NCBI GenBank assembly: GCA_950295325.1 | Contig: OX485808.1 | Span: 22,650,527-22,714,526, forward strand | Direction: 5' to 3' | DNA length: 64,000 nucleotides | Source: Polytrichum commune | Taxonomy: Eukaryota; Streptophyta; Polytrichopsida; Polytrichales; Polytrichaceae | Shown: piece by piece, positions 1 through 64,000 of the stretch | Layout of the letters: every line of letters begins with the position of its first letter | How positions within the stretch are numbered: position 1 is the stretch's first letter | The notes under the pieces: model-generated | Seen by the model: the letters and a program-made list of their open reading frames with translations, nothing else | The model's database searches: none | Told to the model about the DNA's origin: nothing | Made by a program: the position numbers and the translations under genes

Positions 1-223
1 CTAGGACCCGGGTCCAAGGCATGGGAAAATGAAGTTGAGATTATGTTGTGACATCACTTCTCTGCCAAATCTTGGCCGTCCCAATTGAAGAAAAAATACT
101 CCTTCCAGTTTAAGGAATCACTCTTCAAGCTTGGGATCCAGTCTTGAGTCCCAAACGAAGGTCCATTTAAGGGGTGTTATGGACCCTAAGTTTCTTGGAC
201 TCGGACCTTAATGTAAACCACCC
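1..223. mobile_element. Right part of a Harbinger-like MITE, cut by the window edge
   Basis: The right end read on the minus strand is GGGTGGTTTACATTAAGGTC, which fits the GGGnnG-TTTACA pattern of the other Harbinger-like ends in this window, and it is followed by TAA at 224-226, the usual three-base target. The left end lies outside the window. Internal stretches (gggtccaagg, ggaccttaa) resemble the element at 42400-42656, so the two may be one family. It sits on the 3' side of exon 3 of the dioxygenase gene, probably in an intron. Confidence 0.55.
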
Positions 224-714
224 TAAGCTAGCAACTAGGTAAGGGTAGATTGATTTAGGGTCCAAGAACCGTCGATATTTTGGGAAATTGTGGCTTTCGT
301 ATTATAAAATCCTCCAAGACTGAATTTTTTTGCAAGAAACTTTATAAATTTTCTTCGATTCAGCGAAAATAAGTATTAAGGATGGCATGTGGACGGTGAA
401 CCTTTCTCTTTACAAGAAACATTACTGCTTCTCATTAATCCTATAACCCACATTTGGAAATATCAACCTTTCTCACATTCATACTCAAATGCCTTCAATG
501 AAGGATTCCTCTTAACGCACTACACTTTCCAAGCATCGGTTTTTTTTATTAAAAAAAATTTGAGATAAAAGGCCAATAAAAAAGCCAACGCCAAAAATGA
601 CACATAACATTCCAAGCTTCATCATTGTTGGTCCACAATATTTGTCAAAGTAGCAAAACATCATCAATTCATTTTAAAACACTAAATAGAAAGTGAAGTG
701 GTATGAAAACTTAC

Positions 715-3088
715 ATGAAGTCTTCCGCCATGTCTTTATCATCTGGCCACACTGTCTCCACCAGGTTCCGGATTGCATCGTCTTGCACCTGCAGGATCAG
801 GGTTCATGAATGGGAGCAGATTCCATGCATCATCAGTGACTAATCCGAGCACTGACTAAGTTAGTCATGATGTTTCAAGTTGAGGAAGAATCTAGTGATG
901 ATGATTCAACTTGGAAGAATGCATGCTCCTGTCTCATTAACCCTCTTAAGCTCAAAAATAGATACCGGAAAGCGGTGGATTGCATGTGACAAAGTCCAGA
1001 TTAGGTCAAGTTTCCCATTGCTCTATTATTATAAAAGAGGGGGGGGCACTCCGGATCAATTATTTGTGACAGGAGAAACAATTTTAAAAGTTCAAACTAA
1101 AGTGGATAGTGGATTATGAGTGATTAATATATATTAAACTATTCTTAGCCGTCTCCGTGCAGTCCGGTCACAGAATATGTGTGTGGGTTTATTAATTAAT
1201 TATCCATATAATCACTCAATCTGTATAGGTAGCTGCAACATTCTCCTCAAAGCTGAATTTATTTCACATCAGCATATTCTATTGTCACTTGCAGCGGACC
1301 AACTTGATCAACTTCAACGTGACCTTCAACTCATCAGCCAATGATAATGTGGTGAGCAGATTCACACAGAAAGGTGGCTAACTCGGAATGGTGAGGTGCA
1401 ACATGCAATCGGGAATCTTGAACCTATAATTGCGTGATAACACTTCCATCTCCACAACCAATTTTGGCTGTTGGATATTCGGATCAGGACTTATAATTAC
1501 ATCGTTCTAGCAATTGGGAAGCACACAGACTGTCATTTCAAGTTTCAGAATGTTTGGGGTTGAGACGCAAAAGCTTTCAGTCTAGGTCAAAGTGAAGATT
1601 CTCGTGTTCTTTGAGCGATCCTATATGCCCTCCTGATCGTGGTCACCATTGCCTAAAATGATTAAAACTCATTTTGAGCATAGTATCATCGTAGCTTAGA
1701 ACATAAGAGTTCTGTCTTAGTCATTAAGTGTTCTTAGTTACAAGTGCTACCATATACCACTTAATGAATATAGATATCCAATGAAGAAGAGTAGTGACCA
1801 CCCAAGGTCCACATTATATCCTTAAATGTTTGTCTCTTCTTGTACGTTTTTGGGCAGCCGTCATCATTTTTAAGTTGGTCATCGTCAAATGCGTTTCTTC
1901 GAACTCAGGGGCGACCAAAAACAAGGACACAAATTTAAATCGTCAGCTTGATATGCCCACCCATTAGTCACCCTTGAGTTCGCAAGCCCGGCTACCCAGT
2001 GCCATGAGGTCCTGAAGTTTCAACTTAGACGGAGAAGGTTTTTTTACTTGATATGGAGTGAAAAGATGGGAGTGTTCGTACCACCTTAATCTGAAGCCCC
2101 TCCAACCACCATTTGTGGTTCCAATGCACGGGAGAGCCTCCCGTGTACCCAAAGGCGTAGTCAGGAGCATAAACCTGTAGTTTCCTCTCCATCGGCAACG
2201 CAAAGAACTTCTTCCCATTTCCCTCCACCTTCTTTACCTGTGAATTTAGCAAACACCGTCACTCCCTGCCATCCTTAATTCACAGCCAGCTACTATGGTA
2301 TTATTTGCTTCAAGGGCAAGTCTGCAAGAATTGAGCCCGAATTGACAGTCAAGTGGTATTTTTTAAGCTCTCATCACTCGACACGACCTCATTGTTACCT
2401 ATCTTCGGACAAATCCTTGAAATCTCATATCGACACCGCGTGGGGCGGCAAGATGAGCTACAAAAACGAAACAAAGGCATCTGATGCTATAATTTGATGC
2501 TACAAGTTATATGAGGTTAAAGACCTTGCCAAAAGACTCTCACTGAGTGTGTATTACTCTCAACTTGATGCTTATTACTGCTATACACAACTTAAGAATG
2601 CTATGAGGTGGCTGTATACCTTACGTTACGTAACCGTCGACACATCATGTGTGTATAACTGTAAAGCTAAGCTACAGTAAGGAAAGGAAACAAAGATGAC
2701 ATGTGTTGGATCTTATAATATAAAGTAATGCTACAAATTATAAGTTTCTGTCAAGGACGTTTACCACTTCCAAAGGGACACCGTGATTCTTGATCTTGAA
2801 GAAGCCCAGGGTTTGCGAGGCTTGGAACATTTTGGCGATGTTAGCATCCCGGGATTGTTTGTCCTCTGCAGATGTACTAATTAGCGCGGCGAGGTCGATG
2901 ACAGGCAACACTTCCTCCTGCTCGAATAAGTCATGCGCCACGTGACATGTGCTTATTGATTTCGACTCCACCGTGAAATCCTTCACCGATATCTTCCCCT
3001 CCCACAACGCTTGCATCGTGTATGTGGGCCTTGCCTCCGGACCTGCAGGAGGACTAATCTTCATGTCACCCACAACCGCCGCCGCCAT
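715..3088 (-). CDS. 2-oxoglutarate/Fe(II)-dependent dioxygenase, N-terminal exons (partial)
   Basis: Three exons can be read on the minus strand: 3088-2765 (108 codons, ATG at 3088, donor GTAAAC), 2237 to about 2085 or 2082 (acceptor CACAG) and 788-715 (donor GTAAG). All joints stay in frame. The protein shows the DIOX_N domain: VLPVIDLAAL near residue 64, GFFKIKNHGVPLEV at the end of exon 1, then KKFFALPMERKL and a tryptophan-rich segment (HWNHKWWLEGLQI), then ETVWPDD in exon 3. The WP motif and the W-x-E-G-x-x-I segment recall gibberellin-oxidase-type members of the DOXC class, but subclass and substrate cannot be decided. The catalytic HxD...H and RxS part lies beyond the left edge. Intron 2 is about 1.3 kb. 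I saw no stop or frameshift in the visible exons, so this is probably a working gene. Confidence 0.78.
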
Positions 3089-5275
3089 AGCTGCAACCGT
3101 CCACCCAAAAAAATGATATAAAAATAATAAATATTAGTCATGCCAAAACACTACTCTCAAAGTGCACTTCACACAAGTACAACTACGATATGTTGCCCAT
3201 TTACACACTCGACTACTTTTGTAGTTCTACAAAAGTACTAGTGGAAAGTTTGTCTAAGAGTACTAGTATTGCCTCTTCTCGTTTCCCATGTTTGGCCTTG
3301 ATGTTCTCTCCGTGACTAGAAACAAAATAGAAGTCGGCAACAGGAAATAACAGTTATGCACTACAAAGTTCATTATCATCATCATTGCTGAAACTTACAC
3401 TTGTACTTTGTTTGTATCCTACTAGTTGGGCAAGGTGGAGTTAGTTGTGATGATGGTTGTGATGGTTGCTTCAATATCAATGCACCTTCATTAAGTCCCT
3501 CCTTACCCCTCAAATATTTAAATACAACCATCAACCCCCATTTTGTGGTTGCGTACAAACGGCACCTTCAAGCACTTTACACTCACCCACCCACCCATCG
3601 ATCACGTATCAACATCATGATTCATCACCACTCAGACTCCTGATGAGTGAATCTCCAAACCAGTAGAAACCAACACAAAGCATCACCCTCGGACAGAATT
3701 ATCAAACCTCGCTCACGCAACGCAATGGACACCCACTCGCTCACTTGCAACAACCCTAACGTAACCCAAGAAAGCCCCAAATCTTCATCCTCGAGAGACT
3801 AGAGAGAGAGTGAGAAACACCAGTAGTCGCGGGAGGAGAAACACCTTACCTGCCGAAACTCTTATGATTATTTCAGTGTTAATGACTAGTTATTATCCAA
3901 CTTGCAGGAACGGAACTGTAACGGCGGTGTGCTACCAGCCCATCATATATCGGATCATATTTTCCTTGGTATGAATCTGTAATTCTCCGCCGCTGCGTCC
4001 ACTTACTTGACCCACTCTTGATGAACCTGGCTATCTCAAGTCTCTAAAATCTGAGGAAGTTCAATTCTTTCTCCTGTCTATCTGTATGATGAGTCCACCC
4101 GCAGTGGCAGAAGAAACTAACTAAGAAGTTGACGCATGCATGGATGTAACAGGATAAAGCTTAAAGCAGGTTGGGTGGGTTAGTTGTTTATATATGCTTT
4201 AGGCGGGGGTCTCGGAGGCGGAGGTCTCGGAAGCGAGATCCAGGTCGATCACAAGAAACAAGGATTTTTTTGTCCAAGGAAGTTCGAGGCGATCATCGGA
4301 TAGGCCGCATTTATAAGTGACGACAAACGTCGCAGGATTGCGGGTGGGGTCGGTCACCGCAAGACGACAGGATGTTTGGACGCATTACGGAGGCTATTGT
4401 GGGTGTTCAGACGAGACCAGGATTATACTAAACTTAGATGAGGTCAACTGGGATTCAGCAATTTTCTATTCCGAATCTCCACCATGACGCCATGATCGGC
4501 ACCCGCTGGCTGTCTAACTTCCATACAGGATCGCCGCAAGCAAAAAGGTCTGCTGATGCTGCAGGCGGGACTCCCCATCATCAGTGTGTATTTTGACAGA
4601 GTTCTTGAGATTTGACACGCAAAAACTTGCACACAAAAGGGAAAACATCACACCTCAATTCACATGCACAATATAGGATTTGATGTGGAGTGTGATTTGT
4701 GAAGAAGAAAACCGCACGTCAATTGACAAGTTGGAGATTGAAAATGGCACGGCATGCACTACTAGGCATGTGGCATTGAGGCGGCATTCTAGAAGAGAAT
4801 GTAGATGTCCATTGACATTCGTTTTGTTGTTTTTGAAAGCGTCACGTTAGATTTGAAGTTGACCGTCAAACAAAATTTTGTCAAACACACACACACTCAT
4901 CATCTCCAACTATTGTGATGATGATAAGTTTGTTTGCCAGATTCGGTAGCTGACACCGCACCTGCACTCAATTAATCTAATTATTCAACTTGCAGATGAT
5001 TGATCCACGAGTCGAATTTCATATGGAGGTCAATGATGCTCAAATGATGGTATTCATACAACAAATCCTACTAAGTTGCGAATCGTATTTAAGAGCACAT
5101 TACGTGAAGGTGTGTTTAGACGAGCATGATCACACATTGTACACCAAACACAAACACAAAAGGTTGTTGGATCGGGTAACCTAATTTATTGTTTTGGACG
5201 GGAATAGTCTAGTTGTAAGTCCCATGCGTTCATTCTATAGGGCTCCGTAAATTGTGGATCCCATGATCAAAACTA
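3089..5275. other. Upstream region of the dioxygenase gene; no gene seen
   Basis: This holds the 5' flank of the minus-strand dioxygenase gene. It has a GA-rich stretch near 3800-3815 and a 24-bp perfect palindrome at about 3209-3232 (TACTTTTGTAG arms). The short open frames here are not supported by codon pattern or recognisable protein. I see nothing else. Confidence 0.4.
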
Positions 5276-5641
5276 CACTAAGTATGATATTTATCGTCAT
5301 ATGGAATTTTATGTCACTATGGTAAATTTTCAGATGACACTTCTTATGTTCACAGATACTGTGAGGGATGATGGATGAGTTCATCCATTGGCCAAAACCC
5401 TACCATCTCTTGTCAACAACTTGTGATGAAATATGGTCGTGGATGATTGAAATGTGGATGAAAAATCACTTGGTAAGTGACAGTAATTGCAACACTATAA
5501 ATTTATAATCCCCCCAAAAAATTACAAGAAATGACAAATAATGTTATATTAACATTTAGTGTTGGTGACACTATACCATGGTTTACAATTAGTATTGAGC
5601 AAGACAATTAGAATTGGTGGCACAAAATATCATATTTAGTG
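5276..5641. mobile_element. TA-target MITE, family with CACTAA ends (complete copy)
   Basis: The ends are CACTAAGTATGATA and, inverted, CACTAAATATGATA. TA lies on both sides (5274-5275 and 5642-5643). Length is 366 bp. A second copy lies at 40946-41839 once its nested insertion is removed (about 370 bp), and a partial copy at about 6880-7172. Shared internal text includes gatgagttcatccattggcc and acttgtgatgaaatat. No coding capacity. The TA duplication suggests the Tc1/mariner (Stowaway) class, though the end sequence is not the usual Stowaway one. Confidence 0.7.
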
Positions 5642-6865
5642 TAGTATCTTACAATACACTTGAAGGCTTAACACAGAAGTAGTTGAAGCTAAGATTCTAT
5701 TTGGTCAAGGATTGATTCATATACCCAAGCTATACCATCGAGGAGGGCTTTCCAGGGCTCGCCAGTGGTACATTAGCGGTTGTGGCCATCTAGTGGAGCA
5801 ATTGGGTTGCCTGAAAATGGAATCATTATGTTGCAACTCGCTTGATGGTCAATGTTTGGTCATGTTCTTACTCACAACCATTGCGATGGTTGCGTTGTGG
5901 GAATTATTACAATATTTCTGGGCTCCGTTTGAACACAACCACCATGATAGTTGAAGAGTGGATTTGTCCACAACGATCGTCTCTCCCATTGGTGCAATCC
6001 GAGGAGTGGAGACAACTTTTATGGGTTTTAGTGGGAGGGTTGTCTAAGAGTAATCACCTCCTACAAATTCTCTCCCATGCTTTCACCTTGAAGTTCTATC
6101 ATGGTGCCACATAGTAACTATAAACAAAATAGAGCCATAGAAAGTAAAACACAACTTCTAACGATTAGATTCACACAACCAAACTTGTGATGTTGCATTA
6201 GCATATCTATGATGAAGCATCATGAAAATTCGATTGAAAATAGGACCTCTCCTAATCCAACCATGGTAATCAATTTCGGAAGTGCATGTTTGTTGATTCC
6301 TTTATTGAACGTAACATCTTTTTGAATCAACTTTTTGTTCCTTTAAGGCAAGGTTGCATGTTCTATCCCACCCACAAGCCTTTTACATAGTCAAATGCAT
6401 CAAATGCACCAATCATGTCAAAAAGGACCTCTCTTAAGGACCTTTCTCTTCACCATATGTACAAAGATAAGCACTTTTGAGAGGGGCCTCTATAACATAA
6501 TTGGTGGACAATAAGAGTTTAGAATATATGAATGTATATTCTAATGTATGTATGTGTATGTATGTACTAAAACAAACCTTTTTTTCCACTACACTCACTT
6601 CTTCCAAGTAATGATACATGCAATCAATGCAAGATGAATTGATGATTGGCAAATCATGGACATTCCTAAAAAACTTTAGAGCTCATATGAGTATCTTATT
6701 TATCATCACCTAACTACAATTAACATAAGTAACTGTTAAACCCCAATTTAGGCTCATTGGCCTTGGCTCTTTGGTGCCATTAGTGGCAACAACTTGATTG
6801 GTTAGTCAATAGTCATTTAGTACCAATACACTCAAAGGACTTCGGTATATAGGCGGATAATGTGG
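5642..6865. other. Intergenic; no gene seen
   Basis: Two overlapping open frames of 80 and 90 codons (5712-5954, 5842-6114) have no recognisable domain and are probably chance. Nothing else stands out. Confidence 0.35.
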
Positions 6866-7172
6866 CACTTGCTAGCCACATTGAATATTATATTTAATGT
6901 CATATGGTAACTTTTCAAATGTTATTTCTTATGAATAAGTGAACAAATATTGCCATGGATGAGATGGATGAGTTCATCCATTGGCCAAAACCCTACATTC
7001 TCTGTTAGCAACTTGTGATGAAGTATAGACATCGATGATTGAAATTTGGATGAAAAATCACCTGGTAAGTGACAGTAATTGCAACACTACAAATGTATAA
7101 TCCCTTAGAAAATTTACAAGGAATGACAAATAATGTTAGGTTAGCATTTATTGTTGGCTACACTAACTCTCC
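6866..7172. mobile_element. Partial, degraded copy of the CACTAA-end MITE
   Basis: The interior from about 6895 to 7165 aligns with 5290-5580 (the same gatgagttcatccattggcc block and the same caagtgacagtaattgcaac-like block). The left end is worn and the right end with its TIR is missing. It is older or truncated relative to the 5276 copy. Confidence 0.55.
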
Positions 7173-8040
7173 TTTTCAATCACGTATCCATGTTAACACT
7201 ACGTAACTCTTGAATATCACACGCACTTTGATTGCCATGAGCATGATATTACAAAGTTTAGCGTGTATTCATTCCCCTCCTTGTATTAAAAAAAAATGTG
7301 AATTCCTCGTTATAGATACCCAACTATTATAAACAATTGACAATAGTCCAACAGTGGTCTGAACATGGGATTGAGTAGCATCTTTCACTGATTGGCAAGT
7401 AGGTGAACGCTAAATTCTTAAGACCATGAATTTGAATATAAAGGTATCCATTGACTTTGAGCGCACACATGGAAAGTGGATAAGGCCACCCTCAATTGTC
7501 TAAAGAGCCTCCTCTGGGTATTTTTATGGGTCAACCCTAAATCCTACCCTTGAAGATCATTTCATTGTTTCTGAGCTTGACTCAGCTAATTCAGTGAGCT
7601 TCTTGACGTTTAATTTTAGTTCATTTACAAGCTCTATAGGTCTAAGATGTTGATTTACACTATACGGCATGATGTCTATCAATGTTTCACTTTCAAAGTC
7701 TAACCATCTCAAGGGATTTACATGTGCACTAGACGTGATTGAGGGCCGGTTTACACTACGGTGGAGAAGGCCTCCGGTCATGAAAAAAAGGGCGTTTCTC
7801 AATTGTGATTGGTCGAAAATGCAACTCTTGACCGGTGGGTGTTTACACTAGGTGAAGAAAGCAATGGTGGAGAACTTTTCTCATGGATGATAAAATGACA
7901 TGGCCGCCTACATGGCGGCACTTTTTGGAGTTGGGCTTCTCCGGAGGAGCCCAACTCAATAAAAAATTATTTTTCAAAAACAGATCTGGACCGTAGATTT
8001 CAGATCTGGTTTTTTTCAAAACTTAAGGTGTTGGCAAGCT

Positions 8041-8064
8041 TCTCTCTCTCTCTCTCTCTCTCTC
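8041..8064. repeat. (TC)n microsatellite
   Basis: Twelve TC units lie in the leader of the Harbinger ORF1 gene. They extend the open frame upstream of the likely start and encode only Ser/Leu. Confidence 0.9.
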
Positions 8065-8114
8065 TTTGCTGTAGTAGCTCCTTAGCGATTATTTTTGTGC
8101 AATTTTTTTTCGCA

Positions 8115-9463
8115 ATGGCTGGTTACTTACAATTTCAGTTTGGTAGTAGCCAAGATGAGGATGACCTCATTGGTAGTGAGAATTATTTTGAGCCCTCAAG
8201 ACAATTTCCAGGAAGTGTTTTTAGGGCTTATGTTCAACACCCTTCTCCCCTTGCAAGGAATTTGAGGGAAGAGTTTGAAGGAGGAAGAGAGATAGAGGAA
8301 GACAATGATGTAGAAATTGTCGAACGGCCGATTGAGACCACAAGGAAGAAGAGAGGTCCAATAGCAAAGAAGAAAGCTCCGGCCAAGAGGAGAGCCACCA
8401 AGGTGAAGGTAGAAGGTGAAGAAGGTGAAGAAGAAGATGAAGGAGAAGGAGAGAAGAAGAAAAATTGGTTGGATAGCGAAGTTGAGCAATTGATTTCTAT
8501 GCGTGGGGAGATGCATACAGAATTTGAGAAGAATGCAAAAACAAAGGTACGTTGCTAAATTTTTTTGCAAATTTTTTTTGTAAAAAGTTAGGGATTTCAG
8601 TAAAAGGCTAATGCCTTTCGATGCCTTTGTCTTCGCTCGTAGTCGAGTAAAGGCCACAGTATTGGCCCCCCCTTTCCTCCCCATTGAGGTTTGAAATTGG
8701 CCTTGGAGGTGTTTTGGCAAAATACCTCCAACAAGGATCGTCCCGGGGACCTCATGCCAACCCTTAACACAAGCCACTTGGGCTAGCCATTCATCCCCAC
8801 CTTCTCCTTGTGTCCCAATCCTCTTGGAATTGTATTTATACACTTCTCACTCTAGCTCCACATGCTGAAGTAATTTTTTCAAAGCCATTTTGAAGGCTTA
8901 GAGCTTATTTTTTGGGCATTTTATCATGTTTTTGTGCACATGAGCATATAAGATACTAATAGCATTGTTGATATTGATTAGGTGTTGATACATGGATTCG
9001 ACTTCAAGCACGGATGATAGTGGCAATTCCAGGATTTTCACGCACGGCCGAGGCATGTCGAAAGAAATTCGAGATGGTTTTCAAGCAATATAAGGAGGAC
9101 AAACTTGCTAACTCGATTTCAGGGAATGATCGGCATGAGTGTAAGTTTTATTATTCAATTGATCATTGGTGGTATCAGGCCGGTTCCGTTATGAAACACG
9201 TTAGTGCTACTACAATGGACAGCACTAGTGTAGGAGGACAAGAAAATTCAGCAAATGCTAATGACGATGTTTTACAACCAGTTAGTACCCATCAATCCGA
9301 ACCATCATCTGCCTCAAAGAAGAACAAGTTTCAGGACCAAACTTTGCATTACTTTGGTAAAATGGTAGATAACGGTGTAGCAATGTTAGATCACTTTGCT
9401 GAAACTAATGAATTGCTTCAAAAGGTGGATCAGCAAATGGATCGCCTTATTGAGAAGCTCTAG
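8115..9463 (+). CDS. Harbinger ORF1: Myb/trihelix-like DNA-binding partner protein (possible splice or frame problem)
   Basis: Exon 1 is 8115-8546 and exon 2 ends at the TAG at 9461-9463. The frame is open from 8028, but the stretch before 8115 is a TC microsatellite, and ATG 8115 sits in a good context (caATGgc). The protein has an acidic N-terminus, a basic nuclear-localisation-like stretch (RKKRGPIAKKKAPAKRR), then the Myb/SANT-like helices: NWLDSEVEQLISMRGEMHTEF at the end of exon 1 and FSRTAEACRKKFEMVFKQYK at the start of exon 2. The C-terminal residues form amphipathic helix (LLQKVDQQMDRLIEKL). In PIF/Harbinger elements this protein carries the transposase into the nucleus and to the ends. 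The donor at 8547 (GTACGT) is phase 0, while the best acceptor (TTAG at 8981) leaves exon 2 (GVDTWIRLQARM) needing one extra base, so this copy may carry a one-base lesion. Family call is solid; exact structure is not. Confidence 0.75.
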
Positions 9464-9684
9464 ATATCATCATTTTCCATGCTAACATCTTCTGGAAATA
9501 CTACCTTAGCTTTTCTTTTCAACTGCTATTTGTAATAGATATCTGCTAGCATCAAGTGAAATTCAGTTGCTTCTTTCAACATAATTTTTGTCCTCTCATC
9601 TCTATCTCCTCTTGTTTCAGCAACATTTTCTTCAAGCTCAAAAGCCATGTCCATCTCACTTGTGTCAATGTTATTGAATTCTAT

Positions 9685-10887
9685 TTATACTACTTCTTTT
9701 TGTATGTTCCTCATCTCACTAATGCCGGATTCTAACACATGGAACAAATCCCCATCTCTAAAATCACCAAAGATTTGTAGAGATGTTTTCTTCAACTCTT
9801 CTTCAGCATTTCTTGCCCAATTCATGTCAAACTCATCAGCATGAATTAAGCATAAATTGTGAAGGCAAAGACAAGCGGTTACCATACCCGGAATGCTACG
9901 TAGTGACATGTCAATTTTCTTAAGTAGAATCCTTCACCTCCCCTTTAACATTCCAAATGCACGCTCCACCGCCATTCTTATGCTTGATTGAATGAAATTC
10001 CAATGTTGTTTCTCCCTTGAAAGACCAGTTTTCTCTCCTTTGAATGGTGTATAGAACCATGGACGCATAGGATATGCAGCATCTCCAATAAGCTTATATG
10101 GTAAAAATGTTCCACTCATTATTTTCTTTCCGATTTCCGATTTTTGAAATAAGACCCAATCATGTATACTACCGGCCCACCCAAAATCATAATCCCAAAA
10201 TTTGTATTGAGAATCCACTACACCTTGAAGTAAAACCGAATAAAATGCCTTTCTACAATAATATGAAGCAGGATCTATACTAGGAGCTATGATTGGAATG
10301 TGACTCTCATCTATTGCCCCTAAAATGTATGGAATTCCATACAAACTCTCAAAGTCTAAAGCTATTTGCTTCATTCTTGATAATGTTGGTTTAGGAAAAA
10401 CCAAAGGCCTCAAAACACTTTTAATACCCTCACATACTTCTCTCACTATGATTGAAGCACTTGACTTTGAAATACCATACAAATCGGCAAGTGTATGCAA
10501 AGTATCACCGGTTGCCAATCGATGTAATGTCAAAGAAATTCTACACTCTATTGGAATACAAGGTCTTAATTTTGTATATTTCTTGCTCAATATGGGTCCA
10601 AGCAAATGACATAAATAAATAAAAGTAGGCTTACTCACCCGTACACGATCTTTGAACATTTTTGCATTATATGATCCAAGAAGAAATTGTGACACATATC
10701 CACTTGGCCGGTCAAATTTCCACACCACCCTCTCCTTGCTCCCAAACAAAAAATATGCCATCATCATAATTGAAGCATTATGATGATACATGATGGTTTT
10801 TTGTATCGTCATAGTTGAAACGATAAAATACTTTAAAACCATAAAGATCATAAGAGAGCACAAAATCTCTCTTCTTCGATTATCCAT
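9685..10887 (-). pseudogene. Harbinger DDE transposase (DDE_Tnp_4), one internal stop
   Basis: The reading frame runs from ATG 10887 to the stop at 9685-9687, about 400 codons, the usual length for this family. It is broken only by TGA at 9936-9934, where the family has tryptophan (the KGRW-RIL motif). The frame is unchanged on both sides. Visible features: a helix-turn-helix-like segment near residues 122-155 (TLADLYGISKSSASIIVREV) and the catalytic triad D193 (GAIDESHIPI), D243 (AGSIHDWVLF) and E308 (VERAFGMLKG), with IGDAAYPMRPW between the second and third residues. After the stop come MSLRSIPGMVTACLCLHN and an acidic tail. The enzyme cuts and joins DNA at three-base TWA targets. The gene faces ORF1 tail to tail with about 220 bp between stop codons. 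A single recent nonsense change is the simplest reading. Confidence 0.88.
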
Positions 10888-11421
10888 GATTGAAGATCAA
10901 AGATAAGAAGAGAGAAATTGATGAGGATGAGTAAGAGGAGAGCATGTCTTATATAATACCAAAGAATAGTGTTTTGTCCAATGTTTATGGGTTTTCCCCT
11001 CTTCATTCTTCAACACCCAAGGAGACATTTATTTCCTACATGGGCCAAACTTGACAATTGGCAATTTGGCAATTTTCATTATCTTTTGAATAAAATTAAA
11101 CATTATATTACACAATTCTTGTGAACACAATTCTTGTTGAAATCTTTTGATACAATGTGAATGTAGAGAATTATGGTTTTTTATCACAAAAAATCTTCAC
11201 CATTAGGTGAACTTCTCTTCACCAGTGGACTTCTCCGGTGGACTTCTCCGCTAAACTTCTCCTCTAGGTGTTTAGACTTCAACCGGTCAAGACTCCTTAA
11301 GATATATTTTATTGCCTTTAATTCTTCTCCGGCACATCCACCACTTGCCTCATATAACCATGTCTTGGCCAAGCATTCTTGACCGACCGGAGGCCTTCTC
11401 CACCGTAGTGTAAACCGGCCC

Positions 11422-14400
11422 TAAGGATGGTGTGAAAGCATAGAGGTCCCCCAAGGGGGTTGTTCTTAGTTCCACGTTCTGGTATCTTTCTCATGAGAAT
11501 ATTGGCTTGAAGGTTGCACCATTTTTTACTCCAACAAAATAATGCATTTGATTGCATCCCAAAGAAAAAGAAAAAGAGGAAACAAATGATCACTTTGGAT
11601 GGATGGATGTACATTCAATTGGTTGATCATGTAAGTATCACCTTCCACTAGAAGAAAACATGTCCATCACAACCATTCATTGGGACTTGACCATTGCAAC
11701 TCACGACAAAAAAAAAAAATTGAAAATGCATAAATAAATTAGATTGATTGTCAACTAGAGGGCTTACTTTGAAAACCTTCGCGACCAAAATGATTACTTA
11801 TGTATTTTCTTGCCATGAGATGCAATGGCCAAGTCACAAGTAGCCTTGTGATGAAATTGTAGGAGTAGGTATGTGGGTCTCATATATGTGGTCACTTTTC
11901 CATCCAAACAATCGAATCTTGCTAAGAATAGGTGTTCCAAAGTACCACTTTTTCCCATGTGTACGTAGCGGTTGAAATTGTCCATACAATTTATGTATGG
12001 TTATCATATGTATATATATTCTTCATGATATTTTGATCACTTCAAGATCCTAATATGCTTACACACTTGGGAGGGTCTGCCTAGTCACCTAAAGAGATAG
12101 AGAATCTTTGCTTTAACCTCCTACAACTTTGGATTCGAACTTCGACTTTTGAATTGGGAATGACAACTTGCATGATTCGCAGTTGCTAACTCCATGAAAC
12201 TATTCCTAATCATATCCAACTATCACATTTCTATGTAAAGTTGGGAGTGCCCGCATTAGGGTCACATGATTTCAGGCAACAAGTTGTGCCTTGAACCTTT
12301 AGCTGCATTGTTCATATGTTTTGGGCCACTCTGTATGCAATGAATTCAACAATATCAACATCGGGTATAAATATTGTGGGTGCACATTGTATTCCAACCC
12401 ACAATACATAGCATCAAAGGCATGTGTTACAAATCACAGTACTTCTCTTGGTTGGAAAACATGTCGCATTTGAGAAACCTCCAACAAAGTGAGATCCAAT
12501 ACATGGTTATCCTACTTGGGTAGTTTCACATATAAAACTAAAAAACAATTTATTTAAGAACCGACTTTTCAACCAAATTGAAAGTGACAACTTCCCCACA
12601 TATTTCCTCGCTACATTTCATTTTCTAAATTCAAAACTTCGGTGAATTTCACATGTGTGGAGAGATTGATATCAATGTGTGTGCTAAAGTATAATATAGA
12701 TAGAACATTTTAAAAAAGGTCACGGTTATAGTATAAACGGATATAAGCTACGTACAGCATTCCGTATCATTAAAGTGTCGCTTTGGTTACAAGTTAGTGG
12801 TCACCAAGATGGCCACGGCTTTGGTAACTTAACACATGTCCAAACTTAGCCTAAAAACATGGAGATTCATTTAAACATTCTCACCCTAGAATAATTAGAG
12901 GGCGGACTTGCTCACAAGAATCTGAGTTAGTGGGCCCACAAATGCCAGTTAGGTAAGCTTCTCGAACAGCACGGAATGAATACTTGAATAAACTACCTCC
13001 TTAAATTAGGCGGCACAATTGAGGCTCAAGGGAGGAATAATCCAAGGGCTCACAACACCGATCACTAGTGGTGCATCTATTTTTATAATGTATTTTTGAA
13101 ATACGCATTTTAAAATACTCGGTAGATTTTGAGGTGTTTTTTTAATGTTTTTTTAGTATAAATTTATTGCTACAGTCCAGGTCAGTAGGACGAATATAGA
13201 CACGCGCAATTTCGTCAATTGTTTCATATTAGCATAGAGTGTTAGTCCATTTAGACTCACCGGTAGCGCGCCAAGAGATGGAGAGTGATGACAGTGATGT
13301 TGAGACAACGTTGAACAAGACGGACTTCGCATCGGGGACGATCCAGGCGCAATCTTGATGAATAGTTGGGCGCGGAAGAGCTTGAAGAATTGGTCCTGGA
13401 AGAGGGGCATGCTTTTGACAATAATTTTGCCATAAGGGACCTCAAGGGTTGATGTCTTCGATGATTTTAAAAATTTAAAAAAAAAATAGAAATGTTTTGA
13501 ATTTTTTTTAAATATATTTTATAATGCCGCCTCTTACCTCTAGAATATAAAAAATGCAACCATATCTATCACTAGGGAGGATTTTGATTCATGTGTAGAT
13601 CACGGTGGTTTTGTATGTTCGGCCATGTCAACAATTAAATCGGAATCTGAGACCCCGGATTCGTCTAAATTGATCTAGTATAATTCAACAGTAAACTTAT
13701 TGGGACATATTTTAACTGCACCCTCAATGGTAGGTGTTGGGAAAGGAAATTCACGATTTGGATTCTTCACATCTACCAAAGGATAATAGTAAAACATGAC
13801 CCTTGTATGATAGTTATTGATGCATCACAATTTAAGCTCACTAGACTCGTACATTCGTTATATTCGTTAATTTGGGACTTTTTCGGCATTTTGAGACAGT
13901 TACAAATATAAGAACATGGATAAAATCACACAGATATTGGAGAATGTTGTAAGATGCAAATACTTTGAAGTGGGTGTTCATATCAAGAACCCAATTAAGA
14001 ACTCATATCAAGATGGTTTAGGTAGGACGACCCAAACATTAGACCATGTTGTTGTGGTCCATATATTAATTTGAGACAAGAGAAAGTCTCAAATTAACGA
14101 ATATAGTGATACAAGATTATGACCTTTATTGAGGAGGAGTTGGTTAAGCTTAAAATGATAACACATGGGCTCTGCAATATAAATTGATGTTTTAACCCTC
14201 CCTTCCTATGGTTTGCCCTCCCCCTCGGTAGGTCTTGTAAGCATTCACCATCATGCCGCCACCCCCCACCATGGGAGAGTCAAAGAGTCTAGGAATATTT
14301 ATTTCAATCGAAGTGTTCTTTATGTTGGGGACAATAAATGTGATTTAGTCTTTCGGGACCCAATTGAAATGAAAGAACAACAACCATGCGAGGGGTATGC

Positions 14401-14892
14401 TTACACTACGACCCCCATGGTAAGTGTCGTGAATTGTCATCCCTAGACATGAGCCTACATGTGCATCCAACTTCACCCTTGAATGCACATTTTCTATAAG
14501 TCTCACCAAGCCATGGTATAATACCCTTTTTCCCATGTATACGTTTTGAAACTTTGGCGCATTATGTTTTTTCAAAAGAATATAGAAATACAATCAAATG
14601 TGACATTGGTGAATAAAAAACGAAACATGTAGTAGCATTCAAGAGAACCCCGATGTTTGAACCCACGTCCTCAATTTGAAGCTGTACTAGTGTTTTTCAA
14701 GGGAAAAAAAACTTGAATATTGAATGAGTTTTAGTTAGGAAACATTTTGACACAATTAGCTAACATTGAAGCTATGTAGTTCAAAATCTCATTTCAATGC
14801 ATGATAAGAAGACTATTTAGTCTACTTGTGAAGTGAAACATGGATCGGAAGTTTCACGAGGAGCGTCACATCACAAATGTGCTCCACATGCA
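11422..14892. other. Intergenic; no gene supported
   Basis: No recognisable gene. At about 13262-13410 (minus) there is a possible lone exon: an ATG at 13410, GC-richer than its surroundings, ending at a good donor (GGTGAGTC). Two frames are open across it and neither is recognisable, so I do not call a gene. The rest is AT-rich DNA with short chance frames. Confidence 0.35.
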
Positions 14893-14902
14893 ACCAGTGA
14901 AC

Positions 14903-15248
14903 TCGGGGGGGGGGGGGGGGGGGTAGTCATTGGTTGGAGTAGCAATATACATGCGAACAAATGATAGGGTATTTTAAAAACATGGGGGCAAAAAATTATA
15001 AATGGACTTAAGAGTAATATATGGTATCAAAAATGACACTGGACATCTTTAAAGTACTATAGGGTATGGAATAATAGGTAATTTGGAATTATAAGTAATG
15101 CGAGCCATTTTTCTATTAACCCAAAGTAGAAAATTACATAATGATAGCATGTGAAAAAAAATTTGAAAGTAATACCCCCCTATAAAATAGTGGTTGTTCG
15201 CATGTATATCCTTAACTTTTTAACACACTGCCCCCCCCCCCCCCCCGA
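14903..15248. mobile_element. Fold-back MITE with poly-G and poly-C ends
   Basis: The left end is TC followed by 19 G (14905-14923) and the right end is 16 C (15231-15246) followed by GA. Inside the G tract the inverted pairing continues with atacatgcgaacaa (about 14952-14965) against ttgttcgcatgtat (about 15195-15208). Ten-base flanks match at 8 of 10 positions (ACCAGTGAAC at 14893-14902, GCCGGTGAAC at 15249-15258), like an 8-10 bp target duplication of the hAT or Mutator kind. Length 346 bp, no coding capacity. The homopolymers may be miscounted by sequencing. Confidence 0.6.
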
Positions 15249-15258
15249 GCCGGTGAAC

Positions 15259-15800
15259 TATCCTCATTTGGATCCAAATCACTATCACCACACTAAACAT
15301 TGATTTAGTGTGGGACTAAAATTGTAGGGCCATGTTAACCCTTAAGCGTTTGAGAGGCCCAAAGTGGGCCTTTCCAAGGACACGAACATGGATTTGATCT
15401 ACATCCTTCTATGTCAAACCCAACTTGTTCTCCGAGTGCAATTTTTGGAATGGTTCAATACCTTGACGTTGTTGAAGATTTCAGTTCAAATACGCAATCT
15501 AAATGCCCTCATATATGTTGTATTTTGATCCTCAATGTCAAGTATGAGTATCTTGTCATTTTCTCCTTGACATAAACCGACACATATAATAAGGATGTAA
15601 ACCCATCAATGTCTAAAACAATAGTTGTAAATTTGATGAGGTTGATATACTTTGTGTACATGGCCGTATGATTAAGACTCCACGTCCTTTAAGGGTTGAC
15701 TAGAGTGGTCTTCAAGACTTGTCATGTGGCACCAATAATTATTTGTGACTCCCTCTAGTTGCCACGTAACTTTGACAAAACAATTAATGTTGAAGATGAA
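15259..15800. other. Intergenic; nothing recognised
   Basis: AT-rich DNA with no supported gene or repeat beyond the fold-back that begins near 15803. Confidence 0.3.
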
Positions 15801-15802
15801 AC

Positions 15803-15993
15803 ATTGAATACGAGAGTAACCCTCATTCATCCAACATACAAGCCTTGAAATAGCACGCAATCTGGAGGTTACATTTTTTAGTTGCTTTTGACGAGGTACC
15901 ACATGGGATGAATCGGCAACAACCCGTACGAAGTCAAGTTTTCATTTTGGATGAATGAGGCGAACTAAACTCGTATACGATAATTCCCTCTCT
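15803..15993. mobile_element. Fold-back element, GTATACGA-end family, copy 1
   Basis: The left arm (attgaatacgagagtaaccc, then tcattcatccaacat) pairs with the right arm ending at actcgtatacgataattccc. Two further copies with the same end text lie at about 39836-40036 and 40442-40627. No coding capacity. The exact ends and any target duplication are unclear. Confidence 0.5.
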
Positions 15994-16138
15994 CTCCAAG
16001 TCCCATTGTCTTGGTTATAAATCTAACTCTTAATGCGACGACATCAAGAATCAGTGTTGGCAAAGAACGAAGGCAGAAACGAGAGCATGTCGGAGTTGGA
16101 ACAGAGAGGAAGAGAGAGAGGAAGAGAAGGAGATCTCA

Positions 16139-16740
16139 AGGCCGGTTCACATGGGGTCCCAAGACCCAAGTCCCAAGTCCCACTCATGTTAGCAAGTCCC
16201 AACCTGGAGGTCAAGTCCCAACCTAGAGGTCAAGTCCCAACTTATGAGCCTCAAGAAACCGTTGAAATACAATTAATTATCATTAAAACTAGATCTTCAA
16301 TATTCTATGCAAAAATAATCACAGGACTTGTGTTGAGAGTTGGGTCTAGCTTTTTGCTCGACCCAACTCGCAACACAAGTCCCAAGCCTCACCTTCAAAA
16401 AGTGTCGCCATACACGCATCCATGTCATACTTGGGACTCAAGACTTGGGACCCTGTGTGAAGTGGTAATTCCCAACTTCCATACTCTCAACGGTGGAGAT
16501 TGCATAGATTGACCTCATGTGGCTTGGGACTTGGGACTTGGGACCCTGTGTGAAGTGGTAAGTCCCAACTTCCATACTCTCAACGGTGGAGATTGCATAG
16601 ATTGACCTCATGTGACTTGGGACTTGGGACTTGGGACCCTGTGTGAAGTGGTAAGTCCCAACTTCCATGCTCTCAACGGTGGAGATTGCATAGATTGACC
16701 TCACGTGACTTGGGACTTGGGACCTCACATGCACCGGCCC
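16139..16740. mobile_element. Harbinger-like MITE carrying two tandem repeats
   Basis: Left end AGGCCGGTTCACATGGGGTC; right end, inverted, GGGCCGGTGCATGTGAGGTC. TCA flanks both sides (16136-16138 and 16741-16743). The end pattern GGnCCGGTT-CAC is close to the Harbinger element at 7743. The interior holds a 93-bp minisatellite and a shorter array of about 21 bp (16190-16245) built on aagtcccaacct. No coding capacity: the 98-codon frame on the minus strand simply translates the minisatellite. Confidence 0.7.
16447..16725. repeat. 93-bp minisatellite, three copies
   Basis: Units begin at 16447, 16540 and 16633 with gggaccctgtgtgaagtggt and include ctctcaacggtggagattgc. They are nearly identical, so the array is recent. 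It lies inside the MITE at 16139-16740. Confidence 0.92.
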
Positions 16741-16743
16741 TCA

Positions 16744-19196
16744 ATCTCATATCTCCAATATGCAACTGGCACCCTGCAGATGAAGGGCAGCCAAGTTTTC
16801 AAAACACTACAAAAAAAAAAGGGCAGCGGGCAGCGGGCAGCAGTAATTTCCACGGGCAGCCCGCGCTTCAACATGCTTAGGTTGGAACTTCTTGTTATGT
16901 AAATGTAAATTGGACTTTGAAAAGTTCAATTTTCGTTCCAAAATGGAAAACCGAGAATAAAGAATAGAGCCAGTATTGCGGCAATTTTGGTAGGCATGTG
17001 GGTGGTGAAGGCAATTCGGCAACTTAGTTATGACCACAAGACCCTCAATAATAATTCGTCACATTAAGTTAACGACCGGGAATGGAGTTGTGGCCACGGT
17101 GGGTTGGCTAAGTTAAGTTAATGCCGGCACTAATATTGTGGATGAAGTGGAATCCCATGAGTGTTAAATAAACGTATCTGCACATTTTCGGGTCCATTTA
17201 TGGCTACGTCACATGTGTGTAAACAGCCACCTCAGGAGCACTTTGGAATAGAATTTAGAGTGCCAGTTGTTTAAGTATGAGGTGGTCGATCGCAATACAA
17301 GTTGGTAACTAGCTAGGAGCATTGAATGGGAAGAACCGACCGCTAGTTTGGAGGAATAAGCGGTTGTGGTTCAAGATTTTGGGGAAAATGTACCCGTCGT
17401 TCTAGAGGAATCTGTGGAATAAACCTCAAATTAATCATATTAAAAAAACCATCACCGAATGACCATCACATGTAAATGGGGTGGACTTGGAAACACTAGG
17501 GTGTTGACCGATGGAGTTCCAAAATTGCCTGCCCTAGGCACCGTGGGGTTGATCACACCGGCCACTTTTGACGACACCATTCGTCGGCATCTCCGGCTGT
17601 AATAGTGTGAAAAGTGGTGGGCCAACGTCTATTTCTCAACGTAATCCCCAGCAATTTCACGGCTGTAACCGGACGGAAATGTTGGTGTGATTGGGGCGTG
17701 ACTAGAAGACGGACGAGATCGTGATACGTCCGACTTTAAGTTTTTTTTTTTTTTTTTTTTCCATTTTGACGTTCGTGATCAAGGTACTTGCAACTTGTAG
17801 TGCCATTTTCTGAGTCACAAGTGGTCCATCATGTTGTGAATTCTGAGGTTCCCCCTCAAGTTGAAGCAATTCCCAAATCAAAATGGCTGAAACTTATAAG
17901 GTATGTGGGTGTTATCTGGCTGCTTTTTCTTGTTCTCCATCTTATGTTCATCATATTTACGTCTTCAAATTTTAGTTTGTATAAGCCAGTCTATGATAGA
18001 CTCATCAACAACATTCAAATGGAAATTGGACCACTTCTAATTTAGTTAGGATTATCTAGAGTGCACGTTTGTTGATTCCTTCATTAGATAGATAGATAGA
18101 TAGATAGACCCATCCTCCCAATTGTGTTCACTGATGTGAAATAGGTAATATAATTTGAGAACGTTGGACTTCCAATGTTTTCTAAACACGTGACTTTATG
18201 ATACTTCTTCTTTGATCCTCACCTAACCACACACCAATCAAATATAATTGTCCGATTAAGAAAAGGTGGCTTTTATTTATTTTTACTCTCATCTCCTCTT
18301 GAGGTCTTGCTGAAAAGAAAAAGAGAAAGATGGACCTTGCTTTCATGCTGGCAAAAATTGTTCTTACTTGTGGAGACTTGCTAGCGAGTCAAGTACACAA
18401 CCAAAGAAACCACCTCCGACATGAGTAATGAACACTTGGCCCATAACTTAGCTTTCTAAACCCGTATTGGACTTACACATGGGCATAGTCTATTCCTTTG
18501 AAGGGTGAAGCAACGTCTCATTCACAAGATGCACCCCTAGTTGGTAGTCATCTATCTTGAGTTCACTACACTAAAAGTGTGCTTCAGGGTTTAGGTGATT
18601 CAAAAACCGATGGTAAGATAGGTGAGTAGTAAGGCATTTGGGGATGGGACAAAAACTACCCAACATTCATTGCTTGGTAAATAAAACAATGAACATGTGT
18701 GAAAGCTATTTAACTAAAACCTACTTGAAAATTTCCGGAGCAAGTTCTTGTAGGTGCATTGGGATAGCCAGATGCCTCCACTATAACCGAGGGAGCTTTA
18801 CCCGGTTTTTAGGAAAAACTTTGGTCATTTGGTAAAGTCAGGTGGGGATGGGGCATTAGTATGGTTTGTGGTAGCCAAACAAGCTGCTTCCAACTTGCTC
18901 CATTAAAAAACCAATAGTTAGAGGGCCATTTGGTGTATCCTTGGTGGGCTTGATCTTGGCTAGTTCAGTACTTCCTTTATGCTTGGTTCGGCCCAACTTA
19001 ATTCCGCTAGACTATCTATCTATCTATTCTTTTAATGCTACTACACCTTTCACGCCTAATACATGTGTTTTTACACCATTTGGAGTTACGTGTTGATATA
19101 ATTATGTACCCATAACTTTTTTTTAAACTAGATAACGTAAATAGTTAGTATGGATATCAAGGAACAAAAATTATTTGAGAAATTTCATACTCTCAG
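16744..19196. other. Intergenic; microsatellites only
   Basis: Contains a poly-T run of more than 20 bases at about 17738-17760 and a (GATA)n tract at 18085-18108. A frame of 85 codons at 17788-18045 ends in a hydrophobic stretch (VIWLLFLVLHLMFIIF) but has no recognisable family and no second exon that I can see. I do not call it a gene. Confidence 0.35.
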
Positions 19197-19199
19197 TAA

Positions 19200-19605
19200 G
19201 GGCATGTTCACATGAAAGGTGTTACGCCATGGCCCTTGAAAATCCTTGAAATATCACAGGTTGAGAGTGTCATTGACCTTGCATTAGGTTGCATGAGGGC
19301 ATATTGGAACAACAACCCAAAACATCTTTAGTGGAGGAAAATTCTATATGGATGAATCCCACATGGCAAGTCTGGATAATTTTGACCAAGATTGAAGAGG
19401 GTTTCTTTTTCTTTTTCTTTTCAAAACAACTCTTGAAGGTCAGCCTAGCAAACTGTGCAATAGGAATTTGACTTTACACTAAGGGCTTGTGCCCTCCAAA
19501 TGATTGTGGGCTATAGTCCATTGACTTCTCTATGCTCTTATCCAAAAGCAAGGTGGCATGATCATTTAAGAGCCATGGCCTAATGCGTTTAATATAAACA
19601 TGCCC
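19200..19605. mobile_element. Harbinger-like MITE, older copy
   Basis: Left end GGGCATGTTCACATGAAAGG with inner gttacgccatggccctt pairs with the inverted right end GGGCATGTTTATATTAAACG with inner cattaggccatggctctt. TAA precedes the element (19197-19199); AAA follows, so the target duplication has decayed or the right end is off by a base. 406 bp, non-coding. Confidence 0.6.
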
Positions 19606-20023
19606 AAAAACATCATAGCAACACGTATCTCCAATTAGCAAACCACAACAATAGGTGTGAAGAGTGTATAATTTAAAATCTCCTTAAGTTATTCATCAAT
19701 CCTAGGTTTTTTTTTACTGAACTATTAAATGTTCCTTACGTTTTCACCTTCAACCTACATTAGTGACTTGAAAATGGTAGTTCAAGGTCCAAAACCGCAA
19801 GTCTACCCCTATATCTTCATGGAAGATTTATGACAACATCTTACATAAAGTACATTATACAACAATCAAGTCTTTACATCAAAAAATCAACACAAAAACA
19901 AAAAATCACCCACATTAATTTTCTATAAAATAATTACTATGGCCCAACGCTAATTTTCTACTAACAACTTAACATGGACTGAAAATCAATGTGGCCCACC
20001 ATAAACTCTTATTTTGAGATGTA

Positions 20024-20169
20024 CATTGTTTTGTCTAATTTGTGTGGGTTACCGATTGGAATATAGTGTTACTACAACTTTTTACTGAGAGTGTAACGAC
20101 AATGTCGGAAAAGGTTCATAGGTACACGTAACTCCAAATGGTAACCTACACTAATTAGACCAAAAAGTG
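20024..20169. mobile_element. TA-target MITE, GGAGTTAC family, short copy
   Basis: Ends CATTGTTTTGTCTAATTTG and, inverted, CACTTTTTGGTCTAATTAG, each followed inward by a gtgtgggttacc and ggagttac-like core. TA flanks both ends. 146 bp; related to the copies at 25426, 39151, 52978 and about 56207. Confidence 0.65.
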
Positions 20170-20922
20170 TAGTATGGACTCTAGAAAATTATTGAGGACC
20201 ACACTAATAGGACTCTTTAGTGCATCTATCAATGAACGGGGAGAATCAAGCGCTACTTTACAAATGAATCAAGCGGTTGAATTCAAGAAACAACCGGTTG
20301 GTTGACGTTCAAGACTTCAAGAAAGGTGCCGATCATTTTAGAGGATCGTATGGAATATATCTCAAATTAATGAAGGAAAAAATGCAGAAAAATAGCAACA
20401 TGTCAACGCTTGGACTTAAGGAAATGCTATTATTTCGACCGACTACGTCCAAAAATCTCCCGGGACACCGGTCCCAATCTCTAGAAGCCTCCTTGGTCCA
20501 AATGATTGACACTTTTAGCACAGGCCGTGGTTCAAGACATGTTAATAATAGCATCATATATATTTACACGTTAGAATGCACCCGATTCATGGTGATGCTC
20601 CACTTGCAAAGACGGGGAAGATTCGTGAAGTTGGTGACGTAAGCGACGTGATGTAAGCAGGTGCTTGACCATGACAACTAGGGCAATAACGTGACAATAA
20701 TATCCATCGGACCTAGTCATTCATTCGTGTGGAGAGCCACACATGTTTGAAAAATGGTGGTTTCCAAAATGGAGTTTGGTAATTAACCCAGGGTAAACGG
20801 ATTCTTTGTGGACATGTGCCTAACTTCGAGGAGTTTGGTTTCAAGGTTGGTCCCAACCGTCTTTCGTTGGTTAAAACCGTCCGTTTTCCAACTCCGATCT
20901 AAACTTGGGTTACCATACTCAG

Positions 20923-21167
20923 TTTCAAAGCCGGTGTTTTTGAACATGTGTGGCCTCCCCTTCAGACCTTGTTTCAAAGCCGGTGTTTTTGAACATGTGT
21001 GGCCTCCCCTTTAGACCCTGTTTCGAAGCCGGTGTTTTTGAACATGTGTGGCCTCCCCTTCAGACCCTGTTTCAAAACCGGTGTTTTTGAACATGTGTGG
21101 CCTCCCCTTCAGACCCTGTTTCAGAGCCGGTGTTTTTGAACATGTGTGGCCTCCCCTTCAGACCATA
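20923..21167. repeat. 49-bp minisatellite, five copies
   Basis: Units start at 20923, 20972, 21021, 21070 and 21119 with tttcaaagccggtgtttttg and contain aacatgtgtggcctcccctt. They differ at only a few positions. Each unit holds a weak palindrome around CCGG. No spacers, so this is not a CRISPR array. Confidence 0.93.
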
Positions 21168-21682
21168 TGTGTGCGTACCTGACTTGCCATGTCTTCAGTT
21201 GCAAGAACATTTGTTATAATTTGTTTTCCTATTCACATCGCTACACTATTTAAGATATTTAGTGTCACTGACTATTTGAAGTCACGCGATGCTATGACTT
21301 TTAACGGTTAATGTAAGGTTTTCCCAAGTATAGAAGTTGATGTTTCATAATTTCCAACCAACTTCTTTGATTCTTTTTGTTGGTAAAGTACGAGCTCAAG
21401 AGTGAAGAGTTGTAGCACTAGGCAATTTCCAATAGTAGTAAGTGGCATAACCATAACTACCTATATATGCAACCGACTTATGGTGGTATTAAGATAAGTG
21501 TGCCACGTATTTATTGTGGGCCACATTGAGGGTCTCTTTACGCTGTGGGCAAGGGCCATGACCATAAAATTTTGACCGCCTTGAATCTCATCCGAAGGTT
21601 GTATCATGGAAATTTGAAGTTGAGTTTTGGGTGGTCAAGGGCCTTTAGATGCGTTGATTAGACATACACGACATGTTCTTAA

Positions 21683-21760
21683 CACAACATTATTATGCAT
21701 TGTGCATTTGTTCACGTGGGCCTTGAGTATATAACCATGAGATGCCCCAACTTAGTGCGA
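21683..21760 (+). repeat. Left arm of a fold-back split by a LINE
   Basis: This arm pairs with 23487-23565 read on the minus strand; roughly three quarters of positions agree, including a shared atgagatgcccca block. The LINE at 21790-23479 inserted near the centre of the fold-back, so the fold-back is older. Confidence 0.6.
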
Positions 21761-21778
21761 GGAGATTCAGATTGAGTA

Positions 21779-21789
21779 TGACTGTGCAC
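21779..21789 (+). repeat. Target site duplication of the LINE, left copy
   Basis: TGACTGTGCAC here is repeated exactly at 23480-23490 directly after the LINE's TTC tail. Confidence 0.85.
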
Positions 21790-21818
21790 CTCCCAAACAA
21801 ACAAACAATGGACAATAG

Positions 21819-22886
21819 AGACGGGAAAAAGCTGGATATGGTATTTACAACCCTTTCAAGAACCTAAAAATTGCAGAAAGATTACCGGGACTACAAAATA
21901 TCCTACGAGCAGAAATGATGTCCATACACCACACTCTACAACTCCTCACCACAACATACCAAAATGAGCCAACCCACATATTCATAAATTGTCTAAATAT
22001 CCTATACCTCCTAAACACCCAAATCAAACACCCCACTAGTCATAACAGTCACCCGGACAAAATAATCCTAGAAAACATGATCAAAATGTTAATATTCCGC
22101 ACACAAACCACCACACTCCACAAAATAAAGGCCCACACAAACATAGGGGAAAATGACCAAGTAGACACACTAGCCAAACAAGGACGTGAATTAGACCATA
22201 AGGATGCCGCAACCCCATACGAGCATGCACACCCCACACCATACTACCTACAAAAAGATTGGTGGCATTTCATGCAAGAAACACCTGACAAGGGCCCCAT
22301 TAGGCACCTTAGTAAACACATTCTTAAGCATGATAATGAACATAACTTTACAATTATAGCAAGTCAAACGCACCAATTACACAAATGGCTAGAAAATGAC
22401 GACATAGACAAAATACTATCAAATGACTTTTGGACAAATCCTGCCATCACATATAAGCAAAAAACATGCTTAATAAAATTCCGCACTGGACAATATATGG
22501 GCCACGCCCGGAAACAACTTTTCTTTGGCACAGAAGCCTTCCCATCAAGAACATGTCCCATCTGTAACTCAACAGATGCGGATACATGGTTGCATGTACT
22601 ACTTAAATGCAAACAACAACACATCCATGCACTAATAACAAAAAAACATAACAAAGCGGTATGGGAAATACGCAAACTCATTGTATCAACCCGAATATCA
22701 AGACATTATACATTAATGAATGCGGGAACACATAATGAACTACCCCAAGAAAACACAGTACCCCCATGGTTACTTCCATGTACATGTGATACCCTGAGAT
22801 GTCATTGCAACACTAGGCTCAAACCATACATATTATGCATTATAGGCCATCCATATAACCACCCCCCCAGAAACCCCTACACCTGA
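21819..22886 (+). pseudogene. LINE ORF2 fragment: RNase H and zinc-binding motif
   Basis: The frame is open from just after a TAG (21816-21818) to TGA 22884-22886. RNase H signatures: AGYGIYNPF near the start, ERLPGLQNILRAEMMSIHHT (the catalytic glutamate helix), THIFINCLN in the place of the third strand, and KIKAHTNIGENDQVDTLAKQ, the HxxxxxGNxxxDxLAK-like end of the fold. Downstream is C-x2-C-x9-H-x4-C (CPICNSTDADTWLHVLLKC), the zinc motif found after reverse transcriptase in many LINEs. The asparagine in FINCLN, where an aspartate is expected, suggests an inactive RNase H. The original frame probably continued into the block at 22882-23226. Confidence 0.8.
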
Positions 22887-23226
22887 TATCACCATACAGT
22901 TCATCGAATTCACATATTGCAATGATAGATTCGCCACTGAAACCCTAGACAAAAAAATCACAAAATACCAACCACTCATAAACAACATCATAGCAAAGGG
23001 TTGGAATGTAGCCCCACTCATGGTACTAGTCGCAGGATCAAGAGGCACAACACATATCCCATCAATGAAAAAACTGGAAACAACGTTCACAATCCCCATC
23101 ACGAAAATAAAAAACACGTTTAAACAAATTAACATAATCGCCACACAATATGCACACTCCATATTAGTCCACAAACGAAGGCCAGAAAATCGACAAACTA
23201 TTAATGATCTCCAAGACCCCGCATAA
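22882..23226 (+). pseudogene. LINE restriction-like endonuclease domain, shifted frame
   Basis: Beginning at the PD of PDITIQFIEFTYCNDRF the reading is in frame 1 relative to the preceding ORF; the switch falls at or near a seven-C run (22862-22868), so a one-base indel there explains the break. The block PD-x6-E-F-T, then KKITKYQPLI, then GWNVAPLMVLVAGSRG has the order PD...(D/E)x(T/V)...K..KY..L...W.V of LINE-type PD-(D/E)XK endonucleases. The role in an intact element would be nicking the target. This is by motif order only; a profile search would settle it. Confidence 0.6.
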
Positions 23227-23479
23227 ATAAACAATACCTCCAACCCAACACAGATCCCCCCCCCCCCCCGCCCACTAACTACCCCAAAACAAGGCTCATA
23301 CATAATAATTGGCTACCAAAATTTACTATTGGTTACTAAATATAGTGTCTAAGTCCTGCAAAGGGCGAAGTAGTTTTACATCTAACGCCACTACCGTAAG
23401 GCATGGCCTAGGGTGTTCTACGAACAAACACTTTATTCACTCTGGCCTCCTCCGGAGACCAGAGTTCTTCTTCTTCTTC

Positions 23480-23490
23480 TGACTGTGCAC
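23480..23490 (+). repeat. Target site duplication of the LINE, right copy
   Basis: Exact repeat of 21779-21789, immediately after the (TTC)n tail. Confidence 0.85.
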
Positions 23491-23565
23491 GAGATTGGGG
23501 CATCTCATAATAATTTTCCCAAGGTCCATTTGAATGAATGCACACTGCTTAATAATGTTATGAAC
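23487..23565 (-). repeat. Right arm of the fold-back split by the LINE
   Basis: Inverted partner of 21683-21760, see there. Confidence 0.6.
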
Positions 23566-23840
23566 GGAGTGTTCCTTCCTTACCATTTCATTCATGTGGG
23601 CCCTTCTACATAATAAATTAAGGATTGTGAGATTTTGAAGTTGTCACAGTCTCTTGATTTTGTGTAAGACCCATTCCTTTGAGATGAGCTCAACGCAAAA
23701 GTATGATACGAGGATGCTTCAAAAGTAAAACTCCATGTGGGTATCTCCTACATTTGAACTTCCTTTGGTCTTGTAGGCCCTCAACTTGAGTTCTAGTGCA
23801 AAAGTGCCCCTAACTTAAGCTTTATCGTGCACCACATGCA

Positions 23841-24110
23841 AATAATTAATTAATTAAATAACCAACCTCGAGCAATCCGACATGAATTTGAGCCCATTGG
23901 TCCTACCCTGCTCAAGAATCCTTTTGGTGCAGGGTGGGGTTTACTGCCTACCTTGCGGTGGGTGGGCTCTTGGCTTCCTGCCTACCTAGCTAGGTTTTTT
24001 CCGTCAAGCAGACAGAAGATTTCACAGTGAGAATCGAACCGCCAACCATTTCATTTGGAAATGGGTACCTCTCCACTATCACCCAGTAGTTTAGGGTCGT
24101 CTCAGACGAG
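23841..24110 (-). mobile_element. tRNA-like SINE with 9-bp target duplication
   Basis: Read on the minus strand it starts at 24110 and shows a polymerase III promoter: an A-box-like GGGTGATAGTGGAGAGG near 24085-24070 and a B-box GGTTCGATTCT near 24042. The 3' side ends in a short TTAA-rich tail. CCACATGCA flanks both ends (23832-23840 and 24111-24119), a typical short SINE target duplication. 270 bp, non-coding. Confidence 0.7.
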
Positions 24111-24816
24111 CCACATGCATAACATTACTCAAGGGCCATCTTTTGTTCTCTTCTATTTGACATCAAGCCCATTTGAAAGCAAACCTTGGATTCATATTCA
24201 CTCTAAAAACTGAGAGATTCTAGCATCCGACACTTATATCCAGCCCGCCCCACGGAACAAACCCACAAAACCCGTTGGACCATGTCAGTGCATTTATTAG
24301 GCCTTAAAAATTGTATTTTAAGAACCTCAACTTTCATGATCCCTCTGCCATTTTTTCCTTAGTGTAAACCGAAGTGGTCCCAGGACGAGTTCAGCAGCCA
24401 ATCAATACTATTACAACGCCATGGGACGACTTCCTGGTCCATAGTGTAAATCGACCCTTAGTAGAAGAAGTATATGACCTACATTAAATGCCATGAGTCG
24501 ATGATGAATAATGTGACATGCACTAATCATATTCATTGTGTACTTGAGGACATGACCAATAACCAGGGACTCTAGATTGGGCATGTTGATTTAACAAAGC
24601 GTTTGTTTGGAACAATCAGTGTTTGAGGCCATGTACATCTTCTACGAGCACCTTTTTCAAGTACATCCACTACCCCAATTAGAGTGACGTAAATTTCCAT
24701 GAATAAGATTGTGTTAAAAAATATTTTTGCACAAGGTGTATACTATTTTCGCACCACTTCTATTCGTTTCATTATCCAAAGTGTTAGCCCAATGTGATTC
24801 TTATATGACATAAAAG

Positions 24817-25173
24817 GGCCCCAAGTTAAATCACATATGTGTTCGGCTGGGCCCCGCCCCTCCCACGTCTCCTTCATTGTCCGATCATCCTGCCCGCAAG
24901 AGAGTGGGAATTCTTCCTCGTTGGGAACCAATATGACAATACCCAATCAAATTTACAAATATTCAAGTTGACATCACTTTCATTATTCCCAAGTGAATTG
25001 ATGAAGTTCCTTCACATGCCAAAGAAGCTTAATGGCTTAAGTGACCAGGTATTGTCACATTGGTTCCCAACGGGGAAGAATTCCCACGCAGGTGTGGGTA
25101 AGATGACCGAACAATGAAGGTGGTGTGGAAGGGGCGGGGCCCAGCTGAACACATATATGGTTTAGCCCAGGGC
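24817..25173. mobile_element. hAT-like fold-back MITE with 8-bp target duplication
   Basis: CATAAAAG occurs exactly on both sides (24809-24816 and 25174-25181). The two arms, about 130 bp each, are clearly inverted copies (shared blocks: gctgggccccgcccct, gtgggaattcttcc, gttgggaaccaat) around a loop of about 100 bp. 357 bp. Frames here on both strands only reflect the arms. Confidence 0.78.
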
Positions 25174-25425
25174 CATAAAAGGAGGCACATGACAGTTGGT
25201 TTCTTAATCTAAATGGTGAAGGAACCTACTATTTCACAAAGATATTATGTTTTTGAATAACCAAAGTCAAATTACTTTATCACACTAGAAGAAATCTTGT
25301 TCAAACGAACATGGTGGCTGAAATTGCAGTGGAAACAATCATCAATAGCCATTTGGTGTAAGAATGGGTTGCAATTGTGTCGGCCTCTTCTACCCGTATG
25401 CCCACATGGACATAAATAACAGGTA

Positions 25426-25641
25426 CATTGGTTATTCCAATTAGCACTGATACTATTTGGAGTTATCCAATGCAATAGCGCCTTACTCAGGAGTGCAATT
25501 TTTACTAACGAAAGTTCAATAGGTTGTGCAAACATTATAGAACATAAATGACTTTGCTTGGGACAATATTACATTCTCATAAAATAGTTATAGCACTGCA
25601 AAACTCCTAATAGTAGCACACAATAATTGAAATAATCAATG
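25426..25641. mobile_element. TA-target MITE, GGAGTTAC family, 216 bp
   Basis: Ends CATTGGTTATTCCAATTA and, inverted, CATTGATTATTTCAATTA; TA on both sides. Interior shares gttcaataggttgt and caaacattatagaaca with the copy at 52978-53194, which is 217 bp long. Confidence 0.78.
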
Positions 25642-27030
25642 TAGTGAACGGACATCATATGTCAATTTAAGAACACGTTGACATTCCTTTTTTTTCTTCT
25701 TCTTTTGTTCTAGCTTAGTCGAAAAGTCGGAGTCACAATTTTGGCCAATCTATTGGTGAGATATAGTGGAGTGAGAATGAATGTTACCCATGTGGGTGAT
25801 GCATTACCAAACGCCAAGTATTCCGATGAAGTGTAGATGTGTTGTGTGCTATGGTGCACCTTCCACCCTATTGTGGATAGCAATCCAAGTGGTCGGGCAT
25901 ACAGATGGGTGATATTGGGTGCATACATGCAACACTCACATCGACTCAAAAAATACAACCCAATGGTCACCTTACCACCCAAAACGTATACCAATAACAC
26001 CGCAATAGCTACCTAGTGGCAACCAAAATGGTGATGGTTAGAATCCACGCAAACCATAGATGCCAAATATATGTTTTTAATTGTGAAAATGGAAACAACC
26101 TATTGTCATCAATTTGCAATCAAAACAACAATGGGAATGGTGGTACTAGTCAAAGCAGTAGTGACCTCATAGGCAACTGCCATCACATGCCATGGTTTAT
26201 TTAGACACCATTTCCTCTACCATCATGAACTCATATACATCGAGTGCACATGTAACATTGTATATGCACACTTTTACTTTATGTTTATATGACTATATGG
26301 ACATGCTCATATATTAGATAATATTATGCATATCATTAATAACATATTTTTGAAAAAATTCTCACTATGTTACATTTTGCCAATTATTGGGCTATTTGTA
26401 GATGACACCCATCAAACACCAACTGAATAAGGTCACTCACCGTATATGGAAAATTGGGCTTTCCCACAATTATGTCACTTGTCTGGAGGATGAATCCAGG
26501 TTGCAAGTGCGGGTTGCGGGGATTACATGCTACTCAAATCGCATTTGAGGATAAAATCGTGTCTGGATTTCCTTAAACTTAGGCAGAGCCTCTAGACCAC
26601 AAGTGGAAATGGAACAGGGAAGCTTCACATCTGTTCATGCATTTTGGCCTCCCATATCAGGGGTTGATATTGATGATTCCTAATAATTAGATTTGGGTGC
26701 TTACTAAAAGTGGTGCACCAGCACAGTAACTGCCACTACATGTAAGTTACCAGATGTAATTGTTAGCAACGCACTTTTCAGTACAATGAATCTCTCGGGT
26801 TCCTAAAAACTTTACCCAAATAAGTCAACTTTTTGGCCTAAAAATTGGGAGTGAGATTCAAATCATAACTCTACTGTGTATGAGAATCAAAGCAAGTGCC
26901 ACACAAACCTCTGTAGTTCAGTCTCTGTTTATAGTATATACTGTAGTTGATGTCTATTTCTCATACAATTTTGTGAATTAATCGAACAAGGTCCATAATG
27001 TTGAAGTTGCTTGAAACAATCTAAGTTACT
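25642..27030. other. Intergenic; no gene seen
   Basis: Short frames only. No inverted ends or recognisable protein found. The EEF2KMT 3' flank begins near 27030. Confidence 0.35.
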
Positions 27031-27584
27031 ATCCCCACCAAACCTCATCAACACTGAGATATCAGATTTACAGCTAATTTCTAGGGGTAATGTAATTCTT
27101 TATGTTCCTGAGTTCTAAAGTTGGATAGGTTTTGGAATACGCAAAGATATGAAGTGTTAGGACTTGAACATGTTCTTCCAGATACATTAAATGTATGGAT
27201 ATTAAATGGATACGAATAAAGAATCAGTGCAAGGAGACCCTAGTTCTGAATTTCACATTATTGGTTTCACAATAACTTGAGCATCCTACGACGTAGACTT
27301 TCTCAATGAATCAGGGTCAACTAATAAATTTGCACCATGTGCACAAAAATGGATCCATAAATACGCACCATTCGTATAATCAATAGAGTACTGACTTTGA
27401 AACTGGTGTGTCCATTTATCTGCAGTGCCATTAAAAGCACTATTGAAGAATATCTCAAAGTAGAGAACGACACTCACAGTCATTACTAGTGAGTGGCATC
27501 AAATGAATATGCCTCTTGCTAAGTGAAGCCACAACTCTGCCAAAATTTCAGATAACTTGGTCCAAACTGAATAAAATCTTGCCC

Positions 27585-30500
27585 CTAATCTTTCCAAGCT
27601 TGCAATCTGTGCACCAGGATCTTTGACCTATCAAGAGAACTGATTTGTGGAAAACAGCGCAAAGGGCACATGCTCTCACTCACCTCGGTCATTCTTAGCC
27701 CTGCTTTCTTGACCGTCTTCACAAATAATATAAGGCTATCAGGATTCCGGATCGCAGATGCAATATAAGCAACAGGGTATTCATGCACAATGGATTCCGA
27801 GTCATTTGTTCGAGACGGGTGTCCAAGTGAGAGGAGAGAAGCCAAGAGGCGCACAAGGTGTGGTATATATGTTGGATCATAAATCAAATCAGCTCCCAAG
27901 CTGCATGTCACATGACAGGTGCACAAATAAGCTTAATGTATAGACAGTAACCGCCCACAATGACTCAAAATAGGTTGCTAAGGAAAACATGAACTCGAAA
28001 CACAACAGCTGAGCAGCGTAGGAATCCCAAATCAACTCTAGGTTTCCTGCTAATGAGAAACTGTCATTTCAATAAGTTGCATAGAGCTTAAGAGAATGTT
28101 GGAATGGGCAGAAGTGCAATTAGAACCTCAGTTACTTCTATAAATATAAACATTAAATTGGGTTGTAGTCATGATGGTGAATAAATAATGTCCAGCATAA
28201 CTTACATAACATTTGATCCCAGAGCTTGTAGATCCCTTTCAGAAAGTGTCTCCCAGGGTAGCTGCTGGCATATTACCTGCATTCGCCAGCTTTCCCCAAT
28301 TAGAAGGGGCATGGATAAATTGCAACATGTATATTCCAGGAGTGAAGTAATGTGACCACAATATTTTCTGAACAGAAAGAACAGAAATTCATATTTTTGC
28401 TCAAGTAGAGGAACTACAGGGTATTTCTATATGGATGCATGCATTGGATATTTCAGAACAATGATCATCAGTAGAATAATGTAAATATTCAGAGCACCAA
28501 AGAGCAGGAAGGGAAGTCAAGTGAACAGCAATTCATAAACCAAACACTGTCTACACAGAAAGAACAGCAATTAATATTCAGGTACCTTTCTTGTAGACAT
28601 GCAAGCATGAAAATTTCGAGAACAATGGTCAACATCGATTTCTGTAAAGTCAAGGAAAGCAAAGAGAAAAAAGGAAAGTGAGAACATTGCATGCACCCTA
28701 AGTCCCTACCCTGGTTGAGGGGTGTAGTGACTCTTGACTGCAATCATCTTGCTCTGCCCCCTCAACCTTGACACCATTAATTAATAGGTTGTGCCTCATA
28801 TTGGCTAGGGTAGCAAGAGAACCATCTGTCAATGTCACCTACCACAAGCCAGAAGACCATTAACGTTAGGACTTTAAGGAGTGGCATATCACCTCTTCAT
28901 GAAGACCAAAGTGGAAAACACTTTCCAAGTCAACCAGCCTGTATCAAGGCAGTACTCTACTTATTGAAATCACAATATTGAAGTAGCCAATTTTATCATC
29001 AGCAAGTAAGTGCTACATTGAAAGAACTGAAATACAGATATCCACTTCATTCTCCATATACTATACCTAAGCAAAATCACAAGGCAAATTTTTAGACCTA
29101 GTCCTAATGATCACCAGATTCAATACCTTAGAGGCACCAAGGCAGGCAAGTAGTATGCCAACCATCCCTGCCCCGGCACCCACCTGTATAGAAGTGCACG
29201 TAGAAATCACCAAATAAATAGAGTAATCAGGTTTCCATTGTCTGAATTATATATTTCCAGAATGGATCACATTTGATTCCAAGAAAGAATCAAAACAAAG
29301 GATAGAGACATATTTATCCGTATTTGGGTATCTACCCGTAACATCTTTGATATGCTTTCCAAATTACAACTAACAAATTGCATACTGATAAGAGTAAACT
29401 ATAACAAACCATTAATCCAACTTGTTAACAAAGACCAGGGATCGAACAATAGAATGGAAACATCAATAACAATCCGAATAGATAAAATCAAGTAACACTA
29501 AATGGTAAAATATACCTCCAAACACTTCTGACCATGAAACAACTCTGGATGAGTTAGGATGAACTCAGAAAGGTAGAGGCCAGCAGGCCATGTGCAGCAC
29601 CTGTAATCATACCAGTGACAGAATTGAGAACCATCTGCTTCTGAAATCCCACTCCAGATTAGACCTGCTTATCAAATTCTGGGACATCAAGGCTGGAATT
29701 TATACATGGTGATCTTTTGAGGCTGCTGAATATCTTACTGCAGGTCTAGAACAAGAGACCTATCCATCAACTTAGAAAGGGCTCTGACAGAAGAAGATAT
29801 TGACAATTCCCTTGCATAATTACAGTCTAGGACACCCTAGTAATGCTGAATGTATCATAGAACACTACATCTCATTCACATACACATATAGACAAAGTAC
29901 TAAGCCTCCAATTTCTGAGGACAGCCACCACTTTCTAGTGATATTTATGCAATCGTAGCTGGCTTTAACCTTTGTACCAATGATAATCAAACTACAAGGT
30001 TTGGTATACCAAGGTTTATTTCTACGTCACATCTTTGACCACACCTATATAATTTTGAACATATAAATGTAGTGCTAGACAACTGGTGGGTACAAATGTA
30101 TCAACAATCAAACATACCCTGTGTCACCTTCAAGCATGTTAAGAGAGACTCTTAGTGTAATAAGCTCCTCAGAACCTTCTGATTCATTCATGACACCTGT
30201 CTTCAATGCCAAGTGAGCCCTTGCTTTAGCAGGCACCCTGTATGTGAAGCTTTTGTAGCACTTGGGTGCAATTTCAGAGGCCTCCTGTTCAAGATAATGA
30301 TGCGATGTTAAGTGACACACCTCCAAATAAATGCAACGATATTAAAAAAACACTGCAAACTAGTGAAGAATGAAGCAATACTAGAAACTTGGCATACCAC
30401 ATAAAGCTCCTTCAAAGAGCATAGAGAAGACCTGGCTAACTTAATCACAAAAAATGAGGGAAATGGTGACTTTGAGTGAAGTAATCTATGACGTCACCTG

Positions 30501-31870
30501 TGAAGGAAGCAAGTAGATAGCATGAAGTTCATACAAGCTATCCAAAACCTCCTCACCATCACTTTCTGCCGCCAGTATGAATTGCTTCAATAACCGCCTC
30601 AGGTACATCCAAGCTGGTGGATAACTCTTGCAGGTCTTCGCATCCACTACAAAAGATGGGTGAGTCTCAGTAAATAGCCCACCAGAATCCAACCCAACCT
30701 GGGATACCTTGTCATGTTTGGGGCTTAGATTATGTGAAGTATCCCTATACAGAAGAGAATAAGACATATCAAATTCATCACTTGTGTGCACTTGTAGTTG
30801 TTTTTTGTACATAGATGGGATATATGCTACAAGAATTATGAAACAAGTGACAATTTTAGCTCTATCATCCTGATGTGGTATTCTGAAGGGACTCACACCC
30901 CACCCCCTTGTTACTGCCTATGTTTTAATACAGCAACCGCATGGCATTCCAACCAAGGATGCTGGGAGAAAAATAATCCAGGATCTAGGACACGCAGAAC
31001 GAAATATGGTTTTTCACAATTTCTTATGAAATTCAAGTTGGGCACACCAGAGATACAAGTGAACCATAAATAAAAGAGAAAGCTATGTGTACCTCATCAT
31101 TGAGACATTTCTCAAGAAAGAAGGTTTGGGCATCCATAGAAAGGACACCACCTCCCAACTTTCTGCAACAAACGAGATTGAAAATCAATCAACATGGCCA
31201 CCTTTACAATATATAATAAGTGTATACTTGCAGAGATTATCCTCCAAATGAAGACAGAAAAGATGAATTTTTGGCCACCAATGTCCAACACAATCCAGCA
31301 GATATAAATCTTTGACTGGAACAATTATGTCGGTAATGATTAAGTCAGCAACTCAGTTAGCCTCAAGAGCTCTTACAGCATTTTGCCAATTCCAAATTTC
31401 CCAAATAAATGTCACGTGAATAATGAAGTCACTCAAGAACTACACACGTCACAGTAATTTCATACTCTACCTTCAAAGATATCCAGAATTTGAGTTACTT
31501 TCATAAGAAATCTCTCTTACCCTGCACTTCCCGGGGTACTTTGCCACAACAAAGGACCCCAATGTGGCTAACACAATCACATGGTCAGACAAGGAAACAG
31601 AAATAGCATAAAATATTGGACTCAACCCAATAAGCAATTGGGTAGAAGTCTCATCTGAGGGTTCTTAAATGATAATCTCCGGGCAGTAGAAATCCTTAAA
31701 ATCAAAACACAGGATAGCTATGAAAGAACTCTGAGACAAACCCAGAATACCAACTCTCTTGTGCACAGCAAAGTTGATGGAATTTTTCACCTGGCAAGAG
31801 AAACAACATCCGAAGATGGCTCCATGGCCCGAAATGCAGCCACCAACGCCCTGCCATCCTCAACCTCCAT
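27585..31870 (-). CDS. EEF2KMT: Protein-lysine methyltransferase EEF2KMT (FAM86 family), intact copy
   Basis: Nine exons on the minus strand, all with GT..AG joints and a continuous frame: 31870-31791, 31162-31093, 30665-30498, 30284-30118, 29600-29516, 29183-29127, 28838-28710, 28276-28206, 27900-27585; predicted 380 residues, close to plant relatives. It starts MEVEDGRALVAAFRAMEPSS; the N-terminal FAM86 helix region includes WMYLRRLLKQFILAAE and EVLDSLYELHAIY. The methyltransferase fold follows: NMLEGDTG, then CCTWPAGLYLSEFIL, motif I VGAGAGMVGILL (191-202), LTDGSLATLANM, and ILGADLIYDP with a late YIASAIRNPDS strand. Family members trimethylate a lysine of elongation factor 2 with S-adenosylmethionine in the cytosol. 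Two telo-box motifs lie 130-150 bp upstream. A related pseudogene lies at 57645-61426. Exon 3 start was chosen at the ACTGAG acceptor because it keeps phase. Confidence 0.88.
30895..31010 (-). other. Protein-like block inside EEF2KMT intron 2
   Basis: Between exons 2 and 3 one frame reads VLDPGLFFSQHPWLECHAVA and then shifts to a stop. The matching place in the pseudogene copy (60385-60510) stays open and reads ILDPELFCSEHPWLDYHALA. No splice phase joins it cleanly to exon 2, so I leave it out of the coding sequence. It may be a lost or alternative exon. Confidence 0.35.
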
Positions 31871-32000
31871 CTCCTCTACTCACAGATACTATTTCTTTGC
31901 CAATAATCTCATACAAGAATGGGTCTAAGTATGATTGATGCTTTCAATGTTGCTACCATCTGCTCCGCAATTGCGACAAGCATGGTTGGAGGCCAGGACT

Positions 32001-32022
32001 AGGGTTTAAGGCTTAGGGTTTA
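32001..32022 (-). promoter_or_regulatory. Telo-box motifs upstream of EEF2KMT
   Basis: Two AAACCCTA-type motifs on the minus strand (32001-32007 and 32014-32021), 130-150 bp before the start codon. Such boxes are common in plant promoters of translation and ribosome genes. Activity here is inferred. Confidence 0.5.
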
Positions 32023-32030
32023 AACTCCCT

Positions 32031-32730
32031 TCTACGCCCCCTGGTAAAGCAGTCTCTGAGCTGCAATATTGAAAACATTTTCTCTTTTATATAGAGAAGA
32101 ATTTGATCCTCCATCAATGGATTTAGAATTGAATAGTTTAAAGTTCGTCATAATCATAAATCTCGTCATCTTCGAAAAATTCTTGCAAATGTTTTTAAAG
32201 TCACCCATCATTGCATAACATTCTACAACTAACTAACAATGTAAATGTTTGCTTTCTAATATGATCCGAGCGGTGTCAAAGCATTTGTTCATTGCTCATT
32301 GTTCACCAAATGATTGTTATATAGTGTCAGATTACTCGTCTGTTCACCAGCTCACAATACTAGAATGGTAATGTAACATGTCATGAGCCCCTTATAATAT
32401 AAATAATTCTACTCTTGCTTTCATGGTCATCCTCTTCTCCAGTACCTTTTGGATTTAGAACAAAAGTACGGCAGACATAAACCCTCCCCCTATGAACTTT
32501 CAAGGGGAGGTGGATAGGGTTGGGGCCTGCGATCCAGTGCCTCCAGGCACCCCCACAAAAAAATCTTAATTTTTTTCAGATCCCAACCGAAAATGTTGCC
32601 CATTCTGCCAAACTTCAAATAATAATAAATAAATAAATAAATAAATAATTTTGAAAATTGCCCTTGCATTCTTGAAGGCCACTTGTCCATATAACCCAGA
32701 TTGAGTGCACTTCATCTTCAAGGTCCAAAA

Positions 32731-32769
<39 letters not shown>

Positions 32770-33780
32770 CACTTCCATTGAGTAAATAAGCAATTGATTG
32801 TGATTTCAATTTTTGAAGTGAAACCGTCAATAAAACATGTAATTAACTTGGAAGTCAAAAATATTACAGAACCCTCATTAACACTGAAGTTATAATTTTT
32901 GTGACTTACCATTAAAAGGGTCTTTATCATTCTAAATTGGAATTAAAATTAGTTTTTATTTTTATTTTTAGTATGTTTATTTTATAATATTTTAATTAAG
33001 GCATTCGATTTCCCCAAGTATTTATACACATTCAAACTAATAAAGTGTGCTTGAATGTAATGAAGTCTAATTGAATGTAATGAATGCCCAACAACATCTT
33101 TAGTAGAGACACCTATCCTAATCAGGAACCCATTGGCAATCTATAGGATACTGCAATTTCAATCAAGTTGGGATTAAATATTTGATTAGGCCAAAACCAA
33201 AAGTGCCATGACACATGTCCTAGTTTTGAATGCTAAAGTGAGGAGAAATGAACGCTCAAAATGAGCAGTTTTGGCAAACTCTAGACATTAGTAATATGTT
33301 TGGGCCAACTTTTGACTTTAACAAAAATTCATTATAATTTCAATTTGAAGAATAGAATCACGGAATGATTTGCAATCCTCCTTATTTCTATCTTCCTACA
33401 TGGGAAATTTTTTGCACCGCCTTATACTTCTCCAGATTTGGCGCAAAATCTCTTAAGTGATCAGTTATGGACGCCTCTACTCTATCAACCATAAAACATG
33501 AGGTGTCTGAGCATACAATCAATGTGAGTCCTTACGCATGAGAATCAATGCAGTCCAATAACCGCCACCTCCTTCTCACCCATCACATGTACACGAAGTG
33601 TAGATTTTCAATCAAGTCTCTTTCTCTCTATTCCTCGTTCCTCGTACTCTTGTGATGCCAAATCCAGGTCAGCCACGACGAGATCAGGGGAACCATGATA
33701 TGTATAAGTTAGATCATCTTCACATCAACTACCTCCTATAAACAGACAATTCTATTTCTCTTAATCTCATGGTCGAAGGG
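32031..33780. other. Intergenic with microsatellites; no gene seen
   Basis: Includes (AAAT)n at about 32626-32648 and (AT)n at 32734-32766. The block near 32700-32800 resembles 48590-48690 (caaggtccaaaa, agtaaataag). No gene seen. Confidence 0.4.
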
Positions 33781-34860
33781 ATTGTCGAGATGAAATTCGG
33801 TGCGGGAACGCTTTATCAATGGTGAACAAGAGCTTGGAGATCCAGAAAGTAGGCACAGAATAACGATGAGAGATGCGAGCAATTTTCCCTTCTTTTCGTC
33901 GAGAAATAGGCGATAGTGATATGTGTGAGTGAATGAGGAGAACGGGAAGGAAAATCAAGGCAATTGCATTGAAGCAGGTAAAATTCGAATCGAGAGAAAG
34001 ACGCCACAAAATGGCTATGGCAGAATCAGCGAAACCTTAACACCTTTTAATTCATCAACTTTGCACCAGCGAACTCTCATGACAAGAAGCTCATTTGTTC
34101 GTATCATAGTTGAAAGGATTACCGGAATGCAGTTTGCTTTAGGACTTTCTCAGTGGTGACATGGAAATTTGGAGCATGCGAACGGCAGGGGAAACGAGGC
34201 TGATGTGAGCAACTTGCGCTTCTTTTTAGTGAGGAAAGAGGCAACAACGTTATATATGTGTGAGTGAGGAGAACTGAAGGAGTTAATTTTTTTAGCAGAA
34301 GGGGAGCAAATTGAAAGGAAGATGCATGCCACAGAATGGCTATTCCAAGATCAGTGGATGTTTATATGGAATTACCAAACTGGAAGCCCAGGAGTTCAGA
34401 CTTGTGCAAGAGTTTAGGAATGCGAGGGATGCACGGGGAGCTGTCACAAAGTGATGCAATGGTGCTCTCTTGTTTTAAGTCATTGAGAAGGCAAGATCGA
34501 TTGTCATGAGAGAGGTAGACAATTGAGGTTTTGAGGTTTGAACAAGGGAATTTGAGTGGAACAAGAATAATTTGAGAGAAGATAGAAATTATTGAACTTC
34601 ATTTGGAGTCATGAGATTCACAACTACGTTGCAGTCGACAGGTTGACCATGAGACATTTTTTGTTCAGACATTCTCGTTAGTGAGGTCGAGATAAGGGCA
34701 TGAGGGCAACATAGGAGAAGCTCACACTACGGCAATGATGTCACTTGTGTTTCATTGTGGAAATGCGGGAGCAATTTGCATGAGTGGACCCCAAATATGA
34801 GGTTTTTAATCGAACATGAGAGCCAAGAGAAAGACAAGACAAAATGCTTTTGGTGTTATA
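33780..34860. repeat. Diverged tandem repeats of about 330-380 bp, roughly three units
   Basis: Similar blocks recur in the same order: gatgcgagcaattttccc (33869) with tgatgtgagcaacttgcgc (34200), cacaaaatggctatggcaga (34005) with cacagaatggctattccaag (34331), and a third gagaaagacaagacaaaatg (34827). Similarity is moderate. Overlapping frames of 60-80 codons here are not convincing as genes. Confidence 0.4.
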
Positions 34861-35219
34861 TGGTGGGATATAAAAAAAAAGGGTATTGTTTTATGTTTTG
34901 AGATAATAATCATAAATAAAATAAAATAAAATATATAGGGTATTGAAAGATCAGTTTGAGATTATAATAGATATGTTTTGAGAATATTCATCAAATATGT
35001 GCAATATCCCTTGAATGTATATATATATACACACACTTCATAGTCCCCCTAAAATATCCCATTTATCGCAGGTCATTCATATCTTTAGAAGGAGCTACCC
35101 CCCGTGATGTGGATTTGCGGCCGTTGCATCAAATGTTGCACTTTGGCAAGATCATATCCAAACCCATATCAAGGTGCCAACAAATCAAAGGAGTGAGGAA
35201 GTGAGGGTCACCAATACGA

Positions 35220-36434
35220 ATGCTAAGACTTCGTGCTTGTTTCAATGACGGAGGAGGCAAAAGCGATATGCATGAAGGGGGAGGACGAGAAGAGGGACAG
35301 GACTCAAACTCTTTAGTTTTAGGCAAGGGAATTGAGCGAAAGGAGAGCGAATCAAGAGATATATGTGACAAAGTGGCCATGGACTTGCAACCATCTGCCC
35401 CGTTTGCGTCTTCCTCGTCTTTCCCATCCCCTCATGTCATGGAATCGCCACAAACATTAGAAGAAATCCAATTTGCATATCAAAAACTACAAAACATGCA
35501 TTCAGAATCTCTGTTGGGGACTGCGCCTCCACCACCATCAGGGCTTGCGTCGAGGGTATCATTATGGAACACTACTCATAATGGAGATGTGCCGAGTGTC
35601 CGGCCTTGGTCATCATGCGGCACCACGACTCTAAGCGGCAGCGGCTATGACCGGCCGCGGTCAGTGGGGACATACTTTTCACCCAACAAAATTGCACATA
35701 GAGGAGGCACATTGAGCACCATACCTAATAGTGTGTCTCATCAAGATGGCCCTTGCCTCACGTCCCTTCAGGAATTGTTACAAAAAACCACCAATGCAAA
35801 GAAAGTATCATCCAAACCACGGGAATCTAATTGTCAAACGGTTGATCCATCCTCGGGAAGGCTTTTGAACAAACTAAGGAACCTCGATGAGATCCTACGG
35901 AGCTTGGACGATTCTTTACTTTGTAGGAAATTCACTTCTTTGACCAACAAAATGGCTACCCCGCAATTGGAGGATACACAAACACCTTCCACTGTGGCAA
36001 ATTTGTTAGACCGAGGCCAAACCCCGACATGCTTTGCTCCTATTGTTGATAGAACCAAGGATTTGACACCTATGGTAGCTCCAAAATTGGGAACTATGTC
36101 ACAAGTAGGGTCAAGGCATGCGACGACCTTGGAGAGACAATTGGCCGAGAGTGATGCCAATTGGCTAGGAGGTGATAGTGTTGGGGCCATCCATGATCCT
36201 CAATTTTTTGCAACCCATCTTGCAACAAAGGTTGTAAAACAAGATATTCCCCTCTTGCTTTCAAGGTATTCGAGTGCCAAAAACTCGACTCCATCTTCTA
36301 CCCACAGTCAAGAAGGTCCAATAAAAGAGGTGTTGTCACGTGTTGATTTTTTGGAGCAGCAGATAGCTCGGAGCATGGAATGCCTACGAGGAAAGCTTCA
36401 ACGACGGGTACGGTTTCTTCATGCATGTGTGTAA
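35220..36434 (+). CDS. Uncharacterised 404-residue protein, Ser/Thr/Pro-rich with a C-terminal coiled coil
   Basis: A single open frame of 404 codons, much longer than chance in this DNA and GC-richer than its surroundings. I do not recognise the family. The start at 35220 is the first ATG; in-frame alternatives lie at 35268 and 35379 (MDLQPSAPFASSS). Residues about 50-150 are low-complexity and rich in Ser, Pro, Gly and Thr (APPPPSGLASRV, SSCGTTTLSGSGYDRPRS). Helical pieces appear at QTLEEIQFAYQKLQNMH, LLNKLRNLDEILRSLDDSLL and near the end KEVLSRVDFLEQQIARSMEC. There is no signal peptide or membrane span. After GKLQRR comes a plausible donor (GGGTACGG at 36406), so the frame may be one exon of a larger gene. 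It could be a scaffold-like or cytoskeletal protein, but that is a guess. Confidence 0.55.
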   Translation: MLRLRACFNDGGGKSDMHEGGGREEGQDSNSLVLGKGIERKESESRDICDKVAMDLQPSAPFASSSSFPSPHVMESPQTLEEIQFAYQKLQNMHSESLLGTAPPPPSGLASRVSLWNTTHNGDVPSVRPWSSCGTTTLSGSGYDRPRSVGTYFSPNKIAHRGGTLSTIPNSVSHQDGPCLTSLQELLQKTTNAKKVSSKPRESNCQTVDPSSGRLLNKLRNLDEILRSLDDSLLCRKFTSLTNKMATPQLEDTQTPSTVANLLDRGQTPTCFAPIVDRTKDLTPMVAPKLGTMSQVGSRHATTLERQLAESDANWLGGDSVGAIHDPQFFATHLATKVVKQDIPLLLSRYSSAKNSTPSSTHSQEGPIKEVLSRVDFLEQQIARSMECLRGKLQRRVRFLHACV

Positions 36435-38102
36435 ATGTGCTCATTATATATTATGCCACAATTTTGTGTTTCCTCATATTTACAAGATTTCAATTCTTAA
36501 ATACAAGATCAATTTGCCTCAACTAGTCATCATATCTTCTTTAGAAAGGAATACTGATTAATTTTTTGAATTTGGGCTCACATTTAACCTAAATGTTTGT
36601 TCCAATATTTTGGGACTATGATCATGTTGTAATCAACATCTTAGACAACCCATTAGTCGACAAGAGGTGTCAAACAAAAGTCTGCAAATATTTTCAAACA
36701 ACGTATCCATTGTTTGAATGTACATTTGACTCAACACATCCATTGTTTGGATATACATTTGAATCAACACATTCACACGGAAGATGAATTCAGCAAAGAT
36801 TTTCGGAAAAGCAGATATTCTAACAATGTCAGAGGCACTACTTTCAAATGTTTCTACTCCTTCTCACCCAACGATTTGAAGAAAGGGGGGGGGGAAAAAA
36901 AAAAAAAAAAAAAAAAAAAGCTGAGAAACGACAGCAGTAATATCCGTGTCTGTCTATGTATCAATTTCACCCTTCCATGTTCAACGGTCTTGAAATACAT
37001 CTTTTTGCAAAGTATGTTCATCGTGAACCCTAATTGTCTCCATTGTTTGGATTTTACCAGCCAAAAAGATGCATAACACGTAAACGAACACTGGGAAAGA
37101 AGGTGGTTGTTATCCTCCAGAGGCAACTGTTCTCTTCATTTCAGCAACGCTTGACGAGGTATTGTATCAGGCGCTCTAATATATCATCACTAGTGCAGGA
37201 ATGGGTTTCCATGCGGGATTCAAGAGGGTCACAACCAATGTGGGGATGACACGTAGCAGAAGGTTGAAGGAAGAGTAGTATACTGTGTCTGTGGGAATAG
37301 AGAGAGCCTGCTATGGTGTGATAATCAACAAATGAGGCCGAATGGAACTTGGAAGTCCATCACAAGAACAATAGAGAACATCTTTTGACAGAAAGTTTTA
37401 AGTGTTTTGAATGGAACACAACCCACAATTAGTCCACAAGCTCTGAATTGCTGTCCTGCAGTTTTCATTTCTGAGGTTTGATATCTTATTATTAAGATAT
37501 ACAATTCAATCCATTTTTTAGAGTTCGATCCCCGTACATGATTTGTAAAGAAGTGATTCCACTTTGATTGTAGGCAGTGTCGAGTGAGATCGAGCCTTGG
37601 AGTACTTTTGGTAGGTTCTTTGATACCATAATTGATGTTGATTATTGATACATACCATGAATTCAATTATATACTGGACCAACATTGGTTTTTAACCAGT
37701 ATCGGTCAGGTATCATCTTTTATTGATACCATTTGGGTATTTGTAATGAGGATTTCACATTTTTCGATACTAGCAGGGTATTTATAGTTGACAGTGGTTC
37801 TTTTCCTTAAAGAAATTTCAATACCATTCATGTCCATATACCCATGCAAGAACCTTCACACCTGAGCAAAATCACTCTAGTATCAATGTGGTATAGAAAT
37901 GACAATGATTTTGTTACCTTGGCATGCCCACCAAATATCATTATTTGACTAGTATTACAATTTTGATACCCATGGGTAGGTTCCTTTAATACCATTATTG
38001 ATGTTGATTGATGTACTCATGGACTCACCTATTATACCGGTCCAACATTCGAAAGCAACGATTGATCACAAACCCCAGGTTCATCAGCTGCTTCAAGGAT
38101 TC
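36435..38102. other. Intergenic; short repeats
   Basis: A 30-bp-class tandem pair lies at about 36703-36765 (catccattgtttg...cattt). A G9A-rich run (about 36886-36920) may be miscounted. Direct repeats about 365 bp apart occur at 37607-37690 and 37973-38060 (ggtaggttc, ataccat-attgatgttgatt, ggtccaacatt). They could be remnants of a small retroelement. No gene seen. Confidence 0.4.
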
Positions 38103-38105
38103 TAA

Positions 38106-38675
38106 GGGGTTGTTTACATCATGGACCATGAAGTCATCCCTTGTTCCTCTAAAATATGAGATTGGCCGTTACACTCGTTCCAAGACCATTTCGGTTTACA
38201 TCAAGAAAAAAAAATAGGAGTGACCATGGAACTTGAGTCCCCAAAAGGCCTATTTTTAGGCCTACGTTATCCAATGTCATGGTCCAACGGGTTTTGCAGT
38301 GGGAGAGGCAAAAGAGATTCTCTCGCCGCAAATGTCACAGATCCATGGCAAAGAAATGCCATTTTATTTTTATTCTCACCAAACGTGTTTCATAGTTACG
38401 AGGAAAGAAGGGAAGAAGAAGGGGAGAAGGTCAAACATGAAGAAGAAAAAAATCCCAAAATTTCCCTTTTTGGACATATATTGAAAAAACCGGCACATCC
38501 ATTTTTCAGTGCATGGTCACTTCTCTTGGCCCACATTCGGTTTACACCTAGGTCACGAGCCCAAAGACTTTAAAGATGCATTTCTTTAGAAATCAGACCA
38601 TGGAAGTGTGACCATGGAGGAAAGCGCCGTCTAACATCATGAGACAACGGCATGGTCCATGATGTAAGCAGCCCG
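38106..38675. mobile_element. Harbinger-like MITE, 570 bp
   Basis: Left end GGGGTTGTTTACATCATGGA; right end, inverted, CGGGCTGCTTACATCATGGA. TAA on both sides (38103-38105 and 38676-38678). The GGGnTG-TTTACA pattern matches the other Harbinger-like ends. A frame of 117 codons inside (38220-38573) has no recognisable domain. Confidence 0.8.
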
Positions 38676-39150
38676 TAATTTCTTAGGTGCAAGGTGTTGG
38701 GAATATATTGAAAGCTATTTATCGTGTTCTTTTAAGCATATATAGAATGTGACACGGGCACTTCTTGTTCTCACAGGACACGATCACAGATCCATGACAG
38801 TTCTGTGAGTTCTAGTGGCATGTGTCCTTCAGGACCGACGCTGCACTGCGAGCTGTGAAGCGCCAAGTCAAGAATCTACTCAACCAACAACCACAACCAC
38901 AACCACAACAACAAGCCTCCACAACCCTCATCGCAAGGTGCGTTGCAACTGTCCGGGGAGATTCTTGGCCATAAATCCCTCAAATTCCCAGTGCATCGAA
39001 GTCCAACCGGTTACAAGTTGAGATCTGTTGGTTTTTCTTTCATTGATGTGAGGCATATTCCATAGATTCCCTAAAACAATGGTTCATTTTCCTGATGTCT
39101 TGAACTTCAATCGGTTATTTCTCAAACTCAAACTAGTTCATTTGTAACTA

Positions 39151-39667
39151 TACCAAATTGTCCTATTAGTGTGGGTTACCGTTTGGAGTTTCGTGTTGCT
39201 ATGACTTTTTCTTTTTTTTATCAAGTGTACGATTTTGTACTCAAGCTACGTAGATAGATACTCCTTCCGTTCCATAAAGATTGTCCGTGTTCTGAACTTT
39301 GGTGAGATTAAGGCATGCTGACCATTGACCGAGTGATTGTGAGTATGACACTTATGAAAGAAAACAACGACTACTCTGAAATGCCCCCGCGAAGTTGCGG
39401 TGTCGAAAGACTTCTTCATGAAGAAAGTTTGGCAGAAAAATATTTGACTTTGAGCCTCAAATTTCTAGCCGGGCGGATAAATTGGACAATCAGTTTGAGA
39501 CAAAAGGATCTAGGAGGTAGGACAATCATTTTGGGACGGAAGGAATAGTCAGTATGCACATCAAAGAACATGATACAACTTACTTGGCAAAAAAGGATGA
39601 TGTTGGCAAAAAGTTATAGCAACACGTAACTCCAAATGGTAACCCACACTAATTGGACAATTCCGTG
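39151..39667. mobile_element. TA-target MITE, GGAGTTAC family, split by a nested MITE
   Basis: Left arm tcctattagtgtgggttacc...tgttgctat pairs with right arm atagcaacacgtaactccaa...ctaattggaca; TA on both sides (39149-39150, 39668-39669). Without the nested element it is about 230 bp, close to the 216-217 bp copies elsewhere. Confidence 0.75.
39261..39545. mobile_element. Stowaway-like MITE nested in the TA-target MITE
   Basis: Ends CTCCTTCCGTTCCATAAAGA and, inverted, TTCCTTCCGTCCCAAAATGA, the classic Stowaway type (CTCCCTCCGTYCCA). TA at 39259-39260 and 39546-39547. 285 bp; inserted after the host MITE at 39151-39667. Confidence 0.85.
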
Positions 39668-39835
39668 TAGATGTCGGTTCTCCCCATTCATTGGTGCGTT
39701 GGGTGATTGAAGCACAATGTAAGCGAAATGTGTAAATGAATGCCATACTTAAATATCTTACATCATAATTTGTTGACGATCCAAAGGTTTGGGAATTGTT
39801 GATTGATGATTGGACCACATGAACGAGGGGATGAG

Positions 39836-40036
39836 GGAATTATCGTATACGAGCGTACCTCTCATCCATCCAACATGAATGCTTGATTTCCTGTAGGTTT
39901 GTTGCCAATGCATCTCAAGGACCTCTACTAGCCTTATTCGGGGTATTTAAATTTTATTTAACCAAAAAGTGTAACCTTCATGATGCAAACTATTTATGTT
40001 CGATGAGTGAGAGGTATGCTTACATACAATAATTCC
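39836..40036. mobile_element. Fold-back element, GTATACGA-end family, copy 2
   Basis: Left arm ggaattatcgtatacgagcg then tacctctcatccatccaaca; the right arm read inverted gives ggaattattgtatgtaagca then tacctctcactcat. Same family as 15803 and 40442. Confidence 0.6.
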
Positions 40037-40441
40037 TTCTCTCCATGAAAGTGTAGTGGTACTATTTTGTCACTACATTTTTGTAAGATAACTACAATGA
40101 TATGGGCAGTTAGGTTGACCCATGCTATTTTATCGAGAATATGTTTTGAATATGAATTATTGAGTATCAAGAATACATGAAATCATTTTTGTTATCGTGG
40201 TTGCTATACGGACAAATCAAAAAAAGTTCTAAGATTTTGTGATATGGTTTTGACCCAAGGTGATTTGCTTGGGTAAAGAGTCAAAGTGCTCACAAGTCAA
40301 GCTAATTGCACATATTGACTGGTGTAGTTTAGGCCCATGTTGTCATGGCATGTAGCACCCATGCATATGAATTAATGTCCATGCACCATAAGTTCAACGT
40401 GCCGGCCATATTGGACTTTTGGATGGACAACTACATGAAGT

Positions 40442-40627
40442 GAGCAAATTATTGTATACAAGCTCACCTCTCATTCATCCAACATAAAAGTCTTGAAATA
40501 ATATACATTCCAAAAGCTACTTTTTGTAGTTCGTTTGACCTTTGAGGTGAATGACCAACAAACCTAAGGGAGGGTCAAGTTTTAATGTTGGATGGATGAG
40601 AGGTAAGCTTGTATACGATAATTGCCT
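40442..40627. mobile_element. Fold-back element, GTATACGA-end family, copy 3
   Basis: Left arm gcaaattattgtatacaagc then tcacctctcattcatccaac; inverted right arm gcaattatcgtatacaagct then tacctctcatccatccaaca. Non-coding. Confidence 0.65.
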
Positions 40628-40945
40628 CGCTTCTAACTACGTCATACACCCTTGCTGTTCAAAAGCTCTAAAATATATAGTAGACTAGCTTAGGCCCGTG
40701 CCATCCAACCCATAACTTACACATATGCATATGACTTGAATTGGTAAGGTTTGAAGGCTAATATGATATGGAAGTAGTTGGTGTTTGACAAGTTTTTTTT
40801 GTGTAGTCATTCTTACCTCTACATGTGAGCCCCTCACATTGACCATGCCACCGCCGACGGCATACCGTTTTGAAACTTTGGAGCGGTGACTACATCACCG
40901 TCCATGCATCATCCCAGTCATTCCAAAGTTTAGTGTCATAAACCA

Positions 40946-41839
40946 CACTAAATATGATACTTGGTGTCATAGGGCATTGAATGTCCCTATGGTAACTTTT
41001 TGGATGACACTTCTTATGAGTAAGTGAACAAAATGTTGTCATGGATGATGGATGAGTTCATCCGTTGGCCCAAACCCTACCTTCTCTTGTCAACAACTTG
41101 TGATGCAATATTGTCATGGATGATTGAAATTTGGATGAAAACCCACTTGGTAAGTGACAGTCATTGCAACACTATACATCTATAATCCCCAAAAAAATTA
41201 CAAGGAATGACAAGTAATGTTAGGCTAACATTTAGCGATGGTGACACTCTACCGCAGTTTATAATTTGTATTGAGCAAGACAATTAGAATCGGTGACACT
41301 AAGGGTTGCTTTACACCTAGAGGCCGGGCCAATTCCCCTCGAGGCCGATTGCATGAAATTTCAGCCCCTTTTGGGTTGGAGGCCGGCCTCAACTACACAT
41401 TATAATAAGATTATGATGGGGGCCAATTTTTCCATATGTAAAGGCCTTAAGGCCAAGAAGCTAGGCCGATTCAATAAACCTAGCATAATCCAACGGATCT
41501 AGCATAATCTAGCATAGAGCCGTTCATATTTCCACATAATCCAATGGATATAGTTCGTTGAAAAAATCATATATATATATATATTTTTTTTAAATTAATT
41601 GAAATGTGACATTGGTCCTCCATTTTGGGTGCACCCAATTCAACGAGCTTGGGCCGTGTCAGACCATGCATTTTTTGATTAAAAACTTCATACCACCAAA
41701 TTGGCCCGGCCTCCATGTGCAGAGGGGTTGGGACCGATTTCAATCTTTTGGCCAATCACAAGTGAAGATTTCAAGCCTCTTACACAACGAATTGGCCCGG
41801 CCTCTAGGTGTAAAGCGGCCCTAAGTATCACATTTAGTG
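40946..41839. mobile_element. TA-target MITE, CACTAA-end family, split by a Harbinger-like MITE
   Basis: Ends CACTAAATATGATA and, inverted, CACTAAATGTGATA. TA follows on the right; the left neighbour is CA, a decayed TA. Without the nested 519 bp and its TAA duplication the length is about 370 bp, against 366 for the intact copy at 5276-5641, and the interiors align. Confidence 0.75.
41303..41821. mobile_element. Harbinger-like MITE, 519 bp, nested
   Basis: Left end GGGTTGCTTTACACCTAGAG; right end, inverted, GGGCCGCTTTACACCTAGAG; the match continues through gccgggccaattc. TAA on both sides (41300-41302, 41822-41824). The first dozen end bases match the autonomous Harbinger at 7743 (GGGCCG-TTTACAC), so that transposase is a candidate mobiliser. 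Confidence 0.88.
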
Positions 41840-41914
41840 TAGTAGATATTCTCCACTTGAGGAATGTGCAATGAGCAATGTGTGATAATCGGTGTCCTCT
41901 ACGTCCTGGACAGG

Positions 41915-43055
41915 AATGTCGATGCAGGAGGAGAAGAAGCAGCAGCAGAAAGATTAGATACCCACCACAGTAAAAATCCGATCTCACAAGAAGATGGCAC
42001 TCTTCCTCAGGAGATTGAAGGAGGAGCGTCGTCGGAAACCATCAAAGATTCTGCAAGTCTTAGGAGGACAGTGAAGACACTGGAGGAGAGATATGCGGCT
42101 CTTTCAGCTGTGACTCAACAACTGGCTGTAAGTTAGATAGATACCTGCATGACCGTAGAGATGATATTTGTGGCATCAAGGATTATTCTGACCTCCGAGT
42201 TGCATGTTGCCGCTCTACAGCAAGGGGCTGAGGAAGTCAAGAAACAATGCAGCGAACATAGCTTGGAGATCGAGGTACATAAACCATATCACCATTCCTC
42301 AACTTCGACAATGACTTCAGCTTACCACTTTCCCTTCACAAAACCCAAAGACACAGACAGAATCTTTGATAGTTTCCATTGAGCTTGATGATCATCTTAG
42401 GGTGGGTTGACACTAGGTTCCAAGGCCAAAGACACTCCACAATCCAGCAACCTTGTTGGTCCAGAGCAAAATTCTGGACCTGAGTTTACACTCGGGCCTG
42501 GGTCCTAGAAATGTAAAGATGAAGTGGCACTAATGTGACTTCATCACTTTCCACTCAAATCTCATCGGTCCACACTCGAGATACCTACTCCTATCAATTT
42601 GGGAAACCAATCTTAAGCAGGTTTCTTTGACAGGACCTTAAAAGTTGGACCCACCCTTAGGTCTGGTGACCGTAGCACTTCCCTTCACAAAAACCAAAAC
42701 CAATGGGAAGTCTTAGGTTAAATTTGGTTAACTTAGCTCCTGTGAAAACGTCCAAAAAAGTTCATCTGAACAATGGGAATCCAGCGGGATGGCAGCTCTG
42801 CTGGTCTGCTATCAATCAGCTCTGCATTGACAACGAGCTCTTCCGAAACGAGCTTCGACAGCACCAAAGCCCAGGTATCACCCTAAACTCTAAACCCTCC
42901 ACACTAGGTATCGAGCGGTTCATTGCATTACAGAAAGGTCGCTTAATGCCAAAACTATGTAAAGAGTTTGACAACCCACCGACACAATCTGGATTCTAAC
43001 TGTACTGAATGCTAACTCTACAGATGGTGATGGCAATGGTCAGACACAAGAGTGA
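41915..43055 (+). CDS. Small coiled-coil protein, last four exons (5' end not found)
   Basis: Four exons join in frame: up to 42127 (acceptor near 41913, donor GTAAGT), 42221-42274, 42820-42874 and 43024-43055, ending in TGA. The joined reading runs ...SLRRTVKTLEERYAALSAVT, QQLA, QGAEEVKKQCSEHSLEIE, LCIDNELFRNELRQHQSP, DGDGNGQTQE. It has heptad-like Leu/Ala spacing over about 60 residues and a polar tail; I do not recognise the family. No ATG in frame lies within the first exon downstream of its acceptor, and the MITE at 40946-41839 lies immediately upstream, so the first exon is farther left or the gene was disturbed by that insertion. The gene is convergent with RRN3. A Harbinger-like MITE (42400-42656) sits in the second of these introns. 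Confidence 0.5.
42400..42656. mobile_element. Harbinger-like MITE, 257 bp, in an intron
   Basis: Left end GGGTGGGTTGACACTAGGTT and inverted right end GGGTGGGTCCAACTTTTAAG share their first eight bases. TTA on both sides (42397-42399, 42657-42659). It lies in the second visible intron of the coiled-coil gene, same family as 1-223 by its gggtcc-rich interior. Confidence 0.65.
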
Positions 43056-44036
43056 AGATCAGCAACTACTGTATGTGGTATCCATCATATTTACTATACC
43101 ATTCTACAAACAATTGGTACATGTTGACACGAACTCATGTAATACCACTCCAAATAATTAGCAGGGTATTTGAGGTATACACCTCAGGGGTTAAGAGATC
43201 ATTATCAAAGCAAGTCCTCTCCCATTGTAAGGCACAATATCAGAGCTACTGAATTGCCCAAAACAAAAAGCACACACTGCAATAGAACGGTATTGTTATT
43301 TACCCAGAAGAGTCGACAGGAACAGGATAGGACGACCCAATATTGCAACATGTTGAGAGCCTAAACACTGTTGAGATAGCATGAGCACACTAAACACTTT
43401 TTGACCAAGTGGAAATGGAAGGAACCAATTTAGAGGTAGCCAAAATAATACACAGCACAATACACAAAAGTCTATTAATGAAGTGTCCAAATAATCAAAG
43501 GGCTCACAAGCTGTAGAGAACTTTGACAACATCTGTTGCGGGAGGTAGTCTCACGGAACTTATAAATCTGTATCCTGTATGCCTCAACTAATTCTTGTAA
43601 CTCACATATTTCCAAAAATCGTCACCGCAGCCACCACACCAGCGTGTTCAGCTGGTGAAGAATCACATTCACTACAAGGGCAATATTCATCATCATCTTA
43701 GCAGTGCAGCTTACTACCACTTCTTAAGTTGGAGAAGCTTCGCACCTCACTACATAATAAATACTATTTCATCATCATCTGGTAGAGTTAACATAGGGTG
43801 ACAAACTAAAAGGGGCTTCTCATCCGGCACTTTTCAAGGTAGGCCAAGTCCATCCCCTGCAATGTTCACTAAAAAAAGAGATTTGTGAGCCAGGTCCAAA
43901 TCGTGTAACTACTAGCTAAGAGCAAAATTTCTCGTATGCATGCATGCCCCCATTGCACCTGGAAAAATCTGTAAATAATTGCTTCTCGCGTTCCTAGCTG
44001 TACCTATCATACAGAACTTGTCTCGGTCAAAATCTC
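43056..44036. other. Convergent 3' regions of the coiled-coil gene and RRN3
   Basis: Both 3' untranslated regions must fall here. No gene or repeat is recognised; frames of 60-80 codons are not supported. Confidence 0.4.
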
Positions 44037-47000
44037 TCATGTAAAAAGAGACGGGTGAAGCACTGCTGGAAGTCTCGCCGGCATCCTCGGCAACTCCCGT
44101 GGTGGAGTATACATGGCCCGGGGCGGCGTGTAGGACATGTGGTCCAAGAAAGACTCAACAAATGCCCCATCATCACTATTGAAGCTCCCGACCTCAAATC
44201 CTCTCGTGGTGATGATCTCAGTCCCTCCTTGCCTTTCTCTGTAATCCTCCCTGTCAAGATCGTCCTCATCATCATTAAAGGCTTGATCTAACCCTCCCAT
44301 CAACGAGGTTGCGAACGCCATATCTTGAAGAGAGTCATCCTCCCAAGAGGAGCTTGGTTCTGAGAATGTTGCGTTAACAAAGTCCTCATCTTCTTCTGAT
44401 AAATCCTCCTGCATTTCTGGAGGCTCAACCATCGACCACTGGATGAAATATGGACGGATAAACCTATCTGACTGGCGTAGAAGATAAGGATCGAAGGGGA
44501 AGAACATGTCAAGTCTACCCTCGCCTCCAAATGATCCCGATATTTGGGACCCAGCCATCTCCCTTGAATCCTCCCAAGCCCTACAGTCCACAAGTTGTGC
44601 TATGCTAGCCTGCTTCACAAACTCCTCAACCACAGAAGGCAAGCAAACATTCAATGGCTTGAGATGATGCTCAACAAGTTCTTGCAAAGGTAGGTTTCTT
44701 AGTACACGTTTCAGCTTATGATCCTCTGTTAGTTCCCGCAATCTAAAACAGAGGACGTACATCACTGCTTGGCAAGCAGAGTAGAAAACCCCATGTACAA
44801 GTGGGTCCGCAGTGGACATGGATGGGTTCCTCCGGTCGTCTGCTAGTTGAGCATAAGAGACGCACCATTCTAGCAGTCTCCTTACAGACTCCAGAACAAC
44901 AGAGAGAGGAAGGTAATTTGCCCTTGCAAGATAACTTGCTAGATAGGCGGCTGCGGACATCCTCGTCTGAGCAGGCCGAGACTTCGAGACAAATATGTCA
45001 CAGAGAAGACTGGCGAAGGTGTTCCCGCAGGTTGCAGGAGACAAGGAGCACATGTAGAAGAGCAGAAATTGAGTGAACTTGGACTTGTAAGTGTCCAAAA
45101 TAGTTGTCTGGAATGATCTAATGAGTGCTTCAAACACTTGGTTTCCGTGTCCATTGTTCACGCACATCTGTAAGTGCTCCAGAGTCATGTCCATCATGAC
45201 ATCCATCTTGTCAGCTATCTCATCCAGTGTAGGAAGGGGCCCATTCCGGACTTGTCGGGAGGCAATTGCACCATGTTGTTGCTTGGCTTCACAGCCAGGA
45301 CCAGTGGCATCAGCTGCACTCAAACCCTCCTCGGCATCCTTCACTCCCGCTTCGTCATCATCATCCAGATTCATATGGAACATAAACACCTTACTGCTGT
45401 CCTCTTCCCTCACAATATCCTCCCACCTTATCTCTACATCAATCTCAACAAGACGATCCACTATAAGTGAAAGCATCTGCCCACCCAGAGCACCGCCCAA
45501 TGAACTGCTCTCCAATCTCAACAGATTCTCAACATACAACGCCAACCACTGCTTCTCAATTGTCCTATGTGGCATTCTCTGAACGACAATATGTTGTAGC
45601 CGAAATGCAGCTGTGGGCACAAGCTCCAAAATTTGTACCAGTGACAAATGGAGCCGTTCCAATACCTGCACATGCAAAATAGGACCATCGGGTTACTTAC
45701 TCAATGATCACAATACGACTTAAGAGTTGGCCTAAACATTCACATCTTCCAATCACCCATCCCAGTCTAAATCTGCGAATCCATCGAAACCAAAAATGTA
45801 AGAAACGTAAGCCATATACAGCAATTGGAACCAGGCCTCGTTGTGGAGATAATTTGTGAATACTTAACTGACATACTAAAAACTTCCCATCTGCATAGCA
45901 ACTATCGCTGCAAGATACGGCGCACAAAAACGAAAGATGACCCTTTCACAACTATAATACTGAAGTCTCGAATCCATCAGCGTCTCAACAATGGGAAAAA
46001 CCAAATTCAGTGCCTAATGTTAGGGGTTGACATTAGAGTAATATCTTTAAGTCTCTGCAATCTAGCGCAAGCTGAAATTCCAGCAAGGAATGGACATCCA
46101 GAGCTTAAAAGAAAAGAGTGATTACCACTAGATAATCCAGTGTTACAAACATCCACGCACGTGTAGGCACCAAACAAATATAGAATCATGAGACACCCAC
46201 GCTAGGCCATCCCAAATATCTAAGTCCACAACATAAAGGCGTTTCCTCTTTAGAGTACATTCTATTGACTACACAGACTTCACCAACGAAGAACCTGCTG
46301 ATTCCAGCCACCAGAATCTTGGAACCATTTTCTACGAAATTAAATCATATTAAGTGGACTTTGCTGAATCATAATGAATCTAGGGGTTGCAGACGAAATC
46401 CTTCGCTGCTAACCTCTCGTTGAGGATAGAGAACCGGAAGTGCCACAACTAATCAGATTTCCGACAATCCTAAACCCAGAACCATAAACCTGGAAAAATA
46501 CCATGGCACATGGAAGGTACACGGTAGACGTTACTGTCACTGCGGGAGAGCTCCATGAACCTCAACCCAAAGTGAAAGGAGACAAGCTTTCCAGGCCCCA
46601 TTATCTTTAAATCATATCCTCCGCTTTATACCATATTATATTGAGTGAACTGAATCTCAACGAATCTAACAGTTGTAAAAGGTTCGCTTTGCTCCTTATC
46701 TTCTGTTCGAGTAGAAATATCAGGAGCGCTCAAACCATTCAAGTTACCAAAAACCATTAACTTGGTAGACAAGCGGTCATATGGTAGGAAGTGATAAGAC
46801 AATGGATTGAACTTATCAAAATCTCGGCAAGATGTTCAGCCGCTTGCATGCACAGCTTCTCCGTGGTCCTCCGAAATAATATTAGAAGACATCCAGCTAA
46901 GTATAAATGGACCTAAGAGCTTTAGAAGGCAACTTACGCTGCACACGTCATGTTCAAGATAGAAAGCTCAGGAAGGCTCAAACCATTGCAAACCAATCCA

Positions 47001-47628
47001 CCGACAATACCAAACCCAAACCTATAACCTTGAAAAATATCGTCACACGATATCCAAGTTTCAAAATGTAGCTGTAAGGCACAGAGACTCTCAGAAGGAA
47101 AAAGGTTCAGAGACTTACGCTATCCTTCTTGGCAAGATGTTCACCCGCTTGCATGCGGAGCTTCTCCACGGTCATAAACCCCATCATCAGGCCCGTCCTG
47201 CTAAACGAGTCCAGGAAATTAGGCAGCCCGCATGATGGCGGCAAGAAATTCCGAACCATCATATCCAAGCACTCAGGAACAAAGCTGCCATTTGCAGTCG
47301 ACAAATTCACAACGATAGCCAGAAGCGCCTCCACCACCTCTACACTGTAACCCCACACGCTCATTCCCAGCAAGTAGCTTAACAAACCCTGGTGCGCTCT
47401 CTCGTCCATGTAAGACACCGTCTGCGATAACGCCATAAGACGAATCGAAAGAGCAGGGGCGCTAGCAGGATCATTCAGCCTAGGGTCCCGCAGGTCATTC
47501 AATAGCTTGTTGTAATGCCCCCTGTCTCCACCGCTCGTTACCGACGTGAGCGCTTTTATCACCCACGACCTCGCCACCGCTATCAAATCCTCGTCCGTCA
47601 CCTCCTCGTCTCCAAGTGCGAGACCCAT
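44037..47628 (-). CDS. RRN3: RNA polymerase I-specific transcription initiation factor RRN3 (TIF-IA)
   Basis: Two exons on the minus strand: 47628-47119 (170 codons, donor GTAAGT) and 45665-44037 (acceptor GTGCAG), giving 712 residues, somewhat longer than typical plant RRN3. RRN3 binds polymerase I and brings it to the rDNA promoter in the nucleolus; its activity follows growth signals. Matches: MDERAHQGLLSYLLGMSVWG in exon 1; YVENLLRLESSSLGG and RLVEIDVEIRWEDIV at the start of exon 2; the hallmark KFTQFLLFYMCSLSP near 366-380 followed by TRMSAAAYLASYLARANYLP; and FFPFDPYLLRQSDRFIRPYF near 558-578. An acidic stretch (DLSEEDEDF) and a disordered tail follow. Exon 2 has an acidic insertion (DDDDEAG) that is also seen, in different lengths, in relatives. 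The 1.45-kb intron holds no further exon that I can see. No lesion found. Confidence 0.95.
45666..47118 (-). other. RRN3 intron
   Basis: A 1453-bp intron. It contains a related short repeat of the exon-1 end (gatgttcagccgcttgcatg at about 46831, compare 47138), probably a local duplication. No transposon ends seen. Confidence 0.5.
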
Positions 47629-47700
47629 GGTAATAATCTACCACCTACAACGAACAAGTTTACGAGAACGTTAATCGCACATGCCTACTTTGCACCATCA

Positions 47701-47780
47701 CCAAAACTTCGCGAAAAGAAGCTCCGAGAACGAAGAGCCACCAAAACCTCGCGAAAAGAAGCTCCGAGAACAAAGAGCCT
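47701..47780. repeat. 40-bp tandem duplication in the RRN3 5' region
   Basis: Two adjacent 40-bp units beginning ccaaaac-tcgcgaaaagaa match at about 37 of 40 positions. They lie 70-150 bp upstream of the start codon, in the leader or promoter. Confidence 0.85.
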
Positions 47781-47812
47781 CCTCGCTGAAGAGAGGGGAC
47801 TCAAACCACTTG

Positions 47813-47838
47813 TAGGGTTTGCCCTAACCCTAACCCTA
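47813..47838 (-). promoter_or_regulatory. Telo-box cluster upstream of RRN3
   Basis: The plus strand reads tagggttt then gccctaaccctaaccctagg; on the minus strand this gives one AAACCCTA box and TTAGGG-like units about 190 bp before the ATG. This fits regulation shared with ribosome genes. Function is inferred. Confidence 0.45.
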
Positions 47839-47860
47839 GGGGCAGACAGCAGCCGCCTCT

Positions 47861-48322
47861 CCTCGGCACTAGGCGCTCCTCGTTTTCGAGGATGTGCCTG
47901 CTGCCCGACAGCACCCCTGCCCGCCCAGGTCAGTTAACAAAAACTCTGCCACCCGAAAATCGCTGCCCAGCTCACCAAACCCTGCCCGAAAATATCCGCC
48001 CTGATAACATATGAAAATTAATGAAACATCAAAGCCTAATGGACGGTGAATACTTTGTGGTGTTCATTCTTTGCCACACTACCGGTTCTTCCCAATCATA
48101 GGTGTGTGGCAAAGAATGAACACCACAAAGTGTTCACCGTCCATTAGGCTTTGATGTTTCATTAATTTTCATATGTTATTAGGGCGGATATTTTCGGGCA
48201 GGGTTTGGTGAGCTAGGCAGCGATTTTCGGGTGGCAGAGTTTTTGTTAACTGACCTGGGCGGGCATGGGTGTTGTCGGGCAGCATGCACATCCTCGAAAA
48301 TGAGGAGCGCCTAGTGCCGAGG
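47861..48322. repeat. Near-perfect long inverted repeat, 219-bp arms
   Basis: Arms 47861-48079 and 48104-48322 are inverted copies with about seven differences (roughly 97 percent identity), separated by a 24-bp loop (taccggttcttcccaatcat...). It lies about 230 bp upstream of the RRN3 start. Arms contain gcccgccc and ccacccgaaaatcgctgcc motifs, related to GC-rich text just outside (48361-48420). No protein is encoded. A transcript would fold into a very long hairpin. No clean target duplication found. Confidence 0.9.
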
Positions 48323-51059
48323 CGGGGCGGGGGGGCTGGGCAGATGTGATCTAGCCCTTGCCCTCAAAATGGGGCCTCCGCCTCTGCCCCGTACCTGCCC
48401 GCCTGCCCTGCCTCGTGGAGAGCACTGGAGCAGAGTTTCCAAGTCCAACCGGGGACACGTTAACATCTTCCGGGATTTCTTTATTAATTTGAGATTTTTT
48501 TTAAACTTGAAAAAATGATAGGTAACTTTCTTAAAGTCTTGAATTTCAACCGGTTATTTCTCAAACTCAATCAAATCATTTTTAAACCATATGTTGCTCA
48601 CATTCACCTCACCTTCAAGGTCCAAAAGCCAATATATATGTCCACTTTCACTTTCACTTTCACTTAGTAAATAAGTATTTTATTGGAATTCTATTTCCAT
48701 AATGCATTGTTCATTAGACTCTTAACCCTTGATTGGTCAAGGACTTTCTTGAATTATTAGTTTGATGAAGAACCATTACTTCTTGTTTTAATTTCTTTAC
48801 TCTTTGCTATAAGCAAGGTTATTACCACATTATTGATGATTCAATTTGCATGATTTGTTGTGTTTCATTGGAATTATGAGGGTTTAGGGTCTAACATTTA
48901 TAACCTATAGCCCATCCTTATAGCCCATGTGATAGGAAATTTTGAGATGAATATAGATATACCGAGCATATTATTCCAAGAAGTTTGTTTAGGGTGGATA
49001 AATACTTTATTTCTCAATAAAAATTACAACAACAACAACAACAACATGATGTAACTCCAAATTATAACCCAACACTAATAGGACTATTTGGTATAACTTC
49101 AAGAGTAAATGGCTTCAATGTAATATTTACTAAAATAGAATACATTAAATTAACATTAAAACCAATTCTATAACCGTATGCCTAGGATAATAACTCGTTA
49201 AATCTATGTGAATGAGGAGATTTGTGGATTTACAACAAACTGTCTCAAAGTGATGGACACATATTTATAATCTACTTATAATTACATAAATTTCAACCAG
49301 TAGAGATGTGTCATATTCAACTCTTGGTTTTTTGGTTTCTTAGAAAAACCAACTCAAAATCGCAACTTACATTTGGAAAGTTCATGAACACATACTCCCC
49401 ACGACAAGGGTTAAGGAGAGCAACTATATCATCAGCAAACTAGCAAAGCTTTTGGTCACATGTTCCTTGATATTACCAAGCGGTTGGTAGTCGCAAGAAT
49501 GCTATGTCCTAGTACCATCTTGCACGTGTGGTCAACTCTAGCTAGGTGTCCAATCAAGGCTGGATGTTGGCTTGTTTTAAAGATAACTTTGCATCAACAG
49601 TCACATGCAACTTGACTTCACACTTGAAGAGTGAGATACTAGCACCATATTTGACAAGTTTGGATCGGCTACCAAACTTTGCCCCGTTTCAAATACCACC
49701 CCTAGGTCTCTTCTCACATGACAATGCCAATAAAAATAGATTAGAACCAAGCATTGGTCACAGTTAACTCTCTCCCTTACAAGAATTGGAAAATGTGCCA
49801 TGATCGACGTTTTTCTTTGTTTGCAATTTTCAATTTCTTACCCCACCCTTGAAGGTGGCCCCTTCATTGAACTCGTGAAATGTATTATGAGGACCAAAAG
49901 GAAACTTCAAAGTCCATTCGTTGAAATGAAACAAAGTCAACACCTCGACACCCTTTATGAGGCCTTATTCATTTTCGGTGCCCGTACTTGTACATTATTG
50001 GGATTTGTTGTGGTCTTGGTACTTCTAGATTGTGTAGAATAGTCATACGCACTATGGAACACACGAATCAAAGTGTTGCTTTCTCCTCATCGATTTGCAT
50101 ATCATCCAATCAAATTTCATACTAAAAACGCCAACATAAGTGGTAGAAAAACATAAAATGGTGAATGACCACTACCAGTGCACTAGACTAGGAGAAGAAA
50201 AGTTCTTGTGTGGACCCAAAACGGCTAATTCTAACATAACAACAACAAGCATCCATGATAGTAGGACCTCACCTTGTGATTCCACCAATCAAACACAAGC
50301 ATGTCTAAGTTTTCAACCTCTTGTTTTGTTAATGCCATGCATGCATTTCACTACTGTGCATAGCCACACGTGTCACAAACACTTGAGTTGTCCATAGACC
50401 TTTACTTCCCAAGCAACCCATGTTGGGTTGATGGATGGTTTCTTCCCTACATATTAGCCCCATCTAACTTGTTTATCCACAGCAAATAAATAAATTAATA
50501 ACTATAATTATCAAGCCAACCTATATATCTACCCATAGATACGCGAGCCATGCAATTTCGGGATGATTGAAATGCAATAAAAAAATGTCAAAGTGGGAAG
50601 TGGTCATGTTTTTGTTGTGTTGGGATCTCATGTGAGGGTGTTGACTCCGATCAATGGTCACTACTCCAATGCAAACACCAACAACACCAATGAACACCGA
50701 TGACATAATATTGAATACGAGAATATTCTATGGAATAATGTCAATCCCACAAAACACTATTATGGATTTGAATAATGTTATGGGTGTTTATTTTGGTTAA
50801 AAATAATTATTTGATGGTCATGTAAAAATGGCCTTTGTGCTCACATCGATTGTTTAGTTAACATTCGAGAACTCTCTAATTTTTGAGGAATTCTTTGCAT
50901 TCAAATGGTTAGAAATATGCGACAATTTACACACTTCAAATGCAAGGTGGCTAGGTTTTTGTGGTTTGCACATTTTATGTTGAGAATGTGTGGAGGTGAT
51001 CAATTTTTGAGTTGTTCCCTTCTAGAGTATCACACAATGTAATGTAATATAACTAGAAT
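48323..51059. other. Intergenic; one dispersed repeat, no gene seen
   Basis: About 48430-48610 is one of three related blocks (others 38990-39150 and 56470-56780) marked by caaccgg-tatttctcaaactc and tttctttattaatttgag. A lone ggagttac-family half-site lies near 49066-49110 (gtaactccaaattataaccc). No gene supported. Confidence 0.4.
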
Positions 51060-51878
51060 TGTTAAGGAATATTCTAACTACATGTGCCAATGTGTAAGCA
51101 GAGCAAGATGAGAGCTAGACAACTCTCAGTTGAAGATGAATGGATAGGAGTAAGACAACTCCAGATTGACAACATGTGCACTGGAGTTAGACAGCTCCGC
51201 ATTTAGTGCATTGGAACTAGACCATTCCAATTGAGAACATGTGCACGTGAGTTAGACAACTCTCGATGAGGTGCACAGGAGTTAGACCACTCCATATTTG
51301 GAAAGATGAATGTTATTCATTGGAGTTAGACAACTCTCAATGAATAGATAAAGCTAGTTGGAATTAGACAGTTCCAACTAGAAGATTGAATGAATGAATT
51401 AGTTGGAATTAGATAGTTCCAACTGGTATAAATGATGGATGTATTTAGTTGGAATTAGACAGTTCCAACTAGAAAAAAGAATGGATGAATCCAATTGGAA
51501 TTAGACAGTTCCAATTGGAAGAATGGAATTGAGATAAGAGATGAAAGAAGGTTCTAGAAGAACCAAAGATAGAAGATTCATAGTAGAATTAGAAGATAGA
51601 GCTATGAATAGAATACTTTTACTATATGTAAAGATAGAAAGTAAAAGTAGTGCCTTTGGCATAAGAGGAAGCTCGGGGGAGGAGAGAGGGGGTTTTTTTT
51701 TTGGATTGTTAGCTCTCTCTCCTATGGTCGGGTGGTAGAGCTTCTTTGACCAAAACTTATTTGGTCTCGGATTGTACTTAGAGATTTGTACAAAGAAATA
51801 AATTGTGTTTAGTTCAATTCTTTACTTTGAGATATTGTTGTCGTGAAACAATTACCAACCGGTGAGAGGTTCGTAACA
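51060..51878 (+). repeat. LTR-like repeat, copy 1, with hairpin chain
   Basis: It begins TGTTAAGGAAT and ends GGTTCGTAACA, so the ends are TGTTA...TAACA as in LTRs. An AATAAA lies at about 51799. It is a diverged direct copy of 55339-56003. The first 460 bp hold the hairpin chain; the rest (gctcgggggaggagagag, cctatggtcgggtggt, ccggtgagaggtt) is shared. No primer-binding site or flanking target duplication was found, so a solo or relic LTR is the cautious reading. Confidence 0.6.
51110..51518 (+). repeat. Array of eleven small hairpins with shared TAGAC loop
   Basis: Inverted units with TAGAC-type loops occur at 51110-51127, 51147-51162, 51183-51198, 51211-51230, 51249-51264, 51278-51293, 51316-51346, 51354-51380, 51401-51424, 51446-51471 and 51491-51518. 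Stems vary (GAGAG, GGAGT, TTGGAA, ATTCATTGGAGTT, CTAGTTGGAA, CCAATTGGAA) yet each pairs with its own partner. Linkers vary in length. Three more hairpins without this loop follow (ggttctagaagaacc at 51550; attcatag/ctatgaat; cttttact/agtaaaag). Confidence 0.85.
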
Positions 51879-54800
51879 CACAAGCATTTTGCTCATTTTA
51901 CAAGTGAATTTAAGTGATTAAATGTCTATCTCTAGGAGATAACACATGGCAATTTCTTGTGCATCCCTTCCTTTGATTGTTATAATCTACATATCCAAAG
52001 GGCTATCTAAGCCCAATTGTTGCTTTGATATAGCTCATCTTCCATTTTTCAAGATCCCACTGGTAAATCCCATTTTAACCTCCAAATTTGTCCATGAAAA
52101 TTGCACGTCCAACATTGAGTGAAATGCACTCAAAACAACCTTCTCATAGCCTTGGGGTGTTAGGGGTTCAAAGGACAACAACAACCATATGGTGTTTGGA
52201 AGTGTACCTATTTTATTTTTGATGTTATAACCAAAAATTACTCATTTCCAACAAATACTTCAGATGTAGATTTGCTAGGTCCACTGATCCTATGGTTCCC
52301 AAGAAGTTACCACTCTCACTTTACATGCCCTCAAGTGAAAACAACCAAACTCGGGACTAAACTCCAGTGATGAGGCCAAGAATAGGAGGAAAATCCTTTG
52401 AGCACGTGTTTAACGTACATGTGCATGATTCGATTTCTAATCTTAAATATACACCTTCATTTGAGTGTGAATCAATGAACATACACCAAAAAGACACGTG
52501 TTGGATTGAGATTGGACTACATGCTCAAAATGTGTTAACTATTATAGAAGCAATAGTCAACATAATTGGGGGGGGGGGGACCTACGTGATCATTTAATGA
52601 GAAAGAAAATCTTCACTTTGACATTGAATAGGATATTCGTAAGAGGTCTAAAATTTACGATGAAAGTGGCTATAGGCACAATTTGGATTTTGCTTTACCA
52701 CTTTGCATTTCACATCCTACATGGAGTGGGTGCAAAGAGAAAAAATATATGTTTAAGACCCGCTTACCCTATTTGCAGATCCTAAAATTTGAGGCAAGCT
52801 ATATAAGAATAGAACTACATAGGAAACTCAAGACATTTTGTTGCATTTCAACCTCTATCTGACCTTTTAAGAATAATTGTATTCGAACTTGGAGTCTTTG
52901 AGCTCGAGGAGTGCTTCCCACTTCAATGACATCCGTTTACCAACTTGTAGTGGAAGTATGCCAATTTTTGAACGCTACATTGCTTATCCCAATTAGTGTG
53001 TGTTACTATTTGGAGTTACACTATGCAATAACATCTTATTTAGGAGATCAAATTTCACTAACGAAAATTCAATAGGTTGTTCAAACATTATAGAGCAAAA
53101 ATCATTTTACTTTGTAAAATAGTACATTTTCCTAAAATAGTTTTAGCACTGCATAACTCCGAATAATAACACACACGAATTGGGATAATCAGTGTAACAT
53201 GAGATCGAGATAGCCAAGTCGAAATCTACACACTTAACTTTTAAAGTTCACATTGATCTCTTCAATCCATCACTCAAGTTCGATGCAAGCTCGGTGGCAT
53301 CTTTTAATAGCATGCATTTGAATACTCGACAAATCCAAACCTATGTTCGGGGAAAACCGACGGCTAGTTCATTATCAGCCGATGGATTTCTCCTCGTGGC
53401 CGGTCCAAATTTCCAACCATCGGATGGCAATCCGACTGTAATTTCAATCCTCCGGCAATTAGCCGATGGACCAGAAAATGTCCCGGAAATGTAGCCGATT
53501 CTTCTTGTGAGTTACTGGATTTCAACCGGAAGCATCCATAGCACTATTTGTCTGGGGCATCTAATGATGCACTTGAGGAAGTACCCTAAACCTTCAACTT
53601 TTTGAATTATGCAACCTTTCCATGACCAAATCCAATTGCTTCTATGAAGAATTGGGGGACCCTTGGCCTTCAAGCGGTGAAGGCATTGCTAGGTTCAATT
53701 CCTGCCAAGGATATTAACTCTTCAAATTTAAAGTTTTGAGCATGCCTTTCTTTTCACTTATCCAAGATTTTGTACTAAGAAATGATTTCTAATAACTTTT
53801 CATACATTTTTTAAACAATTAGTGCTGATATGAATTTCATTTAATCGAATATTGGCCAATGAAAATATGAAAATATAGGCAATTGGCCAATTGATTTTAC
53901 AAAAGACCGGCTCTTGCCGATGTAAATTGGAAAAAAATCCGACCCTTCGTAGCAACTACCGGCAATTAGCCACTAAGGCTTCCAAAACTTCCCAAACTCC
54001 GATCCAAACACTCAAACCAGGTCAACATAATGAAACCGATATATTTTTAGTGAATTGTAAGTTCGTGCCCTTTCAATGGTTGCGATTGATCCTCTGACCG
54101 AAGAGTGGATTGAAAATGTAATCGATATATTCCAAGGTAAGTGGAACTAAACCCAGATGATTGAATAATCTTATGGATAAGATTCAGAAATAAATTATGT
54201 ATGAATCTCATTAAAGTTTGACATAGCCATTATACCACAAGCGAAATGGAAACATGTTAATGCCTTTTGACCTCCCTTAGGGTTTGATATTGATTTGTGA
54301 TTAGATTTGAGTGTTGATTGTAAATGATACATGCAACATAATTATTGCTGCTAATATAAATGGAACTTAACACATAAGATTGTCAACAAGGTTCTTCACT
54401 CTTGAACTTCTGCCAACTTTAAGTCAAGTGAGAGATAAAAGCTACACCGGTTATGATATCTAGTTTCACATGCATTATTTATAGTGTCACTTCAACTATT
54501 TTGAAGTGTATGATAGGTTACACTAATAATCAACAACTTCCCTATTAGTGTCACCTTGTGACACTTGACGTTCGAAGGCGCTGACTAATATCTTGGCACG
54601 AGAATGCTCAATTGTGTTATGAGGTGTATATGCCTATGTTACACAATGGTTTACAAGTTGACTAAAGTGTATACAAATGACACTTGGCCTTAGTGTATTT
54701 GAGAATATCTTCCTCTTGCATACTAAAATGTAAAAACATTCAACTTGTCATTAATATGCTCAATAATATCTTCTTGCATACTAAGAAACAAAACTATCAT

Positions 54801-55338
54801 CTCAAGTATCTCAACGGGTTGCACTAAATGTCACGATGTAGATACTTTTTCACTTGAAGAAGTTATTTATGTTGATGAATGGAATTACATTCGCAATTAG
54901 CGGGCATGACACTTTGAGACCTCTAGGCATCTAGTTTAGGCCTTCGCAAATAGTGTACATGACACTAAATACCATAAACAATGTCGTGCCCCAAAACTCA
55001 GTCAAAATTTAGTCTCAAAGTGTATTGTAATTGTTGTTCGTTTTTCAAATCATTTGGGAGTCAATTCAACAAGGTCTGCAATGTCTAATAGCCTCCCCAC
55101 ACCTACTGGTGGCGAGGCCAGTCGACGACTCCCACCAGCAGGGTTGAGCTTTTAAAGAGCTTTACAACAATGGCAGTTGTAATGTAACTACACCTAGTTG
55201 TCATCCTACGACGACGAGGCGTCCTCAACGACGAGGCTAATTGACAATGTGATATCTAATGTATACCATGATGACGAGGTTGGGTTTATGGACATCTAGT
55301 CATCGATGGTAGTGTCATTATAAGGTAACTACCAATAT
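51879..55338. other. Region between the two LTR-like copies; no gag or pol seen
   Basis: Frames are short and none resembles a retroelement protein. It contains a TA-target MITE (52978-53194) and a block (about 52440-52760) that is a diverged direct copy of 62310-62640. If the flanking copies are a true LTR pair, the element is non-autonomous or thoroughly decayed. Confidence 0.4.
52978..53194. mobile_element. TA-target MITE, GGAGTTAC family, 217 bp
   Basis: Ends CATTGCTTATCCCAATTAG and, inverted, CACTGATTATCCCAATTCG; TA on both sides (52976-52977, 53195-53196). Same interior as 25426-25641. Confidence 0.8.
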
Positions 55339-56003
55339 TGATGGAGGATGGAATATTCTAACCACATGTGCCAATGTGTAAGCAGAGGATGATGGGAGCT
55401 AGACAACTCCTAGTTGAAGATGGATGGATTGGAGTTAGACAACTCCAAATTGACAACATGTGCACTGGGGTTAGACAGCTCCGCATATAGTGCATTGGAA
55501 TTAGACCATTCCATATTGAGAACATGTGCACATGAGTTAAACAACTCTCGATGAGGTGCACTGGAGTTGGACCACTCCAAAATTGGAAAGATGAATGGTA
55601 TTCATTGGAGTTAGACAACTCTTAATGAATAGATAGATCTAGTTGGAATTAGACAATTCCAACTAGAAGAATGGATGAATCCAATTGGAATTAGACAGTT
55701 CCAATTGGAAGAATGAGATTGCGATAAGAGATGGAAGAAAGTTCTAGAAGAACCAAAGAAAGAAGATTCATAGTAGAACTAAAAGATAGAGCTATGAATA
55801 TGATACTTTTACTATATGTAAAGATAGAAAGTAAAAGTAGTGCTTCGGCATAAGAAGAAGCTCGGGGGAGGAGAGAGCACCTTTTGTCTCTCTCCTATGG
55901 TCGGGTGGTTGAGCTTAAACCAAGACCTACTTGGTCTATGATTGTTTTGATTGATACGTGTTAGTGTGGAAGTTGGTGATAAACCGGTGAGAGGTTTGTT
56001 ACA
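55339..56003 (+). repeat. LTR-like repeat, copy 2, with hairpin chain
   Basis: Begins TGATGGAGGATGG and ends GGTTTGTTACA. It aligns with copy 1 throughout but lacks two of the central hairpins and about 100 bp near the 3' side. Nine TAGAC-type hairpins lie at 55393-55710. Several stem differences from copy 1 keep the pairing. Confidence 0.6.
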
Positions 56004-56206
56004 ACAGTGATTGGTCGCATTGGTCCTGCCACTTGCACGTTCGCTGATGCGCAATGTAACTCACCATTGTTGGATAATTTCAAGCGAAATAATTCCGCAC
56101 TACTAGATAATTTCGAGCGAGATAATTCACTACGTTTTCACCTTCGCAATGAGCGAGTTTACATATAGGCCACAAATTCATATCTCTCTATAACTACACT
56201 AAATAT

Positions 56207-56405
56207 GATATTTAGGCAAAGCTTACTATTTGGAATTACACAATGCTATATTTATTTATTGTACATCTCATATTTGATCAACAAATGTTAAATTGGTAGT
56301 TTGGACATTATAAAACATTGACATTTTTACTTGGTAAAAACTTATTTCATTAGTAATAGGATATAGCACCGTGTAAATCCAAATAGTAAGTCACACTAAA
56401 TATCA
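56207..56405. mobile_element. Decayed TA-target MITE related to both TA families
   Basis: Arms ttactatttggaattacaca...tgctata and, inverted, ttactatttggatttacacg...tgctata surround a short AT-rich loop; the outer text (cactaaatat) resembles the CACTAA family. Ends are approximate. Confidence 0.5.
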
Positions 56406-56559
56406 AATTTTGACTAATTGTCCATGGAGATTTTTTTGGGCATAATTGGTTAAAATTCTATTCTTTCCAAGTCCTATTGGTTACATGTTGCGTGAACTTT
56501 TGGGGTTTTCTTTATTAATTTGAGGTATATTCTCTATATTCCTTTAGAACACTTGATAA

Positions 56560-56780
56560 GTTTTGTGAGGTCTTGTTCAACCAGGTTATTTCTCAAACTC
56601 ACCGGTTCATCTTTGTAACTTAAGGTACAAAAGTCTCGTGAAGTCTCGAACTTCAACCGGGTCATTTCTCAAACTCACTGGTGCATCTTTGTAACTTTAG
56701 GTACCAAATTCTCCTGCAGTCTCAAACTACAACCGAATTAATTCTCAAAATCAAGCAGTTCATGTGGAAGTAACCGCCAA
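56560..56780. repeat. About 74-bp tandem repeat, three diverged units
   Basis: Units marked by caaccggg-tatttctcaaactc then gttcatctttgtaactt repeat three times. The same text occurs once at 39105-39150 and once near 48540-48580. An adjacent fold-back lies at about 56785-56872 (gcccacac arms). Confidence 0.55.
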
Positions 56781-57644
56781 TTCTCCCCAGTTCTTGCCCA
56801 CACTTACTAGCGGCAGTGAATGGAGTTCGCCCGTTCACTGCTGCCCACCACCAGTATGTGTGGGCGGCCTATAAGTCACTGGATACAAACACACTTACAC
56901 CCATCCAAGGCTAGGGATATGTGGTGTCTATGTGCATAAACTCATCCATTGGGAAGGTGAAAATGTAGCTTGAAAAATGATAGAAGTCATTGACTCCAGA
57001 AGTAGCATCAAGAACCCAGATAAGTCAAGTGGGATTCAATTGGAATGAATTGGCCCTCAACCTGGAGGGACTTGTTTTTTCCTAGAACCCCTTCATCCAT
57101 GATGAATGAGTCTACATAAAAACATCACACCACAAACCCACAGCCTCATTCAACCTCGAAACACTGAGATATCAGGTTTACAGCCAATTCCTCACATTGC
57201 TGAATTTCAAAGTGATTGTTTACATTACCGAGTTCTGAAAGATAACTATACATCCACCCTGTTGCTCCATGAACATCAAATTGAGACTCAGTGCAAAGAG
57301 ACCCTCAATTCCGAAGTCCAAGTTCTTCATTTTTTGCAATAACTGGAGGATCATGGAGCCTCTCAAGGAGTCAGGGTTATTGAATAAGGAATCCATAAAT
57401 ATCTTCCATCCGTATAATCAACAGAATGTTGACTTAGAAACTGATGTGCCCATTTACCTGCAGTGCAATTACTAACCTATTTTAAAGAATGGTGTAGAAG
57501 AACTGAACATTACTCAGTCATTGCTAATGAGTGGAGTTGAGTGATTATGCCTCTCTTGCTAAGTGTAAAGCCACAACTCTGCCACAATTTCACATAACTT
57601 GGTCAAAACTTGTTAAAATCTTGCCCCTAATCTTTCCAAGCTCG

Positions 57645-60600
57645 CAATCTGTGCAGCGGGATCTTTGACATATCAAGAGAACTGATTTGTGGGAAACACA
57701 ATTTAAGGGTGCATGCTCTCACTCACTTCAATCATTCTTAACCCCGTTTACTTTACCATCTCCACAAGAAATATAAAGCTCTCAGGATTCCGAATAGCAG
57801 AAGCAATATAAGCAACAGAATATTCATGTAAACCCAATTCTGAGTTGGGTGTCCAAGTGACAGGAGCAAAGCCAAGAGGCATACAAGGTGAGGTATAAAT
57901 GTTGGATCATATATCAGATCAGCTCCCAAGCTGTAGGTCACATGACAGGTACAAAGAATTACTTCACTGCATAGACACTGGAGATAGTCTGCCAAGAAAA
58001 ATGTGAACTCAAACCAAAACTCTGTGCAGAGTACAAATCTGAACTCATAATTAGATTTCCTGTAAATGAGAAACTCTGTTATTATACTAAGTCACACAAG
58101 TGCTAAAAATAGTGTTGGATCTGCAACTGGGCTCTCAGCACTTCTACATTCAAATGGGGTCTGTAGTCAACAAGTTAAAGAAAAGACATCCAGAGTAGCT
58201 TTCATGACATTTGAATCCAGAGTTTGTGGATCCCTTTCAGAAAGTGTTCCCCAAGGTAGTTGCTGGCATATCAGCAGCATTTGCCAGCCTCCTCCAATTA
58301 GAAGGAAAAAGGATAAATAGCAAACATGTTTACAATAGTATATTCCACCAGGAATGTAATTAAAAAACTGTCTTTACAGAACAATAGCAATTCATATTCA
58401 GCTCCCTTTCTTGTAGAACTGCAGGGTATTGCTACATGCAAGGATAAGAGTTATAAGGACAATGGCCTACATCAAATTATGTAAGTCCAGAAAAGCAAAG
58501 ATCAAGAAGAAAAGTTAGGAGATTGCATGCACCCTAAGTCCCTACCCTAGTTGAGGTGTGGAGTGGCTCTTGACTGCAATCATCTTGCTCTGCCCCCTTG
58601 ACCTTCACCCCATTGATTGATAGGCTGTGCGCCTCATATTGGCTAATATGGCAAGGGAACCATCTGACAATTTCACCTACCACATGCGAGAAGAAACACT
58701 ATTAGATCTTCAAATAGTGGCACATCACCTCTTCATGTACAGCAAATTCATAGCACTTTCCAAGTCAACCTGTCTTCAGGAAGTACTCTATAGATTAGAA
58801 CCACAACTTTTCATTCCCCCAAATTTACCATCAGCAAGTAAGTACTACATTAAAATAATGAATATAGGTAAATTAGTCGGTATAGTCCATAAACTATACC
58901 TTGAGACCAATTTCTGCACATACCCTTCAAATCAAAACTGCAGAGCACTACCCAAAACATTGCAACTCACGTTGTACTACCTCACCAGTTATAATAATGC
59001 ATTGGTTGTATAATATACTTTGGCTGTATACATGACCTTTCAGAGCAAGTCCTAGTTATCACCAGATTTAATATCTTGGGAGCCACCAAGGCAGGCAAGT
59101 TTAATGCCAACCATTCCGGCCCCAGCACCCACCTGTATACATATTGAAGTAGAAAGCAGTTTCACTCTCTGGATTATAAAGTTTCTACATAGAAAAAAAA
59201 TCGACATCAAGGCTGGAAACTATATATCAAGATCTTTTTGAGGCTACTCAAGATCTTACTGCACGTCTAGAACAAGAGACCTTATCCATCAACTTAAGAG
59301 CGCTCTGACAGAAGAAGGTATGGACAATTCCCTTGCATTTTCACAGTCTAGCACACCCTAGCAATGCTGGATGTATCATAGAACACTACATCTGATTCCC
59401 ATACAGAAATGGACAGAGTACTAAGCCTTCCTTTTCTGAAGATAGCCACTACTTTCTACTGATATTTTGACAACCCTAACTGGCTTGAACCCTCATACCA
59501 TAGACAATTATCCAACTACAAGGTTCAGAATTCCATGCTTCTTTGTAGAATATATGACCACAAGTATAGAAGTTTTAACAAATAAAGTGTAGTGCAAAAT
59601 AATTGGTAGGGGAAAATATTCATACACGGGTGATCAAACATATCCTGTGTCACCTTCAAGCATATTGAGAGCTCACCAGAATCTTCTGATTCTTTCATGG
59701 CGCGTGTCTTCAACGCTAGATGAGCCCTTGCTTTGGCAGGCATCCTGTATGAGAAGCTTTTGTAGCTCCTAAGTGGAATTTCAGGGCCCTCCTGTTGAAG
59801 ACAGTGACGTGATGTTAAGTTTGAAACCTCCAAATAAATGTGAACATGAAAAACACAGAAACTATCCAAGACTCGAAACTTGGCACTTGACATGAAACAC
59901 ATACTCACTAATGGTAACACACAGAAGAGGAAATTAGTGCCAATCTTTGCATTAATTAAAAGTGACAAAACCTACGAGGTCACCTGTAAAGGAAGCAAGT
60001 AGATAGTATGAGGTTCATGCAAGTTATCCAGAACCTCCTCACCGTCATATTCTGCGGCCAGTATGAATTGCTTTAATAACCGCCTCAGATACAGCCAACC
60101 TGGTGAATATCTCTTGAAGGTCTTTGCATCCACTACAAAATATGGGCGAGTCTCAGTAGATTTCTCACCAGAAACCAACCCAACCTAGCACACCTTGTCA
60201 AATGTGGGATGTACATTATTTGGAGTTTTCTTGTACAACCACTAAAGGAGAGAAAGAGATATCAAATTCATCACTTGTGCACACTTGTAGCATGTATATC
60301 ATACATGGATAGACAAAATACTCCAAGAATATGAAATCACTGAATTCTAGCTCTATCATCATGGTGTGCTACTCTGAAGGAACTCACACCCACCCTTGTT
60401 GCCCGCATAATTTCTAAAACTGCAAGCGCATGATAATCCAGCCAAGGGTGCTCGGAACAAAACAATTCAGGATCCAGAATATACAGAAATGCTGTATGGC
60501 TTCCCCACATTTTTCTTGTGAAATTCGAGTTGTGCACATACAAACCGCCATTTTCTAAAAAAATAAGTAAATCATCAACAAATGGGAAAGCTATGTGTAC

Positions 60601-61426
60601 CTCATCATTGAGAAACTTCTCCGGAAAGAAGGTCTGGGCATCGATCACAGAAAGGACACCACCTCCCAACTTCCTGCAACAAACGAGATTGAAATTCAGT
60701 TAACACGTTCACCATTGCAATATATAGCATGTGGAGACTACCAGACATTGTTATCCAGATGAAGATAGCAAAGATGGATTTTGGCCACAATTGCTGAATT
60801 AATTATTTCACTTATATATATATATATAAGTGAAATAATTAATTCAGCAATTTGTGACAGCCTCCAATTTGTGACATCCTCTCTCTTCCAGCATACTCCA
60901 AAACCACATTCCGCAAAAGTAATATGACAGAAATAATGAGATCACTCAAGAACTGCACACATTGCCCAGGTTGCATGAGCTCAAAATTACTAGACAGCAC
61001 CACAATGATTGCATACTCTACCCTCAAAAACACATACACACTTTGAGTTACTAAGACTAGAAATCCTTTCCACTCTGCACCTCCCGGGATACTTTGCCAC
61101 ACAAAAGGATCCCACTGTGACTGAAACAATCGCATGATCAGATGAGGAACCAGGAACACCATAGAATGTTGGACTCAACCCAGCAAGCCATTGGGTAGAT
61201 GTCTGAATCAGGGTTCTTAAATGATGACATCGGGGCAGTGAAAATCCTTAAAACTAGAACACAGGAAAGCTGTGCGAAAACTGTGAGACAAACCCAGAAT
61301 GCAAATTCTCATGTACACAACAGCAAAGTTGATGCATATTTTTTACCTGGCAAAAGTATCAACATCCGAAGATGACTCCATGGTCCGAAAGGCAGCCACC
61401 AACGCCCCGCCATCCTTCACCTCCAT
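57645..61426 (-). pseudogene. Decayed second copy of EEF2KMT
   Basis: The copy matches 27585-31870 in order and orientation, including introns and 3' flank. Exon 1 (61426-61347), exon 2 and exon 3 (to about 59981) are still open. Then it breaks: the exon carrying NMLEGDTG has lost about 19 bp (frame shift near 59668), the exon with CCTWPAGLYLSEF is absent together with about 400 bp (near 59165-59190), the motif I exon (59094-59134) has lost its GT donor, the next exon has an insertion in NMRHN, and the last exon has lost about 20 bp and is shifted. It cannot make a methyltransferase. A short N-terminal product (to about 60000) remains possible. Its upstream flank keeps a telo-box near 61541. 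Confidence 0.88.
60789..60852. repeat. 64-bp perfect palindrome
   Basis: The sequence from 60789 to 60852 equals its own reverse complement, with (TA)n at the centre and ttgctgaattaattatttca arms. It lies in the first intron of the EEF2KMT pseudogene and is absent from the intact copy. Confidence 0.95.
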
Positions 61427-64000
61427 CTCCTCTGCCCACAGAATATTGGCAAACAAATGCTTTCAATGTCGATGATTTCAATGTTGCTACCATCTGCCCC
61501 GCAATTGCAACAACAATAGTTCGAGACCGGGTTTTACAGTTTAGGGTTTAATCTCCCTGGTTACTTGGCTGGTTGGGAGGTATCATCAAAGCATCGCATC
61601 CTTAAGTACAGTTATAATGACAAACATTGCTTTCGGTCTTCTCATGATGAATAATATAGATGTGAGAACTGTGAGAACTCGTCACACTCACAAATCTCAT
61701 CGTTTTCATGGTAAACTTTGTATGATTACATGAGTTTACATATATGCAACCATAACTGCAACAAATAATGGTTGAAGGTCATGAGTAGGGTTTAGGGTTT
61801 AGGGTCCATGATACGTCATCTGGTTAAGAGGCACCATCAAAGGATCACGTCCATACGGTTAATTCGACAAACGTTGCTTTCAGTCTCCTCATGATGAACA
61901 TAGAATTGAAAACTTTTGAGAACTTATCATAATCACCAATCTCAAGCTTTTGATGGTAACTTTGCTTTCAATATGAGTCTCTATAGAATATGGATTTGGG
62001 GAAAGTTGCAATAGAATATTGGTCATATGGAACTTAAACACTTGACAAATTTAACCCTTGGGGTTTCGCATAAGTACATAGTTAGACCGTTCACGATGAA
62101 CACCTTTGTTGGATAGCTATTAACCAATAATACACGGGTAATCGAGTCTAGCATTCGGAATGGAAAGAGGTTTTTGTTGAATGTTACATTACGGTTTTGT
62201 TTTGAAATATGATCATTGTGTAAGGCGAAGGTGAGGGGGCCAACAAGCCAATGAAGTCGAGTGTCTTTGGAGGAACAAGGGAGCGGATTTAAGGTAGACG
62301 TGCCTAAATCCAACATAGCATTGGACACCTACATTTGAGTGGTACGTGGTCAGGTGTGTGGGCCTAAGAACATACATCCAAAAATACGTACGTTTAGGAC
62401 TAAGTGCTCACAATGTGATAACCATTACATGCTCAAGTGTTAACATGATTGGGGGGACCTACCTGACCACTTAATGAGCATGATAAACTTCACTTTGATA
62501 GCGAATTAGATATTCATATGAGTAGTATTCTATTGCAACTTATCTAAATGGTTGTGAACACAATCTAAATATGCTAATCATCTCGCACTAACTGCATAGT
62601 TCCTATCCTACAAGAAGTGGATGCAAAGAGGAAAAAACATCCAAATAACATGTGTCTACCCTTATGAATAGTTAGGGTACACAAATCATCAAATACGGAG
62701 CGGGGGAAGAGGATAACGTAGCATAGTAATCGAGGAAGCAAGGCATGTAAAATTGATGGTGGGTACAATGGATGGACTCGATATTTGGGACAAACTAATT
62801 TGGGAGCTCGGAGAACAAGTTTGTCGCATGGTTTGTGTGTGTGTGTGTGTGTGTGTGTTGGGGGAGGGTGTGATGGTATATTCGAATGGGGTGGTGGGGA
62901 TTGGAAAGAGGTTAGGAGGAGAGAAAGGTCAACCATAGTGGTGGGTGGACATGATGGTTAGTGAGTTTGGATTACAATGTTTAGCCAACCAAACAAACAA
63001 AGTGCATAGCTTGGGGTGTGGAGGTTAGGGTAGGGGTTTTCGTGCATGTCCGCACCGTTTTGTAACTTCAATGCAAAACGGGAACACCAAATAGCGAAGG
63101 ATAATATAATTGGATGCAAACTCTCTCAAAGAGGGACGAAACTGTGGGTTTTATCCTCCTCGGAGAAAATGTTCTCTTAAGAGTCTTTTAGCTTGTCGTC
63201 GTGTTTCGGAGCCGACTTTGAAATCTGGGTGGAATTTGTGGGGTTTCTTCTTTCTGTCTCTCAAACTTGGAGAAAATCTCGGGGTTTAAAATAGGATATG
63301 CACGTCAGACCATGTGTCTTAAATCCCGGATCAGTCCATCCATCGTGGTAGAACAAGCTAGAGAACCGGTTCTTAATAGCCCGACACTACATGAAATATT
63401 GTATATATTGTCACTTCGTTATTTGGAATTACAAGACTTTATATTAGTTACTGTTAATATTTTAAAACCAAATAAATAGGTCAAAGTTCTATAACGTCGA
63501 AACAACCGATTTGACCTTTGTTGACAAAAATTGAGATATACGACAAATAACTTCAGCATTAAGAAAACTTGGAGTGATTTTATATTGATTCTCATATTTC
63601 AAGATTTGAGACTAAATCCGTGGTTCCATTTGCTTTACTTTACGGTTAACTCTAATATCTTGGATGTGGGGCAAAGGATAGGGAGAGAACAAACTAGGCA
63701 ATTAAGGGGAGATGAATTGTTTGATTGTGAGATACCATCTACGAGGGAGTTTAGGAGACGCATGAAGAGGGGGGGGGGGGGTATACTTTTGGTGCTTGCA
63801 AATGAAGATTGAATCATACTTGTGTGATTTGAAGGAGACATGATGTAAAACCAATGACAGGTATAGCATAACATGCTTAATGGATCGATTAAATACCGAA
63901 CTTTAATGGAACGGTTTTTTAGAAGAACAAAAAAAAAGATGTTTCAAAAGTTGGTTTCACCGTACATTAGCATGACTCAAAAGTTCACGTTGTCCGAAGG
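61427..64000. other. Upstream of the pseudogene and right edge; no gene seen
   Basis: A local duplication relates about 61590-61720 to 61850-61960 (gacaaac-ttgctttc, ctcatgatgaa, aatctca). A TTTAGGG triplet occurs at 61786-61804. (GT)n lies at 62834-62858. A G10 run lies near 63771. The frame at 63531-63812 (93 codons) has no recognisable domain. A half-site of the GGAGTTAC family lies near 63415. Confidence 0.4.

Follow-up and report, generated by a model that had tools for sequence, protein, structure and literature searches.

The LTRs of Tnt1-type plant Ty1/copia elements (Pseudoviridae) are the closest described setting for the repeats that we report here. In the portion of PMC3601003 that we draw on, LTR ends generally carry the consensus TGTTRNR and YNYAACA, which is longer in Pseudoviridae; the U3 of plant copia is mostly depleted of C, tandem repeats in U3 are mentioned with Tnt1 among the examples, and the AATAAA motif is described as poorly kept in plant copia. 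Our locus is like these LTRs in its end motifs, its C-poor U3 and its repeats 5′ of a TATA box, and unlike Ty1/copia U3 tandem repeats in that each repeat at our locus is a hairpin whose arms covary around a loop that hardly changes. What appears to be new is a U3 tandem-repeat array built of covarying hairpins; literature searches found no U3 array of such layout, a weak negative from narrow searches of open-licence papers only.

For function, the nearest analogy is the roXbox stem-loops of the Drosophila roX lncRNAs, where a single RNA likewise carries several stem-loops that share a short conserved motif, and rescue improves as the stem-loop number rises (PMC4719309, in the part used here). 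They are unrelated in sequence, host and gene, and we compare only how the two would work, the function of our array being itself presumed. For origin, hairpins produced by template switching share perfect stems, compensatory changes and short loops with the array; the part of PMC8794818 used here treats them in RNA genes such as rRNA, whereas ours is an LTR array. Palindromes and stem-loops also take part in the formation of satellites from transposable elements, according to the excerpt of PMC10794571 that we cite.

The window, a 64-kb stretch of Polytrichum commune DNA, holds two copies of the array (Table 1). The initial annotation spoke of a chain of hairpins, perhaps belonging to a retroelement. 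The retroelement setting is supported by LTR-like anatomy (ends and U3 layout), and the chain is more aptly called a section of an LTR's U3: the array looks like it sits in the U3 part of an apparent copia-type LTR, with the copia label taken from the ends and layout. Copy 1 ends in TGTTAAG...CGTAACA, which fit the published consensus TGTTRNR...YNYAACA, while copy 2, a diverged sibling of copy 1, has one mismatch to the consensus at each end if its start is placed at 55339. On the plus strand U3 has 12.7% C against 22.9% G. The array is followed on its 3′ side by a TATA-like box, an R-like segment with further hairpins and, in copy 1 only, AATAAA; a putative U3/R boundary lies just 3′ of the TATA-like region. 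The short palindrome between array and TATA resembles a heat-shock element. Between copy 1 and copy 2 the innermost pair of the R-region hairpin changes from A-T to G-C and the outermost from G-C to A.C. Just 3′ of the TATA region, positions 51651-51661 of copy 1 read TGCCTTTGGCA and positions 55841-55850 of copy 2 read TGCTTCGGCA, the latter a UUCG-tetraloop-like hairpin.

Table 1. Positions of the LTR copies, the hairpin arrays and neighbouring features in the window
Feature	Position	Strand	Remarks
Copy 1, putative copia-type LTR, solo or truncated	51060..51878	+	819 bp; assigned from ends and layout
AGAC-loop hairpin array, eleven units	51104..51519	+	Within U3, copy 1; covariance model, folding
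Loop starts, copy 1	51117, 51153, 51189, 51219, 51254, 51284, 51328, 51366, 51411, 51457, 51503		
Units 8-11, four long hairpins	51353..51519	+	12-13 pairs, -13.0 to -15.6 kcal/mol
Short palindrome GGTTCTAGAAGAACC between array and TATA	51550..51564	+	Outer G-C is A.C in copy 2
TATA-like TATAT (51623) inside 10-bp inverted repeat	51614..51649	+	Identical in copy 2, 55804-55839
R-region hairpin GACCAAA/TTTGGTC	51748..51766	+	ACCAAG/CTTGGT in copy 2
AATAAA, poly(A)-signal-like word	51797..51802	+	Copy 1 only, not seen in copy 2
Copy 2, related LTR	55339..56003	+	Start uncertain (55339 or 55349); U5 diverged
Copy-2 array, nine hairpins	55388..55709	+	Counterparts of copy-1 units 1-8 and 11

The local match between the copies runs from 51066 to 51775, starting 6 bases inside the TG of copy 1, and alignment and reading show the final about 20 LTR bases matching again past the diverged U5. 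Because the copies differ strongly in U5, they are probably insertions of two related subfamilies and not both LTRs of one element. Ty1/copia insertion produces a 5-bp target-site duplication. For copy 1 no common 4-6-base word was found within 14 bases of 51060/51878, for copy 2 there were offset 4-base words only, and reading by eye found no primer-site-like sequence 3′ of either LTR. Ten of the 50 listed flank frames were scanned and contained no retroelement domain, with one sub-threshold DUF4232 match (E 0.029). Copy 1 seems to be a defunct terminal remnant of a plant retrotransposon.

By its domain content the window looks like plant DNA. In a search of 10 of the 17 listed frames of at least 130 codons, two on the minus strand (44040-45692 and 47110-47637) match RRN3, the N-terminal domain of a 2OG-dioxygenase and a DDE_Tnp_4/Plant_tran transposase were also identified, and frame 21819-22883 matches RNase_H. 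Segments 27345-32030 and 57383-61558 are 73-81% alike in four pieces, and one frame of the former matches FAM86 (E 1.3e-05), which suggests a duplicated gene. The 478 bp at 47853-48330 are 93.5% identical to their own reverse complement, a near-perfect foldback, and 60789-60852 is a 64-bp perfect palindrome. Tandem arrays lie at 16429-16723 (93-bp unit, 3.2 copies) and 20922-21164 (49-bp unit, 5.0 copies).

The units share the core pattern GGARTTAGACARYTCC. At up to 3 mismatches it has 23 matches in the window, 20 of them array units and 3 elsewhere, where shuffles lead one to expect 3.3; the eleven hairpins first reported, and their second copy, are thereby borne out as 11 and 9 units. All 20 can be aligned gap-free in 30 columns. 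The covariance model made from this alignment, when run on the 64-kb window, recovered all 20 on the plus strand together with minus-strand echoes of five of them; besides these it gave two weak matches only (E 0.26 and 0.45). The loop had been called a constant TAGAC. It is exact in 16/20 units (9/11 in copy 1, 7/9 in copy 2), and AGAC is exact in 17/20 (10/11 and 7/9); of the units folded alone, 13/20 have a four-base loop, and in the other 7/20 the open loop is 6 or 8 bases long. The loop is asymmetric, largely conserved and inverted in 0/20 units, while the arms vary. Units 1-6 are weak, with about 5-8 pairs each, unit 7 has 5+8 pairs around a one-base bulge, and the linkers between hairpins are A/G-rich. 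The imperfect stem cells comprise 16 G.T, 5 A.C and 14 others, against 155 Watson-Crick cells, and many are shared by descent.

These features could in principle mark a DNA enhancer array, each unit being a double-stranded transcription-factor site whose pairing reflects dyad symmetry. The core GANNTAGACNNTC is indeed well conserved by sequence across units, and the array lies 5′ of a TATA-like box, as repeats do in other U3 regions. A dyad site, however, predicts constant arms around a free centre, whereas the units have a near-constant asymmetric centre and covarying arms, and wobble pairs and the bulged unit 7 are ill-suited to dyad symmetry. The combination of centre and arms is the trace expected of a ligand for a hairpin-binding protein; a DNA dyad site would more likely leave the opposite one. 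We consider an enhancer array rather unlikely, bearing in mind that it would also account for two features of folding, namely that both strands fold well and that single units have no strand preference.

Compared with 60 dinucleotide shuffles each, the copy-1 array folds with z of -9.4 on the plus and -8.3 on the minus strand and the copy-2 array with -6.8 and -6.6; in two control stretches z was -0.9 and 0.0 for the plus strand and -3.4 and -0.9 for the minus strand. Bases in stems number 304/821 in copy 1 and 244/659 in copy 2, against 196-226 of 821-860 in control stretches. Hairpins with stems of at least 6 show no clear excess: copy 1 has 17 and copy 2, which is shorter, has 14, versus 14-15 in four control stretches. 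The earlier claim of paired stems is confirmed, though the stems differ in strength. Units 1-6 are the weak ones, and when each 30-mer is taken by itself, units 3-6 of either copy and unit 1 of copy 2 are unconvincing (mononucleotide-shuffle P 0.037 to 0.32). When each array is folded without constraint, the minimum-energy structure contains the local hairpins of 5/11 units of copy 1 and 7/9 of copy 2 (12/20), the others being missing because repeats pair with each other. If only short-range pairs are allowed, local hairpins are for the most part favoured, with copy-1 units 2 and 3 reaching only about 0.19 and 0.32. Ten of the 20 isolated units are stabler on plus and eight on minus, with two ties, and therefore no strand is favoured overall; in copy-1 units 8-11 the plus strand is stabler than the minus by 2.1-4.2 kcal/mol.

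Covariation across units was measured on 13 stem pairs, and on the inner 8 of them. In column shuffles of the 19 distinct rows among the 20, double-changed cells for 13 pairs number 26 versus 12.6 and the covariation score is 0.306 versus 0.201, with 0/500 shuffles as high for either; the best slid register scores 0.232 against 0.306 in the true register. For 8 pairs both measures are again above all 500 shuffles. Neither the count of pairs with double changes nor that of pair types stood out: for 13 pairs, 83 and 233 of 500 shuffles were as high, and for 8 pairs, 258 and 282 of 500. Column shuffles ignore relatedness, and we therefore simulated each column on the tree of all 20 units, keeping its observed change count and composition; the tree is rough, derived from 30 columns of the same data it tests. 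The inner 8 pairs have a covariation score of 0.328 versus 0.172 +/- 0.044 in this null and a double-change measure of 0.113 versus 0.022 +/- 0.015, each with 0/1000 simulations as high, and both measures for all 13 pairs are also at 0/1000. The percentage paired is 87.5 versus 79.0 for 8 pairs (P 0.038) and 73.5 versus 65.2 for 13 pairs (P 0.041). For the inner 6 and the outer 5 pairs taken separately, the paired percentage is within the null (P 0.32 and 0.22) and the covariation scores are unusual (P 0.015 and 0.018). Covariation of the stems across units in excess of shared ancestry is thus supported. Neutral decay of one duplicated hairpin, with covariation not beyond ancestry, would suit the paired fractions of the inner 6 and outer 5 pairs; it is disfavoured by covariation and double changes above all 1000 simulations for the inner 8 and all 13 pairs, and we think it very improbable.

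The same excess could have a mutational origin, in which template switching during replication makes or repairs stems and tandem duplication spreads them, with no structural selection. According to the part of PMC8794818 used here, one such event can yield perfect stems and explain multibase compensatory changes; this agrees with the long, nearly perfect stems of units 8-11 and with the adjacent double changes that distinguish unit 8 from unit 11. We also count in its favour the enrichment of four-base loops among hairpins with instantaneous compensatory changes, 56.0% versus 42.1% in the same partial source. Unit 9, however, has T.G where units 8 and 10 have T-A and unit 11 has C-G, which is a stepwise path, and several wobbles persist unrepaired. 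Inversion of the loop in 0/20 units also argues against template switching, yet switching on the same strand would keep the loop as well (PMC8794818, again in the part used). As with the enhancer array, we would bet against this origin as the whole explanation.

Comparison of the copies is limited to n=2, and units 9 and 10, having no copy-2 counterpart, were left out. Choosing pairs from both copies favours pairing, and pairs chosen from one copy at a time were therefore used for kept-pair counts: of 82 copy-1 pairs, copy 2 retains 80 (P 0.005 if substitutions may fall anywhere, 0.05 if they are placed within stems), and of 81 copy-2 pairs, copy 1 retains 76 (P 0.066 and 0.007). There are 23 changes in 323 sites overall, with stem changes at 9/164 sites when copy-1 pairs are used and 12/162 with copy-2 pairs. 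Two paired changes named in the initial annotation are real: copy 1 has A-T at pair 51111/51126 where copy 2 has G-C, and T.G at pair 51364/51371 where copy 2 has T-A. A further listed pair, 51353/51477, is an alignment artefact at a deletion edge. Double changes between copies amount to one pair versus 0.16-0.20 expected (P 0.16-0.18). Wobble-type changes show no significant bias (5 G.T versus 2 A.C, P 0.23), and a hand count of independent states over all units, with helix lengths also set by hand, gives 8 G.T versus 3 A.C (P 0.11). With pairs chosen from both copies, 13/170 stem sites and 10/154 other sites diverge. Such near-equal divergence would be expected if both copies decayed after insertion; it also counts in favour of template switching and of neutral decay. 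The initial interpretation is partly supported, by the covariation across units and the retroelement setting; the single between-copy double change, the wobble bias and the strand comparison do not establish selection on structure in RNA or single-stranded DNA.

Other identities for the array were considered. A hammerhead core within the LTR marks retrozymes; of 7 loose core matches in the window, 0 lie in 51060-51878 or 55339-56003. Rfam (4227 families, gathering score) gave 0 matches in the whole window. The copy-2 spacings of 36, 36, 30, 36 and 30 are all divisible by three and units of that copy lie across a 46-codon frame, but a coding array was rejected because copy 1 has a spacing of 35. 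A bacterial terminator scan gave 2 minus-strand terminator-like hits versus 0.2 expected and was not used. Searches with the core pattern found 5 single-site matches without arrays in viral contigs and a two-site match in an IMG/VR contig that on reading was taken for a phage gene, all treated as chance, and no match in a plasmid collection. In genome contigs, a set that contains no plants, there was one match, treated as coincidence: a Flavobacteriaceae MAG (L007:4297-4478) with a 67/33-bp tandem repeat that has the exact 16-mer GGAGTTAGACAACTCC three times, probably fortuitously. The unit model scores sites in 7/7 such non-plant loci, four at E 7e-5 to 0.0015, these loci having been preselected by the core pattern.

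The reading that we place first is that the U3 tandem-repeat array acted as hairpins in the sense transcript and formed a multivalent protein ligand, to which we give a probability of about 0.36. The array may have grown through duplication of a hairpin unit of roughly 16-20 bp (GGARTTAGACARYTCC) and the adjoining linker. With the LTR parts in this order, the array would precede the start site in DNA and come close to the 3′ end of the genomic RNA, where, if transcribed, it would present a row of hairpins around AGAC loops joined by A/G-rich linkers. Such a row could be a multivalent ligand for a protein that binds single strands or hairpins, either the element's Gag or a host RNA-binding protein, and selection for pairing, possibly aided by template switching, would have preserved the stems as their sequence drifted. 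We count in favour of RNA hairpins as ligands the strong array folds, the tree-aware covariation excess, pair retention, the largely conserved asymmetric loop, the make-up of the imperfect stem cells, the plus-strand stability of units 8-11, the C-poor U3 and the fit of the LTR ends to the consensus; against them stand a paired fraction within the null for the inner 6 and outer 5 pairs, folding of the minus strand too, the wobble count of 5 versus 2, units without strand preference, stems that diverge as other sites do, ordinary counts of double-changed pairs, and local hairpins in only 12/20 units of the free fold. We rate an RNA ligand only slightly above an enhancer and template switching, which we rate alike. 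The data hint that a folded RNA or single strand once mattered, and an artefact of DNA copying could leave the same trace.

Arrays of MS2 hairpins are a laboratory chain of hairpin ligands. A natural chain of this kind in U3, giving several Gag or host-protein contacts per genomic RNA for packaging or localisation, is a more tentative idea still, and we hold it to be doubtful; it would exist as DNA in every LTR of the element. If the array did work as RNA, a plant LTR retrotransposon would gain a repeated, testable RNA-protein contact site; the main-text part of a 2025 review on host factors in the plant LTR-retrotransposon life cycle that we cite contains neither "stem-loop" nor "hairpin" (PMC12786077). 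If template switching is the true source, the array would be a clean natural case of covariation misleading about function. With many units per copy, the two mechanisms, RNA selection and template switching, would be separable.
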